From Actinoallomurus soli (GTDB lineage: Bacteria; Actinomycetota; Actinomycetes; Streptosporangiales; Streptosporangiaceae), in NCBI RefSeq assembly GCF_024055715.1, contig NZ_JAMXMV010000010.1, forward strand, positions 1 through 64,000: DNA of 64,000 nucleotides. Direction: 5' to 3'. The position numbers and the translations under genes are program-made. How positions within the stretch are numbered: the stretch's first letter is position 1; the number at the start of each line of letters is the position of its first letter. This document shows, in pieces, positions 1 through 64,000 of this stretch. The notes beneath the pieces were generated by a model. The model had not been told where the DNA came from, searched no databases, and saw only the letters and a program-made list of their open reading frames with translations.

Positions 1-328
1 CCTGACCGCGCGCCCGACCGCGCACCCGAGCCCGGGCCCGCACCGACGCACGCCTGACCGCGCGCCCGACCGCGCACCCGAGCCCGGGCCCGCACCGACG
101 CACGCCTGACCGCGCGCCCGACCGCGCACCCGAGCCCGGGCCCGCACCGACGCACGCCTGACCGCGCGCCCGACCGCGCACCCGGGCCCGGGCCCGGGCC
201 CGCCTGACCGCGCACCCGCCGATCCCGCCGGCCTGACCGCGCACCCGCGCCCGCACCCGCCTGACCGCGTGCCACGCCGGCCCGACCGCGTGCCCCGCCG
301 ATCTCGTCGGCCCGCTTCGCGGGAGGGG
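1..328. repeat. 52-bp GC-rich tandem repeat array, gene-free
   Basis: Near-identical 52-bp units start at 1, 53 and 105, and a fourth starts at 157 and decays after about 30 bases. The unit core CCTGACCGCG recurs out of register at 203, 232 and 260. The array runs off the left edge, so its full size is unknown. It lies just past the stop of the minus-strand sugar-kinase gene. Long open frames here reflect base composition only. A small hairpin (CCCGC-TTC-GCGGG, 311-323) next to the kinase stop may help termination. Confidence 0.9.
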
Positions 329-1261
329 TCAGCCGGTCGTGAGCAGGCGCTCGATCTCCTCGGCCGTGGCGACCCGGCCGGTGCCGCCCTGCCCGCCGAG
401 ACAGATCGAGGCCGCCGCCGCGCCGCCGCGTACGGCCTCCACGAGAGACGCCCCGCGCGCGAGCCGCGCGGTGAGCGCGCCGGCGAAGGCGTCTCCCGCG
501 CCGGTCGCGTCGACGATCTCCGTGGCCGGTACGGCGGGCAGCCACCGCCGGTCCGCTCCGCTCACGAGGTGGACGCCGTCGGCCCCGCAGGTGACCGCGA
601 CGGCGGCCGCGCCCAGGTCGAGGCACACGGTGGCGGCGGCTTCCGGGTCGGTGGTGTCCAGCAGGGCGGACGTGTCTGCGGGGCAGGACGGCAGGACCAG
701 CGCGGCCCGGGGCGCGACCTTCGCCAGGACCGCGCGGGCCTCGCCCGGCGTGGTGAGCCGACCCCGGAAGTTGGGGTCGTACACGACCTTCCCGCGGGCC
801 CCCTCGGCCGCGTGCGCCACGGCGGCGGCGCAGGAGTCCGACAGCGCGGCGGTGATGCCGCTCAGCAGCACGGCCCCGGCCGCGGCGACCGGCGCGCGGT
901 CGACGTCGGCCGGGCCGAGCCGGGACGCGGCGCTGCCCGCGCGCAGGTAGGCGAACGCGCGGGTGCCCAGGGGGTCGGCGCCGACGACGTACGCCCCGGT
1001 GTGCCCAGGCCCGCGCCACATCCAGCGGGTGTCGACGCCGTGCCGGGCGGCGAAGGCGACGAGCCGGTCGCCGAACTCGTCCTCGCCGGTACGCGTCACG
1101 AGGGCGACGTGGGCCCCGGCGGCCGCGGCGGCGACGGCCGCGTTGAGCGCGTCGCCGGAGAAGGAGAGCCGGAAGGTCTCCGCGCTGGTCAGCGGGTCGG
1201 CCGCCGAGAACTCGACGAGCGGCTCGCCGATGACCACGACGTCGGGGGCGCCGCCGGTCAC
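329..1261 (-). CDS. kdgK: PfkB-family sugar kinase, probable 2-keto-3-deoxygluconate kinase
   Basis: 310 aa, a normal length for ribokinase/PfkB kinases. The C-terminal PfkB signature DATGAGDAFAG (about residues 251-261) carries the catalytic Asp and the anion-hole glycines. The N-terminal VVIGEPLVEF and the GDALNAAVAAAAAG stretch are typical of KDG kinases. It would phosphorylate 2-keto-3-deoxygluconate to KDPG in the cytoplasm. The GTG start overlaps the stop of the KDPG-aldolase gene upstream (GTGA), so the two are translationally coupled and form an Entner-Doudoroff/uronate branch. The substrate is inferred mainly from the aldolase partner; another keto-sugar is possible. Confidence 0.85.
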   Translation of the reverse strand: MTGGAPDVVVIGEPLVEFSAADPLTSAETFRLSFSGDALNAAVAAAAAGAHVALVTRTGEDEFGDRLVAFAARHGVDTRWMWRGPGHTGAYVVGADPLGTRAFAYLRAGSAASRLGPADVDRAPVAAAGAVLLSGITAALSDSCAAAVAHAAEGARGKVVYDPNFRGRLTTPGEARAVLAKVAPRAALVLPSCPADTSALLDTTDPEAAATVCLDLGAAAVAVTCGADGVHLVSGADRRWLPAVPATEIVDATGAGDAFAGALTARLARGASLVEAVRGGAAAASICLGGQGGTGRVATAEEIERLLTTG

Positions 1262-1857
1262 TTCGCCGCCCCGAGCAGTTCGCGGACGGCCTTGGCCGGG
1301 TCGGGCGACCTGACCAGGTCCGAGCCGACGCCGACGGCGTACGCGCCCGCCTCCAGGTAGGCCGGGACGTCGGTCAGCGCGATCCCGCCGGTGGGCACGA
1401 TCCGCGCGCCCGGCAGCACCGCGAGGACCGAGCGGAGGTACGCCGGGCCGCCGACGTGCGCAGGGAACAGCTTGGCGATGCCGCGCCCGGCGGCGGCCGC
1501 GACCTCACCGGGCGTGAATCCGCCTTCGAGGAACACCGCCCCGGTCTCGGCGGCGACCGCGCGGACGGCCTCGGCCGGGTAGGGGCTGACCAGGAAGTCG
1601 GCGCCCGTATCGAGGGCGCGGCGGGCGTCTTCGGCCGTCGTGACCGTGCCGGCGCCGAGGACCGCCGCCGGGTGGGCCCGGCGCAGGCCGGCCAGGGCGT
1701 CGGCCCAGCCGGGGGTGGTCGCGGTCAGCTCGATGACGGTGAGCCCGGCGGCCAGCAGCGTCTCGGCCGCCCGTACGGCTCCGTCGGCGTCCGGCGTCCT
1801 GAGCACCGGAACGACCCGGCTCGCGCCGATCGCCCGTTCGATCTCCGCTTGATCCAT
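1258..1857 (-). CDS. eda: KDPG/KHG aldolase
   Basis: 199 aa, the usual size for 2-dehydro-3-deoxy-phosphogluconate aldolase. Visible are the Schiff-base lysine in IAKLFPAH (about K129) and the conserved glutamate in VIELTATTPG (about E43), inside a complete small TIM barrel. It would cleave KDPG to pyruvate and glyceraldehyde-3-phosphate. The ATG at 1857 is preferred over the upstream in-frame start because the protein family begins here and an AGAAAGG-like ribosome site lies a short way upstream. It is the first gene of the eda-kdgK pair. Confidence 0.92.
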   Translation of the reverse strand: MDQAEIERAIGASRVVPVLRTPDADGAVRAAETLLAAGLTVIELTATTPGWADALAGLRRAHPAAVLGAGTVTTAEDARRALDTGADFLVSPYPAEAVRAVAAETGAVFLEGGFTPGEVAAAAGRGIAKLFPAHVGGPAYLRSVLAVLPGARIVPTGGIALTDVPAYLEAGAYAVGVGSDLVRSPDPAKAVRELLGAAK

Positions 1858-1871
1858 TCGCCGGCGCCTTT

Positions 1872-1915
1872 CTGTTCTGCCCTGTTCTGCTGGACGGGAC
1901 GGCGTTCTATAGGAC
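1872..1915. promoter_or_regulatory. eda leader: direct repeats and palindrome, putative operator/promoter
   Basis: Two exact CTGTTCTGC repeats (1872-1880 and 1882-1890) are spaced by one helical turn. Next to them is the near-palindrome GTTCTATAGGAC (1904-1915). Read on the minus strand this contains TATAGA, a good -10 box for eda. The arrangement suggests a regulator controlling the Entner-Doudoroff pair; no regulator gene is adjacent. Confidence 0.4.
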
Positions 1916-1989
1916 GGATGATAAATCAAGAGACATCGCGAAGGACGGCGATTAGGGTCTCGGCCGTTGACCTACCCCCGGGACCGCCC

Positions 1990-2685
1990 ATGACCGAGAT
2001 CCTGCTGGCGGGCGTCGTCGGCTCGACCGCGTACGGCCTGGCCACCGCCGGCTCCGACATCGACCGGCTCGGCGTCTTCGCGGCGCCGACCGACACCCTG
2101 CTCGGGCTGCGCACGCCGCGCGAGTCGGTCGTCACCACCGCGCCCGACCGGACGCTGCACGAGGCCCGAAAGTGGTGCGCCCTCGCGCTCGGCGGCAACC
2201 CGACCGTCATGGAGCTGGTCTGGCTGCCCGACGACCTGTACGAGACACGGACCGCGTTCGGCGACGAGCTGATCGGCATCCGTGCCGCGTTCCTGTCGGC
2301 GAAGCGGGTCCGGCACGCCTACCTCGGCTACGCGGACCGGCAGTTCCGCAAGCTGGAGAACCGCGGGGAGGGCGCCTTCGCCGCCGGCGACCGCCGTCGC
2401 ACGGCCAAACACGCCCGGCACCTGGCCCGGCTCGTCCACCAGGGCCGGGAGCTCTACGCCACCGGGCGGCTGCGCGTCCGCCTCGACGACCCGGACTGGT
2501 ACCACCGCTTCGGCGACCGCGTCGCCGCCGGCGACCTGGAGGCCGCCCGCCGGCTGCTCGCCGGGGCCGAGGCCGACTTCGAACGGATCCGCACCCCGCT
2601 GCCGGACCGCCCCGACGAGGCCCCCGTCGAGGCGTGGCTGCGGGCCGTGCGCGCGGCCCACTACGCGCCCCGGCCGGCTCTGTGA
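1990..2685 (+). CDS. Nucleotidyltransferase-superfamily protein (COG3541-like)
   Basis: 231 aa. Residues 11-25 contain the nucleotidyltransferase signature GSTAYGLATAGSDID (GS followed by DxD), which coordinates Mg-NTP. A second conserved stretch, HEARKWCALALGGNPTVMEL, is typical of predicted nucleotidyltransferases of the COG3541 group, whose substrates are unknown. ATG at 1990 is the only sensible start; no clear Shine-Dalgarno precedes it, so the message may be leaderless or weakly translated. It diverges from eda. Function beyond the fold is not assigned; a role in modifying nucleic acid or a metabolite is possible. Confidence 0.8.
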   Translation: MTEILLAGVVGSTAYGLATAGSDIDRLGVFAAPTDTLLGLRTPRESVVTTAPDRTLHEARKWCALALGGNPTVMELVWLPDDLYETRTAFGDELIGIRAAFLSAKRVRHAYLGYADRQFRKLENRGEGAFAAGDRRRTAKHARHLARLVHQGRELYATGRLRVRLDDPDWYHRFGDRVAAGDLEAARRLLAGAEADFERIRTPLPDRPDEAPVEAWLRAVRAAHYAPRPAL

Positions 2686-2686
2686 G

Positions 2687-3811
2687 TCAGCCGGCGGCGG
2701 GGCCGGCCGGCCGGCGCTCGATCGCGATCGCGGCCGCGTCGTCCTCCAGATGACCTCCAACATGATCGAGAAGGTCCTTCTCGATCCGCGCGACGATGGC
2801 GGCGGGATCCCCGCCCGCCCACCGGCAGAGGCGCTCGGCGAGAGGGTAGAACGTCCCCGTCCGGTCACGGCCCTCGATGATGCCGTCGGTGTAGAGGAGC
2901 AGGATGTCGCCGGGTTCGAAGGCGAACGTCGCGGGCAGGTGGGCGTCGACGCCGAGTTCGCCCAGCCCCAGCGGCGCCCCCGGCTGCTCCGGCCCCAGGG
3001 TCAGGACCCGGTCTCCGCGCAGCAGCAGCGGCGGTGGATGACCGCAGTTGACCACGCGGACGACCGATTCCGTGTCGGGGATCTCGACGATCGCCGCGGT
3101 GACGAAGCACTCCGCGGCATCGAAGTTCGTCTCGGACAGTTCGGCCAGGTTCCGGCAGACGCTGGCCTCGAGGTGGTCCGCGAGGTCCGGGAGGCTGGAG
3201 TGACGGTGCGATGCCTCACGGAAGGCGCACAGGAGCACCGCCGCGTCGCTGACCGAGGCCAGGCCCTTCCCCCGCACGTCACCGATGATCAGGCGGGTGC
3301 CGCCGACCGTACGCGCTGCGGCGTACAGATCACCGCCGATCCGGGCCTCGGCGGCGGCGGCGAGGTACATCGACGCGATCCGCAACGACCCGATCCGGTG
3401 CGGCAGCGGACGCAGGATGACGTGCTGCGCGACCTCCGACACCGACCGGACCTCGCTGAGCTGCCGCTCGTGGCGCTCGCGCAGGTAGCAGAACGCCACC
3501 ACGAACGCCGAGACCACCAGCAACGTGATGATCTGCACCTGATGGTTCATGGTGCCGATGCCGCCGTGCAGGAAGGCGATCAGCACCTGCGCCACCACCG
3601 CCAGCGCGCCGATCGCCCCCGTCATCACGGGACCGCCGAACGACGCCGTGAGCGCGGGCGCCACGACCAGAAGCGGCCCCAGGTGAACACTGGTCGGAGA
3701 CAGGATGTCCACCACGCTGATCAGCACGATGAGCGCGACCGGCACGGCCACCATGGCCTGACCGGGCCGCCATGACGCAAAGACTTGGCGCACGTGGCCG
3801 CCGCGTCTCAC
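2687..3811 (-). CDS. Membrane-bound PP2C/SpoIIE-type serine phosphatase
   Basis: 374 aa with a GTG start. Residues about 18-115 form several membrane helices. Residues about 165-365 are a SpoIIE/RsbU-type PPM phosphatase with the metal-binding motifs GGDLY, IGDVRGKG and LLYTDGIIEGRD. Such proteins dephosphorylate phosphoserine on anti-anti-sigma factors. The position that is often Asp after GGDxY is Ala here, a common variation in actinomycete members. The gene follows the FHA-ABC transporter gene on the same strand after 86 bp, so co-transcription is likely, though no antagonist or STAS gene lies next to it. Confidence 0.87.
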   Translation of the reverse strand: MRRGGHVRQVFASWRPGQAMVAVPVALIVLISVVDILSPTSVHLGPLLVVAPALTASFGGPVMTGAIGALAVVAQVLIAFLHGGIGTMNHQVQIITLLVVSAFVVAFCYLRERHERQLSEVRSVSEVAQHVILRPLPHRIGSLRIASMYLAAAAEARIGGDLYAAARTVGGTRLIIGDVRGKGLASVSDAAVLLCAFREASHRHSSLPDLADHLEASVCRNLAELSETNFDAAECFVTAAIVEIPDTESVVRVVNCGHPPPLLLRGDRVLTLGPEQPGAPLGLGELGVDAHLPATFAFEPGDILLLYTDGIIEGRDRTGTFYPLAERLCRWAGGDPAAIVARIEKDLLDHVGGHLEDDAAAIAIERRPAGPAAG

Positions 3812-3897
3812 GTTCCCAACCTACCCCCGGCGAGCCGGACGTCAGGGTCTGCCGTCACAGCCCGCGGCGGGGCCGCTCCCCCGGCCTTCGCCCCCGG

Positions 3898-6219
3898 TCA
3901 GAGGCGGGTCCGGCGGCCCGGGCGCAGGCGTTCGAGGCGCCACCAGGCGACGATGACGAACACCAGCCCGAGACCGGCCAGCACCCCCATGTCGGTGCCC
4001 CAGGTGGTCGCGTCGGGGTGCCAGAGCCGGTCCACGATCGGCTTGTGCGCCAGGTGCGCGAGGTCGACCGTGGACGCCGCCGCGCCCAGGCCCCAGCGCG
4101 ACGGCGTGATCCAGGCGACCTGCTCCAGGCCGGCCTTGCCCTGCAGCGGCATGAGGGCGCCGCAGAGGATCACCTGGGCCAGGGACAGCAGCACCAGCAG
4201 CGGCATCGTCTTCTCCGACGTGCTGACCGCCGCCGACACCAGCAGGCCCATCGCCATCGACACGACCGCCAGCCCCGCCATCGCCAGGATGAGCTCCGGG
4301 TACGGCGAGGTGAACGCGCCGTGCGCCGGCATCGGGCGGAACGCCAGGCCGATGAGGACGAGCAGCACCGCCTGCACCCCGGTGATCAGGCCGAGGATGA
4401 GGATCTTCGACAGCAGGTAGATCCCGGCGGACAGCCCCGCCGCCCGCTCCCGCCGGTAGATCGGGCGTTCCTTGACGAGTTCGCGCACGGAGTTGGCGGC
4501 CCCGACGAAGCACGCGCCGATGACGAGGGTCAGGAGCACCGACGCCGCGTCGTCGTTCTCACCGGGATCGGTCAGCCCGTGCGGCGCCGGCATCGCCCGG
4601 ATGAGCAGCCCGACGACCAGCGGCAGCACCGCCAGCACGGCCAGGTAGCTGCGGTCCGAGCCGATGACCGCGGTGTAGCGGCGGCAGAGCGTGCCGAGCT
4701 GGGAGATCCTGCCCTGCCGCCGGGGCGGCGGGGCCGGCTGCGGCGGCTCCGGGCGGTGCACCTCGGCGTCGCCGTCCAGGCCCGACAGGACGTAGCGGGT
4801 GTACAGCGGCGCCATCCGGAACTCGGCGGCCCAGTCGCGGTCGGGCTCCCGGTCGAACGCCTGGAAGACCTCGGCCCAGCTCGCCTTGCCGAAGAAGCCC
4901 AGGCCCTCCGCCGGCGGGCCGTAGTAGGCCACCCGGCCGCCGGGGACGAGGACGAGCAGGCGATCGCAGGTGTCCAGGTTCGCGACGCTGTGCGTGACCA
5001 CGACGATCGTCCGGCCGTCGTGGGCCAGGTCGCGCATCATCTCCATGACCGACTTGTCCAGCCCTGGATCCAGGCCGGACGTGGGCTCGTCGAGGAACAG
5101 CAGCGACGGCTTGGTCAGCAGCTCCAGCGCGACGCTCACCCGCTTGCGCTGGCCGCCGGACAGCGCGTCGATCCGCGTCTCCGCGTGCGGGGTCAGGCCG
5201 AGCTCCTCGATCACCTCGTCGACGCGGCGGTTCCGCTCCGCCGCGACCGTGTCGCCGGGGAACCTCAGCTCCGCCGCGTACCGCAGGGCCCGGCGGGTGG
5301 CCAGCTGAGTGTGCAGGATGTCCTCCTGCGGGACGAGGCCGATCCGGTGCCGCAGCTCCGCGTAGTGGCGGTACAGGTCACGGTTGTCGTATCGGACACC
5401 GCCCTCGGTCGCCGGGCGGGTTCCGGTCACCGCGCCCAGCAGGGTCGACTTGCCGGCGCCGCTGGGGCCGATCACTCCCACCAGGCAGCGCTCGGGGATG
5501 GGGAAGCCGACGTGGTCGAGCAGGACCTTCCCCTTGGCGGTCCGTACGGTCAGGTCGTGGGCGACCAGCGACACGTCGCCGGTGTCGATGAACTCCCGGA
5601 GTTCGTCGCCGACGAGCCGAAAAGTGGCCCGCCCGATCCCGACGATGTCACTTTCGGTGAGCGGCGCCGAGGTGATCCTTTTTCCGTTGACGAATGTCCC
5701 ATTGTGGCCGCCGAGATCAACGATCTCGTGTCGGCCGTCGGCCCTTTTCCGCAACTCGGCGTGATGGCGGGAAACGATCAAATCGGAGAGGACGATGTCA
5801 TTGTCCGGAGCGCGGCCGATCCGCAGCGGGCGGGACGGGACGTGAATGACGGAGGTCGGCGCGCGGTCCACGCCGATGCGCGAGTCGAGCGCCGGCGGAA
5901 CCGAACAGGCCACCTGCGGGCCGCTGTCGGCGTTGCCCAGCCGGAAGACGATCTCGCCCTCGATGCCGGCGCGCCGGACCCGCCGCGAGCCGGCGAACGT
6001 ACCGTTCGTACTGCCTAAGTCCTCCAGGAGCCAGCCCTTGTCGTCGGTGCGGAGGACGGCGTGCCGCCAGGACACGCGGGGATCGATGATCGGGACGTCG
6101 GCCGCCGGATCACGGCCGACGGAGTACTGGCCCCCGGGCTGCAGTCTGCGGACGGCCTCCTTGGTCCGCACGACGAGAGCCGGCGGGGCCATCGACGAGA
6201 CAAAGCCCTCGGCCGCCAT
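3898..6219 (-). CDS. FHA-FHA-ABC transporter fusion (Rv1747-like exporter)
   Basis: About 773 aa. Two forkhead-associated domains come first (FHA1 about 15-95 with DLGSTNGTF, FHA2 about 120-200 with SRHHAEL and GGHNGTF). An ABC ATPase follows with Walker A GPSGAGKST, signature LSGGQRKR and Walker B LLFLDEPTSGLD. About six membrane helices of the ABC-2 type occupy 520-760. The architecture matches Mycobacterium Rv1747, an exporter regulated by Ser/Thr kinase PknF through its FHA domains. ATG 6219 is chosen because TACACT (6228-6233) is placed for a leaderless transcript; ATG 6246 and 6192 are alternatives. Substrate unknown; cell-envelope lipids or glycolipids are plausible. Confidence 0.9.
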   Translation of the reverse strand: MAAEGFVSSMAPPALVVRTKEAVRRLQPGGQYSVGRDPAADVPIIDPRVSWRHAVLRTDDKGWLLEDLGSTNGTFAGSRRVRRAGIEGEIVFRLGNADSGPQVACSVPPALDSRIGVDRAPTSVIHVPSRPLRIGRAPDNDIVLSDLIVSRHHAELRKRADGRHEIVDLGGHNGTFVNGKRITSAPLTESDIVGIGRATFRLVGDELREFIDTGDVSLVAHDLTVRTAKGKVLLDHVGFPIPERCLVGVIGPSGAGKSTLLGAVTGTRPATEGGVRYDNRDLYRHYAELRHRIGLVPQEDILHTQLATRRALRYAAELRFPGDTVAAERNRRVDEVIEELGLTPHAETRIDALSGGQRKRVSVALELLTKPSLLFLDEPTSGLDPGLDKSVMEMMRDLAHDGRTIVVVTHSVANLDTCDRLLVLVPGGRVAYYGPPAEGLGFFGKASWAEVFQAFDREPDRDWAAEFRMAPLYTRYVLSGLDGDAEVHRPEPPQPAPPPRRQGRISQLGTLCRRYTAVIGSDRSYLAVLAVLPLVVGLLIRAMPAPHGLTDPGENDDAASVLLTLVIGACFVGAANSVRELVKERPIYRRERAAGLSAGIYLLSKILILGLITGVQAVLLVLIGLAFRPMPAHGAFTSPYPELILAMAGLAVVSMAMGLLVSAAVSTSEKTMPLLVLLSLAQVILCGALMPLQGKAGLEQVAWITPSRWGLGAAASTVDLAHLAHKPIVDRLWHPDATTWGTDMGVLAGLGLVFVIVAWWRLERLRPGRRTRL

Positions 6220-6227
6220 ATCTCGGC

Positions 6228-6233
6228 AGTGTA
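6228..6233 (-). promoter_or_regulatory. Putative -10 box for leaderless FHA-ABC transcript
   Basis: TACACT on the minus strand ends eight bases before ATG 6219. Transcription would therefore begin at or next to the start codon. No convincing -35 hexamer is seen. Confidence 0.35.
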
Positions 6234-6345
6234 GATCGGAAGTCATGAAACGCCCATGACTTCACCATCACTTCGACGTCAAACCATTGACTACTTCCCC
6301 GTCGTGGAATTTGCTGAGGGCCATGGCGACCCCCACCACGGTCTA

Positions 6346-7080
6346 ATGAGCGCGGACGAAAGCGAATGGACCCGCCCGGACGGCCTCCCGCCGCGCCGCC
6401 CGGGCGGCCTGCGCCGGAAACGACGCCGCCCGCGGCCATTGATCATCGTATTGATCATTCTTCTCGTGCTGCTGGGTCTCCTGGTGGGCCTCGACCGGTT
6501 CGCCGCCGCGTACGCCGAGAGCCGCATCGCCGGGGAGGTCCAGAAGCAGGGGTTCGGCGCCCGGCCCGACGTCACGATCGACGGCTTCCCCTTCGTGACC
6601 CAGGTCCTGAACCGTCACTTCCCGCACGCCCGCATGACCGCACGCAACGTACGGGAGGGGCCGGTCACCCTCAGCCTCGTCCAGGGGGACGTGCGCGACG
6701 TGCGCGTCGACTCCGGATTCGCCAAGGGCACCCTCGGCAGGGTGGACGGCACCGCGACCATCGGCTTCGGCGAGCTGGCCAAGGCCGCCGACCAGCCCGG
6801 CGTACGGTTCACGGCCGACGGCCCCGACAAGGTGAAGGGGGACGTCGACCTCGGCATCGGGTCCGGGACGGTGGTCTGGCAGGTGACCAAGGTCGGCCCG
6901 GACCGGATCCGCGTCCACCCGCTGTCGGCCGAGGGGTTCCCCCTCTCCGACCTGGACGAGGACCTCGACTTCACGGTGCCGGTCGGCGGACTGCCGCTCG
7001 GCCTGACGTTCCAGAGCCTGTCGGTCACGAAGAAGGGCGTCGCGCTGCACATCTCCGGCGCGCACATCGCCTTCGGCTGA
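6346..7080 (+). CDS. DUF2993 / LmeA-family lipid-binding protein
   Basis: 244 aa from ATG 6346. After a basic, Arg-rich N-terminus there is one membrane segment (about 30-52, LIIVLIILLVLLGLLVGL), then an extracytoplasmic domain with VTIDGFPFVTQVLNRHF, the hallmark of DUF2993. Mycobacterial LmeA of this family binds phosphoinositides and supports lipomannan elongation. The protein is probably anchored facing outward, binding envelope lipids. It diverges from the FHA-ABC transporter gene, sharing a 126-bp intergenic region, which hints at joint envelope function. The family is clear; the exact ligand is inference. Confidence 0.8.
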   Translation: MSADESEWTRPDGLPPRRPGGLRRKRRRPRPLIIVLIILLVLLGLLVGLDRFAAAYAESRIAGEVQKQGFGARPDVTIDGFPFVTQVLNRHFPHARMTARNVREGPVTLSLVQGDVRDVRVDSGFAKGTLGRVDGTATIGFGELAKAADQPGVRFTADGPDKVKGDVDLGIGSGTVVWQVTKVGPDRIRVHPLSAEGFPLSDLDEDLDFTVPVGGLPLGLTFQSLSVTKKGVALHISGAHIAFG

Positions 7081-7098
7081 GCCGCTTCGAGGCCACCC

Positions 7099-7212
7099 GC
7101 CGGTCGAGACGCGGACGCGATGCCGCGCGCGTCGGGCTGCCGCGCGAGGCCTTGCGCCGGTCGAGACGCGGACGGAATGCCGCGTGCGTCGGGCTGACCC
7201 GCGCGAGGACAC
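7099..7212. repeat. 57-bp direct repeat, two copies
   Basis: Two closely matching 57-bp units (7099-7155 and 7156-7212) both begin GCCGGTCGAGACGCGGACG. A shorter relative of the same start (GCCGGTCGAGGCGCGGG) lies inside the 3' end of the adjacent minus-strand glycosyltransferase gene near 7258. The repeats fill the gap between convergent genes and contain no credible gene. Confidence 0.85.
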
Positions 7213-7252
7213 CCGCCGGATGGGCGCGGGCGGGGAGCTCACGCGCCGGGAC

Positions 7253-8095
7253 TCACGCGCCGGTCGAGGCGCGGGCGCGGGCGGCGCGGGCGTACTGGTC
7301 GTCGAAGCGGCGCGGGAACGGCAGCATCCGGTGCCGCTCCGGCCAGCGTGCGAGCTGGCGGACCGCGTTACAGCCCGCCGCGGTGACGACCCGGTCCACC
7401 CGGGCGAACAGCGGCCACGCCGGGTAGACGTCATGGTGCGCGACCCCCGGCGGCAGGCTGTCCGGGCGGCTCGGCGACACCAGCGTGAACCCCGGTCGCG
7501 CGCCCTCGATCGCCGCGACGTCCAGCGCGTACGAGACGAGCTCCGCCACCTCGGCGGGCGGCCCGGAGTGCACGATCAGCCATCCGCCGGGCGGGACGGC
7601 GACGGCGGGCTCCGGCTCGGGCGGGTCGGCCAGCGTCAGCGGCGCGACGGCGGACGACACCGCCTCCAGGTAGGCGCGGTGCGCCCCGCCGACCGGCTCG
7701 ACCAGCCGGGTCTCGGCGAACTCGAGAGGGTCGGCGGCGAGCAGCGGCCGGTAGGCGTCCCAGCGCAGCAGGCGGGCGAGGTGGACGACCCGGGTGCCCG
7801 CCGGGACGACGGCGGCGCTCAGCTCGCCGGACAGCCCGGCGGGGAACGCGTCGACGACGAACTCGCGCGGCCGCAGGCCGGCCAGGGTCGCCCCGACCCA
7901 GCACGCGAGCCCGTCCCGGTCCAGCCCGGCGGGCGCGGACAGCACCCGGTGGCCGGCCACGACCCGCGGGTCACCGGCGAACGGCGAACCGGTCAGGATC
8001 GTCACCGGCTCGCCGGCCACTCCACGCGTGTGCAGGTAGGCCCGGATGCGGGTGAGGTGCCCGAGCCCCCCGCCCTGCGCGTAGCAGACGATCAA
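7253..8095 (-). CDS. Glycosyltransferase-like protein (GT28/MurG-type fold)
   Basis: 280 aa. The N-terminus LIVCYAQGGGLGHLTRIRAYL has the glycine-rich GGxGH-like loop of GT-B enzymes. The C-terminus has VVTAAGCNAVRQL and a following PFPRRFDDQY, matching the nucleotide-sugar site of GT28-like proteins. A TTG at 8095 is the start because it overlaps the preceding stop (TTGA); longer in-frame extensions are compositional. It is the last gene of the overlapping minus-strand run and probably acts in envelope polysaccharide or glycolipid synthesis. It is short for a full GT-B enzyme, so the first Rossmann domain may be reduced. Confidence 0.72.
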   Translation of the reverse strand: MIVCYAQGGGLGHLTRIRAYLHTRGVAGEPVTILTGSPFAGDPRVVAGHRVLSAPAGLDRDGLACWVGATLAGLRPREFVVDAFPAGLSGELSAAVVPAGTRVVHLARLLRWDAYRPLLAADPLEFAETRLVEPVGGAHRAYLEAVSSAVAPLTLADPPEPEPAVAVPPGGWLIVHSGPPAEVAELVSYALDVAAIEGARPGFTLVSPSRPDSLPPGVAHHDVYPAWPLFARVDRVVTAAGCNAVRQLARWPERHRMLPFPRRFDDQYARAARARASTGA

Positions 8096-8727
8096 CTCTG
8101 GGCCGCCAGCGCGGCGGCCAGGACGGCCCGCAGGTCCGGCGGCACCTCGCGGCACAGCAGGACCGCCAGGCCGGTGCTCGGCGCGGCGCCGGAGCGGGCG
8201 ACCGTCGCGCCGGCCGCGGTCTCGACCTTCGCGCCCTGTTCCTCCGGCCGGACGTCGCCGACCTCCGTCTCCCCCTGCTTCACCTTGATCCGGCCGTCCG
8301 CCTCGCGCCGGAACTCGTACCGCGTGTCGGACTCGCCGCGCCGGATCCGCACCCGGTCGGCCGCCACCTTGGCGCGCCACAGCGTACGTCCGCCGATGTC
8401 CTTCAGCTTGACGCCGTCGGCGGCGGACCTGACCACGGCCACCACCCGGCCGCCCTCGGCGTACCGGCCGTCCGTGCCGGTGATGGTGACCGGTGCGCCT
8501 CCGAGCCTGCTGGTGATCCGGGTCGTGACGCCGGCGGTGTCGACGGTCAGGAGCGGGCCGCCCGCCGCGGTGGTGACGCGCAGGTAGGCCGGTGCGGCGG
8601 ACGCGGTGGTCGGCGCCGGCGGGGCGGTCTCGCGCTCGCCGCTCCCGCCGCTCCCGCCGCCGGAGCAGCCGGCGAGCAGCAGCGCCGTCGCCGTCAGCGC
8701 CGCAGGGCCCCGCATCGTACGGTTCAC
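8092..8727 (-). CDS. Predicted lipoprotein of unknown function
   Basis: 211 aa, GTG start overlapping the upstream stop (GTGA). A lipoprotein signal peptide ends in LLLAGC at about residue 20, followed by a Gly/Ser-rich linker and an Ala/Pro/Thr stretch. The mature part repeats short beta-like segments such as LTVDTAGVTTRIT and RVRIRRGESDTRYEF, suggesting a beta-rich extracytoplasmic domain. I do not recognise the family. It sits between two glycosyltransferase genes with overlaps on both sides, so a role at the membrane in the same envelope pathway is inferred. Confidence 0.7.
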   Translation of the reverse strand: MNRTMRGPAALTATALLLAGCSGGGSGGSGERETAPPAPTTASAAPAYLRVTTAAGGPLLTVDTAGVTTRITSRLGGAPVTITGTDGRYAEGGRVVAVVRSAADGVKLKDIGGRTLWRAKVAADRVRIRRGESDTRYEFRREADGRIKVKQGETEVGDVRPEEQGAKVETAAGATVARSGAAPSTGLAVLLCREVPPDLRAVLAAALAAQS

Positions 8728-9833
8728 GCCGGTGTCCCCTCGGTCTCCGTCAGTACGGCCAGGTAGCCGGCCGTCTCCGCCTCCGGGGTGAAGTCCCGGC
8801 GCACGCGCTCGCGCGCCGCCTCGCCCCGCTTGGCCAGCTCCTCATCCGTCGCGCGGGCCGCGCGGTCGACGGCGGCGCGGCAGCCGTGCGGGTCGCCCGC
8901 GCGGAACGTGAAGCCGATCTCCTCGTCGGCCAGGTCGGCCAGGCCCCCGGCGTCGGAGGCGAGCAGTGGCAGCCCGAGCGCGGCCGCCTCCAGCGAGACG
9001 TTCGGCAGCCCGTCGTAGAACGAGGGCAGCGCGACCAGATCGCAGGACGCGTACACGCCCGGCAGCTCGTACCGGTCCAGGAACGGCATCCGCGTGTGCG
9101 GCACGCCGGCCAGCCGCGCCTCCATGCCCTCCTCGACCTCACCGACGAGGAGCAGGTGGAACGCCTGCGCGTGCCCGGAGGCGGCCAGCGCGTCGAGCAG
9201 GAAACCGACGCCCTTCTTGTTCTTGAGCTGCCCGATCAGGCCGAGCACGCGCCGCCCGGGCCCGACGTGGGCCGCCCGCCACTCCCGCGCGCGGGCCCGC
9301 TCGGAGGGCAGCACCTCCCAGTTCGCGGTGTCGATGCCGTTGGCCACCCAGGTCACGGTGGCACCGGGGACGAGCGCGGACACCAGCGGGCCGTGCGACC
9401 GGGCGACGACGCAGACGCGGGCTGAGGCGCGCAGCGCCGTCAGCAGCGCCTCGCGGCGGCGCAGCGAGAAGACCCCGGTGTCGAAGTCGTTGCCGCGCAG
9501 CAGCGTGATCAGCGGGGTGCCGAGCCAGGCCGCCAGCACCGGCGCGCCGAGCATGCCGTACGTGCCGCCGAACGCGACGACGTGGGTGTACTCCTCACCT
9601 GCCAGCTCGGTCCACAGGCGGCGCAGCGCGTGCTCGGGATTGTCCTCCAGCGGGACGACGAGCAGCCGGCCGCCGGCCTCGCGGTCCACCTTCCAGGGCC
9701 GCGGCCGGTGGCTCAGGTGCGCGACGTCGATCTCGACGCCCGCCGCGCGCAGGCCGCGGACGATGCGGTCGCACGACTCCGCCATTCCGCCGCGGCTCGG
9801 CGGATAGTGCTCGGTGATCCACAGGACGCGCAT
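8724..9833 (-). CDS. GT4-family glycosyltransferase
   Basis: 369 aa from ATG 9833. The protein has the GT-B layout: N-terminal MRVLWITEHYPPSRGGMAES with the glycine loop, then VLGLIGQLKNKKGVGFLLDA at the domain junction, then PSFYDGLPNVSLEAAALGLP, which contains the E-x7-E donor-binding motif of GT4. It would move a sugar from a nucleotide-sugar to an envelope acceptor. The start overlaps the stop of the zinc-ribbon gene by one base (TGATG) and the end overlaps the lipoprotein gene, so it is tightly coupled in the operon. Donor and acceptor unknown. Confidence 0.88.
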   Translation of the reverse strand: MRVLWITEHYPPSRGGMAESCDRIVRGLRAAGVEIDVAHLSHRPRPWKVDREAGGRLLVVPLEDNPEHALRRLWTELAGEEYTHVVAFGGTYGMLGAPVLAAWLGTPLITLLRGNDFDTGVFSLRRREALLTALRASARVCVVARSHGPLVSALVPGATVTWVANGIDTANWEVLPSERARAREWRAAHVGPGRRVLGLIGQLKNKKGVGFLLDALAASGHAQAFHLLLVGEVEEGMEARLAGVPHTRMPFLDRYELPGVYASCDLVALPSFYDGLPNVSLEAAALGLPLLASDAGGLADLADEEIGFTFRAGDPHGCRAAVDRAARATDEELAKRGEAARERVRRDFTPEAETAGYLAVLTETEGTPA

Positions 9834-10189
9834 CAACTGTCGACCCAGTCGTTCCCGTCGTCGCCGTCGAAGCCGTCGCCGTCGTATCCACCCAGGTCGA
9901 AGCCGTCTCCCCCGTCGAACTGGCCCCGGTCGTAGGAGTCGAACCATGAGTACCAGACCGCGTCGTTGTACATGCCGGAGCTCTGTTCGTAGTAGCGGCG
10001 GCGGTAGCCGCGCGCCCATCCGGGGTGGAAGGGGTCCGCGTAGGCCTGCGCGGCGGCGCACTCGGGGCACAGCCCCTGAGGGTCGACGTGCCGGGCGCAG
10101 ACGGGCCGGCCGCAGCGGCACACGGTGACCGACGGCCGGCCGCACCGGCCGAGCACGAAGAAGCCGGTCGTCACGGCGCAGGGGTTCAC
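9833..10189 (-). CDS. Small Cys-rich zinc-binding protein with Asp/Gly/Tyr tail
   Basis: 118 aa from GTG 10189, overlapping the upstream gene's stop by GTGA. The first 50 residues contain CRCGRPVCARHV followed by LCPEC, a probable zinc ribbon or B-box-like knuckle. The C-terminal third is strongly acidic and rich in Gly, Asp, Tyr and Phe (DGGDGFDLGGYDGDGFD), probably disordered. I do not recognise the family. Its overlaps with a glycosyltransferase gene and an unknown gene indicate one transcription unit; the function is not predictable. Confidence 0.65.
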   Translation of the reverse strand: MNPCAVTTGFFVLGRCGRPSVTVCRCGRPVCARHVDPQGLCPECAAAQAYADPFHPGWARGYRRRYYEQSSGMYNDAVWYSWFDSYDRGQFDGGDGFDLGGYDGDGFDGDDGNDWVDS

Positions 10190-10911
10190 GCGGTCCTCCT
10201 CTCCGCCGCGGGCGGCGTCCACCGGAACGGCTCGGTCGCCACCGCCAGGACCCACTGCAGCTGGTCCTGCTCGGTGGGCGCCGGGCCGAGCTTCGTCGTC
10301 GCGCTGATCACCGTCCGCTTGCCGGGCTTGACCCGTACGGCGAGGGTCCGCGGCGGCGGGGTGTCCGGCCGCCGTACGTCCTGGCCGGGCTGAAGTGTGC
10401 GGCGGGCCGTGATCCGCTGGACGGCCTTGCTCTTGGTCTTGTGCTTGTGCTTGCCGCGCGGGTTCACCTTGTGGATCTTGCGGTAGCGGACCCGGTCGGT
10501 GACGGTCAGCTCCAGGACGCTGCCGTCCCGCAGCTCGGCCCGCACCGCGAGCCAGGGGTCCAGCGCGAACCACTCGGTGATGCTGCGGATCGGCTTGCGG
10601 ACCGGGAGCTGCCGGCTCGGCCCGGCCTTCTCCGGCACCTGGGGGCCGCGCAGGTCGGCGGTGATGCCGATGGCATCGCCCGGCGCGACGTCCTCGCACA
10701 GCACCCTGATCAGCGGGACCAGTACGGCGACCGTCCGGTCCGGCAGGCGCCACTTGCGCCGCTTCACCGTCTCGGCGTGCCGGGCGAGGCTGGCCACCAC
10801 GGCGTCCCACTCCGCCGGCGGGAGCGTGACGGACGCGGTGCGCTGCCAGACGAGTCCCTGGTGCACCGGGTGGAATCGCTCGATCGCCGCCCGTGTCTTC
10901 CGCCAGAACAT
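10186..10911 (-). CDS. Conserved-looking hypothetical protein
   Basis: 241 aa starting at ATG 10911. No signal peptide or membrane segment is visible. The middle has a basic stretch HKVNPRGKHKHKTKSKAVQR, and several segments look like beta strands (AVLVPLIRVLCEDV, LAVRVKPGKRTVISATT). The family is not recognised. It is the first gene of a five-gene run in which every junction overlaps, ending in the glycosyltransferase at 7253. The coupling suggests a cytoplasmic partner of the envelope glycosylation genes. Confidence 0.68.
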   Translation of the reverse strand: MFWRKTRAAIERFHPVHQGLVWQRTASVTLPPAEWDAVVASLARHAETVKRRKWRLPDRTVAVLVPLIRVLCEDVAPGDAIGITADLRGPQVPEKAGPSRQLPVRKPIRSITEWFALDPWLAVRAELRDGSVLELTVTDRVRYRKIHKVNPRGKHKHKTKSKAVQRITARRTLQPGQDVRRPDTPPPRTLAVRVKPGKRTVISATTKLGPAPTEQDQLQWVLAVATEPFRWTPPAAERRTA

Positions 10912-11005
10912 GGCCGGACAATATCAATCGGTTATCGCCCGAGATAAGCCTCAAATGGCACTCTCCGCCTCCACCGTTCGGGTCAGCGGCGCACGACAGG
11001 AGGCG

Positions 11006-12187
11006 TCAGGCGGGAGGCTCAAGAGAGTCGTACACCTGCGACAGCCGGGAACGGGACGCCGCCCAGGTGAAGTCCTCCCGGATCCGATGCCGTCCGCGTT
11101 CGCCCATCGCTCGGGCGGCGTCGGGGTACTCCAGCAGGACGCGGAGCACGCGCGCCAGCTCGGCGGGCCGGTCCGGGGCCACCAGCCGGCCGTGCTCCCC
11201 GTCCGTCATGATCTCCCGGACGGCGGGCAGGTCGGAGGCGACCACCGGGACTCCCGCGGCCATCGACTCCAGGATCTTCAGCGGCGCGCAGCCCTGGTCG
11301 AGGTTGCGGGCGCAGGCGGTCAGCGGCGCGACCGAGATCGCGGCGCCCGCCAGCCAGCCCGCCACCTCCGGGTGCGGGAGCGTGAACCGCCAGAGCAGCC
11401 GGTCCGCGACACCGACGCGCTCGGCGAGGCGCCGCAGCGGGCGGGCCCGGCGTTCCGGCACCGACGAGCAGATGACGAGCCGCAGGTCGGTCAGGTCCGC
11501 GAGCCGGGCGAACGCCCGCAGCAGCACGTCGACGCCCTGCCACGGCTGCAGCGCCCCGACGTAGACGAGGTAGCGGTCCGGCGCGTCGTGCGGGCGGGGC
11601 GCGGCCGCGGGCACGTCGGCGCCGTTCGGCACCAGGTGGATGTTCGCCTCGGGGACGCCCCGGCGGGCCAGCGCCCCGGCGATGACCCGTGAGGGCACCA
11701 CGACCGCGTCGGCGCCCTCCAGGCAGAGCCGCTCCAGGTCCGCGATCTTCGCCAGAGTGGCGGGGATGACCGACGGGCGGGTGTGCGCGAGCTCGACGGA
11801 CGGCAGCCCGTTGACCTCGTACACCACACGGTGGCGCCGGCCGGGGAGGGTGACCACGGGCAGCGCGCTCCACGGATCGCGGACGTGGCAGATCCGCAGG
11901 GTCTCCCGGTGCGGCTCGACGTGCGCGGCCACCCAGCGGGAGTACGCCTCGGCGCGGTCCAGGAAGTTGGGGATCTGCGCGCCGAAGCGCGCGATCTCGA
12001 TGCCGCCGGCCTCCCGCTGGTAGCGCGGCAGCGGTCCGCCGCCGAGCACGCCGAGCAGCCCGCCGCCGAACCGGGCGAACAGCTCGGCCGCCATGTGCCC
12101 GATGTGCACGGCCGACCCCTTGCTCGATGGGAAACGGTCGAAGGCGAAGTAGGCGGCGCGCACGGCCGCCGGTGTCGCGGAGGTCAT
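11006..12187 (-). CDS. GT4-family glycosyltransferase
   Basis: 393 aa. GT-B fold: N-terminal region with SSKGSAVHIGHMAAEL, central YLVYVGALQPWQGVDVLLRA at the start of the donor domain, and KILESMAAGVPVVASD carrying the E-x7-E-like region. It resembles GT4 enzymes that add hexoses to lipid-linked or polysaccharide acceptors. It lies 58 bp after the epimerase gene and before the five-gene overlapping run, all on the minus strand, so all may belong to one envelope-polysaccharide locus. Specificity cannot be read from the sequence. Confidence 0.87.
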   Translation of the reverse strand: MTSATPAAVRAAYFAFDRFPSSKGSAVHIGHMAAELFARFGGGLLGVLGGGPLPRYQREAGGIEIARFGAQIPNFLDRAEAYSRWVAAHVEPHRETLRICHVRDPWSALPVVTLPGRRHRVVYEVNGLPSVELAHTRPSVIPATLAKIADLERLCLEGADAVVVPSRVIAGALARRGVPEANIHLVPNGADVPAAAPRPHDAPDRYLVYVGALQPWQGVDVLLRAFARLADLTDLRLVICSSVPERRARPLRRLAERVGVADRLLWRFTLPHPEVAGWLAGAAISVAPLTACARNLDQGCAPLKILESMAAGVPVVASDLPAVREIMTDGEHGRLVAPDRPAELARVLRVLLEYPDAARAMGERGRHRIREDFTWAASRSRLSQVYDSLEPPA

Positions 12188-12245
12188 CCCGCCCGCTCCG
12201 TGCGTTCGCGGCGCCGCGGCGCGTACGCCCGCCGGCCTCCGGGGC

Positions 12246-13202
12246 TCATCGCGGCCGCTCCGTACGCTCGCGGTGCCACCGGACCTGGTCGGCCAGGCCC
12301 TCGGCCAGCCCGATCCGGGCGGACCAGCCGAGGAGACGCTCGGCCCTCGCGGTGTCCGCCCACGTACGGGTCGCGTCGCCGGCCGCCGGAGCGTACGCGC
12401 GCACTCGCGGCCGTACGCCCAGCAGGCCGGCGAGCAGGTCGATCGCGTCCCGGACCGTGGCCGGCTCGGGATGGCCGACGTTGAGCACGGTGCCCGGCGG
12501 CAGGTCGGCGCCGGCCGCGGCGAGGGTCGCGGCCGTGACGTCGGCGACGTGGGTGAAGGCGCGCGACTGGCGGCCGTCCCCGAAGACCGGCAGCGGCCGG
12601 TCGCGCCGGGCCGCCTCGACGAACCGGTGGAAGGCCATGTCGGGGCGCTGGCGCGGGCCGTAAACCGAGAAGTAGCGCAGGGTCACCGCCGGCAGCCCCT
12701 CCTCCACCGCCTGGGCGGCGAGGCGCTCGACGGCGACCTTGCTCCGCGCGTACGGGCTCGCGGGACGCGGTGGATCGTCCTCCCGGTGCGGGCGGGCCCC
12801 GGCGGAGCCGTACACCGAGGAGCTCGACGCGACGATCACGCGCGGGCGGCGGCCGGGCGGAGCGCCCAGGCAGGCGGCGAGCAGCCGCCGTGTGGCGGTG
12901 ACGTTGTCGCGCTCGGTGGCCGCCTCGCCGGCGCCCCAGGAGCTGCGCACCCCGGGCCGGCCGGCCAGGTGGACGACCGCGTCCGCGTCGGCGAGCTTGG
13001 TCAGGTCGTCGGCCGCCAGGTCGGTCTCGACGAGGGTGACGCCGGCCCGGTCGGCGAGCGCCGCCCACGTTGCCCGAGCGGCGTCCGGCGCGGCGGACCG
13101 GCAGAGCGCGTCGACGGCGAGCACCTCATGGCCCGCCCCGGCGAACGCCTCCGCCACATGGCCGCCGACGAACCCGGCCGCTCCCGTCACCACCACCCGC
13201 AC
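12246..13202 (-). CDS. NAD-dependent sugar epimerase/dehydratase
   Basis: 318 aa, GTG start. Extended SDR enzyme: the Rossmann motif is VVTGAAGFVGGHVAE at residues 4-18, the catalytic region has SSSSVYGSAG with YARSK (Tyr-x3-Lys) about 25 residues later, and a C-terminal substrate domain ends in SARIGLAEGLADQVRW. This matches UDP-glucose/GalNAc 4-epimerase-like proteins that act on nucleotide sugars. It probably supplies an activated sugar to the downstream glycosyltransferases. Whether it epimerises or dehydrates is not decidable here. Confidence 0.88.
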   Translation of the reverse strand: MRVVVTGAAGFVGGHVAEAFAGAGHEVLAVDALCRSAAPDAARATWAALADRAGVTLVETDLAADDLTKLADADAVVHLAGRPGVRSSWGAGEAATERDNVTATRRLLAACLGAPPGRRPRVIVASSSSVYGSAGARPHREDDPPRPASPYARSKVAVERLAAQAVEEGLPAVTLRYFSVYGPRQRPDMAFHRFVEAARRDRPLPVFGDGRQSRAFTHVADVTAATLAAAGADLPPGTVLNVGHPEPATVRDAIDLLAGLLGVRPRVRAYAPAAGDATRTWADTARAERLLGWSARIGLAEGLADQVRWHRERTERPR

Positions 13203-13211
13203 GTGCGCACC

Positions 13212-13970
13212 TTAGTGGACGGCTGTCGCTTGAGATGCGGTCCATTGTCCGATCCGCCGGATCAGCTCGGGGGTCGCGGCGCTCTCGGCGTGCCCGTACC
13301 CGGGCTCGATCCACAGCTCGCGCGGGTCGCGGGCCGCGGCGTAGAGCTGTTCGGCGTGCTCGACCGGCAGGAAGGGGTCCCGGTCGCCGTGGACGACGAG
13401 GAGCGGCGTCGGCGCGATGCGCTCCGCGACCTCGTGCGGCGCGGCGGGCACCGTCGCCCACGAACCACCCGCGATCCGCGTCCTCTTGACGAGGCGTGCG
13501 GCCAGGCGGCCCGACCGGCGCTCGATCGCCCAGTGCACGCGGCGCATCGGCTTGGTGTCGCGGTAGTACCAGCGGGCCGGCGCGCTCACCGCGGCGACCG
13601 CGTCGACGCCGCCGAGCAGGGCCGTGTGCCGGACGACGACGGCGCCGCCCATCGAGAAGCCGACGAGCCCGACGTGCCGATACCCGAGGTGGCGGGCGTG
13701 CCGGACGGCCGCATCGACGTCGAGGATCTCCCGGTCACCGACCGTGGACCGGCCGCCGGACCGCCCGTGGCCGCGGAAGTCGATCGCGATGACGCCACCG
13801 GTCTCGCCGAGCACCCTGGCGATCCGCCGCGTCGTCGGCTGCCGCCACCCGCCGGTGAACCCGTGCGCGAGGACCAGGCACAGGCCGTCCGGTCCGGGGA
13901 GGTGACCGGCGTCGATGCGGACGCCGTCCATGGCATGCAGGGTCAGGGGCTGAACGTTCACGTCGTTCAT
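13212..13970 (-). CDS. Alpha/beta hydrolase
   Basis: 252 aa. Hydrolase landmarks are the oxyanion region LVLAHGFTGG, the nucleophile elbow GFSMGG (Ser at about residue 107), an acid in VVHGDRDPFLP and a histidine in GYGHAES. There is no signal peptide, so it is cytoplasmic. Proteins of this type are esterases, lipases or lysophospholipases with broad specificity. It sits 10 bp from the epimerase gene on the same strand and may be co-transcribed, but the substrate is not known. Confidence 0.87.
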   Translation of the reverse strand: MNDVNVQPLTLHAMDGVRIDAGHLPGPDGLCLVLAHGFTGGWRQPTTRRIARVLGETGGVIAIDFRGHGRSGGRSTVGDREILDVDAAVRHARHLGYRHVGLVGFSMGGAVVVRHTALLGGVDAVAAVSAPARWYYRDTKPMRRVHWAIERRSGRLAARLVKRTRIAGGSWATVPAAPHEVAERIAPTPLLVVHGDRDPFLPVEHAEQLYAAARDPRELWIEPGYGHAESAATPELIRRIGQWTASQATAVH

Positions 13971-14041
13971 CGTGCCCGCCCCGTCCGGCTCCCCACCCGC
14001 CGCCCCGGCCGGTGACGGCCTGGGCCGTCCCCGGCGGCCGT

Positions 14042-14083
14042 CCTCTCGGCCTCCGCCGTCTCGGCGGCCGGGGGGCTGAGAGG
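14042..14083 (-). terminator. Probable terminator hairpin downstream of CBS gene
   Basis: CCTCTCGGCCTCCGCCG pairs across a 3-base loop with CGGCGG and then GGCTGAGAGG, with small internal mismatches. It lies just past the stop of the minus-strand CBS gene. No T-tract is present, which is usual in this GC range. Confidence 0.5.
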
Positions 14084-14092
14084 CCGGTGGTC

Positions 14093-14521
14093 TCAGCGTT
14101 TGATGTAGTCGACGAGCTGCTCCCGCTCGGTCTCGAGCTCGGCGATCGTGCTCTTGACCACGTCACCGATGCTGACGATCCCCACGAGACGGCCGTCGCG
14201 GACGACCGGGAGGTGACGGATGCGGTGCTCCGTCATCGTGACGCGCAGCCCGTCCACGGCGTCGCCGGGCGCGCAGGTGCGCACGTGCGTCGTCATGATC
14301 TCCGACACCGGCGCGTCCAGCAGGGCCGCGCCCCGCTCTCCCAGCCGCCGGACGATGTCACGCTCCGAGACGATGCCGTCGATCGTCGAGCCGTCCGCGG
14401 ACACCACGACCGCGCCGATGTTGCGGTCCGCGAGCAGTCGCAGGAGATGCCGCACGCTCGCGTCCGGGGCGATGGTCGCGACGTCAGCGCCCTTGGCGCG
14501 AAGGACTTCCGAGATTCGCAT
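14093..14521 (-). CDS. CBS-domain pair protein
   Basis: 142 aa from ATG 14521. It is composed only of two CBS motifs: the first around IGAVVVSADGSTIDGIVSERD and the second around RIRHLPVVRDGRLVGIVSIGD. Stand-alone CBS pairs bind adenine nucleotides (AMP, ATP, SAM or c-di-AMP) and act as sensors or bind partner proteins. Similar proteins in actinobacteria are often linked to hypoxia or dormancy responses. It has its own spacing from both neighbours and is probably monocistronic. Ligand and partner are unknown. Confidence 0.9.
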   Translation of the reverse strand: MRISEVLRAKGADVATIAPDASVRHLLRLLADRNIGAVVVSADGSTIDGIVSERDIVRRLGERGAALLDAPVSEIMTTHVRTCAPGDAVDGLRVTMTEHRIRHLPVVRDGRLVGIVSIGDVVKSTIAELETEREQLVDYIKR

Positions 14522-14589
14522 CCGCCGACCTCCCGATTGGTGGCGACCGGAACTCACTACGCCAAGCATCCTCCGTCCACGGGAGAACG

Positions 14590-15300
14590 TCACGGACTTC
14601 GGGAAACCGAGCCGGCGCCGTCGGCCGGTCCGGGAGATCCGCTGCCGTCCGGCCGGACGGGACGGCGGCCGGTCAGATGCGCGAAGACGATCGTGTTGTC
14701 CTTGTAGCTGTGGCCGTCGAAGTCGCCTCCGCAGGTGATCAGCCGGAGCCCGGCGAACTTCAGGGGGCCGTAGACGCGCTGCGTCGGGAAGTGTTTCTTG
14801 GACGCCCGCTCGACCGAGTCGACGGCGAAGATCGCGACCGTGTCGTCCGCGCGGGTGACCTCGACCTTGTCGCCGGGGTGCAGCCGGGCGAGCCCGTAGA
14901 ACACGGCCGGGCCCTTCTTCGTGTCGACGTGGCCGACGAGCACGGCCGGACCACGCTCCCCCGGTGTGGGGCTCTTGTCGTACCACCCCGCCAGCTGGGC
15001 GCGGGACAAGGGCGGTACCGCGAGCGAGCCGTCGTGTTCGAGGCCGAGACGGAGCAGGCGCGAGTGGATCCCGACACGCGGGATGTCGACCCGCAGCGGA
15101 ATGGAGCCGCCGAGGGCCGCCCCCGCCGAGGGGGCGGCCGCCGCGCCCGGCCGGGCCGCGCGCGGATCCGGCCGTGGCGGCCCGTGGTGCCGGCACGCGC
15201 CGAACCACAGGACCGCCGCGCCGGCCGCGATCAACCCGGCGGCCGCCCCGCCCTGGAGACGGCCGCCGCGTGATCGTGCTGATCGGTTACGAACGGACAC
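14590..15300 (-). CDS. Class F sortase
   Basis: 236 aa from GTG 15300. After a short basic start there is one membrane helix (LIAAGAAVLWFGA), a Pro/Ala linker, then the sortase beta-barrel. Catalytic residues are visible: His in LVGHVDTKKG, Cys in LRLITCGGDF and an Arg region near the C-terminus. Length and the class F-like sequence fit the actinobacterial group that anchors surface proteins. The gene overlaps the end of the adjacent secreted-protein gene by 14 bp, making that protein the likely substrate. Confidence 0.85.
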   Translation of the reverse strand: MSVRNRSARSRGGRLQGGAAAGLIAAGAAVLWFGACRHHGPPRPDPRAARPGAAAAPSAGAALGGSIPLRVDIPRVGIHSRLLRLGLEHDGSLAVPPLSRAQLAGWYDKSPTPGERGPAVLVGHVDTKKGPAVFYGLARLHPGDKVEVTRADDTVAIFAVDSVERASKKHFPTQRVYGPLKFAGLRLITCGGDFDGHSYKDNTIVFAHLTGRRPVRPDGSGSPGPADGAGSVSRSP

Positions 15301-15934
15301 CGGTCCCGATCCGCCGGCGAGCGAGAAGCGTCGTACCGCCCAGCAGCAGGGTGAGCCCGGCGAGGCCCAGCGGCACGCTGGATCCCTGAGCACCGCCGAA
15401 GCCGGTCCGTACGGGGCCGGAAGGGACCATGCCGACACCGGCCGGGCGGCCGGGCGCGCCCATGGCACGGGCGCGGATCTTCTTCACGGTCTCCCGGTGC
15501 TGCCCGAAGCCTCCTCCGCCGCCCGGGGCGCCGCCGATGACACTTCCACCGGCGACTCCGTTGCCGCCGCCACCACAGCCGCCGCCACCACAGCCGCCAT
15601 CGTCGTCACCGAAGGCCGCCCAGGGCGCGATGCCGCCGCCGCCGTTGTTGTTGTTACCGCCAAAGCAGCCGCCCGCGACACACGGGTCGAGGCCGTCGTC
15701 ACCGCCACCATCGCCGTCGTCGTCACCGTCCCCGCCGCGGACCAGGCCCGGGGCGTGCACACCGGCGGGACGCAACGCCTGGTGGGCGCCCGGGTAGACG
15801 GCAACGTGCTGCGCCCGGTGGTGCAGCCCCGCGCTCGCGTCACTGTGGACGGCCGCCGCCAGAGCGGGTGAAGCCAGCCCGATCGTCAGTGCGGCCGCTG
15901 AAGCGGTTGTCAGGGTCAGGTTACGGACCCTCAT
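15287..15934 (-). CDS. Secreted Gly-rich surface protein, probable sortase substrate
   Basis: 215 aa from ATG 15934. A clear signal peptide ends at SPALAAA. The middle is Asp/Gly/Asn-rich with long glycine runs (GCGGGGCGGGGNG) and several Cys. The C-terminus has VRTGFGG, then a hydrophobic helix (LGLAGLTLLLGGTTLLA) and RRR, the layout of a cell-wall sorting signal without a classical LPxTG. Its gene overlaps the class F sortase gene, supporting covalent anchoring. A strong hairpin lies in its 5' leader. No homologous function is recognised. Confidence 0.72.
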   Translation of the reverse strand: MRVRNLTLTTASAAALTIGLASPALAAAVHSDASAGLHHRAQHVAVYPGAHQALRPAGVHAPGLVRGGDGDDDGDGGGDDGLDPCVAGGCFGGNNNNGGGGIAPWAAFGDDDGGCGGGGCGGGGNGVAGGSVIGGAPGGGGGFGQHRETVKKIRARAMGAPGRPAGVGMVPSGPVRTGFGGAQGSSVPLGLAGLTLLLGGTTLLARRRIGTGVRS

Positions 15935-16391
15935 AAGTACCCCCTTGAAGTCAGCGGCAGCCTGGACCGCTCCCTGGCTGCCGGCATCGCCACCGCTCCC
16001 CTCATTCCCCCATCACCGACACCGCGATCTAATTCTCTCCGCTCTTGATGAAATGATTACGGTGCGGAACGGACACTTAGTGACATCCCCCGCGCCGCCA
16101 TTCCCAATCAGTGGTGCATCGGTCGACATAGCCCCCATTACGCAGGTTTCTCCACACGGCAGGTGGACGGGCCCATCTCTAGGACCACCCTCCCGGTGAC
16201 CTGGGATGATGCCGCACCCGGCGCAGCGGAATTCCCGAAATGTAACGCTTATGCGTGGAGCCGGATGAAGCCGCCTCCGGTAATCACCGACCGGCTCACC
16301 AGGGCCGCCGCGAGGACTCTTTCCGGCGACAGGAGATGACACATCACCGCCGAATTCCGGTTACCGGAAGAACGCCCTGAATATGCGCAGA
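15935..16391. other. Gene-free 457-bp leader/intergenic region
   Basis: This stretch upstream of the minus-strand surface-protein gene has lower GC patches (around 16025-16070 and 16230-16260) and no convincing gene. A GGGGG ribosome site lies just before ATG 15934. At 15955-15983 CGGCAGCC pairs with GGCTGCCG across a 13-base loop; this would form in the 5' leader. The length suggests a long regulated untranslated leader, but I could not match it to a known riboswitch class. Confidence 0.6.
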
Positions 16392-17153
16392 TCACCGCAG
16401 CGACGCAAGCCCCGCACGGGCGGCCGCGATCGCGTCGGCCAGGCTGCGCCGCTCACTGGCGGACCGGTCCCCGGCGGCCGGCCGCTCCTCGGTGTACTGC
16501 ACCCGCAGGATGACGTTGCGGTACCGCACGGTGGCCTCTCCGACCGCGATCCTGACGTCCCGGTCGATCCAGTACCGCTCGAACGCCGCGTCGCCGAGGC
16601 CGCCGATCCGGCGCAGCGTGCTCGTGTCGGCCGTCCGGTCCTTCTCCGCCTGCCGCCACTGCGCCTCGTACGACCAGACGGTCATGCCCGTGGCCTGATC
16701 GTGCATGTACTTGGGCAGGAACGCCCGCGCGTCGACCTGGACGGCGCGGTAGCGGCTCCCGTCGGTCATCGAGTACTTGCAGACGCCCGCCGTCTCCGCG
16801 CCCATCTTGTCGATCTTCGGGGCGGCCGTCGGCACCAGCCGCCGTACCGTGTCGGCGGGCAGGATCGAGCACGCCTGCGGCAGCGCGGCGAGAACGGCCG
16901 GTCGTGCCGTCCCCGGCGGCGTGTCGGCCTCGCGGGAACCGGTCGGGGCGGGACGGGACCGCGGCGGTGCGCTCTCCGGCCGGGCTCCCCCGCGGCCGAA
17001 CACGAAGACGGCCGCCGCGGCGAGGCCCAGCGCCACCACGACGAAGGCGGCGACCACGACGCCCTGCGCACGGGGCCGGCGGCTCTTGGCCCTCGGCGCC
17101 TCCGGGGGCGAGTAGACCCGGTGGAACGGTTCCGGCAGCCGCGGCAGTCCCAA
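16392..17153 (-). CDS. Membrane-anchored protein with DUF3558-like extracellular domain
   Basis: 253 aa from TTG 17153, chosen because GGAGAAGG sits five bases upstream; a longer in-frame start exists at 17267. The order is a short cytoplasmic segment, one membrane helix (VVVAAFVVVALGLAAAAVFVF), a Pro/Arg-rich linker, then a domain with ACSILPADTVRRLVPTA and VCKYSM. This pair of cysteines in such surroundings resembles DUF3558-type lipoproteins of actinomycetes. It probably faces outward. No function is known for the family. Confidence 0.68.
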   Translation of the reverse strand: MGLPRLPEPFHRVYSPPEAPRAKSRRPRAQGVVVAAFVVVALGLAAAAVFVFGRGGARPESAPPRSRPAPTGSREADTPPGTARPAVLAALPQACSILPADTVRRLVPTAAPKIDKMGAETAGVCKYSMTDGSRYRAVQVDARAFLPKYMHDQATGMTVWSYEAQWRQAEKDRTADTSTLRRIGGLGDAAFERYWIDRDVRIAVGEATVRYRNVILRVQYTEERPAAGDRSASERRSLADAIAAARAGLASLR

Positions 17154-17360
17154 TCCTTCTCCCCACTCGTGTTCCCCGGGTGTCCCGGGGTACCGGCTCG
17201 ATGCGACCGTAACCGGCGGATCCGCCCCCAAACCAGACTCGTACGCGCCTGGCACGCGTGACACCATGCCGCTCCTCGCCTCCTCCGGCCGCCGGGGCCC
17301 GGCCGCCGCTCCTCCGGGACGGGTTCACCCGATTGTCGGTCGCCGGCGTCAGAATGGAAT

Positions 17361-18887
17361 GTGCTGTTGAGCGAGATCACCGAGACCTCACGGGCCGTCG
17401 CCGCGACGTCCGGGCGGCGCGCCAAGATCGAGCTGCTGGCCGCCTGCCTGCGGGACGCCGAGCCGGAGGAGACGGCGATCGCGGTGGCGTACCTCTCCGG
17501 TGAGCTGCCACAACGCCAGATCGGCGTCGGCTGGGCGGCCCTGCGCGACCTGCCGCCCGCGGCGGCGGAGACGGCCCTCACCGTCGACGAGGTGGACGCC
17601 GCGTTCACCGCGATCGGCGCCGTCTCCGGTAAGGGTTCCGTCACCGTTCGGCGACAACTGGTGGGGGAATTGTTCGCCCGGGCGACCACCGCCGAGCAGA
17701 GTTTCCTCCTCCGCCTGCTCTCCGGGGACCTCCGCCAGGGCGCCCTCGACGGCGTGATGGCCGACGCCATCGCCGTCGCGGCGGACGTGCCGGCGGCCGA
17801 GGTGCGCCGCGCCGTGATGTTCCGCGGTTCGCTCGGCGCGGTGGCCACCGCGGCGCTGACCGAAGGCCGTGACGGCGTGCGCGCGTTCGGGCTGGAGGTC
17901 GGGCGCCCGGTCAAGCCGATGCTCGCCGCGAGCGCTCCGTCCGTCGAGGCGGCGCTGGAGAAGGTGAGCCCCGCGGCCGTCGAGTGGAAACTCGACGGCA
18001 TCCGGCTCCAGGCGCACGTGTCCGGAGGCGAGGTGCGCCTGTTCACCCGCACCCTCGACGAGATCACCGGCCGGCTGCCGGAGATCGTCACCGCGCTGGG
18101 CGCGCTGCCCGTCGACACGGCCGTCCTCGACGGGGAGCTGATCGCGCTGCGCGACGACGGCCGGCCCCACCCCTTCCAGGTCACCTCCGCCCGCGTCGCC
18201 AGCCACGGCGTACGACCGGGCAGCGGGCAGGACGTGCCGCTGTCGATGTTCCTGTTCGACGTGCTGCACCTCGACGGCGAGGACCTGATCGACCTGCCGG
18301 GCGCCGAGCGCAACGAGGCGCTGGCCCGGGTCGTCCCCGAGGCCCTGCGCATGCCACGGGCCGTCACCGCCTCGGTCGACGAGGCCCGCGCGTTCTTCGA
18401 CGACGCCCTCGCGCACGGTCACGAGGGCGTGCTGGTCAAGTCCCTGGACACGCCCTACACCGCCGGCCGGCGCGGCGCCGGGTGGATCAAGGTCAAGCCC
18501 CGTCACACGCTCGACCTGGTCGTCCTGGCCGTCGAGTGGGGCAACGGCCGCCGCCGGGGCAGGCTGTCCAACCTGCACCTCGGGGCCCGCGACCCGGAGA
18601 CCGGCGGGTTCGTGATGCTGGGCAAGACGTTCAAGGGCCTGACCGACGAGATGCTCGCCTGGCAGACCGAGCGCCTGCTCGCGCTGGAGACGCACCGCGA
18701 CGACCACACCGTGTACGTACGGCCCGAGCTCGTCGTCGAGATCGCCTTCGACGGCGTCCAGCGCAGCCCGCGCTATCCCGGCGGGCTGGCGCTGCGGTTC
18801 GCGCGGGTCCTCCGGTACCGCCCGGACAAGACCGCCGCCGAGGCCGACACCTTCGAGAGCGTGCGCGCCGTCGCCGCCCTCTCCTGA
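17361..18887 (+). CDS. ligB: ATP-dependent DNA ligase (LigB type)
   Basis: 508 aa, the length of mycobacterial LigB. An N-terminal DNA-binding domain (1-200) is followed by the adenylation domain with the catalytic lysine in [10 protein letters not shown] (about K213), conserved motifs VLDGELIAL and EGVLVKS, and a C-terminal OB fold with WIKVKP. It seals nicks using ATP, as an accessory to NAD-dependent LigA. GTG 17361 or TTG 17367 may be the start; there is no strong ribosome site. It is transcribed alone, convergent with the membrane-protein gene. Confidence 0.93.
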
Positions 18888-18917
18888 GCCTCTAGGGCCG
18901 CCTGCGGCGGTCGAGGC
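18888..18917. terminator. Possible bidirectional terminator between convergent genes
   Basis: GCCTC-TAGG-GCCGCC, then a TGC loop, pairs with GGCGGT-C-GAGGC. It overlaps the end of the minus-strand membrane-protein gene and follows the ligase stop directly. Confidence 0.4.
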
Positions 18918-19728
18918 GGCGCCGGGGCCCGACGGTCCGCTCGTGGACGATCAGGTCGTGGCGGCCCGCGATGAACTCCTGCACCCAGATCTTCGCCCGG
19001 ATCAGCGGGCGGCGGATGCGCTGCTCGCGGCGGAGCGCCCGCCGGAACTTCCGCGTGCCCGGCCGGTATCTCCAGCGGGCCCACGGCGAGCCCGGCCGGG
19101 CCAGCCGGAACGCGCTGAAGACGAGCACGACCGGCAGGAACAGCCCGAGCAGCCCGGTCCAGATCTTGCCCTTGAAGAGGGTGACGATGGCCAGGGCCAG
19201 GTTGACGAGGATGTTGGCGAGGACGACGAGGAAGACCCCGAGGGAGACGGTCGCGTCCGGGCGCAGGTCGTGGACGTCGCTGAGCCAGAGCGGGCGGACG
19301 CCGACCAGGATCAGGCCGGTGATCGCTACCGCGATGAACACCGCGTCGACGGAGGCGCGCCCCTCCTCCATCCAGTAGACGTCGCGCAGGTGCAGGATGA
19401 GCGCGAACTCGTCGAGGACGAGCGCGGCCCCCACCCCGAACACCGAGGCCGCGAGGGCGTACCAGTCCGTGTAGGCGTCCGGGATGCAGAACCCCGCCAC
19501 CCCGCCGATCAGCATCAGCACGACGCCGAACACCACGTGGTGGATGTGCAGCTCACCGACCTCGACGTTCTTGAACCACCAGCGCACCTTGGCGCGGATC
19601 AGCCGCACGTTGATGCGCACGACGACGAACGTGACGATGAACGCCACGAAGAAGCAGAACAATGGCAGCCGTCCGCTCTGGACGACACGCTCGGTGAACA
19701 GTCCCTCCACCTTGGCCCCCGACGTCAT
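18892..19728 (-). CDS. Conserved integral membrane protein
   Basis: 278 aa with about six or seven membrane helices. The conserved-looking stretch VGELHIHHVVFGVVLMLIGG has three His/Glu residues inside or next to a helix, and FGVGAALVLDEFALILHLRD has acidic residues in the next one. This could form a metal or proton site, as in integral-membrane hydroxylases, but no function is known for this actinobacterial family. The C-terminal 60 residues are very Arg-rich and cytoplasmic. It lies downstream of the Rip1-like protease gene on the same strand with an 82-bp gap. Confidence 0.8.
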   Translation of the reverse strand: MTSGAKVEGLFTERVVQSGRLPLFCFFVAFIVTFVVVRINVRLIRAKVRWWFKNVEVGELHIHHVVFGVVLMLIGGVAGFCIPDAYTDWYALAASVFGVGAALVLDEFALILHLRDVYWMEEGRASVDAVFIAVAITGLILVGVRPLWLSDVHDLRPDATVSLGVFLVVLANILVNLALAIVTLFKGKIWTGLLGLFLPVVLVFSAFRLARPGSPWARWRYRPGTRKFRRALRREQRIRRPLIRAKIWVQEFIAGRHDLIVHERTVGPRRRLDRRRRP

Positions 19729-19810
19729 ACGTCCTCATCATGACCCATTCCGGTCTGTGATAACGCTGGGCGTCGGGGGTCACTGCCGGCTCGCGGGCCG
19801 GCAGAGATCG

Positions 19811-21109
19811 TCAGCCGTTCAGGCGTACCGGATTGACCAGATCCGCGTAGATCAGCAGAGCGCCCATCGTGATGATCACCGCGGCCATCGCGTACGTGAG
19901 CGGCAGCGCCTTGGCGACGTCGACGTGGCCGGGGTCGGGCCTGCGGGTCATCCGGGCGATGCCCTTCTTCACCGCCTCCCACAGCGCACCGGCGATGTGG
20001 CCGCCGTCCAGCGGCAGCAGCGGCACGAGGTTGAACATGCCGACCGCGAAGTTGACCGTGCCGAGCATCATCAGGAAGAACGCGAGCTTGTCGAGCCCCG
20101 GCTCCTTCGAAGCGGCGATCTCCCCGCCGATCCGGCTGGCGCCGACGACGCCGATCGGGCCGTTCGGGTCGCGCTTCTGGTCGCTGAAGGCGGCGTTCCA
20201 GACGCCGACCATCTTCTTCGGCATGTCGATCAGCGAGGAGAAGGTGTGCTTGGTGAGGTCGCCCATGGTGCTGACGACCACGCCCGGCCCCTGACGCTCC
20301 CGCGCGCTCATCGGGCTGATCCCGAGGAATCCGACGTTCTCGGTCTTGTCCGGGTCGGTGAGCGACGGCATCTGGTTGGTGACGACCGAAACGCTCAGCG
20401 GGACGTCCTGGCCGCCACGGCGGACGACGACCGGGACCGTGCGCCCGCCGGACCCCCGGATGAGCTTCTGCAGCTCCGTGTACGCGTGGATCCGGTGGCC
20501 CTCGTAGGAGACGATCCGGTCGCCGGGGCGCAGCCCCGCCCGTACGGCGGGGGTCGCCGGGTCGCCGGGCCGGCAGTCACGGCCCGCCTGCGCGGCCGGG
20601 ATGGTGCACTTGGTCACCGAGGCGATCACCGGCTGCAGGGTCGAGACGCCGATCCCCATGACGACCACGCTGATGAACACGAACGCCAGCAGGAGGTTCA
20701 TGAACGGCCCGGCGAACATGATGATGACCTTCTGCCACCACTTCTTGCGGTAGAAGACGCGGTCCTCGTCGCCCGGTCCGACCTCTTCCAGGGCGGCGCC
20801 GCGCGCCGACTCGATCAGCCCCTGGAACGGGCCGGTGGACGACTGGCGGACCGTTCCGGGCGCGTCGCCCCGGCGCGGCGGCAGCATCCCGATCATCCGG
20901 ATGTAGCCGCCGAGGGGGATCCACTTGACGCCGTACTCGGTCTCGCCCTTGCGCCGCGACCACAGGGTGGGCCCGAAGCCGACCATGAACTGCGGCACGC
21001 GGACGCCGAAGAGCTTGGCGAAGGACATGTGGCCCAGTTCGTGCAGGGCGATCGAGGCGAGCAGCCCGAGGAAGAAGACGACGATGCCCACCACGAAAAG
21101 CACGCTCAT
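19811..21109 (-). CDS. Site-2 RIP metalloprotease (RseP/Rip1 family)
   Basis: 432 aa from ATG 21109. It has the zinc site HELGH in the first helix (about residues 23-27), a central PDZ domain around LRPGDRIVSYEGHRIHAYTE, and the second active-site motif NLVPLLPLDGGHI near the C-terminus. Four membrane segments are visible. Members cut membrane-embedded anti-sigma factors or signal peptides; Mycobacterium Rip1 controls several sigma pathways. In many actinobacteria it lies with dxr and ispG, but not here. It diverges from the glycine riboswitch operon. Confidence 0.93.
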   Translation of the reverse strand: MSVLFVVGIVVFFLGLLASIALHELGHMSFAKLFGVRVPQFMVGFGPTLWSRRKGETEYGVKWIPLGGYIRMIGMLPPRRGDAPGTVRQSSTGPFQGLIESARGAALEEVGPGDEDRVFYRKKWWQKVIIMFAGPFMNLLLAFVFISVVVMGIGVSTLQPVIASVTKCTIPAAQAGRDCRPGDPATPAVRAGLRPGDRIVSYEGHRIHAYTELQKLIRGSGGRTVPVVVRRGGQDVPLSVSVVTNQMPSLTDPDKTENVGFLGISPMSARERQGPGVVVSTMGDLTKHTFSSLIDMPKKMVGVWNAAFSDQKRDPNGPIGVVGASRIGGEIAASKEPGLDKLAFFLMMLGTVNFAVGMFNLVPLLPLDGGHIAGALWEAVKKGIARMTRRPDPGHVDVAKALPLTYAMAAVIITMGALLIYADLVNPVRLNG

Positions 21110-21585
21110 TGCCCGCACACGCTCCTCACCCGTCGCACCGCGGGCGCCCACCGGGCGCCGCGGTCAGGCCGCTCCGTTCGCCGTGCCGCGCACACGCTCA
21201 CCGAAGGCCTCCGAGATCTCGACCGGTCAAGCGTATGCCGAAAACCCGCGCGTGAGGGCCGTCCCGGCACTCACGCGCCGTCGATCGGCGGCCCGGGTGC
21301 TGCTAGCCTGACCATGCCGATGATCCCGCGCGGGAGAGCGACCTCGCCGCCAGCGAGGTACGCCGAAGGAGCAACCCCTCCCCGGAACCTCTCAGGCCAC
21401 ACGAACCGTGCGGACCAGGCGACCTCTGGAAAGCGGAGCGACGCTCCCGCCGAAGGTGCAAGCCCCCGACCTGGGGGTGAAGCTCTCAGGCACCGATGAC
21501 AGAGGGGGAGGGCACCGCCACCGGATTCCGCGTGCCAATGGGAGGATGGGATTCCCGGCCGCCCGCGTGATAGGAGCCTGCCCCG
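21110..21585. other. 476-bp intergenic region holding the gcvT leader
   Basis: This region separates the divergent protease and gcvT genes. It contains the tandem glycine riboswitch (separate entry). A weak -10-like TAGCCT lies at 21304-21309, about 20 bases before the first aptamer. After the second aptamer come about 70 bases leading to an AGGAG ribosome site near 21571. Confidence 0.6.
21328..21514 (+). ncRNA. Tandem glycine riboswitch
   Basis: Two glycine aptamers in series. Aptamer 1 (about 21328-21415) has CGGGAGAGCGACC, the conserved core CGCCGAAGGAGCAA and CTCTCAGGC. Aptamer 2 (about 21421-21514) has GGAAAGCGGAGCGAC, the core CGCCGAAGGTGCAAGC, CTCTCAGGCACC and the closing ACAGAGG. 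This is the classical arrangement in front of glycine-cleavage genes, where glycine binding turns expression on. It controls gcvT and probably the whole gcvT-gcvH-glyA-lipA-sdaA run. Confidence 0.95.
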
Positions 21586-22692
21586 ATGTCCACGCCGGAC
21601 GCCAAGAGAACGCCACTCCACGAGGTCCACGCCGAGCTCGGCGCCATGATCACCGAGTTCGCCGGGTACCTCATGCCGCTGCGTTACGGCAGCGAGAGCG
21701 CCGAGCACCAGGCCGTCCGCACCAGCGCGGGCCTGTTCGACCTGTCCCACATGGGAGAGATCTTCGTGACCGGCCCGCAGGCCGGGGCGGCCCTCGACCA
21801 CGCGCTCATCGGGCACCTGTCCGTGCTCGGTGTCGGCAGGGCGCGCTACACGATGATCGTGAACTCGGCCGGGGGCGTGCTGGACGACCTGATCGTGTAC
21901 CGGCTCGCCCCGGAGACCTACATGGTCGTCGCGAACGCCGCCAACGCCGCGACGGTGCGCGCCGAGCTGACCGAACGCTCGGCGGGGTTCGAGAAGGCCG
22001 CCGTCGACGACCGGTCCGCCGCGTACGCGCTGATCGCCGTGCAGGGTCCCAAGGCCCAGGCCGTCCTGGCGAAGCTCACCGACGCCGCGCTCGCCGACCT
22101 GAAGTACTACGCGATCCTGCCGGGCAAGGTCGCCGGGATCGACGCGCTGATCGCCCGCACCGGTTACACCGGCGAGGACGGCTTCGAGCTGTTCGTCGGG
22201 GCCGGTGACGCCGTCGCCGTCTGGAACGCCGTCACGGAGGCCGGCGGCGAAGACCTGCGGCCCGCCGGGCTGTCCGCGCGGGACACGCTGCGGCTGGAGG
22301 CGGGCATGCCGCTGTACGGCAACGAGCTGACCGCCGAGACGACGCCGTACGACGCCGGCCTCGGCCGTACCGTCAAGCTCGACAAGGCCGGTGACTTCGT
22401 CGGCCGCGCCGCGCTGGCCGCCCTCGCCGACACGCCGCCGGGCCGCACGCTCGTGGGCCTCGTCGGGCGGGGGCGTCGCGTCCCGCGCCACGGGTACGAC
22501 GTGGTGACGCCGGACGGCACGCCCTGCGGGGTCGTGACCAGTGGCGCGCCGTCCCCGACGCTGGGCAGGCCCATCGCCATGGCCTACATCGACGCGGGTC
22601 ACGCCGACGACACCGACCTCGCGGTGGACATCCGCGGTAAACACGAGCCGGTCGACAAGGTCGCGCTGCCGTTCTACAGGAGGACTTCGTGA
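21586..22692 (+). CDS. gcvT: Aminomethyltransferase, glycine cleavage T protein
   Basis: 368 aa, standard length. It begins with TPLHEVHAELGAMITEFAGY and shows conserved GLFDLSHMGEI, GYTGEDGFELF and LRLEAGMPLYGNEL motifs that bind folate and contact the H protein. It transfers the methylene carbon of glycine to tetrahydrofolate, releasing ammonia from the H-protein lipoyl arm. It is the first gene after the riboswitch and overlaps gcvH by four bases (GTGA). The glycine decarboxylase gcvP is not in this window. Confidence 0.97.
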   Translation: MSTPDAKRTPLHEVHAELGAMITEFAGYLMPLRYGSESAEHQAVRTSAGLFDLSHMGEIFVTGPQAGAALDHALIGHLSVLGVGRARYTMIVNSAGGVLDDLIVYRLAPETYMVVANAANAATVRAELTERSAGFEKAAVDDRSAAYALIAVQGPKAQAVLAKLTDAALADLKYYAILPGKVAGIDALIARTGYTGEDGFELFVGAGDAVAVWNAVTEAGGEDLRPAGLSARDTLRLEAGMPLYGNELTAETTPYDAGLGRTVKLDKAGDFVGRAALAALADTPPGRTLVGLVGRGRRVPRHGYDVVTPDGTPCGVVTSGAPSPTLGRPIAMAYIDAGHADDTDLAVDIRGKHEPVDKVALPFYRRTS

Positions 22693-23072
22693 GCACCGTT
22701 CCCGAGACGCTGTACTACACCCAGGAGCACGAGTGGGTCACCGAGCCGTCGGACGGCGTCGTGACCGTCGGCATCACGGCCCACGCGGCCGACGCGCTGG
22801 GTGACATCGTGTACGTGTCGCTGCCCCAGGAGGGCGCGTCCGTTGAGGCCGGCGAGCCGTGTGGCGAGGCCGAGTCGACCAAGTCGGTGAGCGACGTCTA
22901 TTCGCCCGTCACCGGTGAGGTCGTCGCGGTGAACAGCGCCGTGGAGGAGGACCCCGCCGCGATCAACTCCGACCCGTACGGGGAGGGGTGGCTGTTCCGG
23001 GTACGTACGGATGACGACCCGGCCGACCTGCTCGACGCGCAGGCCTACTCGAAACTGATCGAGGAGGCGTGA
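22689..23072 (+). CDS. gcvH: Glycine cleavage H protein
   Basis: 127 aa. The lipoyl attachment lysine is in [18 protein letters not shown] (K at about residue 62), with the flanking [14 protein letters not shown] typical of GcvH. It shuttles the aminomethyl group between P, T and L proteins of the glycine cleavage complex. The GTG start overlaps gcvT and its stop overlaps glyA, so translation is coupled. The lipoyl synthase gene in the same operon could serve this protein directly. Confidence 0.97.
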
Positions 23073-24328
23073 TGAACCTCTCGAATCTGCCCTTGTCCGA
23101 GATCGACCCGGACGTCGCGGCCGCGATAGCGGACGAGCTGCGGCGCCAGCAGTCGACCTTGGAGATGATCGCCTCGGAGAACTTCGCGCCCGTCGGCGTC
23201 CTGCAGGCGCAGGGCTCGGTGATGACGAACAAATACGCCGAGGGCTACCCGGGGCGGCGCTACTACGGCGGATGTGAGTACGTCGACGTCACCGAGCAGC
23301 TGGCGATCGACCGCGCCAAGGCCCTCTTCGGCGCCGAGCACGCGAACGTGCAGCCGCACTCGGGGGCGCAGGCGAACATCGCGGTGTACTTCGCGCTGCT
23401 GGAGCCGGGGGACACGATCCTCGGCCTGGATCTCGCGCACGGCGGGCACCTCACCCACGGCATGCGGATCAACTACTCCGGCAAGATGTTCAACGTCGCG
23501 GCCTACCACGTGGGCCCCGACGGTCTCGTGGACATGGACGAGGTCGCCCGGCTGGCCCACGAGTACCGGCCGAAGATGATCATCGCCGGCTGGTCCGCGT
23601 ACCCGCGGCAGCTCGACTTCGCGGCGTTCCGGCGGGTCGCCGACGAGACCGGCGCGCTGCTGATGGTGGACATGGCCCACTTCGCGGGCCTGGTCGCCGC
23701 GGGCCTGCACCCCTCCCCGGTGCCGTACGCCGACGTCGTGACGTCCACGACGCACAAGACGCTGTGCGGCCCGCGCGGCGGTCTCATCCTCTGCCGCGAG
23801 GAGTACGCCAAGAAGATCAACTCGGCGGTGTTCCCCGGCACGCAGGGCGGGCCGCTGGAGCACGTCATCGCCGCCAAGGCGGTGGCCCTGAAGATCGCCG
23901 CCACGGAGGAGTTCGCCGAGCGGCAGGCCCGGACGATCGAGGGCGCCAAGATCCTCGCGGACCGGCTGCTGCGCGAGGACGCCGCCAAGGCCGGGGTCAA
24001 GGTGCTGACCGGCGGCACCGACGTCCACCTCGTCCTGGTCGACCTGGTCGACTCGGAGATCACGGGACGGGACGCCGAGGACCGCCTGCACGACATCGGC
24101 ATCACGGTCAACCGCAACGCCGTGCCGAACGACCCGCGGCCGCCCATGGTGACCTCCGGTCTGCGGATCGGCACGCCCGCCCTCGCCACGCGCGGATTCG
24201 GGGCCGACGACTTCGCCGAGGTCGCCGACATCATCGCGCTGGCGCTGCAACCGTCGTTCGACTCCGCGGCGCTGTCCGCCCGGGTCCGCGACCTGGCGGA
24301 CAAGCACCCGCTCTACCCCAGCCTGTGA
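23072..24328 (+). CDS. glyA: Serine hydroxymethyltransferase
   Basis: 418 aa. The PLP lysine lies in [12 protein letters not shown] (about K229), with the N-terminal [10 protein letters not shown] and [18 protein letters not shown] motifs that bind substrate and folate. It interconverts serine and glycine with methylene-tetrahydrofolate. ATG 23072 gives a one-base TGATG overlap with gcvH; a GTG three bases earlier is also possible. Placed with gcvT/gcvH it converts the one-carbon units released from glycine into serine, which sdaA can then deaminate. Confidence 0.97.
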
Positions 24329-24341
24329 CGGATGAGAGACG

Positions 24342-25271
24342 ATGACGATCGCTCCTGAGGGCCGGAAGCTGCTGCGTGTCGAGGCCAGGAACGCCGCGAC
24401 ACCGATCGAGCGCAAACCGCCCTGGATCAAGACCCGGCTGTCGATGGGCCCGCAATACCGCGAACTCACCGACCTGGTCCGCACCGAAGGCCTGCACACC
24501 GTCTGCCAGGAAGCCGGCTGCCCCAACATCTACGAATGCTGGGAAGACCGCGAAGCCACCTTCCTCATCGGCGGCGACCAATGCACCCGCCGCTGCGACT
24601 TCTGCCAGATCGACACCGGCAAACCCGCCGCCTACGACCCCGACGAACCCCGCCGCGTCGCCGACTCCGTCGCCACCATGGGCCTGCGCTACGCCACCGT
24701 CACCGGCGTCGCCCGCGACGACCTGCCCGACGGCGGCGCCTGGCTCTACGCCGAAACCGTCCGGCAAATCCACACCGCCATCCCCGGCTGCGGCGTCGAA
24801 CTCCTCATCCCCGACTTCAACAACGTCCCCCACCTCCTGGCCGAGGTCTTCTCCGCACACCCCGAAGTCCTCGCCCACAACCTCGAAACCGTCCCCCGCA
24901 TCTTCAAACGCATCCGCCCCGGCTTCCGCTACGAACGCTCCCTCGCCGTCCTCACCGCCGCCCGCCAAGCCGGACTCGTCACCAAGTCCAACCTCATCCT
25001 CGGCATGGGCGAAACCCGCGAAGAGATCACCGAAGCCATGCACGACCTGCACCAGGCCGGGACCGAACTGCTCACCATCACCCAGTACCTGCGCCCCTCC
25101 CCCCGCCACCACCCCGTCGAACGCTGGGTCAAACCCGAAGAATTCATCGAACTGCAGGCCGAAGCCGAAGCCATCGGCTTCGCCGGAGTCATGTCCGGAC
25201 CCCTGGTCCGCTCCAGCTACCGCGCCGGACGCCTCTACCAGCAGGCCATCACCGCCCGCCAGGCCGACTGA
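24342..25271 (+). CDS. lipA: Lipoyl synthase
   Basis: 309 aa, radical SAM enzyme. It has the auxiliary-cluster cysteines in [12 protein letters not shown] (about 55-66), the radical SAM motif CTRRCDFC (about 85-92), and a C-terminal RSSYRAG serine that ligates the auxiliary cluster. It inserts two sulfurs into octanoyl groups on H and E2 proteins. Between glyA and sdaA it fits the operon, since GcvH needs lipoate. Codon use changes sharply: after about residue 30, 22 glutamates are GAA and two GAG, while neighbours use GAG almost only. No lipB is adjacent. Confidence 0.96.
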
Positions 25272-25277
25272 CCCACC

Positions 25278-26651
25278 ATGGCGATCAGCGTCTTCGACCT
25301 GTTCAAGATCGGCATCGGCCCGTCCAGCTCGCACACGGGCGGGCCGATGGCGGCGGCCCACCGGTTCGCCCGCGGCCTGCGGCACGACGGCCTCCTGGAG
25401 AAGACCGCCTCCGTGCACGTGATCCTGTACGGATCGCTGGGCCTGACCGGCAAGGGGCACGGTAGCGACAAGGCGGTGATCCTCGGCCTTGAGGGCGACA
25501 AGCCCGAGCTCGTTGACGTCGAGACGGCCGACGAGCGGGTCGCCCGGGTACGTGAGCACGGCGTCCTGCGCGTGTTCGGCGAGCAGGAGGTGCCGTTCGT
25601 CGTCGGCGAGCACCTCGTGTTCGAGCGCAAGGAGTCGCTCCCGCGCCACCCCAACGGCATGCGGTTCACCGCCCGCGACGCCGAGGGAGCCGAGCTGCGG
25701 GAGAAGGTCTACTACTCGGTCGGCGGCGGCTTCGTCGTCGACGAGGACGCCACCGGGGCCGACCGGATCAAGCCCGACGACACGATCGTTCCGCATCCCT
25801 TCGCGACCGGCGCCGAACTCCTCGACCGGACGCGGGAGACCGGCCTGTCGATCTCCGCGCTGATGCTGGAGAACGAACAGGCCTTCGGGCGTGGCCCCGA
25901 GGAGATCCGCGAGCTCCTGCTCCGGCTCTGGGCGGTCATGCGGGAGAGCGTGGACCGCGGCTGCTCCCGCGAGGGCCTGCTGCCCGGCGGGCTCAAGGTA
26001 CGCCGCCGCGCCCCGCACCTGCACCGCAAGCTCGTGACCGAGGCCGCCACCGACCCGTTGCACGCGATGGACTGGGTCACGCTGTTCGCCCTCGCCGTGA
26101 ACGAGGAGAACGCCGCGGGCGGCCGGATCGTCACCGCGCCGACCAACGGCGCGGCCGGCATCGTCCCCGCCGTCCTGCACTACTACGACCGGTTCGTGCC
26201 GGGTGCCTCCGACGACGGGATCGTACGGTTCCTGCTGACCGCCGGGGCGATGGGCGTGATCATCAAGGAGAACGCCTCGATCTCCGGCGCGGAGGTCGGC
26301 TGCCAGGGCGAGGTCGGCTCGGCCTGCGCGATGGCGGCTGCCGGGCTCACCGAGGTCCTCGGCGGCACGCCCGAGCAGGTGGAGAACGCCGCGGAGATCG
26401 GCATCGAGCACAACCTCGGCCTCACCTGCGACCCGGTCGGCGGCCTGGTGCAGGTTCCCTGCATCGAGCGGAACGCCGTCGCCTCGATCAAGGCGATCAG
26501 TGCGGCCCGGATCGCGCTGCGCGGCGACGGCCGCCACTTCGTCCCCCTCGACCGGGCGCTCAAGACGATGCGCGACACCGGCCGCGACATGTTGGACAAG
26601 TACAAGGAGACGTCACGCGGCGGCCTCGCCGTCAACGTCATCGAGTGCTGA
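25278..26651 (+). CDS. sdaA: L-serine dehydratase (iron-sulfur, single chain)
   Basis: 457 aa. The N-terminal substrate-binding domain shows [20 protein letters not shown]. The C-terminal catalytic domain has [4Fe-4S] cysteines in [14 protein letters not shown] and nearby LTCDPVGG. It deaminates L-serine to pyruvate and ammonia. It starts six bases after lipA and ends the glycine-responsive run, so excess glycine can be turned into serine and then pyruvate. The length is normal for the fused alpha-beta form. Confidence 0.96.
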
Positions 26652-26675
26652 GCGGGCCGCCCGCCGGGCCGGGTG

Positions 26676-27242
26676 TCAGGGCACGCGCCACTCGGCGCGG
26701 TCGGCGGCGAAACCGGCGTTGAGGGCGTAGGTCACGGCGACGACCTTCGCCTTCTTCGGCACGGCGAAGACCATGTAGCCCGACGCGGTCTGCCCCTGCC
26801 GGAGCTTGACGACCTTGGGAAAGCCGGGGCCCGCCGTCACCGCGGCCACCGTCGGGTCGTACGTCCGCCCCGCCGTGTCCACGACGTTCGCGCCGTAGGT
26901 GGGGCTGTCGTCGTACGCGGTGTCACCGACGTTCTTCAGCACGAAGCGCACGGCGACGAAGCGCTCGCCCTTGCGCGGCTTCTGGAACGCGCCATGGCCG
27001 GTCGCGGTGGGAAGCACCTGCTTGACCTTGACGGCGAGGCGGAGTCTTCCCGCGCCTCCGGAGTCGTCCGCGCCGCTGAGCGTGACGGTCTGACCGACCG
27101 TGACCTGCCGGGCCCGCGGCGTCGGCGACGGGGTGGCGGTCTGGGGGTTGTTCGCGGTCCGCGCGGCGTTGCCGCAACCGGCGAGCAGCGCCGCGGTCAC
27201 CGCAGCGGTCAGGGCCAGCCTCCGCACGACACCGCTCCCCAT
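26676..27242 (-). CDS. Lipoprotein with DUF4352 domain
   Basis: 188 aa from ATG 27242. The lipobox is AALLAGC at about residue 20. A Thr/Pro linker is followed by an immunoglobulin-like domain in which [21 protein letters not shown] is characteristic of DUF4352 (telomeric-repeat-binding-like fold found in secreted proteins). It is anchored to the outer face of the membrane. The function of this family is unknown. The gene is convergent with sdaA and separated by only 24 bp. Confidence 0.78.
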
Positions 27243-27370
27243 TGGACGAACTGTCAGCACACCGCTGGATCATGATAGGGGCCGCCGCGCGGCACCGGGG
27301 ACCGAACGGTCCGCCTGGGACGACTGCGCGACGGTGACACGTCCGGCCCGCCGAACGGTCCGCTCAGGAG

Positions 27371-27395
27371 CGCCGCGCGCCAGGGCCGCGCGGCG
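27371..27395 (-). terminator. Possible terminator hairpin past the M20 gene
   Basis: CGCCGCGCG pairs perfectly with CGCGCGGCG over a 7-base loop, 18 bp beyond the minus-strand amidohydrolase stop. GC-only stem without T-tract. Confidence 0.4.
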
Positions 27396-27412
27396 GGGCG
27401 GCGGGGCCGGCC

Positions 27413-28600
27413 TCAGGCGGAGGCCAGCCGGCGGAGGGCGAGTTCGGCGAGCAGGGCGGCCCCGTCCGCCAGCACCCCGTCGTCGAAGACCGCGTCCGGC
27501 GCGTGGTTGAACGGCGCGGTCGCGGGGTCGCGGTCGGGCGGGCAGGCGCCGAGGAACACGAACGCCCCGGGCACCTCCTCCAGCACGTACGAGAAGTCCT
27601 CCCCCGCGGTCAGGGGATTCGGCCCCCACACGAACCGCTCCGCGCCGTACAGGTCACCGACCACGGAGGCGGCGAACTCCGCCTCGGCGGCGGTGTTGAC
27701 CGTCGCCGGATAGCCCATGGCCCGGTCCACCTCGACGTGGAGGTCGTGGGCGGCGGCGATGCCGCGCAGGACCCGGTCGACGCCGTCGAGGACCCGGGCG
27801 TGGGCCTCACGGGAGAAGCAGCGGATCGTCAGGGCGAACCGCGCCTCGGCGGGGATGACGTTGGCGGCGGTGCCCGCGTGGAAGCTGCCGACCGTGATGA
27901 CCACCGGGTCGAAGGCGTCGAACGACCGGGTGGCGAACGTCTGCAGCGCCGTCACCATCTCGCACGCCGCCGGGATCGGGTCCTTGGCGCGGAACGGCTG
28001 GGAGCCGTGGCCGCCGGCTCCGCGCACGGTGACGTGGATCTCCTCGGCGGCGGCCATCAGCGTGCCGCGCCGGGTCATGAAGAAGCCGCCCGGCAGCATC
28101 GACGAGGCGACGTGCAGCCCGTACGCGGCGACGGGCCGGGTTCCCGCCGCGTCGAGCACGCCCTCCTCGATCATGTAGCGCGCTCCGGCGAAGCCCTCCT
28201 CACCGGGCTGGAACATGAAGATCACGCTGCCCGCGAACTCCGACGCCGCGAGGATCCGCGCCGCCCCGACCAGCATCGCGGTGTGCAGATCATGGCCGCA
28301 GGCGTGCATCCGGTCCTCGAACCGGCTGGCGTACTCCAGGCCGGTCCCCTCGGTCAGCGGAAGCGCGTCCATGTCGGCGCGCAGGAGCACGGCGGGGCCG
28401 GGCGACGAGCCGCGGAGCACGGCGGTCACCGAGGACACGGACCGCCCGAGCCGGATCTCGAGCGGAAGACCGTCCAGGGCGGCCAGCACCTTCTCCTGGG
28501 TACGCGGCAGCTCCAGGCCCACCTCGGGCTCCCGGTGCAGGTCGCGGCGGAGCCGCCGGAGATCGTCCTGAAGGTCACGGGTGACGTGCGCGGAGGGCAT
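27413..28600 (-). CDS. M20-family amidohydrolase (hippurate/N-acyl-amino-acid type)
   Basis: 395 aa from ATG 28600. Metal-binding motifs are LLRADMDALPL, HACGHDLHTAMLVG and GEEGFAGARYMIEEG, followed by the dimerisation domain with VRGAGGHGSQPF. The C-terminal GEDFSYVLEEVPGAF completes the site. Enzymes of this family hydrolyse N-acyl amino acids or hippurate in the cytoplasm. It lies 30 bp downstream of purU on the same strand. The exact acyl substrate is not predictable. Confidence 0.92.
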   Translation of the reverse strand: MPSAHVTRDLQDDLRRLRRDLHREPEVGLELPRTQEKVLAALDGLPLEIRLGRSVSSVTAVLRGSSPGPAVLLRADMDALPLTEGTGLEYASRFEDRMHACGHDLHTAMLVGAARILAASEFAGSVIFMFQPGEEGFAGARYMIEEGVLDAAGTRPVAAYGLHVASSMLPGGFFMTRRGTLMAAAEEIHVTVRGAGGHGSQPFRAKDPIPAACEMVTALQTFATRSFDAFDPVVITVGSFHAGTAANVIPAEARFALTIRCFSREAHARVLDGVDRVLRGIAAAHDLHVEVDRAMGYPATVNTAAEAEFAASVVGDLYGAERFVWGPNPLTAGEDFSYVLEEVPGAFVFLGACPPDRDPATAPFNHAPDAVFDDGVLADGAALLAELALRRLASA

Positions 28601-28630
28601 GGCACACCACACTACGCCGCGCCGTACGGC

Positions 28631-29476
28631 TCAGCGGAAGATCACGGTCCGTTCGGCGTTCAGCAGGATCCGGTGCTCGGCGTGCCAGCGCACCGCGCGG
28701 GCCAGGGCCAGGCACTCCATGTCCCGCCCCACCGCCATCAGCTCCTCCGGCCCCTGCGTGTGGTCCACGCGCGCGACCTCCTGCTCGATGATCGGCCCCT
28801 CGTCGAGCCGCGGGGTCACGTAGTGCGCGGTCGCGCCGATGAGCTTCACACCGCGCTGGTGCGCCTGGTGGTACGGCCGGGCGCCCTTGAAGCTCGGCAG
28901 GAAGGAGTGGTGAATGTTGATCACTCGGCCCGGCAGCTTCTCGCAGAACTCGTCGGACAGCACCTGCATGTACCGGGCCAGCACGATGAGGTCCGCCTGG
29001 TAGTGCTCGACCAGGGAGAGGATCTCCCCCTCCTGCGCCGCGCGGGTCTCGGCGGTGACGGGCAGGTGGTGGTAGTCGATGCCGTACGACTGGGTCAGCG
29101 GCCGCATGTCCGGGTGGTTCGAGGCGACCGCGACGATGTCCACGTCGAGCAGCCCGGAGCGCTGGCGGTACAGCAGGTCGTTCAGGCAGTGCCCGAACTT
29201 GGAGACGAGGATGAGCACGCGGGAGCGGACGGCCCGGTCGTACAGGTGCCAGTCCAGGGCGAACTCCCCGGCCAGCGCGCCGAACGCCTCGCGCAGCGCG
29301 TCGTCCAGCCCCTCCGGCGCCTCGAACTGGATGCGCAGGAAGAAGCGTCCGGTGCTCCGGTCGCCGAACTGCTGGCTCTCCACGATGTTGCACTCACGCT
29401 CGGCGAGCGCCCCCGAGACGGCGGCCACGATGCCCGGCCGGTCGGGGCAGGAAAGCGTCAACACGTATTCGGACAT
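28631..29476 (-). CDS. purU: Formyltetrahydrofolate deformylase
   Basis: 281 aa from ATG 29476. An N-terminal ACT domain (VLTLSCPDRPGIVAAVSG) is followed by the formyl-hydrolase domain with INIHHSFLPSFKGARPYHQA and the catalytic Asp in TPRLDEGPII. It hydrolyses 10-formyl-THF to formate and THF, balancing one-carbon pools; the ACT domain senses glycine or methionine in characterised members. It is about 2 kb from the glycine-cleavage operon, so one-carbon genes cluster loosely here. Confidence 0.95.
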   Translation of the reverse strand: MSEYVLTLSCPDRPGIVAAVSGALAERECNIVESQQFGDRSTGRFFLRIQFEAPEGLDDALREAFGALAGEFALDWHLYDRAVRSRVLILVSKFGHCLNDLLYRQRSGLLDVDIVAVASNHPDMRPLTQSYGIDYHHLPVTAETRAAQEGEILSLVEHYQADLIVLARYMQVLSDEFCEKLPGRVINIHHSFLPSFKGARPYHQAHQRGVKLIGATAHYVTPRLDEGPIIEQEVARVDHTQGPEELMAVGRDMECLALARAVRWHAEHRILLNAERTVIFR

Positions 29477-29739
29477 GGCAGACCTTCGAGACGTTCGGAG
29501 CGTACGGTGCGGCAGGCGGGGGTGCGGCCCCGCCCCTGATGCCGCTCCGAGCCTACGGCCTGAGCGGACCTCGGCCGATGCCACGCACCGGTCACCGGCG
29601 AGAATCCGCCGGAACGGCGTTTTCAGGCACGCGCCGGGCCGCCGCCTCGCGGGTCGATGCAAAAGAGGGGCACCTCGGTGACGAAGTCTGCGCTACTAGT
29701 GAGTAGTTCTCGGGGGTGCGGGTGGGTTAGACCGGTGAG

Positions 29740-30672
29740 ATGCGACGGGTCACGGTGCTCGCGGTCATCGGTCTTCTCCTCCTCGGTGGATGTAAGACGT
29801 CGGGCTCCGGAGAGCACGGGTCGTCCCGGCCGTCGCACGCGCGGCACGGCGCGCCGGCGTCGGTCGGTGGTGTGCCGACGGCGTCGGGGACGCATCGGAT
29901 GAAGATCGATGTGGGCACGCCCGGGCACCGGGAGTACCTCGTCCACGTGCCGCCGGCCCTGGCCGCGCGGAGTTTCCGGTCGGGGCGGCCCGTACGGCCG
30001 CTTCCCGTCGTCATCGCGCTGCACGGCGGGGCCGACACCATGTTCGGGTTCGAGAAGAAGACCGGGTTCGACGGTCTCGCCGACCGGCACGGGTTCCTCG
30101 CGGTCTATCCGGACGGGTTCGCCTTCACCTGGAACGCCGGGGACTGCTGCGCGCCGGCCCGGCTGGCGCACATCGACGACGTCGGCTTCCTGAACAGGCT
30201 CATCGACCACCTGACCGGTACCGGACTGGCCGATCCGAAGCGGGTCTACGTCACGGGGTTCTCCAACGGGGCGGGCATGGCCTACCGGTTCGCCTGCGAG
30301 TCCGCGGGGAAGGTCGCCGCGATCGGGGTGGTGGCCGGTGCGCTCGCCATGGCGTGTCATCCGGCCCGGCCGGTGTCGGTGATGATCTGGCACGGCACCG
30401 CGGACCACAACGTCCCCTATGACGGCGGCGGGCACCGGGATTTCAACGACTCCCGGCCGTTCCCGCCGGTCGGCCGGGCGGTGGACTTCTGGCGGCGGGC
30501 CGACGGCCTGTCCTCGCTCCGGGCGGACGGCGGGCGGGGCTGCCGCTCCACCGGACGGGGTGACGGCGGCGTCGAGGTCGTCCTGTGCACCGTCACGGGC
30601 GGCGGGCACGCGTGGCCGTCCGGCGCGAGCGGGCGGCTCTGGGACTTCTTCGCCGCGCATCCCCGGACGTGA
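29740..30672 (+). CDS. Secreted lipoprotein esterase (CE1/PHB-depolymerase type)
   Basis: 310 aa. The lipobox LLLLGGC is at about residues 12-18. The hydrolase has VIALHGGADTMFGFEKKTG, the nucleophile elbow TGFSNGAGM, an acid in MIWHGTADHNVPY and the final histidine in TGGGHAWPSG. This matches the LpqC/feruloyl-esterase-like group of PHB depolymerase family esterases. It probably acts on extracellular esters such as plant cell-wall feruloyl groups or polyesters. It is preceded by an AT-richer region with CTACTAGTGAGTAG, which may carry the promoter. Confidence 0.88.
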   Translation: MRRVTVLAVIGLLLLGGCKTSGSGEHGSSRPSHARHGAPASVGGVPTASGTHRMKIDVGTPGHREYLVHVPPALAARSFRSGRPVRPLPVVIALHGGADTMFGFEKKTGFDGLADRHGFLAVYPDGFAFTWNAGDCCAPARLAHIDDVGFLNRLIDHLTGTGLADPKRVYVTGFSNGAGMAYRFACESAGKVAAIGVVAGALAMACHPARPVSVMIWHGTADHNVPYDGGGHRDFNDSRPFPPVGRAVDFWRRADGLSSLRADGGRGCRSTGRGDGGVEVVLCTVTGGGHAWPSGASGRLWDFFAAHPRT

Positions 30673-30712
30673 ACTCTTTTCATATTCGGCCGGTCTGTGG
30701 CACGCTGCGGGC

Positions 30713-31900
30713 ATGACGCTGCGCAAACGGTATGACCTCGCCACATCTCACCTGGAACCACCGTTCGCGATCGTCGACCTGGCGGCGTTCCGCTCCAACG
30801 CGGCGAACCTGACCCGGCGTGCGCACGGCAAGCCGATCCGGGTGGCCAGCAAGTCGGTGCGCTGCCGGGCCCTGCTGGACGAGGTGCTGGGGATGGACGG
30901 GTTCGCCGGCGTCATGGCGTTCACGCTCCCCGAGGCGCTGTGGCTGGCCGAGGAGAGGGTGAGCGACGACATCCTCGTCGCCTATCCGACCGCCGACCGG
31001 CAGGCCCTCGCGCGGCTGGCCGGCGACGAGCACGCGGCGGCCACCGTCACCGTGATGGTGGACTGCGTGGAGCACCTCGACCTGATCGAGAAGGCCACCG
31101 GCGGCGCCCGTCCCGTCCGGGTCTGCCTGGACATCGACGCGGCCTGGCGCGCGGCGGGCGGCCGCATCCGCGTCGGCGCGCTCCGGTCACCCGTCCGTAC
31201 GCCGGAGCAGGCCGCCGGGCTGGCCCGCGAGATCGGCCGGCGTCCGGGAGTGCGGCTGGTCGGGCTGATGGCGTACGAGTCGCAGATCGCGGGGGTCGGG
31301 GACGACCCGCCCGGCAAGCCGGTGTTCTCCCGCGCGGTGCGCCTCATCCAGGCCCGGTCCCGCGTCGAGCTGGCGCGCCGCCGGGGGCTGATCGTTCAGG
31401 CGGTCCGGGAGGTCGCCGACCTGGAGTTCGTCAACGGCGGCGGTACCGGCAGCGTCGAGAAGACGGCGGCCGAGAAGGCCGTGACCGAGGTCGCCGCGGG
31501 CTCGGGCCTGTACCAGTCGGTGCTGTTCGACCACTACACGAACTTCTCCGGCGACCCGGCCGCGCTGTTCGCCCTGCCCGTCGTACGGCGCCCCGCGCCC
31601 GGCGTGGTGACCGTGCTCGGCGGCGGGTACCTCGCCTCGGGGGTCGCGGACCGCAGCCGGCTGCCGCAGCCGTACCTGCCGTCGGGGCTGCGCTTCGACG
31701 CGCGGGAGGGCGCCGGCGAGGTGCAGACCCCGCTGCTCGGCGCCGCCGCCGACGGACTGCGGATCGGCGACCGGGTGTGGTTCCGGCACGCGAAGGCCGG
31801 GGAGCTGTGCGAGCGCTTCGACGGCCTCCACCTGATCGACGGCGAGCGCGTCACCGCGACGGTCCCGACCTACCGTGGTGAGGGAAGGACCTTCCTCTGA
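30713..31900 (+). CDS. PLP amino acid deaminase/aldolase (alanine-racemase-like N domain)
   Basis: 395 aa from ATG 30713. The N-terminal barrel has the PLP lysine in VASKSVRCRALL (about K46), and the C-terminal beta domain includes VTVLGGGYLASG and WFRHAKAGELCERFD, as in D-threonine aldolase and D-serine deaminase relatives. It would act on a D-hydroxy amino acid in the cytoplasm, using PLP and probably a divalent metal. It begins 41 bp after the esterase gene and ends 106 bp before the sugar-kinase gene. Substrate unknown. Confidence 0.88.
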   Translation: MTLRKRYDLATSHLEPPFAIVDLAAFRSNAANLTRRAHGKPIRVASKSVRCRALLDEVLGMDGFAGVMAFTLPEALWLAEERVSDDILVAYPTADRQALARLAGDEHAAATVTVMVDCVEHLDLIEKATGGARPVRVCLDIDAAWRAAGGRIRVGALRSPVRTPEQAAGLAREIGRRPGVRLVGLMAYESQIAGVGDDPPGKPVFSRAVRLIQARSRVELARRRGLIVQAVREVADLEFVNGGGTGSVEKTAAEKAVTEVAAGSGLYQSVLFDHYTNFSGDPAALFALPVVRRPAPGVVTVLGGGYLASGVADRSRLPQPYLPSGLRFDAREGAGEVQTPLLGAAADGLRIGDRVWFRHAKAGELCERFDGLHLIDGERVTATVPTYRGEGRTFL

Positions 31901-31962
31901 TTTCCCCGATGTGAGGTAGGGAATTCTCCCAACCCCTCCGGGAACGGTCCAGCAGCGCGTAA

Positions 31963-31974
31963 TGTCGTACGACA
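31963..31974. promoter_or_regulatory. Perfect 12-bp palindrome upstream of PfkB kinase gene
   Basis: TGTCGTACGACA, a perfect palindrome 32 bp before the kinase GTG start. It is placed like an operator for a GntR- or LacI-like dimer that would control sugar uptake. No regulator gene is adjacent. Confidence 0.4.
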
Positions 31975-32006
31975 GTGTTGGGATGCCCCTCCGGAGGGGA
32001 GGCGCC

Positions 32007-33131
32007 GTGGACCAAGTCAAACCGATGATCGCACCGCCGGGCCGGCCGCCGGAGCCGCGGTTGAAGGACCCCTGCGTCGAGCGCGAGACCGCCGCCGAGT
32101 TCCTGCACGGCGACGGCGGAGGGCTCGACGTGTTCCTGGCCGGCACCGTCTTCATGGACATGATCTTCACCGGCCTGCCGAGCCTGCCACCGCCCGGCAC
32201 CGAGCTGATCACCGACGGCCTGGGCTCGGCGCCCGGCGGCATCGCCAACATCGCGGTCGCGATGAGCCGGCTGGGGCTCAACGTCGGCCTGGCCGCCGCG
32301 TTCGGCGACGACATGTTCGGCGCCTACCTGTGGCGGACGCTGTCGGAGCAGGAGGGCGTCGGGCTCGCCCGCTCCCGGCGGCTGCCCGGCTGGCCCACGC
32401 CGGTCACCGTGTCGCTGGCCTATGACGCCGACCGGAGCATGGTGACCTACCACCGGCCCATGCCGGTGCTGCCCGAGGCCCTCGTAGGCACCCCGCCCAA
32501 GGCCAGGACCTGCTTCCTCGACCTCGCCCACCCCGTGCCGGAGTGGGCGGCGACGATGCGCGAGAAGGGCGCCAACGTGGTCGCCGACGTCGGCTGGGAC
32601 CCGACCGAGACCTGGTCCGTCGACGTGCTCGACCGCCTCGACCTGGTCGACGTGTTCCTGCCCAACGCGGTGGAGGCCATGGCCTACACCCGGACGAGCT
32701 CCCCCGAGCAGGCCCTCGACGTCCTCGCCGAACGCGTCCCCGTCGTGGTGGTCAAGCGCGGCGGGGACGGCGCGATCGCGGTCGACACGACCACGGGCGA
32801 GCGGGCCGAGGCGGCCGCGCTGCCGGTCAAGGCCCTGGACCCGACCGGCGCCGGTGACGTGTTCGCCGCCGGCTTCGTCTACGGCACGCTCGCCGGCTGG
32901 GGCCTGAACGAGCGGCTGCGGTTCGCCAACCTCTGCGCCGGGCTGTCCGTCCGTCACTTCAGCGGGTCGCTCGGCTCGCCCTGCTGGGGAGAGATCGCGG
33001 CGTTCGGCGAGTCCGGCGAGGTCCCGGACGAGATCCTGCGGGACTACGCCTTCATCGTCCCGTACATCCCCGACGCCTCGGTCGACACGGCGACGCGGGC
33101 GGAGCCGACCGTACGGCAGGCGTGGCCGTAA
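32007..33131 (+). CDS. PfkB-family carbohydrate kinase
   Basis: 374 aa. GTG 32007 is chosen because a strong GGAGGGGAGG site lies four bases upstream. The N-terminal motif GSAPGGIANIAVAMSRLG and the C-terminal DPTGAGDVFAAGF mark a PfkB kinase. It carries an N-terminal extension of about 40 residues and a C-terminal extension of about 40, longer than ribokinases. It precedes an ABC sugar importer by 70 bp on the same strand, so it probably phosphorylates the imported sugar or a breakdown product. Substrate unknown. Confidence 0.9.
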   Translation: MDQVKPMIAPPGRPPEPRLKDPCVERETAAEFLHGDGGGLDVFLAGTVFMDMIFTGLPSLPPPGTELITDGLGSAPGGIANIAVAMSRLGLNVGLAAAFGDDMFGAYLWRTLSEQEGVGLARSRRLPGWPTPVTVSLAYDADRSMVTYHRPMPVLPEALVGTPPKARTCFLDLAHPVPEWAATMREKGANVVADVGWDPTETWSVDVLDRLDLVDVFLPNAVEAMAYTRTSSPEQALDVLAERVPVVVVKRGGDGAIAVDTTTGERAEAAALPVKALDPTGAGDVFAAGFVYGTLAGWGLNERLRFANLCAGLSVRHFSGSLGSPCWGEIAAFGESGEVPDEILRDYAFIVPYIPDASVDTATRAEPTVRQAWP

Positions 33132-33139
33132 CGGACGCG

Positions 33140-33169
33140 GCTTACGCCGAGAAGATCTTGGTGTAAGGC
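33140..33169. promoter_or_regulatory. Imperfect inverted repeat before ABC importer operon
   Basis: GCTTAC-G-CC and GG-T-GTAAG-GC surround a central AAGATCTT palindrome. It lies between the kinase stop and the binding-protein start, 33 bp before the ATG. It could be an operator or an attenuating hairpin. Confidence 0.35.
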
Positions 33170-33201
33170 GCCGCCGGTCGGTTGACGAAGGAGCCCCCGC
33201 C

Positions 33202-34548
33202 ATGCGGAAACCGTTCGTGGTCCTGACAGCGGCGCTGGTCGCCGTGTCCGCCGCCTGTGCCCCCGGATCGGGCGGCGGCAAGCCGAAGACGCCCGCGCCC
33301 GGCGCCGTCGGCACGGACGTCGCCAAGGCCGGCCCGGTCACGCTGACCGTCTGGGACCAGGAGGTCCTCGGCGGCCAGAACGAGCAGATGCAGCGGCTGA
33401 ACGCGGCGTTCCACGCGAAGTACCCGAACGTGACGATCAAGCGGGTGTCGCGGTCCTTCAGCGACCTGGAGAAGACGCTGCGGCTCGCGCTGTCCGGCGG
33501 CAACCCGCCCGACGTCGTCGAGGCGAACCAGGGGTACGGCATCATGGCCGCCCTCGTGAAGGCCGGCGCGCTCATGCCCCTGGACCCGTACGAGCAGGCG
33601 TACGGGTTCCGTAAGCGCTTCCCGGCCGGGCTCACCCAGCTCAACAGCGTCAGCGCCGGCGGGAAGGCGATCGGCTCCGGCAGTCTCTACGGCGTCGCGA
33701 TGACCGGCGAGGCCGTCGGGATCTACTACAACACCGACAAGCTCGCCAAGCTCGGCCTGAAGCCGCCCGCGACCTGGGCGGAGTTCGAGCAGGACCTCGC
33801 GACCGCCAAGGGCAGGGGCGAGACGCCGATCTACCTCGCCAACCTGGAGAAGTTCCCCGGCATCCACGAGTTCGGCGTCCTGCTCGGCCAGACAACGGGC
33901 AAGGACAAGCTGCGCGACCTCGTGTTCGGCCGGGGCGGCGCGTGGACCGACCCCTCGGTCGTGCAGGCCGCGCAGAAGCTCGCCGACTGGGCGAAGAAGG
34001 GCTACTTCCCCGCCGGCGTCAACGCCGCCAAGTACAACGACTCCCCCGCGCCGTTCGCCAAGGGCGACGGCGTGTTCCTCATCGGCGGGCCGTGGTTCGC
34101 CGCGGACCTGCAGAAGAAGATGGGGGACAAGGTCCGCTACATCCTCCCGCCGCCCGCCCAGGCCGGCGGGGCGCCCGCCGCCACGCTCGGCGGCCCCGGC
34201 CTGCCCCTCGCGATCACCGCCAGGTCCAAGCACCCCGACGTCGCCGCCGCGTACCTGAACTTCATGACCGGCCCGCAGGCCATGGACGTCGTCACCCAGA
34301 CCGGCGGCCTGGCCGCGCTGCCCCCGCCGAGCGCACAACCCACCTCCGCCGTCGGCCGCGACCTGGCCGCCGCGTGGAAGACCGCCAGCGACAAGGACAT
34401 CCTCGTCCCCTACCTCGACTACTCCACGACGACCTTCCTCGACACGCTCGGCGGCGTCCTGCAGGAGATCATCGCGGGGAGGAGGACCGCGCGGCAGGGC
34501 ATGCAGGACGCCCAGCGCGACTACGCCGCCTTCCTGGCCAAGCGGTGA
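33202..34548 (+). CDS. Sugar ABC transporter substrate-binding lipoprotein
   Basis: 448 aa. The lipoprotein signal ends in AVSAAC (about residue 20) followed by a Gly/Ser/Pro linker. The mature protein has the family 1 solute-binding layout, with GNPPDVVEANQGYG-like GGNPPDVVEANQGYG near residue 105 and FLIGGPWFAADL. It captures an oligosaccharide or sugar outside the membrane and delivers it to the two permeases that follow, the first overlapping its stop. Ligand unknown. Confidence 0.93.
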   Translation: MRKPFVVLTAALVAVSAACAPGSGGGKPKTPAPGAVGTDVAKAGPVTLTVWDQEVLGGQNEQMQRLNAAFHAKYPNVTIKRVSRSFSDLEKTLRLALSGGNPPDVVEANQGYGIMAALVKAGALMPLDPYEQAYGFRKRFPAGLTQLNSVSAGGKAIGSGSLYGVAMTGEAVGIYYNTDKLAKLGLKPPATWAEFEQDLATAKGRGETPIYLANLEKFPGIHEFGVLLGQTTGKDKLRDLVFGRGGAWTDPSVVQAAQKLADWAKKGYFPAGVNAAKYNDSPAPFAKGDGVFLIGGPWFAADLQKKMGDKVRYILPPPAQAGGAPAATLGGPGLPLAITARSKHPDVAAAYLNFMTGPQAMDVVTQTGGLAALPPPSAQPTSAVGRDLAAAWKTASDKDILVPYLDYSTTTFLDTLGGVLQEIIAGRRTARQGMQDAQRDYAAFLAKR

Positions 34549-35480
34549 AGCCCCCGGCCACCCGGACCAGACCCGCCGCCGACCGTACGCAGGGCCGCCC
34601 GGCGGGCGCCCGGCCGCCGGGCGAGCCCCGCCGGGTCGCCTACCTCTACGTGCTCCCCGCCCTGCTGGTCTACGCGGCGTTCCTGCTCTGGCCGCTGCTG
34701 CACGGCGCGTACCTCTCGCTGTTCCACTGGGACGGGCTCTCCGTCGGCACCTGGGCCGGCCTCGGCAACTACACGCAGGCGATCAGCGACCCGCACCTGC
34801 GCGGGACGTTCTGGCACGCCGCCGTGCTCGTGTTCTTCTACGCCGTCCTGCCCTGCTGCATCGCGTTCCTCCTCGTCGCCGTCATGTCCCGGTCCCGGCC
34901 GCGGGGGCTGACGTTCTTCCGCACCGTGCTGTTCCTGCCGCAGGTGGTCGCCATGGTCGCCGTCGCGGTGGCCTGGCAGTGGATCTACTCCGAGCACGGG
35001 CCGGTCAACGGCACGCTCCGCCTCGTCGGGCTCGGCGGGCTCGCCCGCGGCTGGCTCGGCGACTTCACCTGGGCGCTGCCGTCCGTCGGGCTGATCGGCA
35101 CCTGGGCCGAGATCGGGCTGGCCATGGTGCTGTTCCTCGCCGGCGTGCAGAAGATCCCCCGCGAGTTGTACGAGGCGGCGCGCGTCGACGGCGCCGGGGC
35201 CGTCCGCGAGTTCTTCGCGGTCACCCTGCCCGGGCTGCGGCGGGAGCTGTCCGTCGCGCTGACGCTCACCATCATCGCCGCGCTGCGGAACTTCGACCTG
35301 ATCTACCTGACCACCGGCGGCGGCCCCGGCGACGCCACGCGCGTCCCGGCGTACGAGGTCTACAACCGGACGTTCAACACCGGGGAGGTGGGCCTGGCCT
35401 GCGCGATCGGCATCATGATCGCGGTCGTGGTGTTCGCCGTGACCGCCGGGGTCGGCCGCCTCGTGGAGGGCCGCTCGTGA
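34545..35480 (+). CDS. Sugar ABC transporter permease (MalF-like)
   Basis: 311 aa from GTG 34545, overlapping the binding-protein stop (GTGA). About six membrane helices follow an Arg/Pro-rich N-terminus. The EAA loop EAARVDGAGAVREFFAVTLP contacts the ATPase. It forms the channel with the next permease. No ATPase gene is present, so a shared MsiK-type ATPase encoded elsewhere is expected, as is usual in actinomycetes. Confidence 0.93.
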   Translation: MKPPATRTRPAADRTQGRPAGARPPGEPRRVAYLYVLPALLVYAAFLLWPLLHGAYLSLFHWDGLSVGTWAGLGNYTQAISDPHLRGTFWHAAVLVFFYAVLPCCIAFLLVAVMSRSRPRGLTFFRTVLFLPQVVAMVAVAVAWQWIYSEHGPVNGTLRLVGLGGLARGWLGDFTWALPSVGLIGTWAEIGLAMVLFLAGVQKIPRELYEAARVDGAGAVREFFAVTLPGLRRELSVALTLTIIAALRNFDLIYLTTGGGPGDATRVPAYEVYNRTFNTGEVGLACAIGIMIAVVVFAVTAGVGRLVEGRS

Positions 35481-36277
35481 CGCCGGCGACCTCGCGGACC
35501 GAGCGCGCCACGACGTACGCCGTGCTGGTCGTGTTCGCGGTGATCGCCGTGTTCCCGCTGCTGGCGGTGGCCTCCCAGGCGCTCGGCCTGCCGCACCCGT
35601 CCGCCGCCGCGTTCACCGGCGCCTGGCGGAAGGGGCACTTCGCCCGCTATCTCACCAACAGCCTCATCGTCGTCACCGTGGTCGTCATCGCGGCGTCGGC
35701 GCTGTCGGTCCTGGCCGGATACGCCCTGGGCACGATGGAGTTCCGCGGCGCCACCGTGCTGTTCTACGTGTTCCTCGCCGGGCTGATGGTGCCGACCGAG
35801 GCCATCGTCGTGCCGCTGTACTTCGACCTGCGCTCCGTCGGCCTCGACAACACCCTGCCCGGCCTCATGCTGCCGCAGATCGCCCAGTCGGTGTCGTTCG
35901 GGATCTTCTGGATGCGCGCGTACTTCCGGTCCGCGCCGCGCGCGCTGATCGAGGCGTCCCGGATGGACGGCGCCTCCAGCTGGACGACGCTGTGGCGGGT
36001 GCTGCTGCCGGTCGGCCGCCCCGCCATCCTCACCATGATCGTGCTCATCGCGATGTGGACCTGGAACGAGTTCCTGCTCGCCCTGGTGATCATGAACTCC
36101 AACGAGGACCTGCGCACCGCCCCGCTCGGCCTGTCGATCTTCCAGGGCGAGCACCAGACCGAGTACCAGATGCTCATGGCCGCCGCGCTGATCGTCGCCG
36201 CGCCCGTCGTCCTCGTCTACGTCTTCCTCCAGCGCCACTTCATCGCGGGAATGCTCTCCGGCGCCCTCAAGGACTGA
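35477..36277 (+). CDS. Sugar ABC transporter permease (MalG-like)
   Basis: 266 aa from GTG 35477, overlapping the first permease gene by GTGA. Six membrane helices are visible, and the EAA loop is EASRMDGASSWTTLWRVLLP. It ends with RHFIAGMLSGALKD, the typical MalG-type tail. It completes the importer made by this operon. A hairpin with a bulge follows at 36287-36323. Confidence 0.93.
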   Translation: MTPATSRTERATTYAVLVVFAVIAVFPLLAVASQALGLPHPSAAAFTGAWRKGHFARYLTNSLIVVTVVVIAASALSVLAGYALGTMEFRGATVLFYVFLAGLMVPTEAIVVPLYFDLRSVGLDNTLPGLMLPQIAQSVSFGIFWMRAYFRSAPRALIEASRMDGASSWTTLWRVLLPVGRPAILTMIVLIAMWTWNEFLLALVIMNSNEDLRTAPLGLSIFQGEHQTEYQMLMAAALIVAAPVVLVYVFLQRHFIAGMLSGALKD

Positions 36278-36286
36278 CGCGGGAGA

Positions 36287-36323
36287 CGCGCCCGTGGTGG
36301 CGGACGCCGGGCACCGGGGCGCG
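36287..36323 (+). terminator. Probable terminator of the ABC importer operon
   Basis: CGCGCCCGTGGTG pairs with CACCGGGGCGCG with one bulge over a 12-base loop, ten bases after the second permease stop. Confidence 0.45.
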
Positions 36324-36414
36324 TGCCGCCTCAGCCCGTCCGCCGCGTCGCCTGACACTCCGAGGGGCTGTGTCGTCGTACCGGTGAGACTGACACGACC
36401 AGCCGGGAGACACC

Positions 36415-37044
36415 ATGACGACTTCGGTTCCAGCAGCATCGTTCACCGACCCCGCGCCCGCGGAGACCCTGGAGCGGGTCGCCGCAGCGTTGCGGGAGAA
36501 AAACTTCGCCGTCGAGATCCTCGATGACGCCGCCGCCGCGCGCGCCCGCGTCAAAGAGCTGATTCCCGAGGGCGCCAGCGTGTTCACCGGGGCCAGTGAG
36601 ACCCTCCGCCTGTCCGGCATCGACGAGGACCTCAACCGCAGCGGGCGGTACGACTCGGTCAAGGCACGCAGCACGACCATGGACCGCGCCACCCAACTGG
36701 GCGAGATCTGGCGAATGATCGCCTGCCCCGACGTCATCGTGGGCAGCGTCGCCGCGGTCACCGAGACCGGCTCCCTCGTGGCCGCCTCGGCCAGCGGAAG
36801 CCAGCTGGCCGGCTACTCGGGCGCCGCGTCCCGCGTGATCTGGATCGTCGGGGCGCAGAAGGTGGTGCCCGACCTGAGCACCGCGCTGCGCCGCCTCGAG
36901 GACCACTGCGTCCCGCTGGAGAACGAACGCGCCATGAAGGCCTACGGGGTGCCCAGCGCCCTCAACCGCCTCCTCGTCCTCAACGCGGAACCCCACCCCG
37001 GGCGCGGCACCGTCCTGCTGCTCCGCGAGGCCATCGGATTCTGA
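36415..37044 (+). CDS. LUD-domain protein (LutC/YkgG-like)
   Basis: 209 aa. The whole protein is one LUD domain, with EGASVFTGASETLRLSGI and GSVAAVTETGSLVAASASGSQ. In LutABC such proteins take part in lactate oxidation to pyruvate, but this one is alone, without the iron-sulfur partners LutA and LutB. It may act with partners elsewhere or have a different role. It has its own upstream region of about 140 bp. Confidence 0.87.
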   Translation: MTTSVPAASFTDPAPAETLERVAAALREKNFAVEILDDAAAARARVKELIPEGASVFTGASETLRLSGIDEDLNRSGRYDSVKARSTTMDRATQLGEIWRMIACPDVIVGSVAAVTETGSLVAASASGSQLAGYSGAASRVIWIVGAQKVVPDLSTALRRLEDHCVPLENERAMKAYGVPSALNRLLVLNAEPHPGRGTVLLLREAIGF

Positions 37045-37157
37045 CCCACCCGCCGCGCGCCAACATGATCTGGACCCGCCATGCCATGGCGCTTACCCTC
37101 CAGCCTGAGGACCGGAGCACAGCGGACGAACCGAACAGCGTTGAGGAGTTGACCCCC

Positions 37158-39785
37158 ATGCGCAAGAGCCTCGCCCTTTCCGTGACGCTCGCCGCGGGCC
37201 TGCTCGGCCTCGCGCCGCCCGCCCAGACCGCCGCGGCGGACCCGCCCCGGCCGGGCCGGCTGGACGTCCTGTTCGTCGGCGCGCACCCGGACGACGAGTC
37301 CTCCAACCTCTCCACGTACGGCCAGTGGAACGAGAAGGCCCACGTGAAGACCGGCGTGCTCACCATCACCCGGGGCGAGGGCGGCGGCAACGCGGTCGGC
37401 CCCGAGGACGGCCCGGCCCTCGGCCTGCTCCGCGAGGGCGAGGAACGCGCCGCCGTCGCCAAGGCCGGCATCACCGACGTCCACTACCTCGACAAGGTCG
37501 ACTTCTACTACACCGTCAGCGACGAGCTCACCCGCTCGATCTGGGACCACGACTCGACGCTCGCCAAGGTCGTCCGCCTCGTCCGGGAGACCCGCCCCAA
37601 GGTCATCACGACCATGACGCCGTCCCCCATCCCCAGCCAGCACGGCAACCACCAGGAGGCCGGACGCCTCGCCGTCGAGGCGTACTACCTCGCCGCCGAC
37701 CCCAAGGCCTTCCCCGACCAGCTCACCAAGGAGCACCTGCGGCCCTGGCGCGCCGCCCGCCTGCTCCACCAGGAGCACCTCGTCACCAGCGGCACCGGCC
37801 CCTCCTGCGAGACGACGTTCACGCCCACCGACCCCAGCGCCGACGTCTACGGCGTCTGGGGCGGCCGCGCCTCCGGGAACGGCAAGACCTGGGCGCAGAT
37901 CGAGGCCGAGGCCGGACGTCTCTACGCCAGCCAGGGCTGGGCGCACAACCCCGACGCCCCGAGCGACCCGAGCAAGATCGGCTGTGACTACTTCACCCAG
38001 GTCGACAGCCGGGTGCCGTTCACCCGCGGAGACCACGACCCCCTCGCCGCGCTCGAAGGCGCGACCTACCCCGCCAAGGGCGGCCTGCCCCTCGGCACCG
38101 AGTTCTACCTGACGGTGAATCGCTTCGGCGTCGCCCCCGGCGAGCCGTTCACCGTCACCGCGCACGCCTCCGTCCCCGGCCGTGTCGCCCTGACCGCGCC
38201 CGCCGGCTGGACCGTCACCGGCTCCGGCGCCCTGCGCCACGGCACCGCGACCTTCACCGTCACCGCCGCCGGAAAGCCGGGACGCGTACGGCTCGGCGCC
38301 ACCCTGGCCACCGCGCACGGCACCGGCACCACCGGCCGCGCCGTCGAGGTCGAACCCGCCGTCACCGGCCGCCAGCAGCCGCTCCCCCGCGTCTCCGACT
38401 TCGACGCCTGGGCCACCGCCACCGGCGTCCCCCAGCTCACCGACCGGGTCAAACGGGTCCTCACCCTCGCCTCCGGTGGGTCCCGCCAGGTCCGCGTCGA
38501 CCTCACCAACACCACGAAGCAGGCGCAGAACGGCACGGTCGCCCTGAACCTCCCCCAGGGCTTCACCGCCGACGCCGCGTCCAAGCGGTACACCCTCGCC
38601 GCCGGCGCGAAGGGCTCGGTCGCCTTCACCGTGCGCGACACCGACACCTCACTGCCCACCGCCGACCAGGGCGGCACCGGCGGCGACTACGACTACACCA
38701 TCACCACCACGTCCACCGGCACTCCCGACGTCGCCAAGGCCGCGCTCGAACTCGTCCCGGCCACCACGATCCCGCACGCGGCCAAGGAGCCCACGGTCGA
38801 CGGCAAGGAGTCCGCCGCCGAGTACCCCGGCCCGATTCTCAACCTGTCCCGGCTCTGGGAGGGCACCGCCTGCGCGTCGGCCGCCGACTGCTCCGCCACC
38901 GGAAAGGTCACCTGGTACGACGACGCCCTCTACGTCCTCGTCCACGTCACCGACGACAAGCAGGGCAGCGTCCTCGACACCGCCGACTGCAAGCGGCACT
39001 GGCGCACCGACTCGGTCGAGATCGCCCTCGACCCGCGCGGCGACGCCGAGAACACCTCGACCACCTTCAAGACCGGCATCATGCCCACCACCACGAGCGG
39101 CGCGCCCTGCTTCGAACGCGACGCCGACAACCACCAGGGACCCGGCGCGGACACCGCGCCCGGCATGCGGGTCGCCTCGGTCGTCGACAAGCCCTACACC
39201 GGCTACACCGTCGAGACGAAGATCCCGCTCGCCGACCTGCCCGCCGCCGTCGACCCGAGCCGCCTCGGCCTCGACATCTTCGTCTACGACTCCGACACCA
39301 CCGACAAGACCGGCCAGACCCGCATCGGCTGGTCGACATGGGGCGGAGTCCAGGGCGATCCCTACCGCTGGGGCCTGGCGACCCTCCCCGGCTACACCCC
39401 GCCGTCCGGCAGGCCCACCACCGCGCCGCCCCCGGTGATCTCCAAGACCGCGGCGCTGTCCGTCAACTCCCCGCAATCGATCCTGCAGGCCGCCAGGACC
39501 GGCGTCCCCCTCGCGGCCGGGACCGCCGCACCCCGCTCCGACAGCGCCCGCGTCGTCGGGCGGCCCGCCGTCGGCGGCGGATCCGTCACCGTACGGCTCC
39601 GCGCCACCGGCCCCGGCACCGCGTACGCCTACGTCTGGAACGGAAGGATCCTCGGCCAGGCCAAGGTCGCCTTCACCGGCGCGGGGACCCGTACCGTGAC
39701 CGTCCCCGGCGCCGCGGGCACCCTCGCCGTCGCCTTCGACGCCCAGACGGGCGGCACCGCGAGCACCGCCGTCCCCCTTCGCTGA
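37158..39785 (+). CDS. Large secreted PIG-L-family deacetylase with CBM9-like domain
   Basis: 875 aa from ATG 37158, with GAGGAG eight bases upstream. A signal peptide (1-30) precedes the PIG-L domain with the zinc motif GAHPDDESS and the second histidine in QHGNHQEAGR. Beta-rich domains follow (about 320-530), then a CBM9/DOMON-like carbohydrate-binding domain around VTWYDDALYVLVHVTDDKQ (about 590-740), and a C-terminal beta segment. It probably removes N-acetyl groups from extracellular GlcNAc-containing glycans or glycolipids. The target is inferred. Confidence 0.88.
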   Translation: MRKSLALSVTLAAGLLGLAPPAQTAAADPPRPGRLDVLFVGAHPDDESSNLSTYGQWNEKAHVKTGVLTITRGEGGGNAVGPEDGPALGLLREGEERAAVAKAGITDVHYLDKVDFYYTVSDELTRSIWDHDSTLAKVVRLVRETRPKVITTMTPSPIPSQHGNHQEAGRLAVEAYYLAADPKAFPDQLTKEHLRPWRAARLLHQEHLVTSGTGPSCETTFTPTDPSADVYGVWGGRASGNGKTWAQIEAEAGRLYASQGWAHNPDAPSDPSKIGCDYFTQVDSRVPFTRGDHDPLAALEGATYPAKGGLPLGTEFYLTVNRFGVAPGEPFTVTAHASVPGRVALTAPAGWTVTGSGALRHGTATFTVTAAGKPGRVRLGATLATAHGTGTTGRAVEVEPAVTGRQQPLPRVSDFDAWATATGVPQLTDRVKRVLTLASGGSRQVRVDLTNTTKQAQNGTVALNLPQGFTADAASKRYTLAAGAKGSVAFTVRDTDTSLPTADQGGTGGDYDYTITTTSTGTPDVAKAALELVPATTIPHAAKEPTVDGKESAAEYPGPILNLSRLWEGTACASAADCSATGKVTWYDDALYVLVHVTDDKQGSVLDTADCKRHWRTDSVEIALDPRGDAENTSTTFKTGIMPTTTSGAPCFERDADNHQGPGADTAPGMRVASVVDKPYTGYTVETKIPLADLPAAVDPSRLGLDIFVYDSDTTDKTGQTRIGWSTWGGVQGDPYRWGLATLPGYTPPSGRPTTAPPPVISKTAALSVNSPQSILQAARTGVPLAAGTAAPRSDSARVVGRPAVGGGSVTVRLRATGPGTAYAYVWNGRILGQAKVAFTGAGTRTVTVPGAAGTLAVAFDAQTGGTASTAVPLR

Positions 39786-39791
39786 GAACGA

Positions 39792-39833
39792 CGAAGCGTC
39801 CAGGTTCCCCCGTTCGGGAGCCTGGACGCTTCG
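39792..39833. terminator. Strong bidirectional terminator hairpin
   Basis: CGAAGCGTCCAGG pairs with CCTGGACGCTTCG, and an inner TCCC/GGGA closes around a short loop. It lies between the convergent PIG-L and DUF3618 genes and can serve both. Confidence 0.8.
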
Positions 39834-39842
39834 CCCGCGCGG

Positions 39843-40142
39843 TCAGCGGCGGCGCCGGCGCAGCATCATCCGGAGCGCGAGCGTGGTCACCACGAGACCG
39901 GCCCCGATCAGCACCGGCCCGGTCAGCGGGCTCCGCGGCCGGTCCTGCTTCTCCCGCCGCATGAGGGCGCCGAGGTCCTCGGCGACGAGCCCGGCCTCCT
40001 CCTTGACCTTCTCCATGCCACGCTGCGCGGCGTGCTTCGGGCTCAGCCGGTCGGCGAGCTCGTCGATGCTGCGCGCCAGCTCCTCGCGCGTCTGCTCGAT
40101 GTCCCGCTCAATCGCCGCTGGATCGCGGGCTCTGTCGGCCAT
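39843..40142 (-). CDS. DUF3618 membrane protein
   Basis: 99 aa from ATG 40142. The N-terminal DPAAIERDIEQTREELARSI is the signature of DUF3618, a short helical module, probably a coiled coil. One membrane helix is near the C-terminus (LTGPVLIGAGLVVTTLALRMM) with a terminal Arg run. The function is unknown; members often occur with phage-holin-like or other envelope proteins, but here it is alone and divergent from bcp. Confidence 0.85.
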   Translation of the reverse strand: MADRARDPAAIERDIEQTREELARSIDELADRLSPKHAAQRGMEKVKEEAGLVAEDLGALMRREKQDRPRSPLTGPVLIGAGLVVTTLALRMMLRRRRR

Positions 40143-40309
40143 GAGGTTTCCTTCCTGCGGTGGTGATCGGAATCGGCGGCATGATCCCTGGACAAGTCTG
40201 TCAGGTGACACCGCCCGACATCGCTCCCTGGGCGATCTGTACCCCGATCCGGCGTCGTATGCTGCGACACGGGTACGGTGGGACTCAGCCTGACGGGAAA
40301 GGTGATCAA

Positions 40310-40780
40310 GTGACGGAGCAGCGACTGCAGCCCGGAGACGTGGCCCCGGAGTTCACGCTTCCCGACGCCGACGGCACGCCGGTGTCGCTGTCGTCCCACC
40401 GCGGCCGCCGCGTGATCGTCTACTTCTACCCCGCGGCCATGACGCCCGGCTGCACCAAGGAGGCGGTCGGCTTCCGCGACGCGCTCCCGGCGCTGGAGGA
40501 GGCGGGCGTCGACGTGCTCGGCATCTCCCCCGACGAGCCCGGCAAGCTCGCGAAGTTCCGCGACCGGGACGAGCTGACCTTCCCGCTGCTGTCCGACCCC
40601 GACACCAAGGTCCTCCAGGCGTACGGCGCGTACGGCGAGAAGAAGCTGTACGGCAAGACCATGGTCGGCGTCATCCGCTCGACCTTCATCGTCGACGCCG
40701 ACGGCAAGATCGAAAAGGCCTTCTACAACGTGAAGGCCACCGGCCACGTCGAACGCCTACTGAAGGAACTCGGCGTCTGA
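40310..40780 (+). CDS. bcp: Thioredoxin-dependent peroxiredoxin (Bcp/PrxQ), one-Cys variant
   Basis: 156 aa from GTG 40310 (AAAGG upstream). The peroxiredoxin motif is PAAMTPGCTKEAVGFRD, with the peroxidatic Cys at about 46. The position five residues later, where most Bcp proteins have the resolving Cys, is Val here, and no other Cys is present in the protein. It should reduce hydroperoxides in the cytoplasm but would need an external thiol such as mycothiol or thioredoxin for resolution. It is divergent from the DUF3618 gene. Confidence 0.92.
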   Translation: MTEQRLQPGDVAPEFTLPDADGTPVSLSSHRGRRVIVYFYPAAMTPGCTKEAVGFRDALPALEEAGVDVLGISPDEPGKLAKFRDRDELTFPLLSDPDTKVLQAYGAYGEKKLYGKTMVGVIRSTFIVDADGKIEKAFYNVKATGHVERLLKELGV

Positions 40781-40825
40781 CCCACCAGCCCCGGGACTGT
40801 CCGACCCTGGCGCTACGGTCACGCC

Positions 40826-41326
40826 ATGGTCAACAGAAAGTACAGCTACAAGTACACTCCGGAGCTGCTCGCCGAAGCCGTCGCCGCCTCCGACAGCATC
40901 GCCGGGGTCCTGCGCTACCTCGGAATCCCATTCTCTGGAGGATCGCACTCCCACATCAGCCGCAGACTCAAGCAGTCCAACATCGATACATCGCATTTTC
41001 TCGGGCGGGCCTCCAACAGAGGCAAGCCGTCAGGAAAACGACTGACACCCGACCAGGTCTTTGTCATCCGTTCGAGCGAGGCGCGGCGACAGCGACCAGA
41101 AATACTGCGGCGGACCTTAATCGAGAGCGGCGTCGCCTATCGCTGCGGCGAGTGCGACTTGCCAGCGACATGGAACGGCAAGCCACTGATCCTTCATGTC
41201 GACCACATCAACGGGGACTACTCTGACAACCGCAAGGAGAACCTCCGTTTCCTCTGTCCGAACTGCCATACACAGACACCGACGTTTGCCGGTAGAATGA
41301 AGAACAAGAAGACCAAGGGGCCGTAG
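40826..41326 (+). CDS. HNH endonuclease, low-GC, overlapping a tRNA gene
   Basis: 166 aa. The C-terminal zinc/HNH module shows CGECDLPATW, then LHVDHINGDYSDNRKENLRF and LCPNCHTQ, giving the H-N-H core and two Cys pairs. The N-terminal half (SIAGVLRYLGIPFSGGSHSH) looks like a helix-turn-helix DNA-binding part. GC content and codon use are plainly lower than the surrounding genes (AAG, AAC, AGA codons), a sign of transfer. The last ten bases, including the TAG stop, lie inside the 5' end of the tRNA gene. It may be a homing or mobile nuclease; a role tied to the tRNA is possible. Confidence 0.87.
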   Translation: MVNRKYSYKYTPELLAEAVAASDSIAGVLRYLGIPFSGGSHSHISRRLKQSNIDTSHFLGRASNRGKPSGKRLTPDQVFVIRSSEARRQRPEILRRTLIESGVAYRCGECDLPATWNGKPLILHVDHINGDYSDNRKENLRFLCPNCHTQTPTFAGRMKNKKTKGP

Positions 41327-41391
41327 CCCAATCGGCAGGAGGCCTGCGGTTTAGGTCCGTATCAGTGTGGGTTCGAATCCCACCGGCCCCA
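41317..41391 (+). tRNA. tRNA with anticodon UAG (Leu-type) and a short variable loop
   Basis: 75 nt. The acceptor arm GGGGCCG pairs with CGGCCCC; the D-arm is GCC...GGC; the anticodon stem TGCGG pairs with CCGTA around loop TTTAGGT, giving anticodon TAG (41352-41354, reads CUA). The T-arm is GTGGG/CCCAC with TTCGAAT. The discriminator is A and no CCA is encoded. The variable region is only TCAGT, five bases, whereas bacterial tRNA-Leu has a long variable arm. It may be a diverged or mobile-element tRNA whose charging is uncertain. Confidence 0.85.
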
Positions 41392-41398
41392 CAGTGGG

Positions 41399-41430
41399 AA
41401 ATCCTCCGAATCCTTGGATTCGGAGGATTT
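41399..41430 (+). terminator. Perfect terminator hairpin after the tRNA
   Basis: AAATCCTCCGAATCC pairs perfectly with GGATTCGGAGGATTT (15 bp, tiny loop) and is followed by CTTATATTCT. It starts eight bases after the tRNA and is AT-richer than the surroundings, like the HNH gene. Confidence 0.88.
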
Positions 41431-41457
41431 CTTATATTCTCAGCCGCAGGCCCGTTC

Positions 41458-41958
41458 TCAGTGTGTGGCCGGGGATTCTGAGGGGGGCGGGCCGATGGGG
41501 GCCCAGAGGCGGTCGGCGTCGCCGGCGGCGAGGCTGCCCCGGTAGGTGTCGATCTTGTGGTCGATGAGCTTCAGGTTCTCCTGGGTCTCCGCCAGCCTGG
41601 TGAGCACATCGGCGCGATGGGCCTCCAGGAGGGCCAGCCGTTCCGCCTCGTTCCCCGGACCGGCCGCGACGAGTTCGGCGTACCGGCGGATGCCCCGGAT
41701 CGGCATGCCGGTGGCCCGCAGCTTCGTGCAGATCACGATCCACTTCAGGTCGATCTCGTGGTAGCGGCGACGGCCGCCGCTCGTGCGGTCGACGGGGCCG
41801 ACGACCAGGCCGGCGCGCTCGTAGTACCGGAGGGTGTGCACGCTGACCCCGGTACGGCGGGCGGCCTCGGCGATGGTCACGCCCTCTGCGGGCACGGGGC
41901 CGAGGCCCCGCTTCGGGCCGGCGGGCGCGGATGACGGCTGCCGCTTGACTTCGAGCAC
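41458..41958 (-). CDS. MerR-family transcriptional regulator
   Basis: 166 aa from GTG 41958. The N-terminal winged helix is TIAEAARRTGVSVHTLRYYE (about 28-47), preceded by a 27-residue Pro/Ala extension that is unusual for the family. A coiled coil follows (about 105-145). No Cys pair is present, so it is unlikely to sense metals; small organic molecules are more probable. It is divergent from an SDR gene whose promoter has the MerR-type 19-bp spacer, and its own start codon lies in that spacer. Confidence 0.9.
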   Translation of the reverse strand: MLEVKRQPSSAPAGPKRGLGPVPAEGVTIAEAARRTGVSVHTLRYYERAGLVVGPVDRTSGGRRRYHEIDLKWIVICTKLRATGMPIRGIRRYAELVAAGPGNEAERLALLEAHRADVLTRLAETQENLKLIDHKIDTYRGSLAAGDADRLWAPIGPPPSESPATH

Positions 41959-41975
41959 GCTCTAAATCCTAACGT
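41945..41975 (+). promoter_or_regulatory. MerR-type promoter with 19-bp spacer and operator dyad
   Basis: TTGACT (41945-41950) and TAACGT (41970-41975) are separated by exactly 19 bp. Inside the spacer lies the dyad GAGC-AC-GCTC (41953-41962). MerR regulators activate such over-long promoters by untwisting DNA. Transcription would begin about 41982, at the SDR ATG (41983), so the mRNA should be leaderless. Confidence 0.6.
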
Positions 41976-41982
41976 CGCAGCC

Positions 41983-42702
41983 ATGTCTACTTCTGATTCA
42001 TCCCAGAACGCCCCCACGATCCTGATCGTGGGGGCCGGACGCGGGCTGGGGCACGCCATGGCGGAGGAGTTCCTCACGAGGGGCTGGAACGTCATCGGCA
42101 CGGTCCGGTCCGGCACACCGCGCACCAGGCTCCACGATCTGGCCGAGGCCGCCGGCGGCCGGGTGGAGATCGAGACCCTCGACATCAACGAGCCGGCGCA
42201 GATCGCGACCCTGCGCGACCGCCTGGCGGGCAGGACGCTCGACATCCTGTTCGTCAACGCGGGAACCACCACGGCCGACCAGCACGTCAGGATCGGTGAC
42301 GTGTCGACCGAGGAGTTCACGCGCGTCATGGTCACGAACGCACTGAGCCCGATGCGCGTCATCGAGTCGCTGCAGGACCTGGTCCCGGCCACCGGCATCA
42401 TCGGCGCGATGTCGTCCGGCCAGGGCAGCATCGCCAACAACGAGACCGGGAAGCGGGAGGTCTACCGCGGCAGCAAGGCGGCGCTGAACATGTTCATGCG
42501 CAGCTTCGCGGCCCGGCAGCCCGAGCCGTCCCGCACGATGCTGGTCATGGCGCCCGGATGGATCCGCACGGACCTGGGCGGGGCGGACGCGCCGTACACC
42601 ATCGAGGAGGCCATCCCTCCCCTGGTCGACGTCATCCTCTCCCAGCAGGGGACTCCCGGCCTGCGGTACCTCGACCGCTTCGGCAAGACCGTCCCCTGGT
42701 GA
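41983..42702 (+). CDS. Short-chain dehydrogenase/reductase
   Basis: 239 aa. The NAD(P) motif is LIVGAGRGLGHAMAEEF, the NAG region VNAGTTTADQ, and the catalytic set includes Ser in GAMSSGQGS and YRGSKAALN (Tyr-x3-Lys). It is a classical SDR that would reduce or oxidise a small carbonyl or alcohol with NADPH. ATG 41983 appears to be leaderless under the MerR-type promoter. The MerR neighbour suggests induction by a substrate or toxic compound. Confidence 0.92.
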   Translation: MSTSDSSQNAPTILIVGAGRGLGHAMAEEFLTRGWNVIGTVRSGTPRTRLHDLAEAAGGRVEIETLDINEPAQIATLRDRLAGRTLDILFVNAGTTTADQHVRIGDVSTEEFTRVMVTNALSPMRVIESLQDLVPATGIIGAMSSGQGSIANNETGKREVYRGSKAALNMFMRSFAARQPEPSRTMLVMAPGWIRTDLGGADAPYTIEEAIPPLVDVILSQQGTPGLRYLDRFGKTVPW

Positions 42703-42710
42703 CCGCGCCC

Positions 42711-42726
42711 GGCCCGGTGACGGGCC
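42711..42726. terminator. Short hairpin between convergent genes
   Basis: GGCCCG-GTGA-CGGGCC, a six-base-pair perfect stem between the SDR and methyltransferase genes. Confidence 0.35.
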
Positions 42727-43562
42727 TACGGGCGGCGGGCGACGCCGGCGTACATCCAGCGGGTGCCCTCGTCGGCGCCGGGGTCGGGGCGCCACTGCGG
42801 GACCCAGACGACGCCCGGGTCGAGCAGGTCGAAGCCGTCGAACAGTGCCTCGACCTCCTTCTGGGTGCGGCTCTGCAGGCGGGCGCTGGCGTTCCGCCAT
42901 GCGCCGGCGGCCTCGTCGCCGGTCTCCGGGTGCCCCTCGGTGGTGCTGTGCGAGACGATCAGGAGGCTGCCGGGTGCCATCGCCTCGCGGAAGGCCGCGA
43001 TGCTCGCGCGGACCTGCTCGTCGTCGGCGAAGTGCAGCACCGCCAGCATGAGCACGGCGACCGGCTGCTCCAGGTCGATCAGGGACCGTGTCCTCGGATG
43101 GTCGAGGATGGCCGCGGGTTCGCGGAAGTCGGCCTGGATGACGGTCGTGGTCCGGGACGGCGGCAGGAGCGCCCGCGCGTGGGCGAGCACGATCGGGTCG
43201 TTGTCCACGTAGACGACGCGGGCGTCCGGGTCGAGGGACTGGGCGACCTCGTGGACGTTGCCCTGGGTGGGCAGGCCGGTGCCGAGATCGATGAACTGCC
43301 GGATGCCGCTCTCGACGGCGAAGCGCACGGCTCGGCCGAGGAACGCGCGGTTCTCCCGCGCGGCGCGGGGGATGTCGGGTCCGGCCTCGACGGCGATCTG
43401 TGCCGCGGCCCGGTCGGCGGCGTAGTTGTCCTTGCCGCCGAGGAAGACGTCGTAGATCCGGGCGGGGCTGGGCGTCCGTACGTCGATGCCCGGTGGGGCC
43501 TGCTCGTCGCCCTCGTCCGCCCGATCGGTCGCCGTGTTGTCCGCGTCGGTCACGGCCGCCAC
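42726..43562 (-). CDS. DUF574/SAM-dependent methyltransferase family protein
   Basis: 278 aa, GTG start. Typical motifs of the actinobacterial DUF574 family are DVRTPSPARIYDVFLGGKDN, RENRAFLGRAVRF and IDLGTGLPTQGNVHEVAQ, followed by VVYVDNDPIVLAHARALL, which binds the SAM adenosine. Streptomycetes and relatives have many copies with unknown substrates. It is convergent with the SDR gene. It is well supported as a family member, but no reaction can be assigned. Confidence 0.92.
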   Translation of the reverse strand: MAAVTDADNTATDRADEGDEQAPPGIDVRTPSPARIYDVFLGGKDNYAADRAAAQIAVEAGPDIPRAARENRAFLGRAVRFAVESGIRQFIDLGTGLPTQGNVHEVAQSLDPDARVVYVDNDPIVLAHARALLPPSRTTTVIQADFREPAAILDHPRTRSLIDLEQPVAVLMLAVLHFADDEQVRASIAAFREAMAPGSLLIVSHSTTEGHPETGDEAAGAWRNASARLQSRTQKEVEALFDGFDLLDPGVVWVPQWRPDPGADEGTRWMYAGVARRP

Positions 43563-43720
43563 CCCCTCATCGGTCGCCGATCGACTCTGGTCGGCTCACG
43601 AAGATCATCCTACTCGCCGGTATCCGTTGCCGGGCCGGGCTTACGGACATCCCGTACACGGCGATACACCGGATCGCTTCGGGTGTGGCGGCGGTACGGT
43701 CCGCTCCCGGACGTGACGGA

Positions 43721-43751
43721 ACGGGCCCGGCGCCGTACGCGCCGGGCCCGT
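43721..43751 (-). terminator. Strong terminator hairpin of the sedolisin gene
   Basis: ACGGGCCCGGCGC pairs perfectly with GCGCCGGGCCCGT over a five-base loop (CGTAC), 14 bp beyond the minus-strand stop. Confidence 0.75.
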
Positions 43752-43765
43752 CTCTCAGTTCACCG

Positions 43766-44983
43766 TCAGAAGGCGCCGGTGCCGTTCGGGGTGCCCAGGC
43801 CGGTGGGGCCGTCCCAGCCGGTGCGGGCGTTGCACCACTGCGACGTGCTGCAGCTCCCGTTGCTGCCCGAGGTCACGTCGAACAGCGAGCCGGAGTGGGT
43901 GTAGGGGTAGTTGTTGTCGATGCTCGCGGCGTTGCCGGCCAGGCCGTACACGCCGGCGATGATCGGCGCGGCGACGCTGGTGCCGCCGAAGACCATCCAG
44001 CCGCTCTGGCCCTGGTAGGAGGTGCTGTCGTAGACGGCGACGCCGGTGCTCGGGTCGGCGACCGCGGAGACGTCGGCGACGGCGCGGCGGGAGCAGCCGG
44101 TTCCGAAGCTCGACTGGCCGGACAGGGCGGTGTTGTAGGACGAGCAGCCGCTGCCCGCGCCGCTCCAGGCGGTCTCGGTCCAGCCGCGGCTGTTGCTCGC
44201 GGTCCTCAGCGAGGTGCCGCCGACGGCGGTGACGTAGTGCGAGGACGCCGGGTACTCGACGCCGTAGCCGCTGTCACCGGAGCTGACGGTGATCGCCTTG
44301 CCGGGGTGGTTGTAGTAGGAGCCGTAGCTGGAGTCCGACGCGTCGGAGCCGCCGTAGCTGTTGCTGATGACGTTGGCGAGGCGGGCCGCGGTGTTCTCGG
44401 CGGTGCCGAGGTTGGCGAACGACGCGGAGCTCGCCTCGATGAGCACGATCTTGCAGTTGGGGCAGACCGCGGAGACCATGTCGAGGTCGAGGGAGATCTC
44501 CTGCGCCCAGCCGCCGTCCGTCTTCGGGTAGGACGTGCCGCCGTTCTGGTCGACCTTCTTGAAGCAGCCGTTGGCGGTGGTGCAGGCCGGGAGCCCGTAC
44601 TGGCTGCGGTAGACGCCCAGGTCGGCCTCCGCGGTGGGGGCGTTGTAGGCGTCGACGATGGCGACGGTCTGGCCGGAGCCGCCGCTGGTCGACAGCTTGT
44701 AGGCGCTCTGCAGGTTGGCCGGCGACAGGCCGGACGGGGCCGCGGCCGCGGCGCGGACGGTGGCCTCGCTGGTGGCGACGTCGTCGCGGACGAGGGCGTT
44801 GCAGCTGGCGCGGCCGGCTCGCGGCGTCGAGCAGGCGTGGTGGAACGGGTGCTGGACCGCCGAGGCCGCGGGCGCGGCCGCGCTCGTGGCGGCGGTCGGG
44901 CTTGCGGAGGCGGGGCCGGACAGGAAGGGAACCAGGGCGAGGATCAGCCCACCCACGAGGGTCCCGGTGACGCGTCGTCGCAT
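43766..44983 (-). CDS. Secreted S53 (sedolisin) serine-carboxyl protease
   Basis: 405 aa from ATG 44983, with AAGGAG just upstream. The signal peptide ends at PASASPTA. The catalytic Glu and Asp are in WAQEISLDLDMV, the oxyanion Asp in VSSGDSGYG, and the nucleophile in FGGTSVAAPI. The C-terminal calcium site uses LFDVTSG and GWDGPTGLGTPNG. Only about 60 residues lie between the signal and the catalytic core, far shorter than the usual 180-200-residue propeptide. It should degrade extracellular protein, perhaps at acid pH. Confidence 0.93.
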   Translation of the reverse strand: MRRRVTGTLVGGLILALVPFLSGPASASPTAATSAAAPAASAVQHPFHHACSTPRAGRASCNALVRDDVATSEATVRAAAAAPSGLSPANLQSAYKLSTSGGSGQTVAIVDAYNAPTAEADLGVYRSQYGLPACTTANGCFKKVDQNGGTSYPKTDGGWAQEISLDLDMVSAVCPNCKIVLIEASSASFANLGTAENTAARLANVISNSYGGSDASDSSYGSYYNHPGKAITVSSGDSGYGVEYPASSHYVTAVGGTSLRTASNSRGWTETAWSGAGSGCSSYNTALSGQSSFGTGCSRRAVADVSAVADPSTGVAVYDSTSYQGQSGWMVFGGTSVAAPIIAGVYGLAGNAASIDNNYPYTHSGSLFDVTSGSNGSCSTSQWCNARTGWDGPTGLGTPNGTGAF

Positions 44984-45177
44984 GTGCTCTCCTTGGAGCG
45001 GCGGGGGGATACGACGGTCGAATCTTTACATTCACCCCAAGGACACCAAAAGACCCTAATTTCGTGGCATTTTCAGCAACAACTGCCAAAAAAGTAAAGT
45101 CCGCTGACAGCCGAGTGCCAGGCAGATGCCCCTGACTGCGGCAGTCAAGGACAAGACAGTAAAGCCTTGGCAAAGAC
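44984..45177 (-). promoter_or_regulatory. AT-rich promoter/leader region of the sedolisin gene
   Basis: Between 45020 and 45170 GC drops well below the window average, with A/T runs such as AAAAAAGTAAAG and CTAATTTCG. The drop fits a strong or regulated promoter for the secreted protease. I cannot assign -35/-10 hexamers with confidence. Confidence 0.4.
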
Positions 45178-45222
45178 GGAGGCCGGGGCGGATCCACGCA
45201 ACGACCACGCCCCGGAGCCTCG
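45178..45222 (-). terminator. Possible terminator past the RidA gene
   Basis: GGAGGC-CGGGGCG pairs with CGCCCCG-GAGCCTC over a 17-base loop, starting six bases beyond the RidA stop on the minus strand. Confidence 0.5.
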
Positions 45223-45227
45223 GCGCC

Positions 45228-45623
45228 TCAGACGATCGCGGTCACCTCGACCTCGAGCAGCGCCCCGGGAACGAACAGCCGGGAGACCTCGACGGTCGTG
45301 CTGGTCGGAGGCGCGCCGCCGAACCGCGGCCCCCGCACCTCCGCGTACTCGCCGATCCGGTCCAGGTCGGTGAGGAACGTCCGGATGTTCACCACGTCGC
45401 CGAGCGTCGCGCCGTGCGCCGCCAGGATCTTCTCGATCGTGTCCAGCACGAACGCGGACTGGGCTCTCATGTCGTTCTCACCGACGAGCCTGCCCTCGGC
45501 GTCGATCGCCACCTGGCCGGACAGGACGAGCATCGTCCGGTCGCCGAGCTCGATCCGGGCCACGTGGGAGTACCGCCCCGCCGGCGGCGCCGGGACGGTG
45601 GCGGGGTTGTCGAAGGTCGTCAC
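45228..45623 (-). CDS. RidA-family (YjgF/UK114) protein
   Basis: 131 aa from GTG 45623, overlapping the dehydrogenase stop (GTGA). Motifs LVLSGQVAIDAEGRLVG and VVNIRTFLTDLDRIGEYAEV are typical of RidA-like enamine/imine deaminases. The conserved Arg in NIRTF binds carboxylates; the C-terminal Glu in LEVEVTAIV is present, as in the catalytic subfamily. With the adjacent dehydrogenase it may deal with reactive imine intermediates of an amino or hydroxy acid pathway. Confidence 0.9.
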   Translation of the reverse strand: MTTFDNPATVPAPPAGRYSHVARIELGDRTMLVLSGQVAIDAEGRLVGENDMRAQSAFVLDTIEKILAAHGATLGDVVNIRTFLTDLDRIGEYAEVRGPRFGGAPPTSTTVEVSRLFVPGALLEVEVTAIV

Positions 45624-46381
45624 GTCAGTACCTCTCTCAGGTCGGCCTCCTGGTCGGAGGCGTGCAGCAGCCTGTCCCGTACGGCCTCGAGCAGCGGGGA
45701 CGCCGCGACGTCCAGCGCCAGCCCGACGTCCTTGGCGGCGAGCCGCAGCGGGAAGTCGGCCCCCTCGGCGCGGAGCCGGGCGACGGCCCCGGCGAGAGGT
45801 CCGTCGGCGAGGAGGTCGAGCGGGTCGGGGACGCCCAGCCGGACGCCGAGCCGGGTCAGGTCCGCGGCCAGCGTCACGGCTCCGACCGCGGCGTTGATCA
45901 GCAGGACCTTCCGCGCGGCGCCCGCTCCGAGCGCGCCGCACCGTACGACGGTGCCGAAGACGGCGAGGACGTCGGCGACCCGGTCGACGTCGCCGCCCGC
46001 GAGCACGGTCAGGCTGCCGTCGGCGGCGCGGTCGACGCCGCCCATCACCGGCGCGTCGACCACGGCGGGCACACGCTCGGCCAGGGCCCGCACCGGTGCG
46101 GGCCCGACGGTGGACATGTCGATCAGGCAGGAGCCGGGCCGCATCGCCGGGGCGATCTGCGCGGCCACCGCGTCGAGTGCCGAGGCGTCCGCCAGCATCG
46201 TGATCACGATGTCGGCGGCGCGGACGGCCTCGGCGGGCGTCGCGGCGACGGCGGCTCCGGCCGCGCCCAGCGGCGCGGCGCGTTCGGCGGTGCGGTTCCA
46301 GACGGTCAGGTCGTGCCCGGCGGCCAGCAGCCGCCGGGCGAGGGGCGCTCCCATGCGCCCGAGTCCGAGGAAGGCGATCAC
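45620..46381 (-). CDS. NAD(P)-dependent beta-hydroxyacid dehydrogenase
   Basis: 253 aa from GTG 46381. The N-terminal Rossmann motif is IAFLGLGRMGAPLARRLL, and residues around LIDMSTVGPAPV and VDAPVMGGVDRAADGSLTVL match 3-hydroxyisobutyrate/tartronate dehydrogenases. The catalytic-lysine region is ARKVLLINAAVG. It oxidises a beta-hydroxy acid with NAD(P). It overlaps the RidA gene and diverges from a LysR regulator across 79 bp with two inverted repeats, so LysR control is probable. Confidence 0.9.
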   Translation of the reverse strand: MIAFLGLGRMGAPLARRLLAAGHDLTVWNRTAERAAPLGAAGAAVAATPAEAVRAADIVITMLADASALDAVAAQIAPAMRPGSCLIDMSTVGPAPVRALAERVPAVVDAPVMGGVDRAADGSLTVLAGGDVDRVADVLAVFGTVVRCGALGAGAARKVLLINAAVGAVTLAADLTRLGVRLGVPDPLDLLADGPLAGAVARLRAEGADFPLRLAAKDVGLALDVAASPLLEAVRDRLLHASDQEADLREVLT

Positions 46382-46417
46382 GGGAAAGACGGTAGGAGCC
46401 GGACAGGCATTCCACCA

Positions 46418-46442
46418 GCGAATGTTTCGCATGGTTCCCATG
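46418..46442. promoter_or_regulatory. Two abutting inverted repeats, putative LysR operator
   Basis: GCGAA-TGT-TTCGC (46418-46430) directly joins CATGG-TTC-CCATG (46430-46442). They lie midway between the divergent dehydrogenase and LysR genes, where LysR proteins usually bind to regulate both. Confidence 0.5.
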
Positions 46443-46460
46443 CGGACCTAGCATGAACGG

Positions 46461-47381
46461 ATGGACACCGCTCTGCTCGAGGTCTTCCAGGAGGTCGCCC
46501 GCCGGGGGTCGTTCACCGGCGCGGCGGAGGCGCTCGGCTATACCCAGTCGGCGGTCTCCCGGCAGATCTCCACGCTGGAGGGCCAGGTCGGCGCGGCCCT
46601 GTTCGATCGTCTGCCCCGCGGGGTCCGCCTCACGGAGGAGGGCCGGTGCCTGCTGCCGCACGCCTCGGCGATCACCGACCGGCTCCGGACCGCCCGGGGC
46701 GATCTGCGCGCCCTGCGGGACCTGGCGGCCGGCCGGCTGCGGGTGGGGGCGTTCGCCACCGCCGACGCCGCGCTCGTGCCGCAGGCGATGGCGGCGTTCC
46801 GCGCCGCGCACCCCAGGGTCTCGGTGTCGCTGGTCGAGGGCCTGACCCGCCGGCTCCTGGCGCGGCTCGGCGCGGGGGAACTGGACCTGGCCATCGTGGC
46901 GGCGGACGATTCCGGGGAGTTCGAGGGCCTGCGCCTGCGTCACCTGCTCGACGATCCGATGTTCGTGGCCGTGCACCCGGACCATCGCCTGGCCCGGCGC
47001 GAGGAGGTACGGCTCGCCGAGTTGGCGGACGAGGACTGGATCGCGGGCCGTTCCCGCCCCGAGGAGACGTTGATGAGCGCGGCGCCGCAGCCGGGGTTCC
47101 GGCCGCGGATCACGTATGTCGTCGGCGAGTGGATCGCCAAGCAGGGCCTCGTCGCGGCGGGCCTGGGCGTGACGCTCATCCCGTCGCTCGCCGCGGGCAC
47201 GGCCCGGCCGGACATCGTCCTGGTGCCGCTGCATCCCGATGACGCTCCGGTGCGCCGGGTGTACGCCGCGACGCCCGCGGGCGTGACGGCCCCGCCCGCG
47301 CTGACGGCGTTCCTCGGCCTTCTCGAGGAGGGGGTCGTACGGCTCCGCGAGCGCACCACACGCGCGGAGCGACCCGCCTGA
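46461..47381 (+). CDS. LysR-family transcriptional regulator
   Basis: 306 aa. The N-terminal winged helix is LEVFQEVARRGSFTGAAEAL followed by GYTQSAVSRQIS, and the effector domain (about 90-295) shows LRVGAFATADAALVP at its start and GLGVTLIPSLAAG near the end. It should be a tetrameric activator of the divergent dehydrogenase-ridA pair, responding to a pathway metabolite. The region between the genes has the two inverted repeats. Confidence 0.94.
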   Translation: MDTALLEVFQEVARRGSFTGAAEALGYTQSAVSRQISTLEGQVGAALFDRLPRGVRLTEEGRCLLPHASAITDRLRTARGDLRALRDLAAGRLRVGAFATADAALVPQAMAAFRAAHPRVSVSLVEGLTRRLLARLGAGELDLAIVAADDSGEFEGLRLRHLLDDPMFVAVHPDHRLARREEVRLAELADEDWIAGRSRPEETLMSAAPQPGFRPRITYVVGEWIAKQGLVAAGLGVTLIPSLAAGTARPDIVLVPLHPDDAPVRRVYAATPAGVTAPPALTAFLGLLEEGVVRLRERTTRAERPA

Positions 47382-47410
47382 CCTCGCCACCGGCCAGGGA
47401 TTCCCCCTAC

Positions 47411-47686
47411 ATGATCGGCCGACGAGGGGAGCTAACCGGGCCGCTCAAGGCGTTCCTCGACCGGGTGCCGCCCCTGACCGGCGTGACGGCGCTGCCGCCG
47501 CCGGCGATGGGCTCGCCACGGCACGCGCTCGCGGTCGAGGTGCACCTGCGGCCCCTGCTCGTCATGCTCGTCGTCCTCGGCGCGACCGCCCCGACGCCGG
47601 GGCCGGCCGCGGTGGAGGCCGACATCGCACGTCTCGACGCGGTCCTGGCCGCCTGGGCCGTACGGCTCCCCGAAGCCGTACGGTGA
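47411..47686 (+). pseudogene. 5'-truncated NADPH-dependent FMN reductase remnant
   Basis: 91 codons that read as the C-terminal half of a flavodoxin-like NADPH:FMN reductase: GELTGPLKAFLDRVP, then MGSPRHALAVEVHLRPLL and ADIARLDAVLAAWA. The N-terminal half with the FMN phosphate loop is missing; only 29 bp separate this frame from the LysR stop. A deletion next to lysR has probably removed it. It could still be expressed as a small protein, but would not bind FMN. Confidence 0.6.
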
Positions 47687-47726
47687 TCCCGACCGCGGCC
47701 CGACCAGCCGGGACGCATCGACCGCG

Positions 47727-47741
47727 ACTTTCACTGAAAGT
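47727..47741. promoter_or_regulatory. Short palindrome upstream of the MEDS operon
   Basis: ACTTTC-ACT-GAAAGT, a perfect six-base-arm inverted repeat about 95 bp before the MEDS gene, followed by GTTTCAAC. It may be an operator for the MEDS regulator pair. Confidence 0.3.
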
Positions 47742-47835
47742 TTCAACGACAGCGGTCGGCGTGAAACCGTCGTCACGCTGTGTCGTTCGCCGTATGGTAG
47801 AGGCCACCTGCCGACGTCGATGCGGGAGGAGGCCC

Positions 47836-48711
47836 ATGGAGTCCTGGTTCACCCGAAGATCCGTCGGAGAGCTGCTTCCCGGAGACCACGCCTGGCTCTC
47901 CTACCACGGCCGGGAGGAGCACGACCACGTCATCGGCGCCTTCCTGCGCGACGGGCTGGCCGGCGCCGACAAGGTCATCTACATCGCCGACGACGGCCGC
48001 GCCGAGCTGCCCGATCTGCGGTCGCGCTACCGGCTGGAGCCCGAGACGTACCTGCGCAGCGGGCAGCTGGCGATCCTGCCGCAGGAGGAGACCTGCCTGA
48101 CCCGTGGGGTGTTCGACCCGGCGCGCATGACGACGACACTGCGGGAGGTCCTCGACCGGGCGGAGACGGAGCGGTTCCGCGGCGTCCGGGTCACCGTCGA
48201 CATGACGTCGGCGTTCCGGCGGGGAAGCGGGCGCGACGGCGTCCTGGAGTGCGAGGCACGGGTGGAGGCGGCGATCTCTCCGAGCACGATGGCGATGGCG
48301 ATCTGCCAGGTCGACGCCCGGTCCTGCACGACCGAGGAGCTCATCGCGCTGAAGGAGAGGCATGAGGTGCTCGTTGGCGCCGATCCCTACTTCGACGACG
48401 GGGTGCTGAGCATCACCCCGACCTTCCACCCCCGTGGTCTCCGGCTCAGCGGCGAGCTGGACGGCGCGCGGCACGCCGTGTTCGCCGAGTCGCTGCGGAA
48501 GGTCGTCGATCGGGGCGGCGAGGTCCACCTGGACCTCGCCGGCCTGCGCTTCATCGACCTCGGCGCGCTCAGCATGATGGCCGGCGCGGCGATGCACCTC
48601 GACGCGCGGGTGGTCCTCGACAATCCCTCCAATGAACTGGCGGACGTCGTCGAGCTGGTCAGCAGCCGGCTGCTGCCCTGGCTGGAGATCGGCGACGGTG
48701 AGGCCCGATGA
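47836..48711 (+). CDS. MEDS-STAS regulatory protein
   Basis: 291 aa from ATG 47836 with GGGAGGAGG five bases upstream. The N-terminal MEDS domain (about 10-180; LLPGDHAWLSYHGREEHDHV) is linked to a C-terminal STAS anti-anti-sigma domain (about 200-285; GEVHLDLAGLRFIDLGALSM, with Asp/Leu/Gly rather than the usual DSSG serine site). MEDS domains occur with stress- and sigma-regulating proteins and may bind small ligands. It overlaps the next MEDS gene by ATGA, so the two are made together. Confidence 0.88.
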   Translation: MESWFTRRSVGELLPGDHAWLSYHGREEHDHVIGAFLRDGLAGADKVIYIADDGRAELPDLRSRYRLEPETYLRSGQLAILPQEETCLTRGVFDPARMTTTLREVLDRAETERFRGVRVTVDMTSAFRRGSGRDGVLECEARVEAAISPSTMAMAICQVDARSCTTEELIALKERHEVLVGADPYFDDGVLSITPTFHPRGLRLSGELDGARHAVFAESLRKVVDRGGEVHLDLAGLRFIDLGALSMMAGAAMHLDARVVLDNPSNELADVVELVSSRLLPWLEIGDGEAR

Positions 48712-49631
48712 CGCGACTCATCCACCAGGTCCTGATGTACGACAACGAGAAGGACATCCTGGACACGGTCGTGCCCTTCCTCCAGGAGGGTCTGGGCGCG
48801 GGTGAGGCCGTGCTGACCGTCGGCACGGCCCCGAACCTGTCCTGCCTGCGACAGGCCCTGGGCACCGACTCCGACGCCGTCGAGTTCGCCGACTCGGCGT
48901 CCTGGTACGTCCAGCCGACGCGCACCATCGCCAACTACAGCTCCTTCATCGCCGAGAACGCCACCGCCCGGATCAGGGTGGTCGCCGAGCCGGGCTGGGA
49001 GACCGGCACGCCCGCGCAGATCTCCGAGTGGACGCGGTACGAGTCCATCATCAACGAGGCGTTCGCCGACATCAGCGCCTCGGTGCTGTGCCTGTACGAC
49101 CGGCGCACCACCCACCCCGGCCTGCTGGACGGGGCGCTGCGCACCCATCCCGAGATCGTCGAGGGCGCCTGTCCGCGCTGCAACGACGCCTACCTCGACC
49201 CGGCGGCCGTCTGCGCGAGCGTCGACCGCGATCCCCTGCCGCCCCCGCCGCCCGGCGCCGTGCGCCTGCCGATCGACGATGACGACCTGAGCGCGTTGCG
49301 CTCCTTCCTCGCCGGGCACGCCCGCCATCACGGCATGTCCCGCCCCCGGGTGAACGATCTGCTGGTCGCGACGACGGAGGTGGCCACCAACGCCATCCGG
49401 CACGGCCGGTCGCCGATCGGCTGCCAGATGTGGCGGGAGGACGACGACCTGATCGTCCAGGTGACCGACGCGGGCCACTGGCAGCCCGACCCCGTCCCCG
49501 GTTTCGTCCCGCCCGATCCCGGGTCACTGTCGGGTTTCGGGCTGTGGGGTGTGCGGATGCTGTGCGCTCTCGTCCAGTTGCGCACCGGCCCGGCCGGAAC
49601 GACGGTCCGGCTGCACGTCCCCTGCCGTTAG
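48708..49631 (+). CDS. MEDS-HATPase anti-sigma-type kinase (RsbA-like)
   Basis: 307 aa. The MEDS domain occupies about 1-165 and ends near CPRCNDAYLDP. A Pro-rich linker leads to an RsbW-type HATPase domain (about 185-305) with TTEVATNAIRHG (N box), VTDAGHW (G1 box) and GFGLWGVRMLC (G2). Such proteins phosphorylate or bind STAS antagonists. The STAS protein translated just before it is the natural partner, although its serine site is altered. Confidence 0.9.
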   Translation: MTRLIHQVLMYDNEKDILDTVVPFLQEGLGAGEAVLTVGTAPNLSCLRQALGTDSDAVEFADSASWYVQPTRTIANYSSFIAENATARIRVVAEPGWETGTPAQISEWTRYESIINEAFADISASVLCLYDRRTTHPGLLDGALRTHPEIVEGACPRCNDAYLDPAAVCASVDRDPLPPPPPGAVRLPIDDDDLSALRSFLAGHARHHGMSRPRVNDLLVATTEVATNAIRHGRSPIGCQMWREDDDLIVQVTDAGHWQPDPVPGFVPPDPGSLSGFGLWGVRMLCALVQLRTGPAGTTVRLHVPCR

Positions 49632-49656
49632 GGCGCGTCCCGGGTGGGAGACGGCC

Positions 49657-50070
49657 CTAGCCGAGAGCCGCGACGAACCGCTCCGCGTCCTCCCGGGTCA
49701 TCCCCGTCTCCGCCTGAACCAGCGCGACGGCCCCGGGGACGTCCCCGCCGTCACGCATCCGCCGGGCCCGGTCGGCGAGGCTCTCGGCGCCCTGGGCGTA
49801 CGGGCCCGGCTCGGCCAGGCGGCCGTCCTGAACCGCGTCGACGAGCTGCTTGGCCTGGACGAGCCCGAGCCCCGTCGCCTGCCGGACCTCCTTGACGGCC
49901 TGGACGTCCCGGTTCTCGGCCAGCAGGGCCCGCACCCGGTCCTGCAGCTCACCGGCCAGCGCGATCGGCGGCACCTGTCTCGGCATCGGTCGCCCCCTTC
50001 TCGATCCCGCGGCGACGCCCACCGCGGCCACGACGACGGCCACGGCGGTCACCACGAGGACAGTGATCAT
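49657..50070 (-). CDS. Membrane-anchored L7/L12 C-terminal-like domain protein
   Basis: 137 aa from ATG 50070. One membrane helix (ITVLVVTAVAVVVAAVGVAA) is followed by a basic linker and a segment VKEVRQATGLGLVQAKQLVD that matches the ribosomal L7/L12 C-terminal domain helix pair. A second, weaker copy lies at AVALVQAETGMTREDAERFV. It is not the ribosomal stalk protein. In actinomycetes such membrane versions have no known role; binding of a translation factor or a partner at the membrane is possible. It is convergent with the MEDS operon. Confidence 0.75.
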   Translation of the reverse strand: MITVLVVTAVAVVVAAVGVAAGSRRGRPMPRQVPPIALAGELQDRVRALLAENRDVQAVKEVRQATGLGLVQAKQLVDAVQDGRLAEPGPYAQGAESLADRARRMRDGGDVPGAVALVQAETGMTREDAERFVAALG

Positions 50071-50087
50071 TTGAAGATGATGCCAGA

Positions 50088-50541
<454 letters not shown>

Positions 50542-50552
<11 letters not shown>

Positions 50553-51057
50553 GAGCCGCTCCTTCCTCGGCCAGCTGCCGCCGCAGCGCCGCCATCGCCC
50601 GCGACGTGTGGCTCTTCACGGTTCCCCGGGAGATGCCGAGCGCCTCGGCGATCTCATGCTCGCTGAGATCGCACCAGAAGCGCAGGACCACGACCGCCCG
50701 CTGCTTGACCGGCAGAGTCGCGAGGACGTCGTCGAGCGGGGTTCCCGCCGCGGCGTACGTCTCGCGCGCCCCGGTCAGGCGCTCCACGTCGGACGTTCCG
50801 CCGACCGGCAGGTCGGGTCGTCTCTTGCGGCGCTTGTGGTGGTCGATGGCCAGGTTGACGAGGACCTTGCGCGCGTACGCCTCCGGCTGGTGCCCGCCGC
50901 GCAGGATCCGCGTCCATCGCCGGGCGACCCGCTCGTACGTGGTCTGGAGGAGGTCCTCGGCGAGATGGCGGTCGTAGACGAGGAACACCGCGGTGCGCAG
51001 CAGGCGACCCGCGGAGGCGATGACGAACTCGTCGAACGTGAGCTCGTCCCCACTCAC
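50542..51057 (-). CDS. SigE-family ECF RNA polymerase sigma factor
   Basis: 171 aa, GTG start. Region 2 has LLRTAVFLVYDRHLAEDLLQ with YERVARRW, and region 4 has LPVKQRAVVVLRFWCDLSEH and ALGISRGTVKSHTSRAMAAL. This is the actinobacterial SigE-like ECF group of about 170 residues. It directs transcription of an envelope or stress regulon. It is co-translated with the membrane protein that follows it and lies after the secreted Pro-rich gene on the same strand. Confidence 0.93.
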
Positions 51058-51103
51058 TCCGCGGGCCTCCTCTCGGCTCAGGATGGACAGTGTCCCGCCT
51101 GCC

Positions 51104-51640
51104 TCACTGCGCTCGGGCGCAGGAGGGGGGCAGCGGCACGGGCGTCGCCGCCGGCCGGTGCGCCGTCCGGGCGGTCGGGGCGCCCGTCGGGCGCGGCCTC
51201 GGGCTGCCCGACGGACGCGGCTTCGCGGTGACCGTCGGGCGGGGCCTCGGGGTGGCCGTCGGACAGGGCTGGGGAGGGGCCGTCTCGCAGGGCTTCGCGG
51301 TGGTCGTCGGACGGGGCACCGGCCGGGCCGTGGACGGTTCCGCGGGGCGCGGGGCCGGCCGCGCGCTGCTCACGCACGTCGGCCGCGGATGCGGCGCCGT
51401 CGGAACGGGCCGCGGTTCGCCGGGCGCGGACGGCCGGGCGGAGGGCGTCGCCGACGCGGTCGGCCGGGGCACCGGCGCCGCGGTCGGCGGCACCCGCGAG
51501 GAGTCGGCGGCGTTCCGCACCCCGTGCCCGGAACCCCCGGCGAAGGCGGCACCACCCGCCCATACACCGGCGAGCACGGCGACGGCCGCGCCGGCCCCCG
51601 CGAGGGTCATGGTGGTCCGGCGGCGTCTGCGGTCGGTCAT
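51104..51640 (-). CDS. Secreted Pro/Arg/Thr-rich repeat protein
   Basis: 178 aa from ATG 51640. A signal-like helix (TLAGAGAAVAVLAGVWAGGAAFAG) leads to a low-complexity region of PRPT/ARPS/TAKP-type repeats with two or three Cys, ending in PLPPSCARAQ. It is probably exported and unstructured. It is 46 bp upstream of the sigma-factor gene on the same strand and may be part of that unit. The repeats show a similar bias to the tail of the anti-sigma-like protein. Function unknown. Confidence 0.6.
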   Translation of the reverse strand: MTDRRRRRTTMTLAGAGAAVAVLAGVWAGGAAFAGGSGHGVRNAADSSRVPPTAAPVPRPTASATPSARPSAPGEPRPVPTAPHPRPTCVSSARPAPRPAEPSTARPVPRPTTTAKPCETAPPQPCPTATPRPRPTVTAKPRPSGSPRPRPTGAPTARTAHRPAATPVPLPPSCARAQ

Positions 51641-51743
51641 GGAAGATCCCTTCGTTTCCGTACACCCCCAACAACCCCGCCTCCGGGCCGATCGGTTGTC
51701 ACGGTCTTTGACTGAGTCGGCGCGACCGGCCACGCTTGTTCCG

Positions 51744-52478
51744 ATGGAGCCCTCCGACTTCCTCACCCGGCTGCGGGCCGAGAGCGCGCACATCGCCGCG
51801 TTCGCCGCCGACCGCGACCTCGGCGCGCCCGTTCCCACCTGCCCCGGCATGAACGTCGGCGACCTGGTCCGGCACCTCGGCAGCGTCTACCTCGCGGTGA
51901 TCGACTGGGTGCACGCGCAGAGCCGGCCCGACGACTGGGACCGGAGGCCGTCCGACGGCGACGTGATCCGCTGGTTCCGCGCCTGCGCCGCCGAGCTGCA
52001 CGACGAGCTGAGCCGCCGGCCCGTGGACGAGCCCTGCGACACGTGGTCCCCCGGCGACCGGACCATCGGGTTCTGGTGGCGGCGGATGGCCCACGAGACG
52101 ACCGTGCACCGGGTCGACGTCGAGGCGGCGTACGGCCCGATCGGCCCGGTCGACGCGGAGTTCGCCGCCGACGGCGCCGACGAGGTCCTGTCGCTCTACC
52201 TCGTCCGGCGGTTCGGCCGCCGTGACCGAGGGCGGCCCGCCTCCGTCCGTACCGTCGGGGTCGCCGCCGGATCGCGGGTGTGGCGGGTGACGATCTCCCC
52301 CACCTCTGCCGAGGTGATCTCCGAGCTCCCGGACGACGCGGACGCCGTGGTGATCGGCGACCCGGTCCCCGTCTACCTCTGGCTGTGGGGACGCCGGGGC
52401 GACGACGCGATCCGCGTGCGCGGCGACCGCGCGGCGGCGGCCGACCTCCGCGCCGCCCTGGCCGCCGCCACGGACTGA
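51744..52478 (+). CDS. Mycothiol-dependent maleylpyruvate-isomerase-family (DinB-like) protein
   Basis: 244 aa from ATG 51744. The N-terminal DinB-like bundle has PVPTCPGMNVGDLVRHLG (metal-binding His) and the second site in MAHETTVHRVDVEAAYGP. A C-terminal MDMPI domain follows with DPVPVYLWLWGR. Members are metal enzymes that use mycothiol as cofactor, supporting the actinobacterial origin. Whether this one isomerises maleylpyruvate or conjugates another substrate is not known. It diverges from the Pro-rich gene. Confidence 0.9.
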   Translation: MEPSDFLTRLRAESAHIAAFAADRDLGAPVPTCPGMNVGDLVRHLGSVYLAVIDWVHAQSRPDDWDRRPSDGDVIRWFRACAAELHDELSRRPVDEPCDTWSPGDRTIGFWWRRMAHETTVHRVDVEAAYGPIGPVDAEFAADGADEVLSLYLVRRFGRRDRGRPASVRTVGVAAGSRVWRVTISPTSAEVISELPDDADAVVIGDPVPVYLWLWGRRGDDAIRVRGDRAAAADLRAALAAATD

Positions 52479-52521
52479 GCCCGAGCCGTTAGGCCGGCGC
52501 CCCGCCGGGAATGGCTTCGGC

Positions 52522-53733
52522 ATGGGGGACGGGCCGGTTCACGGCCTCGACGACGGGGTGACCGTGGGCGTGGAGGAGGAGTTCCTCCTCGTGGACGCGG
52601 AGACGCGGCGGACCGTGCCACGGGCGGCGGCCGTGCTCGCGCGGGTCCCGAAGCCCCGGGTCGCGCCCACTCCCGGCGGGGGGCTGTACGAGGAGCTGCT
52701 CACCGCGCAGGTGGAGGCCGCGACCGGAATCTGCACCACGCTGGACGCCCTGCGCGATCACCTGTGCGACGGACGGCGCCGGCTCGCCGCCGCCGCGAGC
52801 GGCGAGGACGCGCGCCTGATCTCCTCGGGAACCGCGGTGCTGCCCGGCCCCTCCGTCCCGGTCACTCCGGGAGAACGGTTCGCGCAGATCGCCGACCGGT
52901 ACGCCGGCGTGGTGGCCGACTACCAGACGTGCGGCTGTCACGTCCACACCGGCGTCGCCGACCGGGAGACGGCGGTCGCGGTGGTGAACCACCTGCGCCC
53001 CTGGCTGCCGACGCTGGTCGCGTTGGCGGCGAACTCGCCGTTCGATCACGGCCGGGACTCGGGGTACGCGAGCTGGCGGATGCTGGAGCAGGCGCGCTTC
53101 CCCGGATCCGGGGTGCCGCCGTCGTTCCCCTCGGCCTCGGCCTACGACCACCAGGTCGCCCTGCTGGTCGAGGCCGGCGCTCTCATCGACGAGCGCATGT
53201 CCTTCTGGCTCGCCCGGCCGTCGCCCCGGCTGCCGACCGTCGAGGTACGGGCGGGGGACGCCGCCGCCACCGTGGACGAGGCGATCCTGCAGGCGGCCCT
53301 CGTCCGTGCCCTGGTCCGTACGGCCCTGACCGACCTCGCGCGGGGCCGGGAGGCGCCCGCCGTCGGTTCCCAGCTCTGCGCGGCCGCGACGTGGTCGGCG
53401 GCACGCTACGGCCTGGACGGCCCCGGGGTGCATCCGATCGAGGAGCGCGCGGTGCCGGCGGCACGGTTGCTGCGGGAGATGCTCGACCGCATCCGCCCGG
53501 CGCTGGAGGCGTCGGGAGACCTGGCCCGCGTACACGCCGTCCTGGCCTGGCTGTCGCGTCACGGCGGCGGTGCCTCCCGCCAGCGCGCCGCCGCCGCGCA
53601 CGGTCCGGAGGCCGTGGTGGACCTGCTCGCCGAGCAGACGATCGCCGCCACCGAGGCCCCCGCCGGCCTTTCCAACCGGTCCGGCCGGTCCGGCCGCCAC
53701 CGGCAGGACGAAGACCTGACGGAGTCGTCATGA
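52522..53733 (+). CDS. Carboxylate-amine ligase, GCS2 (YbdK) family
   Basis: 403 aa. It begins with VTVGVEEEFLLVDAETRRTV, the glutamate-cysteine-ligase type 2 motif (acidic metal site), and has a central CGCHVHTGVADRETAVAV and LARPSPRLPTVEVRAGDAA. It would join an amine such as cysteine to a carboxylate such as glutamate using ATP. It overlaps the diiron-protein gene by ATGA. In this setting it may make an amide or dipeptide substrate for that protein rather than glutathione, which actinomycetes lack. Confidence 0.9.
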   Translation: MGDGPVHGLDDGVTVGVEEEFLLVDAETRRTVPRAAAVLARVPKPRVAPTPGGGLYEELLTAQVEAATGICTTLDALRDHLCDGRRRLAAAASGEDARLISSGTAVLPGPSVPVTPGERFAQIADRYAGVVADYQTCGCHVHTGVADRETAVAVVNHLRPWLPTLVALAANSPFDHGRDSGYASWRMLEQARFPGSGVPPSFPSASAYDHQVALLVEAGALIDERMSFWLARPSPRLPTVEVRAGDAAATVDEAILQAALVRALVRTALTDLARGREAPAVGSQLCAAATWSAARYGLDGPGVHPIEERAVPAARLLREMLDRIRPALEASGDLARVHAVLAWLSRHGGGASRQRAAAAHGPEAVVDLLAEQTIAATEAPAGLSNRSGRSGRHRQDEDLTESS

Positions 53734-54716
53734 TCGCGAATCCCACGCTGCCCGAGCCTCGGGGCCCCTTGTCGGAGGCCGTGATCACGGCGCTCGCCCG
53801 CGGCTCGCCGCCCGAGTCGGCTCCGCGGGAGGTCCGCGACGCGGCGGCTCTCGGCGAGGACCTGCATCTGGCCCTGTACGTCTGCTACGAGCTGCACTAT
53901 CGCGGGTTCGACGGGGTGGACCCGTGCTGGGAGTGGGATCCGGACCTGCTGCGGCTGCGCGGGCGGCTGGAGGACCGCTTCCTGCCGGCGCTGCGCGCGG
54001 AGTCGCCCGGTGGCACCGACACGGCGGCCGCGCTGGGAGAGCTCCTCGTCGAGGATCCCGGCGCGTACGGCGTCTCGCACCACCTGCTCGACACGGGACA
54101 GTGGTGGGAGATGCGCGAGTACCTGGCGCATCGCTCGATCTACCACCTGAAAGAGGCCGACCCGCACGCGTGGGTGATTCCGCGCCTGCAGGGCGAGAGC
54201 AAGGCGGCGCTGGTCGCCGTCGAGTTCGACGAGTTCGGCGGCGGGCGTGGCGAGCGGATGCACGCGAAACTGTTCGCGGACCTCCTGGACGGCGCCGGGT
54301 TGGACTCCCGCTACGGCCACTACCTCGACCACGCGCCCGCCCAGACGCTGGCCACCGTGAACCTCATGTCGCTGTTCGGCCTGCACCGGGCGCTGCGCGG
54401 GGCCCTCGTCGGGCACTTCGCCGCCGCGGAGATCACCACCCCGCCCGGCGCGGACCGGCTCGCGCGGGCCCTGACCCGGCTGGGTGCGGGGCCGGAGTGC
54501 ACGCGGTTCTTCACCGAGCACATCGAGGCCGACGCCGTGCACGAGCAGGTGATGCGCCGGGACGTGATCGGCGACCTGCTCGCACGGGAGCCGGAGCTGG
54601 CGGCCGACGTCGTGCTCGGAATCCAGGCCACCACGCTCTTGGAGGACCGCCTCGCCGCCCACCTGCTGGGAAGCTGGCGGGCGGGCCGCACCTCCCTGCG
54701 TCGCCCGCTCCCCTAG
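53730..54716 (+). CDS. Haem-oxygenase-like iron-containing redox enzyme (HDO type)
   Basis: 328 aa, ATG overlapping the GCS2 stop. The helical core (about 130-310) shows possible diiron ligands in order: Glu/His in REYLAHRSIYHLKEADPH, Glu in VEFDEFGGGRGERMHAKLF with its His, and the last pair in FFTEHIEADAVHEQ. This pattern fits haem-oxygenase-like diiron oxidases such as UndA, BesC and CADD, which cut or oxidise amino acids and fatty acids. The product here is unknown. An N-terminal extension of about 120 residues is longer than in minimal members. Confidence 0.88.
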   Translation: MIANPTLPEPRGPLSEAVITALARGSPPESAPREVRDAAALGEDLHLALYVCYELHYRGFDGVDPCWEWDPDLLRLRGRLEDRFLPALRAESPGGTDTAAALGELLVEDPGAYGVSHHLLDTGQWWEMREYLAHRSIYHLKEADPHAWVIPRLQGESKAALVAVEFDEFGGGRGERMHAKLFADLLDGAGLDSRYGHYLDHAPAQTLATVNLMSLFGLHRALRGALVGHFAAAEITTPPGADRLARALTRLGAGPECTRFFTEHIEADAVHEQVMRRDVIGDLLAREPELAADVVLGIQATTLLEDRLAAHLLGSWRAGRTSLRRPLP

Positions 54717-54962
54717 TCAGTCCTTGCGCTTGCGGCGATGGCTGGTGTCGCACAGCGGGTACCGGCGGCTGCGCCGGCACGCGCACACGGCGACCATGAA
54801 GCGATCACAGTGTAGGATCCCGCCGTCGTCGGTGACCAGCTCCACCGGTCCCTCCACGAGCACCGGCCCACCCGGCACGACGACCACGCGCCGCGGTTCC
54901 CGCCCCGGCGGGCCGTCCGGGCGTTCAGTTCCGGTCGGCACGGACCACCACCAGCTCCTCAT
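54717..54962 (-). CDS. CDGSH-type iron-sulfur protein (CDTSH variant)
   Basis: 81 aa at the longest start; GTG 54941 is an alternative. The [2Fe-2S] motif reads CACRRSRRYPLCDTSH: three Cys and one His in the right spacing, but CDTSH instead of CDGSH. Upstream it has VLVEGPVELVTDDGG, typical of the short bacterial family. It is probably a redox or iron-sulfur carrier. Its stop directly abuts the stop of the diiron-protein gene on the other strand, and its start overlaps the methyltransferase end. Confidence 0.83.
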   Translation of the reverse strand: MRSWWWSVPTGTERPDGPPGREPRRVVVVPGGPVLVEGPVELVTDDGGILHCDRFMVAVCACRRSRRYPLCDTSHRRKRKD

Positions 54963-55569
54963 GTCGCTGACCCGGATGGATCAGCCCCTGCGCCTCCAGG
55001 AACGCCGCCCGTGACCGCATCACCGGCCCGAACGGCTGCGTCCGCCGTGCCACGACCGACGCCTTGAGCCCGGCCCGGCGCAGCGAGTTCAGTGTCGTCT
55101 CCACCCCGCACAGTACGGACTGGACCATCAGCAGGGTTCCGCCGACGGCCAGCGCCCCCGGCGCGTGAGCACAGATCCGGTCGATCATCGCCCGGCCCTG
55201 CCGGCCCGCGTCCCAGGCCCGGCCGCGCACGCGGCGTGGCGCGTCCGCGCTGGGCACGTACGGCGGGTTGGCCACGATGACGTCGAACACCTCGTCCGCG
55301 ATGGGCTCGAACAGGTCGCCGCGGAGCACCCGCACCGGCACCCGCCGCAGCCGCGTGTTCATCCACGCCGTGAGCACCGCGCGCCCCTCGAGATCCACCG
55401 CCGTCACGGACTCGGCGCCGGCGTAGGCGGCGATGATCGCCAGCAGCCCGGTCCCGGTGCACAGATCGAGCACCCGGGAACCCCGAATCCCATCGCAGCA
55501 CAGCTCTCTGGCCAGCAAGAACGTGTCGCTTTGCGGCCGGTACACCCCGAGGGGCCGGAACATCCACAT
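54925..55569 (-). CDS. HemK2/MTQ2-like SAM-dependent methyltransferase
   Basis: 214 aa. The SAM site is VLDLCTGTGLLAIIAAYAGA with the acidic VTAVDLEG, and the catalytic motif is VIVANPPYVPS, as in N6-adenine or glutamine methyltransferases. It lacks the long N-terminal domain of PrmC, so it is the compact HemK2 type. The target may be a protein or a small molecule made by the adjacent cluster. It is co-oriented with the CDGSH gene and overlaps it. Confidence 0.88.
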   Translation of the reverse strand: MWMFRPLGVYRPQSDTFLLARELCCDGIRGSRVLDLCTGTGLLAIIAAYAGAESVTAVDLEGRAVLTAWMNTRLRRVPVRVLRGDLFEPIADEVFDVIVANPPYVPSADAPRRVRGRAWDAGRQGRAMIDRICAHAPGALAVGGTLLMVQSVLCGVETTLNSLRRAGLKASVVARRTQPFGPVMRSRAAFLEAQGLIHPGQRHEELVVVRADRN

Positions 55570-55900
55570 CGGCGCCGCCTATCAGGTTGATCGATGTCTC
55601 GGGCCGCCCGCCCCGGCACCATCGCCGGGCCGGCAGGCGCTTCGTGCGCGAGAGATCGGGGGCTTCCCCCGGCCGCCCCGTCCAGTGACGGGCAGAACCC
55701 GGTCCGCGGTGACGGGTCACCCGGCTGGAAACGGGGTTCGTCCCTATCGCCGGCCCGCCGTCGGTCCGCAACCGCTGGCGTCCCATTCGCGGGCCTCCAG
55801 CCGGTTTGTTCCCAGGACGACGCGCCGCCTCACCTACCCCGCTCCGGAGAACCGGCCCTGAACTCCTGAGCGGAAGGGCCCTACTTCTTGGTGTAGGTCA
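55570..55900. other. Gene-free stretch between methyltransferase and rdgB repeat region
   Basis: No credible gene is seen in this 331-bp stretch, which has slightly lower GC around 55740-55900. A short minus-strand frame ending GTLTYTKK at 55881 looks protein-like but is too short to call. Confidence 0.5.
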
Positions 55901-55987
55901 GTGTTCCCCGAGGCGGACGTCGAGGCGCTGATCGCGAGTGTCGTGGAGCGCGTGCTGCCGCCCGATGAGGGCGCGGCGAGCCGGTAG
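55901..55987 (+). pseudogene. Possible 3' remnant of a lost gene
   Basis: 28 codons with a protein-like sequence (EADVEALIASVVERVLPPDE) ending in TAG. It has clear actinomycete third-position GC and reads as an amphipathic C-terminal helix. No upstream coding part in frame can be seen, so it is probably the end of a deleted gene. Low confidence. Confidence 0.3.
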
Positions 55988-55990
55988 CCC

Positions 55991-56129
55991 TCAGCCCGCG
56001 CACGGATGCGTGCCCGCACGCGGCGGTGGCCCGCAGCCCGCGCACGGTTACGCACCCGCGCGCGGCGGTGGCCCTCAGCCTACGCACGGTTATGCGCCCG
56101 CACGGGGCGGTGGCGCTCAGCCCGCGTGG
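55991..56129. repeat. 42-bp tandem repeat overlapping the rdgB stop
   Basis: Units begin at 55991, 56033, 56075 and, partly, 56117, all with (T/G)CAGCC then GCACGG. The fourth is the 3' end of rdgB itself: the repeated TCAGCC is rdgB's stop codon and last codon on the minus strand. On the plus strand the units would read as 14-residue PQPAHGYAPARGGG repeats, but no gene carries them. Confidence 0.85.
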
Positions 56130-56713
56130 TCGACCCGCGCGAGGATGCGGGCCGCGAGGGCGGTGAACGCCTTGCCACGGTGGCTGATGGCGTCCTTCTC
56201 CTCGGCGCTCAGCTCGGAGTTCGTACGCGTGTCGCCCTCGGGCACGAAGATCGGGTCGTAGCCGAAGCCGTTCGTGCCGCGCGGCGCGTCGATGACGACG
56301 CCGTCCATGGTGCCCTCGACGGTGTCCTCCTCGCCGGACGGCCAGGCGATGGCGGCCGCGCACACGAAGCGGGCGCCCCGGTGCTCGGGCGCCACGTCGG
56401 CGAGCTGGCCGAGGAGCAGGTCGAGGTTGGCCTGGTCGTCGCCGTGCCGGCCGGCCCAGCGGGCGGAGAAGATCCCGGGCATGCCGTTCATCGCGTCGAC
56501 GCACAGGCCGGAGTCGTCCGCGACGGCGGGCAGCCCGGTGTGCGCCGCGATCGCGCGGGCCTTGAGCAGCGCGTTGCCGGCGAACGTCAGCTCGGTCTCG
56601 GGGACCTCCGGCGCGTCCGGGAACTCGCCGAGCCCGACGACGTCGATGCCGTCGAGGATCCGGCGCAGCTCGGCGACCTTGCCCTGGTTGCGGGTGGCGA
56701 GCACGACCTTCAT
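56117..56713 (-). CDS. rdgB: Non-canonical purine NTP pyrophosphatase (RdgB/HAM1)
   Basis: 198 aa. It begins with [18 protein letters not shown], the substrate-binding motif, and has [20 protein letters not shown] and the late [10 protein letters not shown]. It hydrolyses dITP, XTP and similar nucleotides, protecting DNA and RNA from deaminated bases. Its ATG overlaps the rph stop (ATGA). It ends the conserved actinobacterial block cysO-cysM ... murI-MBL-rph-rdgB. Confidence 0.96.
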
Positions 56714-57429
56714 TGCGCGAGTGCCTCCTGCTGGATGCGGGTGAGCTCGGCGCAGCCCCCGGCCGCCAGGTCGACGAGGGCGTCGAGCTCGGAGCGGTCG
56801 AACGGCTGGCCCTCCGCGGTGCCCTGCACCTCGACGAAGCGGCCGTCACCGGTGCAGACGACGTTCATGTCGGTCTCGGCGGCGACGTCCTCCTCGTAGC
56901 ACAGGTCGAGCCGGGGCTCGCCGTCGATGACGCCGACGCTGACCGCCGCGACGGAGCCGACCAGCGGGCTGGACTTGACCAGCTTGCGGCCGCGCATCCA
57001 GGCGACCGCGTCGGCGAGGGCGACGTACGCGCCGGTGATCGCGGCGGTGCGGGTGCCGCCGTCGGCCTCCAGCACGTCGCAGTCGAGGATGATGGTGTTC
57101 TCCCCCAGCGCCTTGTAGTCGACGCAGGCCCGCAGCGACCGGCCGACGAGACGCGAGATCTCGTGCGTGCGGCCGCCGATCTTGCCCCGGACCGACTCGC
57201 GGTCGTTCCGGGTGTTCGTCGCGCGCGGCAGCATGGCGTACTCCGCCGTCACCCAGCCGAGCCCCGAGTCACGGCGCCAGCGCGGCACGCTGGTCTGGAC
57301 GGAGGCGGCGCACAGCACGCGCGTGCGGCCGAACTCCACCAGCACGGAACCCTCGGCGTGGGAGAGCCAGCCGCGCTGGATGCGGACGGGACGTAGCTGG
57401 TCGGCTGACCGACCGTCGGGGCGAGCCAT
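56710..57429 (-). CDS. rph: RNase PH
   Basis: 239 aa from ATG 57429. Signature regions are [29 protein letters not shown] and [20 protein letters not shown], giving the phosphate and metal sites. It trims tRNA 3' ends phosphorolytically. It overlaps rdgB and lies 95 bp after the metallo-phosphodiesterase gene, from which it is separated by a terminator-like palindrome. Confidence 0.97.
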
Positions 57430-57491
57430 GAGCCCAACCCTATCCAGCGCCCGGACCGGTGACGCTCGAAGTTCGCACACCGTGCCCGGGT

Positions 57492-57513
57492 GGGCGGCCC
57501 GGCCGGGCCGCCC
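57492..57513 (-). terminator. 22-bp perfect GC palindrome past the MBL gene
   Basis: GGGCGGCCCGG followed by CCGGGCCGCCC, a perfect palindrome 12 bp beyond the minus-strand stop at 57525. It would form a very stable hairpin in the transcript before rph. Confidence 0.5.
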
Positions 57514-57524
57514 GCCCGCACCCG

Positions 57525-58274
57525 TCAGAGTTCGTACACCGCGTCCGGGCAGGCCAGCTCGATCGGGCCGCCGTACCCGCTGGACTTGGCCTCGGCGAGG
57601 ATGCTCGCCGAGTCGTTCCAGGGCACGAGGTGCGTGAGCACGAGCCGCCCGGCGCCCGCGCGGGTCGCGTGCTCCCCCGCCTGCCGTGCCGTGAGGTGCA
57701 GATCCGGCGGCAGGTCCGGCCGGTCGAGGAAGGACGCCTCCGCCAGCAGGAGGTCGACTCCGCGGGCCAGCCGGACGAGTTCCTCGCACTCCCCCGTGTC
57801 GCCGGAGTAGGCGATCGCCGTGCCCTCGTGCTCGACGCGGAAGCCGAACGCCTCGACGGGATGGCTCATCGGCGCCGTCGTGATGGTGAACGGCCCGAGC
57901 CGGAACGTCCCGGTGCGCAGCGTCTGGAAGTCGAACGCCTGCCGCATGCCCGGATCCAGTTCCAGGTCGTACGCGCGCGCCATCCGGTCCGCGACGCCCT
58001 CGGGTCCGTACACCGGGATCCGCGGCTTCGGCCCCTCCGGCGCGTACGTCCGGGCGACCCAGTATCCGCACAGGTCGAGGCAGTGGTCCGCGTGGAGATG
58101 CGACAGCAGGACGGCCTCGATGTCGTACAGCCCGATGTGGCGCTGAAGTGGACCGAGGGCTCCGCTGCCGAGATCGAGGAGGATCGCGAAGCCGTCGGCT
58201 TCGACGAGATAGCAGGACGCCGGACTGTCCGGGCCGGGGAAGCTCCCCGAACAGCCGATCACCGTGAGCCGCAC
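57525..58274 (-). CDS. MBL-fold phosphodiesterase (Rv1339-like)
   Basis: 249 aa, GTG start. The metallo-beta-lactamase motif is [13 protein letters not shown] (about 58-70), followed by [12 protein letters not shown] and LVLTHLVPW, completing two metal sites. Its position between murI and rph matches Mycobacterium Rv1339, reported as an unusual cAMP phosphodiesterase. The same activity is likely but inferred from family and synteny. Confidence 0.9.
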
Positions 58275-58285
58275 GGGCCGACCTC

Positions 58286-59104
58286 CTAACGAGCCGTGAA
58301 CGGAATGCCGACGATCGCGGGTTCGACGAGCCCGATCTCCGGGCCGAGGAAGCGGCGGCCGAGGACGCCGAACGGCGTCGGATCTCCGGTCGCCCGGAAC
58401 CGGTGCCGGGGCTCGGGAGAGCCCTCCGCGCGGGCCAGGCGGCTGTCGTGCAACACCCGGTAGACGTCCTTGGCGGTCTCGTCGGCGCTTGACACGAGGG
58501 TTACCCCGTCACCGGCGACGTATGAGATGACGCCGGTCAGCAACGGGTAATGCGTGCAGCCGAGGATGAGGGTGTCGCACCCCGCGTCAAGGATCGGCTC
58601 GAGGTAGCCGCGCGTGACGTCGAGGAGTTCGTCGCTCATCGTGATGCCTCGCTCCACGAACTCTACGAAACGCGGACACGCGACACTTGTCAGTGTCACA
58701 TGAGGCGCAGCGGCGAACGCGTCCTCATAGGACCGGCTCGTCACGGTCGCACGCGTCGCCACGAGTCCCACCCGTCCCGTACGGCTGGCGCTGACCGCCG
58801 CGCGCACGGCCGGCTTGATGACCTCGACGACCGGGACGTCGTAGCGCTCGCGCGCGTCGCGCAGCACGGCGGAGCTGGCGGTGTTGCAGGCGATCACGAG
58901 CATCTTCACGCCCTCGTCCACGAGGTGGTCGAGAACCTCGAGGGCGTAGGCGCGGACCTCGGCGATCGGCTTCGGGCCGTACGGGGATCGCGCGGTGTCG
59001 GCGACGTACAACATGGATTCGTTCGGCAACTGATCGAGGACGGCGCGGGCGACGGTCAGCCCGCCGACTCCGCTGTCGAAGATCCCGATTGGCGCGTCAG
59101 ACAT
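58286..59104 (-). CDS. murI: Glutamate racemase
   Basis: 272 aa. It has the catalytic cysteines in [14 protein letters not shown] (Cys about 75) and [11 protein letters not shown] (Cys about 185), and the N-terminal [17 protein letters not shown]. It makes D-glutamate for peptidoglycan in the cytoplasm. It lies 11 bp upstream of the MBL gene on the same strand. In mycobacteria a rhomboid gene and cysM come before it; here the interval up to cysM is filled by unrelated genes. Confidence 0.97.
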
Positions 59105-59180
59105 GATCCCAACAGGCTAAAAGACCATGCCCTGATCGGCGGCTCGATGCGCCGCACATCACAGTGTGATTTGAGAGAAA

Positions 59181-59957
59181 CTAACCGCGGCCGACGCGGG
59201 CGATCTGGCGGCTCTGCGCGACGAGGCGGCCGGCGGAGTCCCAGACCTCCATCTCCTCGTCGAACCACCCGTCGCTGACGAGCCGGGCACGGCCGTGGAC
59301 GGCCAGCATGCCCGGCGCGGGAACGGCCCGCATGTGCCAGGTCAGCTCGACGGTCGGCGCCCAGCCGGACGCCCCGGTGTTGAGCACGACCGGGGGCAGC
59401 GCGTCGACGGCGAGCGCGAGGAGGATCCCGTCGGGTTCGTACGGCTCGCGCAGCCGGAGGTGGCCTCGCATCTCGGGCACTCCGGCGGGCCGCCCGTCGA
59501 GCCAGCCCATCGTGGCCGGGTCGTACCGGACGTCGACCTGCCGGGCGAAGCCGTTGTTCGGCGGGAACTCCAGGCACTCCTCGACCGGCGGGAGCTTCTC
59601 CTGCTCGACGGAGTACGCCGGGGCGGCATCGCCGTCGAGGGTGCCGGTGGTGATGAGCGCCTCGACCAGGGCCTGGTCGTTCTGAACGAGGGTGACGCGC
59701 GCCACCGCCGCCGTGCGCCCGGCCTTGAGGGGCTCGACGCGGACCTCGGCGGGCCCGGCCTTCGCGACGCGCAGGAAGCTCGCGCTGGTGGCGATCGGGT
59801 GCGGGTGCGGGGACTCCTCCAGCAGCGCGCGGGTCATGACCGCCATCGAGTAGCCGCCGTTGATCGCCTCCCCGATGCCGAAGTCCCCGTCGAGCTCGGC
59901 GGCGTAGCGCCCCTCCGCCACCCGTCGCACCGTCGTGGCCGCCGCGAAGCCGCCCAT
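59181..59957 (-). CDS. Acyl-CoA thioesterase-like protein (double hotdog)
   Basis: 258 aa from ATG 59957, with GGGGTGGGGA just upstream. The two hotdog halves are seen in GIGEAINGGYSMAVMTRALL (N-terminal) and TGASGWAPTVELTWHMRAVP (C-terminal), ending in GRLVAQSRQIARV as in TesB-like proteins. It would hydrolyse acyl-CoA thioesters. It separates murI from the inserted XRE/PEBP genes and is on the same strand as murI. Confidence 0.88.
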   Translation of the reverse strand: MGGFAAATTVRRVAEGRYAAELDGDFGIGEAINGGYSMAVMTRALLEESPHPHPIATSASFLRVAKAGPAEVRVEPLKAGRTAAVARVTLVQNDQALVEALITTGTLDGDAAPAYSVEQEKLPPVEECLEFPPNNGFARQVDVRYDPATMGWLDGRPAGVPEMRGHLRLREPYEPDGILLALAVDALPPVVLNTGASGWAPTVELTWHMRAVPAPGMLAVHGRARLVSDGWFDEEMEVWDSAGRLVAQSRQIARVGRG

Positions 59958-60072
59958 TCCCCACCCCACCAAGTCGAATCACGTTCGGTAATACCCTACC
60001 GTCCCGGTGGCGTACGGTCCCGGTCGGGAGCACGGATGGGACGATCGCCACACGTCCGGCACCGGCCGGGAC

Positions 60073-60927
60073 TCAGCCCAGCGCCCTCGCCGTCCCGGTG
60101 AGCGCGCCGGCGCGCGTGGTGACGATCCGGCGCAGCGCCCGCTCCGAGGCCGCGTCGGCGGGGGTGACGGCGATCAGGTACTGATCGGAGTTGTCGAGCG
60201 TGGCCAGGGTGGTGTAGCGGACGGTCAGCTCGCCGCCGGCCTCGTGGCGGATGCGCTTCGTCCCGTTGGCGCGTTCGCGCACCGTCTGGTCGTTCCACCA
60301 AGCCGCGAAGTCGTCGCTGCGATGGCGCAGTTCGTCGACCAGCGCGCGCAGCCGGGCGTCGGTGCGGTGGCGCGCGAGGTTGGCGCGCAGGTTACCGACG
60401 GTCTCCCGGGCGATCCTGGTCCAGTCCAGCTGCATCGCGCGGATGCGCGGCACGAGGAACAGCATCCGCGCGACGTTGCCGGTGTCGCCGCTGCCGAAGT
60501 CCGCGCCGAACAACGCCGCCGCGGGCTCGTTGCGGGCCAGGACGTCGAAGCGGAAGTCCACGACGTAGGCGGGCAGCAGCGGCATCCCGCACAGGAGCTC
60601 CTGGAGGGCGGCTCCGACCGGCGCGGGCCGATGCCGTGGCGGCGGCGCCTCCCCCCGCGCGATCAGGTGCAGATGGTGCCGCTCGGACTCCGACAGCCGG
60701 AGGGCTCGCGCCAGGGCGTCGAGGACGGTCGCGCCGGGCGAACCCACCCGGCCCTGCTCCAGACGGGTGTACCACTCGACGCTGATCGCGGCCGACTGGG
60801 CGACCTCCTGGCGCCGCAGGCCCGGCGTACGGCGGTTGCCCGCGACCGGCAGGCCGACGTCCTCCGGCCGTACGCGGGCTCGCATGACCCGCAGGAACTC
60901 CGCCAGGTCGGCGTTGTGCCGGCTCAT
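60073..60927 (-). CDS. XRE-family regulator with MmyB-like ligand domain
   Basis: 284 aa from ATG 60927. The helix-turn-helix is GLRRQEVAQSAAISVEWYTR with LEQGRVGSP, followed by a C-terminal PAS-like MmyB domain with YVVDFRFDVLARNEPAAALFG and ELTVRYTTLATLDN. Such regulators may bind fatty acids or other small ligands. It diverges from the PEBP gene across 145 bp that hold an inverted repeat, suggesting it controls that gene. Confidence 0.93.
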   Translation of the reverse strand: MSRHNADLAEFLRVMRARVRPEDVGLPVAGNRRTPGLRRQEVAQSAAISVEWYTRLEQGRVGSPGATVLDALARALRLSESERHHLHLIARGEAPPPRHRPAPVGAALQELLCGMPLLPAYVVDFRFDVLARNEPAAALFGADFGSGDTGNVARMLFLVPRIRAMQLDWTRIARETVGNLRANLARHRTDARLRALVDELRHRSDDFAAWWNDQTVRERANGTKRIRHEAGGELTVRYTTLATLDNSDQYLIAVTPADAASERALRRIVTTRAGALTGTARALG

Positions 60928-61040
60928 CCGACTCACCCCTGATCGACATGATCCATGCCGCCGGTGCCCGCTGTCCACGGAGGGACCTGGCACTCCGGGT
61001 ACCAGCATCCCGGCGGTCTTCCTCCGCTCGATCCGCGTCG

Positions 61041-61061
61041 CGATCGTTGAACGCACGATCG
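61041..61061. promoter_or_regulatory. Inverted repeat in the PEBP leader, putative XRE operator
   Basis: CGATCGT and ACGATCG are separated by seven bases, 12 bp before the PEBP start codon. It is well placed as a repressor site for the divergent XRE regulator. Confidence 0.4.
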
Positions 61062-61072
61062 AGGAGGAAGAG

Positions 61073-61699
61073 ATGAAGAGATTCGTTCGGACCTTCGCGG
61101 CGGCGGCCGGTGCCGCCGTCATGGTGGGATCGGCGGCGACGGCCGCCGCCGCGCGCGACGGGCACCGCGGCCCCGCCGGCGACGGGGGCTACGGCTTCAC
61201 CGTGATCCGCAAGGGCGTTCCGGACTCGGCGAAGCGGCTGACGCTGACCAGCCCGGACGTCCGGGACGGCGGCGCCTTCCCGGCCGCGTCCTGGGCGAAC
61301 GCGTTCGGCTGCTCGGCGGGCAACCGGCCACTGCGCCTGTCCTGGAGCGGAGCCCCGGCGGCGACCCGCGGCTACGCGGTCACGATGTACGATCCGGACG
61401 CGCCCTCCGGGAGCGGGTTCTGGCACTGGCTGGTCTGGGACATCCCCGCCGGTGACACCACACTGGGCGCGACGCCTCCGGCGGGCGCCGTCTCCGGCAC
61501 CAACGACGCGGGCGGCACCGGCTACCTGGGTCCCTGCCCGCCCGCCGGCGACATCGCGCATCGCTACCAGGTGACGGTGTACGCGCTGAACGTCCCGAGC
61601 CTGGGTCTGCCGGCCGGCACGCCGCCCGCCGTCGCGACCTTCACCATGAGCGGTCACGTCATCGCGTACGGCCGCATCACCGCAACGGCGCAGCGGTAG
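61073..61699 (+). CDS. Secreted PEBP/YbhB-like protein
   Basis: 208 aa from ATG 61073 with GAGGAGG upstream. The signal peptide ends at ATAAAARDG. The ligand-site signature is DPDAPSGSGFWHWLVWDIP, and the late GDIAHRYQVTVYALNV completes the PEBP fold. Bacterial YbhB-like proteins have no settled role; some inhibit proteases or bind phospholipids. Being exported, it may act on secreted proteases or lipids. Divergent from the XRE regulator. Confidence 0.92.
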   Translation: MKRFVRTFAAAAGAAVMVGSAATAAAARDGHRGPAGDGGYGFTVIRKGVPDSAKRLTLTSPDVRDGGAFPAASWANAFGCSAGNRPLRLSWSGAPAATRGYAVTMYDPDAPSGSGFWHWLVWDIPAGDTTLGATPPAGAVSGTNDAGGTGYLGPCPPAGDIAHRYQVTVYALNVPSLGLPAGTPPAVATFTMSGHVIAYGRITATAQR

Positions 61700-61704
61700 G
61701 GCGC

Positions 61705-61735
61705 CGTCTCACCGGGGAGCCGGCGGGTGGAGACG
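61705..61735. terminator. Hairpin between convergent PEBP and AbiEii-like genes
   Basis: CGTCTCACC pairs with GGTGGAGACG with one bulge over a 12-base loop. Confidence 0.45.
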
Positions 61736-61747
61736 CTCCGGCGGGGC

Positions 61748-62425
61748 TCAGAGCTCGAGATCGACCTCTTCCTCCTCCAGGAGCCGCAGGTTGATGTCCT
61801 GCGCCCACTCGGCCGCGAACCGCTTCACCCGCCGCACTTCCTCCAGCGTCAGGCCATAGGCCTCGAACTCCGCGTCGTTGCGCAGCTCCGCTGCTTCGAG
61901 CCGCGAGGCCAGGCGTCGCAACGAGAAGTCGGGTTCGTGCGAGCGGCAGAGCCATTCGAGGCGCTCGAAGCTGTACTCTCCGGCGAGCGCCGCCGCGTCG
62001 ATGAGATCGCGCGCGATGCCGCGATCATGCAGGGCTCGCATCTTCAGACCGATCGCGTCGTCGAAGCCCAGCACGGGGCAGGAGTCCACGATGATGGGGC
62101 TGACCCGAAGGGTCGCCTTCATGAGGTCGACCTCGCAGGACTCACTCGTCAGCGGGTCCGTGACCACGAGCCGGGCGAACCGGTAGTTACCCGGAGCGGC
62201 GACGACCTCGAATCCTTTGGCCCGATAGCCCGCCACCACACGCTCGGTCAGTTCTTCGACCGGTAGGGGATTCGCGGTCGCGAAGTCGATGTCCTGGCTG
62301 GGCCGATCCACCAGGCCATGGGCCTTCATCGCATAACCGCCCGCGAGGAATAACCCGTGCTCCTCGCAGAGGTCGAGTCCCGCCTCGATGAGCCGCCGGT
62401 GAAAGGGAGGAAAGTCTATTCCCAC
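61748..62425 (-). CDS. AbiEii-type nucleotidyltransferase (putative toxin)
   Basis: 225 aa from GTG 62425, with AAGGAG five bases upstream. The nucleotidyltransferase signature is GGYAMKAHGLVDRPSQDIDF (GG...R-x-S-x-DxD), as in AbiEii/MenT proteins that transfer nucleotides, in known cases to tRNA 3' ends. A helical C-terminal half is present. It overlaps the stop of a 127-aa gene by about 10 bp, a toxin-antitoxin arrangement. There is no AbiEi-type antitoxin; the small partner is of another, unrecognised kind. Confidence 0.85.
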   Translation of the reverse strand: MGIDFPPFHRRLIEAGLDLCEEHGLFLAGGYAMKAHGLVDRPSQDIDFATANPLPVEELTERVVAGYRAKGFEVVAAPGNYRFARLVVTDPLTSESCEVDLMKATLRVSPIIVDSCPVLGFDDAIGLKMRALHDRGIARDLIDAAALAGEYSFERLEWLCRSHEPDFSLRRLASRLEAAELRNDAEFEAYGLTLEEVRRVKRFAAEWAQDINLRLLEEEEVDLEL

Positions 62426-62799
62426 GGCGACTCCTTCCAACGCGCGAAGGCTGCCGCGAAGGCGTCAGGAGACGCGCCGAGCCTGGCCAGCTCGGGAAAA
62501 CGCCCCTCCCATGCCTCTACATAACCGTCGCCCAGTCTTCGATGCAGAAGAGGCCACGCCTCGAGGAGGTAGTCGCCGTTGAGGAACTCCGGATAGTGCG
62601 TCTGGAGTCCTTGGACGATCACCAACTCGTAGAGCGCGACTCGCTGGGGGAAGCGCTCGACGTTGTACTGTGCCTGTCCCGACCAGCAGAGGTCCAGGGG
62701 AAGGTCGACGACGCCCTTGCGCGGACCGCGCAGGGCGGACAGGGACCGGGGGATCCAGCGCGGCAGGTGCGCCGTCCAGCTCGGCAACGTCTCGGGCAT
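62416..62799 (-). CDS. Hypothetical partner of AbiEii-like nucleotidyltransferase
   Basis: 127 aa from ATG 62799. It is Trp/Leu/Pro-rich at the start (LPSWTAHLPRWIPRSL), with a helical middle (FPQRVALYELVIVQGLQ) and an end ARWKESPWE. No helix-turn-helix or metal motif is visible, so it is unlike the winged-helix antitoxin AbiEi. Its stop overlaps the nucleotidyltransferase start, so the two are co-translated. It is a candidate antitoxin or substrate adaptor. Confidence 0.75.
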   Translation of the reverse strand: MPETLPSWTAHLPRWIPRSLSALRGPRKGVVDLPLDLCWSGQAQYNVERFPQRVALYELVIVQGLQTHYPEFLNGDYLLEAWPLLHRRLGDGYVEAWEGRFPELARLGASPDAFAAAFARWKESPWE

Positions 62800-62830
62800 G
62801 GACCCAGTATGCCAAGGACACGCAACGTAC

Positions 62831-62874
62831 ACGGGCGCTCACCGAAACGACTTTCGATTGCGGTGAGCGCCCGT
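62831..62874 (-). terminator. Strong terminator hairpin of cysM
   Basis: ACGGGCGCTCACCG pairs perfectly with CGGTGAGCGCCCGT (14 bp). The loop itself contains a small CGAAA/TTTCG stem. It lies just past the cysM stop on the minus strand. Confidence 0.8.
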
Positions 62875-62885
62875 GTGGCGTTCGG

Positions 62886-64000
<1,115 letters not shown>

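Follow-up and report, generated by a model that had tools for sequence, protein, structure and literature searches.

tRNA-integrated islands and prophages use a tRNA gene as their anchor, and synthetic cleave-and-rescue or homing-rescue drives, engineered for eukaryotes, link a nuclease to a replacement copy of the gene that it destroys. At segG/gene 32 of phage T4, endonuclease genes are reported to embed promoters of the downstream essential gene (PMC2988022), and cut sites of SegB are described inside tRNA genes (PMC13096335). HNH genes in phage and mycobacterial tRNA arrays have been suggested to spread or diversify tRNA genes (PMC6409571, PMC5966550). A short-variable-loop tRNA-Leu(TAG) is reported from a presumed phage-derived mycobacterial tRNA cluster, with HNH genes lying within such clusters (PMC6582537).

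Here we analyze a locus in a 64,000-nt stretch of DNA from Actinoallomurus soli (the window; contig NZ_JAMXMV010000010.1, positions 1 to 64,000), in which an HNH endonuclease gene runs into a gene for tRNA-Leu(UAG). It resembles phage T4 SegB, SegF, and SegG in being a free-standing endonuclease gene among tRNA genes, in a pattern of flank co-conversion, and in a candidate embedded promoter. However, SegB is a GIY-YIG enzyme acting between co-infecting phages, whereas the putative HNH homing described here concerns a bacterial chromosome and the sole tRNA found for its anticodon. As in the phage and mycobacterial tRNA arrays, the protein is related to phrog_10822 (over residues 7–164) and has relatives among tRNA genes, but those arrays hold many extra tRNAs, whereas here one resident tRNA at one syntenic site appears to be exchanged and not added. 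The window tRNA-Leu(UAG) is class I, like that of the mycobacterial cluster; the cluster is reported to retain a normal class II isoacceptor (PMC6582537), whereas the class I gene is the only copy that we found. The linkage of an HNH nuclease to a tRNA copy recalls synthetic cleave-and-rescue systems, with cutting of the tRNA gene putative here. A tRNA gene serves as anchor, as for tRNA-integrated islands, but the locus is without an integrase gene between the upstream gene bcp and the tRNA, and the insertion abuts the 5′ rather than the 3′ end of the tRNA. Titles and abstract openings of open-licence papers, which cannot prove absence, returned no HNH-linked exchange of a chromosomal single-copy tRNA-Leu(UAG). 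The HNH protein family and intronless homing are already known; what appears to be new is a chromosomal single-copy tRNA exchanged with an HNH gene. We file the HNH gene as a free-standing homing endonuclease on the pattern of its occurrence rather than on enzymology.

Results

An HNH gene of low GC content ends inside a tRNA-Leu(UAG) gene

The original prediction for this stretch described an A/T-rich HNH gene, enriched in AGA, AAG, and AAC codons, whose last ten bases are the first ten of a tRNA gene followed by a perfect terminator. Each of these features is borne out (Table 1). The HNH frame has a GC content of 0.585 compared with 0.726 for the window, and only 1 of 1270 sliding 501-nt windows is equally low. 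AAG and AAC together amount to 11.4 per 100 codons versus 4.6–7.6 in the three neighboring genes compared, and AGA occurs four times versus not at all in those genes. The GC deficit is strong in the window and milder in relatives, in which the HNH core lies below the GC content of the locus in 45 of 46 cases (mean 0.663 versus 0.712). The ten shared bases match exactly and include the HNH stop codon TAG, which forms bases 8–10 of the tRNA. TAG at these positions is common to many tRNAs, as is also visible among the tRNAs read in this analysis, so that a reading frame abutting a tRNA in the right frame gets its stop for free; the informative part of the overlap is the abutment of HNH and tRNA, not the shared stop. 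The hairpin behind the tRNA comprises 19 bp without mismatch, three of them G-U, and a T-rich tail (−28.9 kcal/mol). Among the window reading frames, HNH is the only plausible gene between the peroxiredoxin-like gene, which we take to be bcp, and the tRNA; no integrase gene was found there, and by this criterion the locus does not qualify as an integrase-type tRNA-integrated element. Rfam matches to sot2652, Plastid-ycf2, and MIR856 were below their gathering scores and were discarded.

Table 1. Coordinates of features in the window and of further loci discussed in the text
Feature	Position	Strand	Basis or remark
bcp (peroxiredoxin-like)	40310..40780	+	usual upstream neighbor of the site; present upstream in 47/50 relatives
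HNH endonuclease gene, 166 aa, ends inside tRNA	40826..41326	+	ORF, Pfam, phrog_10822
Candidate N-terminal three-helix HTH-like module, residues 11–50	40856..40975	+	AlphaFold2 model
HNH catalytic core with two CxxC pairs, residues 107–150	41144..41275	+	Pfam match
TAGAAT, candidate −10 box of tRNA inside HNH frame	41293..41298	+	sequence
tRNA-Leu(UAG), class I, 75 nt	41317..41391 (end 41391/2)	+	tRNA model hits, aragorn
Overlap of HNH 3′ end and tRNA 5′ end, 10 nt	41317..41326	+	sequence; also 10 nt in 22/50 relatives
Intrinsic-terminator-like hairpin 3′ of tRNA	41394..41435	+	fold
Class I tRNA-Leu(UAA) locus (L102)	G000:C3:253313-253467
Class I tRNA-Leu(CAG) locus (L092)	G000:C6:181850-182092
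12-kb extensions of six g34 loci without nearby tRNA-Leu(UAG)	L475, L476, L478, L480, L483, L484

Leucine tRNAs normally have a long variable arm; the tRNA-Leu(UAG) of the window has a short variable loop. In the window's own genome (G000) the tRNA model gave 53 hits at E 0.001, all of which were read by aragorn, and no other UAG anticodon was found among them or in a UAG-pattern search. Likewise, following 37 pattern matches in four complete genomes of a Streptomyces-like genus (g34) revealed no second UAG tRNA, with a pattern that requires TTAG before a purine and misses loops such as that of G004. We thus reject, for G000 and the four g34 genomes that the check covered, the idea that the tRNA is an extra copy free to drift.

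The 76-nt tRNA-Leu(UAA) of G000, which would be the bldA counterpart, and a 74-nt tRNA-Leu(CAG) are also class I, and the CAA, GAG, and another CAG tRNA are class II; G001 has a similar 74-nt tRNA-Leu(CAG) in a row with Glu and Met tRNAs (L533). By eye, the tRNA-Leu(UAG) of G004 (L116/L004, the latter from a MAG) carries C and not the near-universal U at position 33. The UAG pattern also returned a conserved string at G000:C4:34575-34603 (minus strand) with matches in G001, G003, and G007, and aragorn read no tRNA in it in these four genomes of the genus (L526, L534, L535, L537). Two degenerate tRNA-Lys(CTT) copies (L103 and L104, G000:C31) share their 3′ half with the intact gene, as might be left by integrating elements.

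The protein belongs to an HNH family of phage tRNA arrays

The 166-residue protein matches the Pfam HNH model (PF01844) over residues 107–150 with 25.3 bits (cut-off 21.4), and Cys-107, Cys-110, His-124, His-127, Asn-139, Cys-144, Cys-147, and His-148 are invariant among 19 sequences; the score above the curated cut-off and the conserved H-N-H residues place it in the HNH endonuclease superfamily. A match to phrog_10822 (2.7e-51) spans residues 7–164, and this full-length similarity, with the tRNA neighbors, assigns the protein to a phage tRNA-array HNH family. An AlphaFold2 model (mean pLDDT 80.6) predicts N-terminal helices at residues 12–20, 25–32, and 40–50, which we read as a candidate HTH-like module. 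This module is repeated in the HNH genes of g34 (L262–L340; e.g. L263, L293, L324), which form tandem arrays with up to three extra N-terminal modules of ∼50 residues. The extra modules suggest that DNA recognition may be modular. The catalytic part resembles the ZorE and ‘HEase’ models of a defence library. The NCBIfam scores, 27.2 bits for Zorya ZorE (cut-off 600) and 13.1 bits for IscB (cut-off 175), assign the protein neither to ZorE nor to the IscB RNA-guided nucleases.

Comparison of the HNH genes of the window and of G004 gave a dN/dS of 0.117 at a dS of 2.1, which is near saturation. NG86 estimates of 0.05–0.21 across eight chosen HNH pairs indicate that the gene is under purifying selection and the protein maintained. 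A search for a second HNH-tRNA unit in the window's own genome returned one weak HNH match only (E 0.0016), and 72,556 plasmid records contained a single weak match.

A fixed site has occupied, empty, and decayed alleles

A protein scan of a species-genome collection located 52 loci, 49 of them actinobacterial. All 49 have a tRNA-Leu(UAG) downstream of HNH, starting at most 374 nt past the HNH stop; no tRNA was found in the stretch of the three remote, non-actinobacterial loci. bcp is the upstream neighbor in 47 of the 50 loci examined but not in L009, L010, or L014. In a profile search, 67 of 393 genomes of the class matched, weaker and partial matches included, and the tRNA is present in all 30 best loci of these 67 genomes, counting the window's own. 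The order bcp–HNH–tRNA-Leu(UAG) thus recurs across Actinomycetes, and the site is fixed.

We compared the locus in related genomes, as the original prediction had proposed, and found the tRNA at one fixed site with HNH present, absent, or decayed. The eight genomes of the window's own genus comprise two with intact HNH (G000 and G004), four empty sites with 16–19 nt from bcp to the tRNA (G001, G002, G005, and G006), one clear scar (G003), and one probable scar (G007). In the G003 scar, 21 of 21 bases of the leader preceding HNH are kept, a better match than in any of 300 shuffles, together with 19 of 20 bases of the HNH end, TAGAAT included. In G007, 18 of 20 bases of the HNH end are found at the same distance from the tRNA, a match that is not above its shuffles. 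An HMM search did not detect the scars in G003 or G007. Empty and occupied alleles at one site are what is expected of a homing endonuclease. The four empty sites share one tRNA (with one base different in G005), and the four genomes with HNH or a scar have four different tRNAs, changed mainly in the D and anticodon stems as judged by eye; evidence for a tRNA allele moving with HNH is thinner in the window's own genus.

In the wider family, bcp was found in 60 of 61 genomes, and 28 further loci from these 60 yielded 24 tRNAs. The 20 tRNAs from loci without HNH are class I in 12 cases and class II in 8, and the four from loci with HNH (two intact, two broken) are all class I. Both classes occur at HNH-free sites, which points either to a clean loss of HNH there or to tRNA change independent of it.

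The tRNA lies behind bcp in relatives with and without HNH, and therefore the tRNA locus is not an import. The view that a nuclease was inserted exactly at a tRNA 5′ end is upheld, and the proposal of one imported unit of nuclease, tRNA, and terminator fails for the resident tRNA locus by the refutation test set out with it. The proposed mobile element that brings its own tRNA survives at the level of the allele: in two other genera, tRNA type tracks the HNH tree. The locus itself is resident, whereas the tRNA allele that it carries is not simply inherited.

The tRNA type follows part of the HNH gene and not the host

We analyzed 25 named Micromonospora loci using the bcp tree as a proxy for the host. 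tRNA class requires 2 changes on the HNH tree versus 8.6 after shuffling (0/500 as low) and 10 changes on the bcp tree (472/500 as low). tRNA distances correlate with those of HNH past residue 50 (r = 0.70, 0/2000 as high), and the corresponding values are 0.04 for the first 50 HNH residues (371/2000) and 0.01 for bcp (816/2000). The first 50 residues correlate with bcp (r = 0.45, 2/2000), the remainder of HNH less so (0.22, 23/2000), and the value for the whole protein (0.34, 1/2000) comes mostly from the N-terminal module. HNH past residue 50 follows the tRNA, and the first 50 residues follow the host.

The same division is visible in pairwise alignments. Micromonospora arida and Micromonospora noduli (L038/L040) are 94–99% identical over 1.2 kb up to about HNH base 150, 55–74% identical across the remaining HNH gene and the tRNA, and 95–99% identical beyond. 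Five further chosen pairs show the same dip, with more divergent flanks in L031/L025, L035/L042, and L027/L024; identity resumes 39–49 nt past the tRNA in five pairs and 22 nt past it in L027/L024. The differing block thus comprises part of HNH and the tRNA in 6 of 6 chosen pairs, which is, as a pattern, that of co-conversion.

Among the 49 named loci, all 14 with a ‘TGFPIGRRL’ tail in the protein part beside the tRNA have a class I tRNA, those with an HTH-like C-terminal domain have class II in 11 cases and class I in 2 (L019 and L026), and 23 loci have neither tail nor domain. L019 combines the two, with the tail adjoining the tRNA, as though a second element had inserted at the first. We considered whether the long C-terminal reading frame that reaches the class II tRNA in Micromonospora is spurious and rejected this, the frame being conserved and, by eye, HTH-like.

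A second data set comes from g34, in which 80 of 81 genomes have bcp. Downstream of it, a tRNA-Leu(UAG) lies within 3.5 kb in 67 genomes and within 12 kb in 6 more; 6 are without one within 12 kb of bcp (L276, L277, L289, L313, L333, and L339; extensions in Table 1), and 1 reaches a contig end. The 73 tRNAs fall into nine types (27 class I and 46 class II), with pairwise identities down to 49% among the first 67. All 73 retain A73, A14, and the UAG anticodon, which are leucine identity elements, and so have the appearance of functional leucine tRNAs. The tRNA-Leu(GAG) of g34 served as a control: its sequence does not vary among the 30 best-matching loci, which were the ones read, and its best match is at the same level in 77 of 81 genomes and lower in G424, G433, G443, and G468. 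The canonical tRNA-Leu(UAG) type is found in 2 of 41 HNH-intact, 3 of 13 partial, and 11 of 19 HNH-free loci (intact versus HNH-free, Fisher p = 1.2e-5). HNH-free L326 has its tRNA close to bcp and a type that is not canonical.

The host tree for g34 was built from rpoB in 70 genomes, and the HNH trees, in which many forks are weak, from 37 intact loci, using the first (HNH-A) or last (HNH-B) full HNH domain. tRNA type requires 44 changes on the rpoB tree of 70 genomes versus a shuffled mean of 45.6 (143/500 as low), and 21 versus 21.9 for the same 37 loci (192/500). It requires 14 versus 21.8 changes on the HNH-A tree (0/500) and 17 versus 21.7 on the HNH-B tree (2/500), where tRNA class requires 9 versus 12.3 (22/500). 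The match between HNH and tRNA is imperfect, as 14–17 changes remain on the HNH trees. The presence of HNH itself has no signal on the rpoB tree (23 changes versus 23.3), so sparse sampling may hide host signal in g34. Distance correlations give a similar picture: tRNA correlates with rpoB at 0.02 (573/2000 as high), with HNH-A at 0.34 (0/2000), and with HNH-B at 0.23 (0/2000), and rpoB correlates with HNH-A at 0.22 (5/2000) and with HNH-B at 0.08 (282/2000). An HNH gene wholly discordant with the host is not supported by these correlations (0.08–0.22 with rpoB and 0.34 with bcp): the linked tRNA is without host signal, and HNH retains a weak to moderate one (r = 0.08–0.34).

We aligned 15 chosen g34 pairs. 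In the eight of unlike class, identity resumes inside the tRNA (two pairs) or 47–55 nt past it (six pairs). In the four with two class II types it resumes inside the tRNA (one), at its start (two), or before it (one), and in the three pairs of like type it resumes before the tRNA.

Phage relatives adjoin tRNA genes

A viral scan gave at least 547 related loci, of which the best 80 were kept; each of these contains at least one tRNA gene. Removal of duplicates left 73 loci. In these best matches, the HNH stop overlaps the next tRNA in 18 (by exactly 10 nt in 7), precedes it by 0–10 nt in 12 and by 11–50 nt in 2, and is further from it in 24; no tRNA follows HNH in 17. Overlap or a spacing of up to 10 nt is thus found in 30 of the 73. 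tRNA-Leu is an immediate neighbor in 33 of the 73, and it accounts for 133 of the 615 tRNAs there. With duplicate loci included, 22 of 47 viral tRNA-Leu(UAG) in this best-matching set are short; one in a 392-kb contig shares 82% identity with the window's tRNA and 85% with that of a relative. We opened five annotated phages among the 30 listed of 232 matching. HNH lies among tRNA genes in four of the five (Vibrio D69, Citrobacter Michonne, Gordonia GodonK, and Rhodococcus Francesca), and GodonK shares the 10-nt overlap; in the fifth, Streptomyces phage Gilson, no tRNA is annotated near HNH.

A candidate tRNA promoter lies within the HNH frame

Of 50 bacterial loci, 38 have an HNH frame that extends into the tRNA and 12 have one that ends before it, a count that includes one sequence twice (L003 and L004) and some frameshifted frames. 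The overlap measures 10 nt in 22 loci, 15 nt in 8 (class II), 38 nt in 2, where the HNH stop falls at the anticodon, and another length in 6. RNase P cuts at the tRNA 5′ end, so a processed transcript would lack the HNH stop codon; such trimming could limit HNH synthesis.

Upstream of the tRNA, TAGAAT could be its −10 box; by eye, the window has no clear −35 box for it. The G003 scar retains the motif with unchanged spacing to the tRNA, as, less surely, does G007. In g34, 19 of 37 loci with intact HNH and 21 of 30 others have a TANNNT 12–26 nt ahead of the tRNA, versus ∼2% of control windows. The named loci give only a weak signal (11 of 51 versus 7%), and a clear one is confined to g34.

Discussion

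The locus combines a fixed site, empty and decayed alleles, a gene under purifying selection, block-wise differences (HNH past the N-terminal module, plus the tRNA) between loci that are nearly identical elsewhere, and a tRNA type that follows part of HNH and not the host. We consider it probable that HNH is a free-standing (intronless) homing-type endonuclease of the phage tRNA-array family that co-converts the linked tRNA. From its position between bcp and the one tRNA-Leu(UAG) gene of the genome, HNH would nick or cut the corresponding locus of a differing allele. Repair copied from the HNH-bearing allele would then bring in HNH sequence together with the linked tRNA, and the donor allele would itself be protected. 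The cassette brings a working tRNA and, in the window, a candidate tRNA promoter within the HNH frame, which would explain why the insertion is tolerated. HNH may be a nickase or inactive, and ordinary recombination plus selection would leave the same block.

A stronger version, which we hold only tentatively and at somewhat below even chance, is a natural cleave-and-rescue drive, in which HNH would cut the recipient's only tRNA-Leu(UAG) gene and the cassette would supply a cut-resistant replacement, even of the other class. The HNH specificity part and the tRNA allele would then diversify as matched pairs, which would explain one hypervariable tRNA beside a sister isoacceptor that hardly varies. 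The two tRNA classes also alternate in the family where HNH is absent, and HNH keeps part of the host signal; both points argue against this version.

The tRNA may instead be a passenger of a chromosomal, perhaps anti-phage, HNH gene that is under diversifying selection and spreads by homologous recombination, without HNH cutting. Such a history would suit an exchanged block that spans HNH past the N-terminal module as well as the tRNA, a C-terminal HNH type beside the tRNA that mostly matches tRNA class, and a catalytic part similar to the ZorE and ‘HEase’ defence models. We nevertheless regard it as unlikely: the family adjoins tRNA genes and favors tRNA-Leu in phages too (best 80 of at least 547 loci), the confinement of empty sites and scars to a single place is consistent with homing, and by eye the neighboring reading frames of the window include no known defence partner. 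Selection might also act on the tRNA, with variant tRNA-Leu(UAG) resisting tRNA-cutting toxins or defence nucleases and HNH merely helping to move them. tRNA-centered arms races have been reported (PMC13096335), tRNA-Leu(UAG) is hypervariable in g34 next to a nearly invariant tRNA-Leu(GAG), and 22 of 47 tRNA-Leu(UAG) in the phage loci (best of at least 547 relatives) are short, one being 82% identical to the window's. That comparison involves two isoacceptors only, however, and the canonical tRNA persists in HNH-free genomes, which makes this origin improbable in our judgment.

Still less credible is the idea that HNH and tRNA work as a guided or toxin-antitoxin-like pair, with HNH restrained or directed by the tRNA or its precursor. 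Such a pair would fit HNH-tRNA co-inheritance and the overlaps at 38 of 50 bacterial loci, as well as the 30 of 73 phage loci (best of at least 547) in which HNH overlaps or abuts the tRNA, but HNH is lost while the tRNA stays, the phage neighbors span many isotypes, and the IscB-like match is far below its cut-off. That a decaying phage HNH gene merely happens to abut a tRNA we find hardly believable. TAG at tRNA bases 8–10 does make overlaps easy, but a chance overlap is contradicted by the shared site across Actinomycetes, the purifying selection, and the co-inheritance.

tRNA genes are generally regarded as some of the most conserved and vertically inherited genes. At this locus, close species differ in the sole tRNA found for an anticodon, even as to class I or class II, and these differences parallel those of a neighboring selfish-looking nuclease. 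If homing with co-conversion of the tRNA is true, intronless homing would be a force in bacterial core genomes, and the locus would be a natural counterpart of rescue-type gene drives. The exchanged alleles may also provide many natural experiments on how leucyl-tRNA synthetase can accept leucine tRNAs that lack the long arm.
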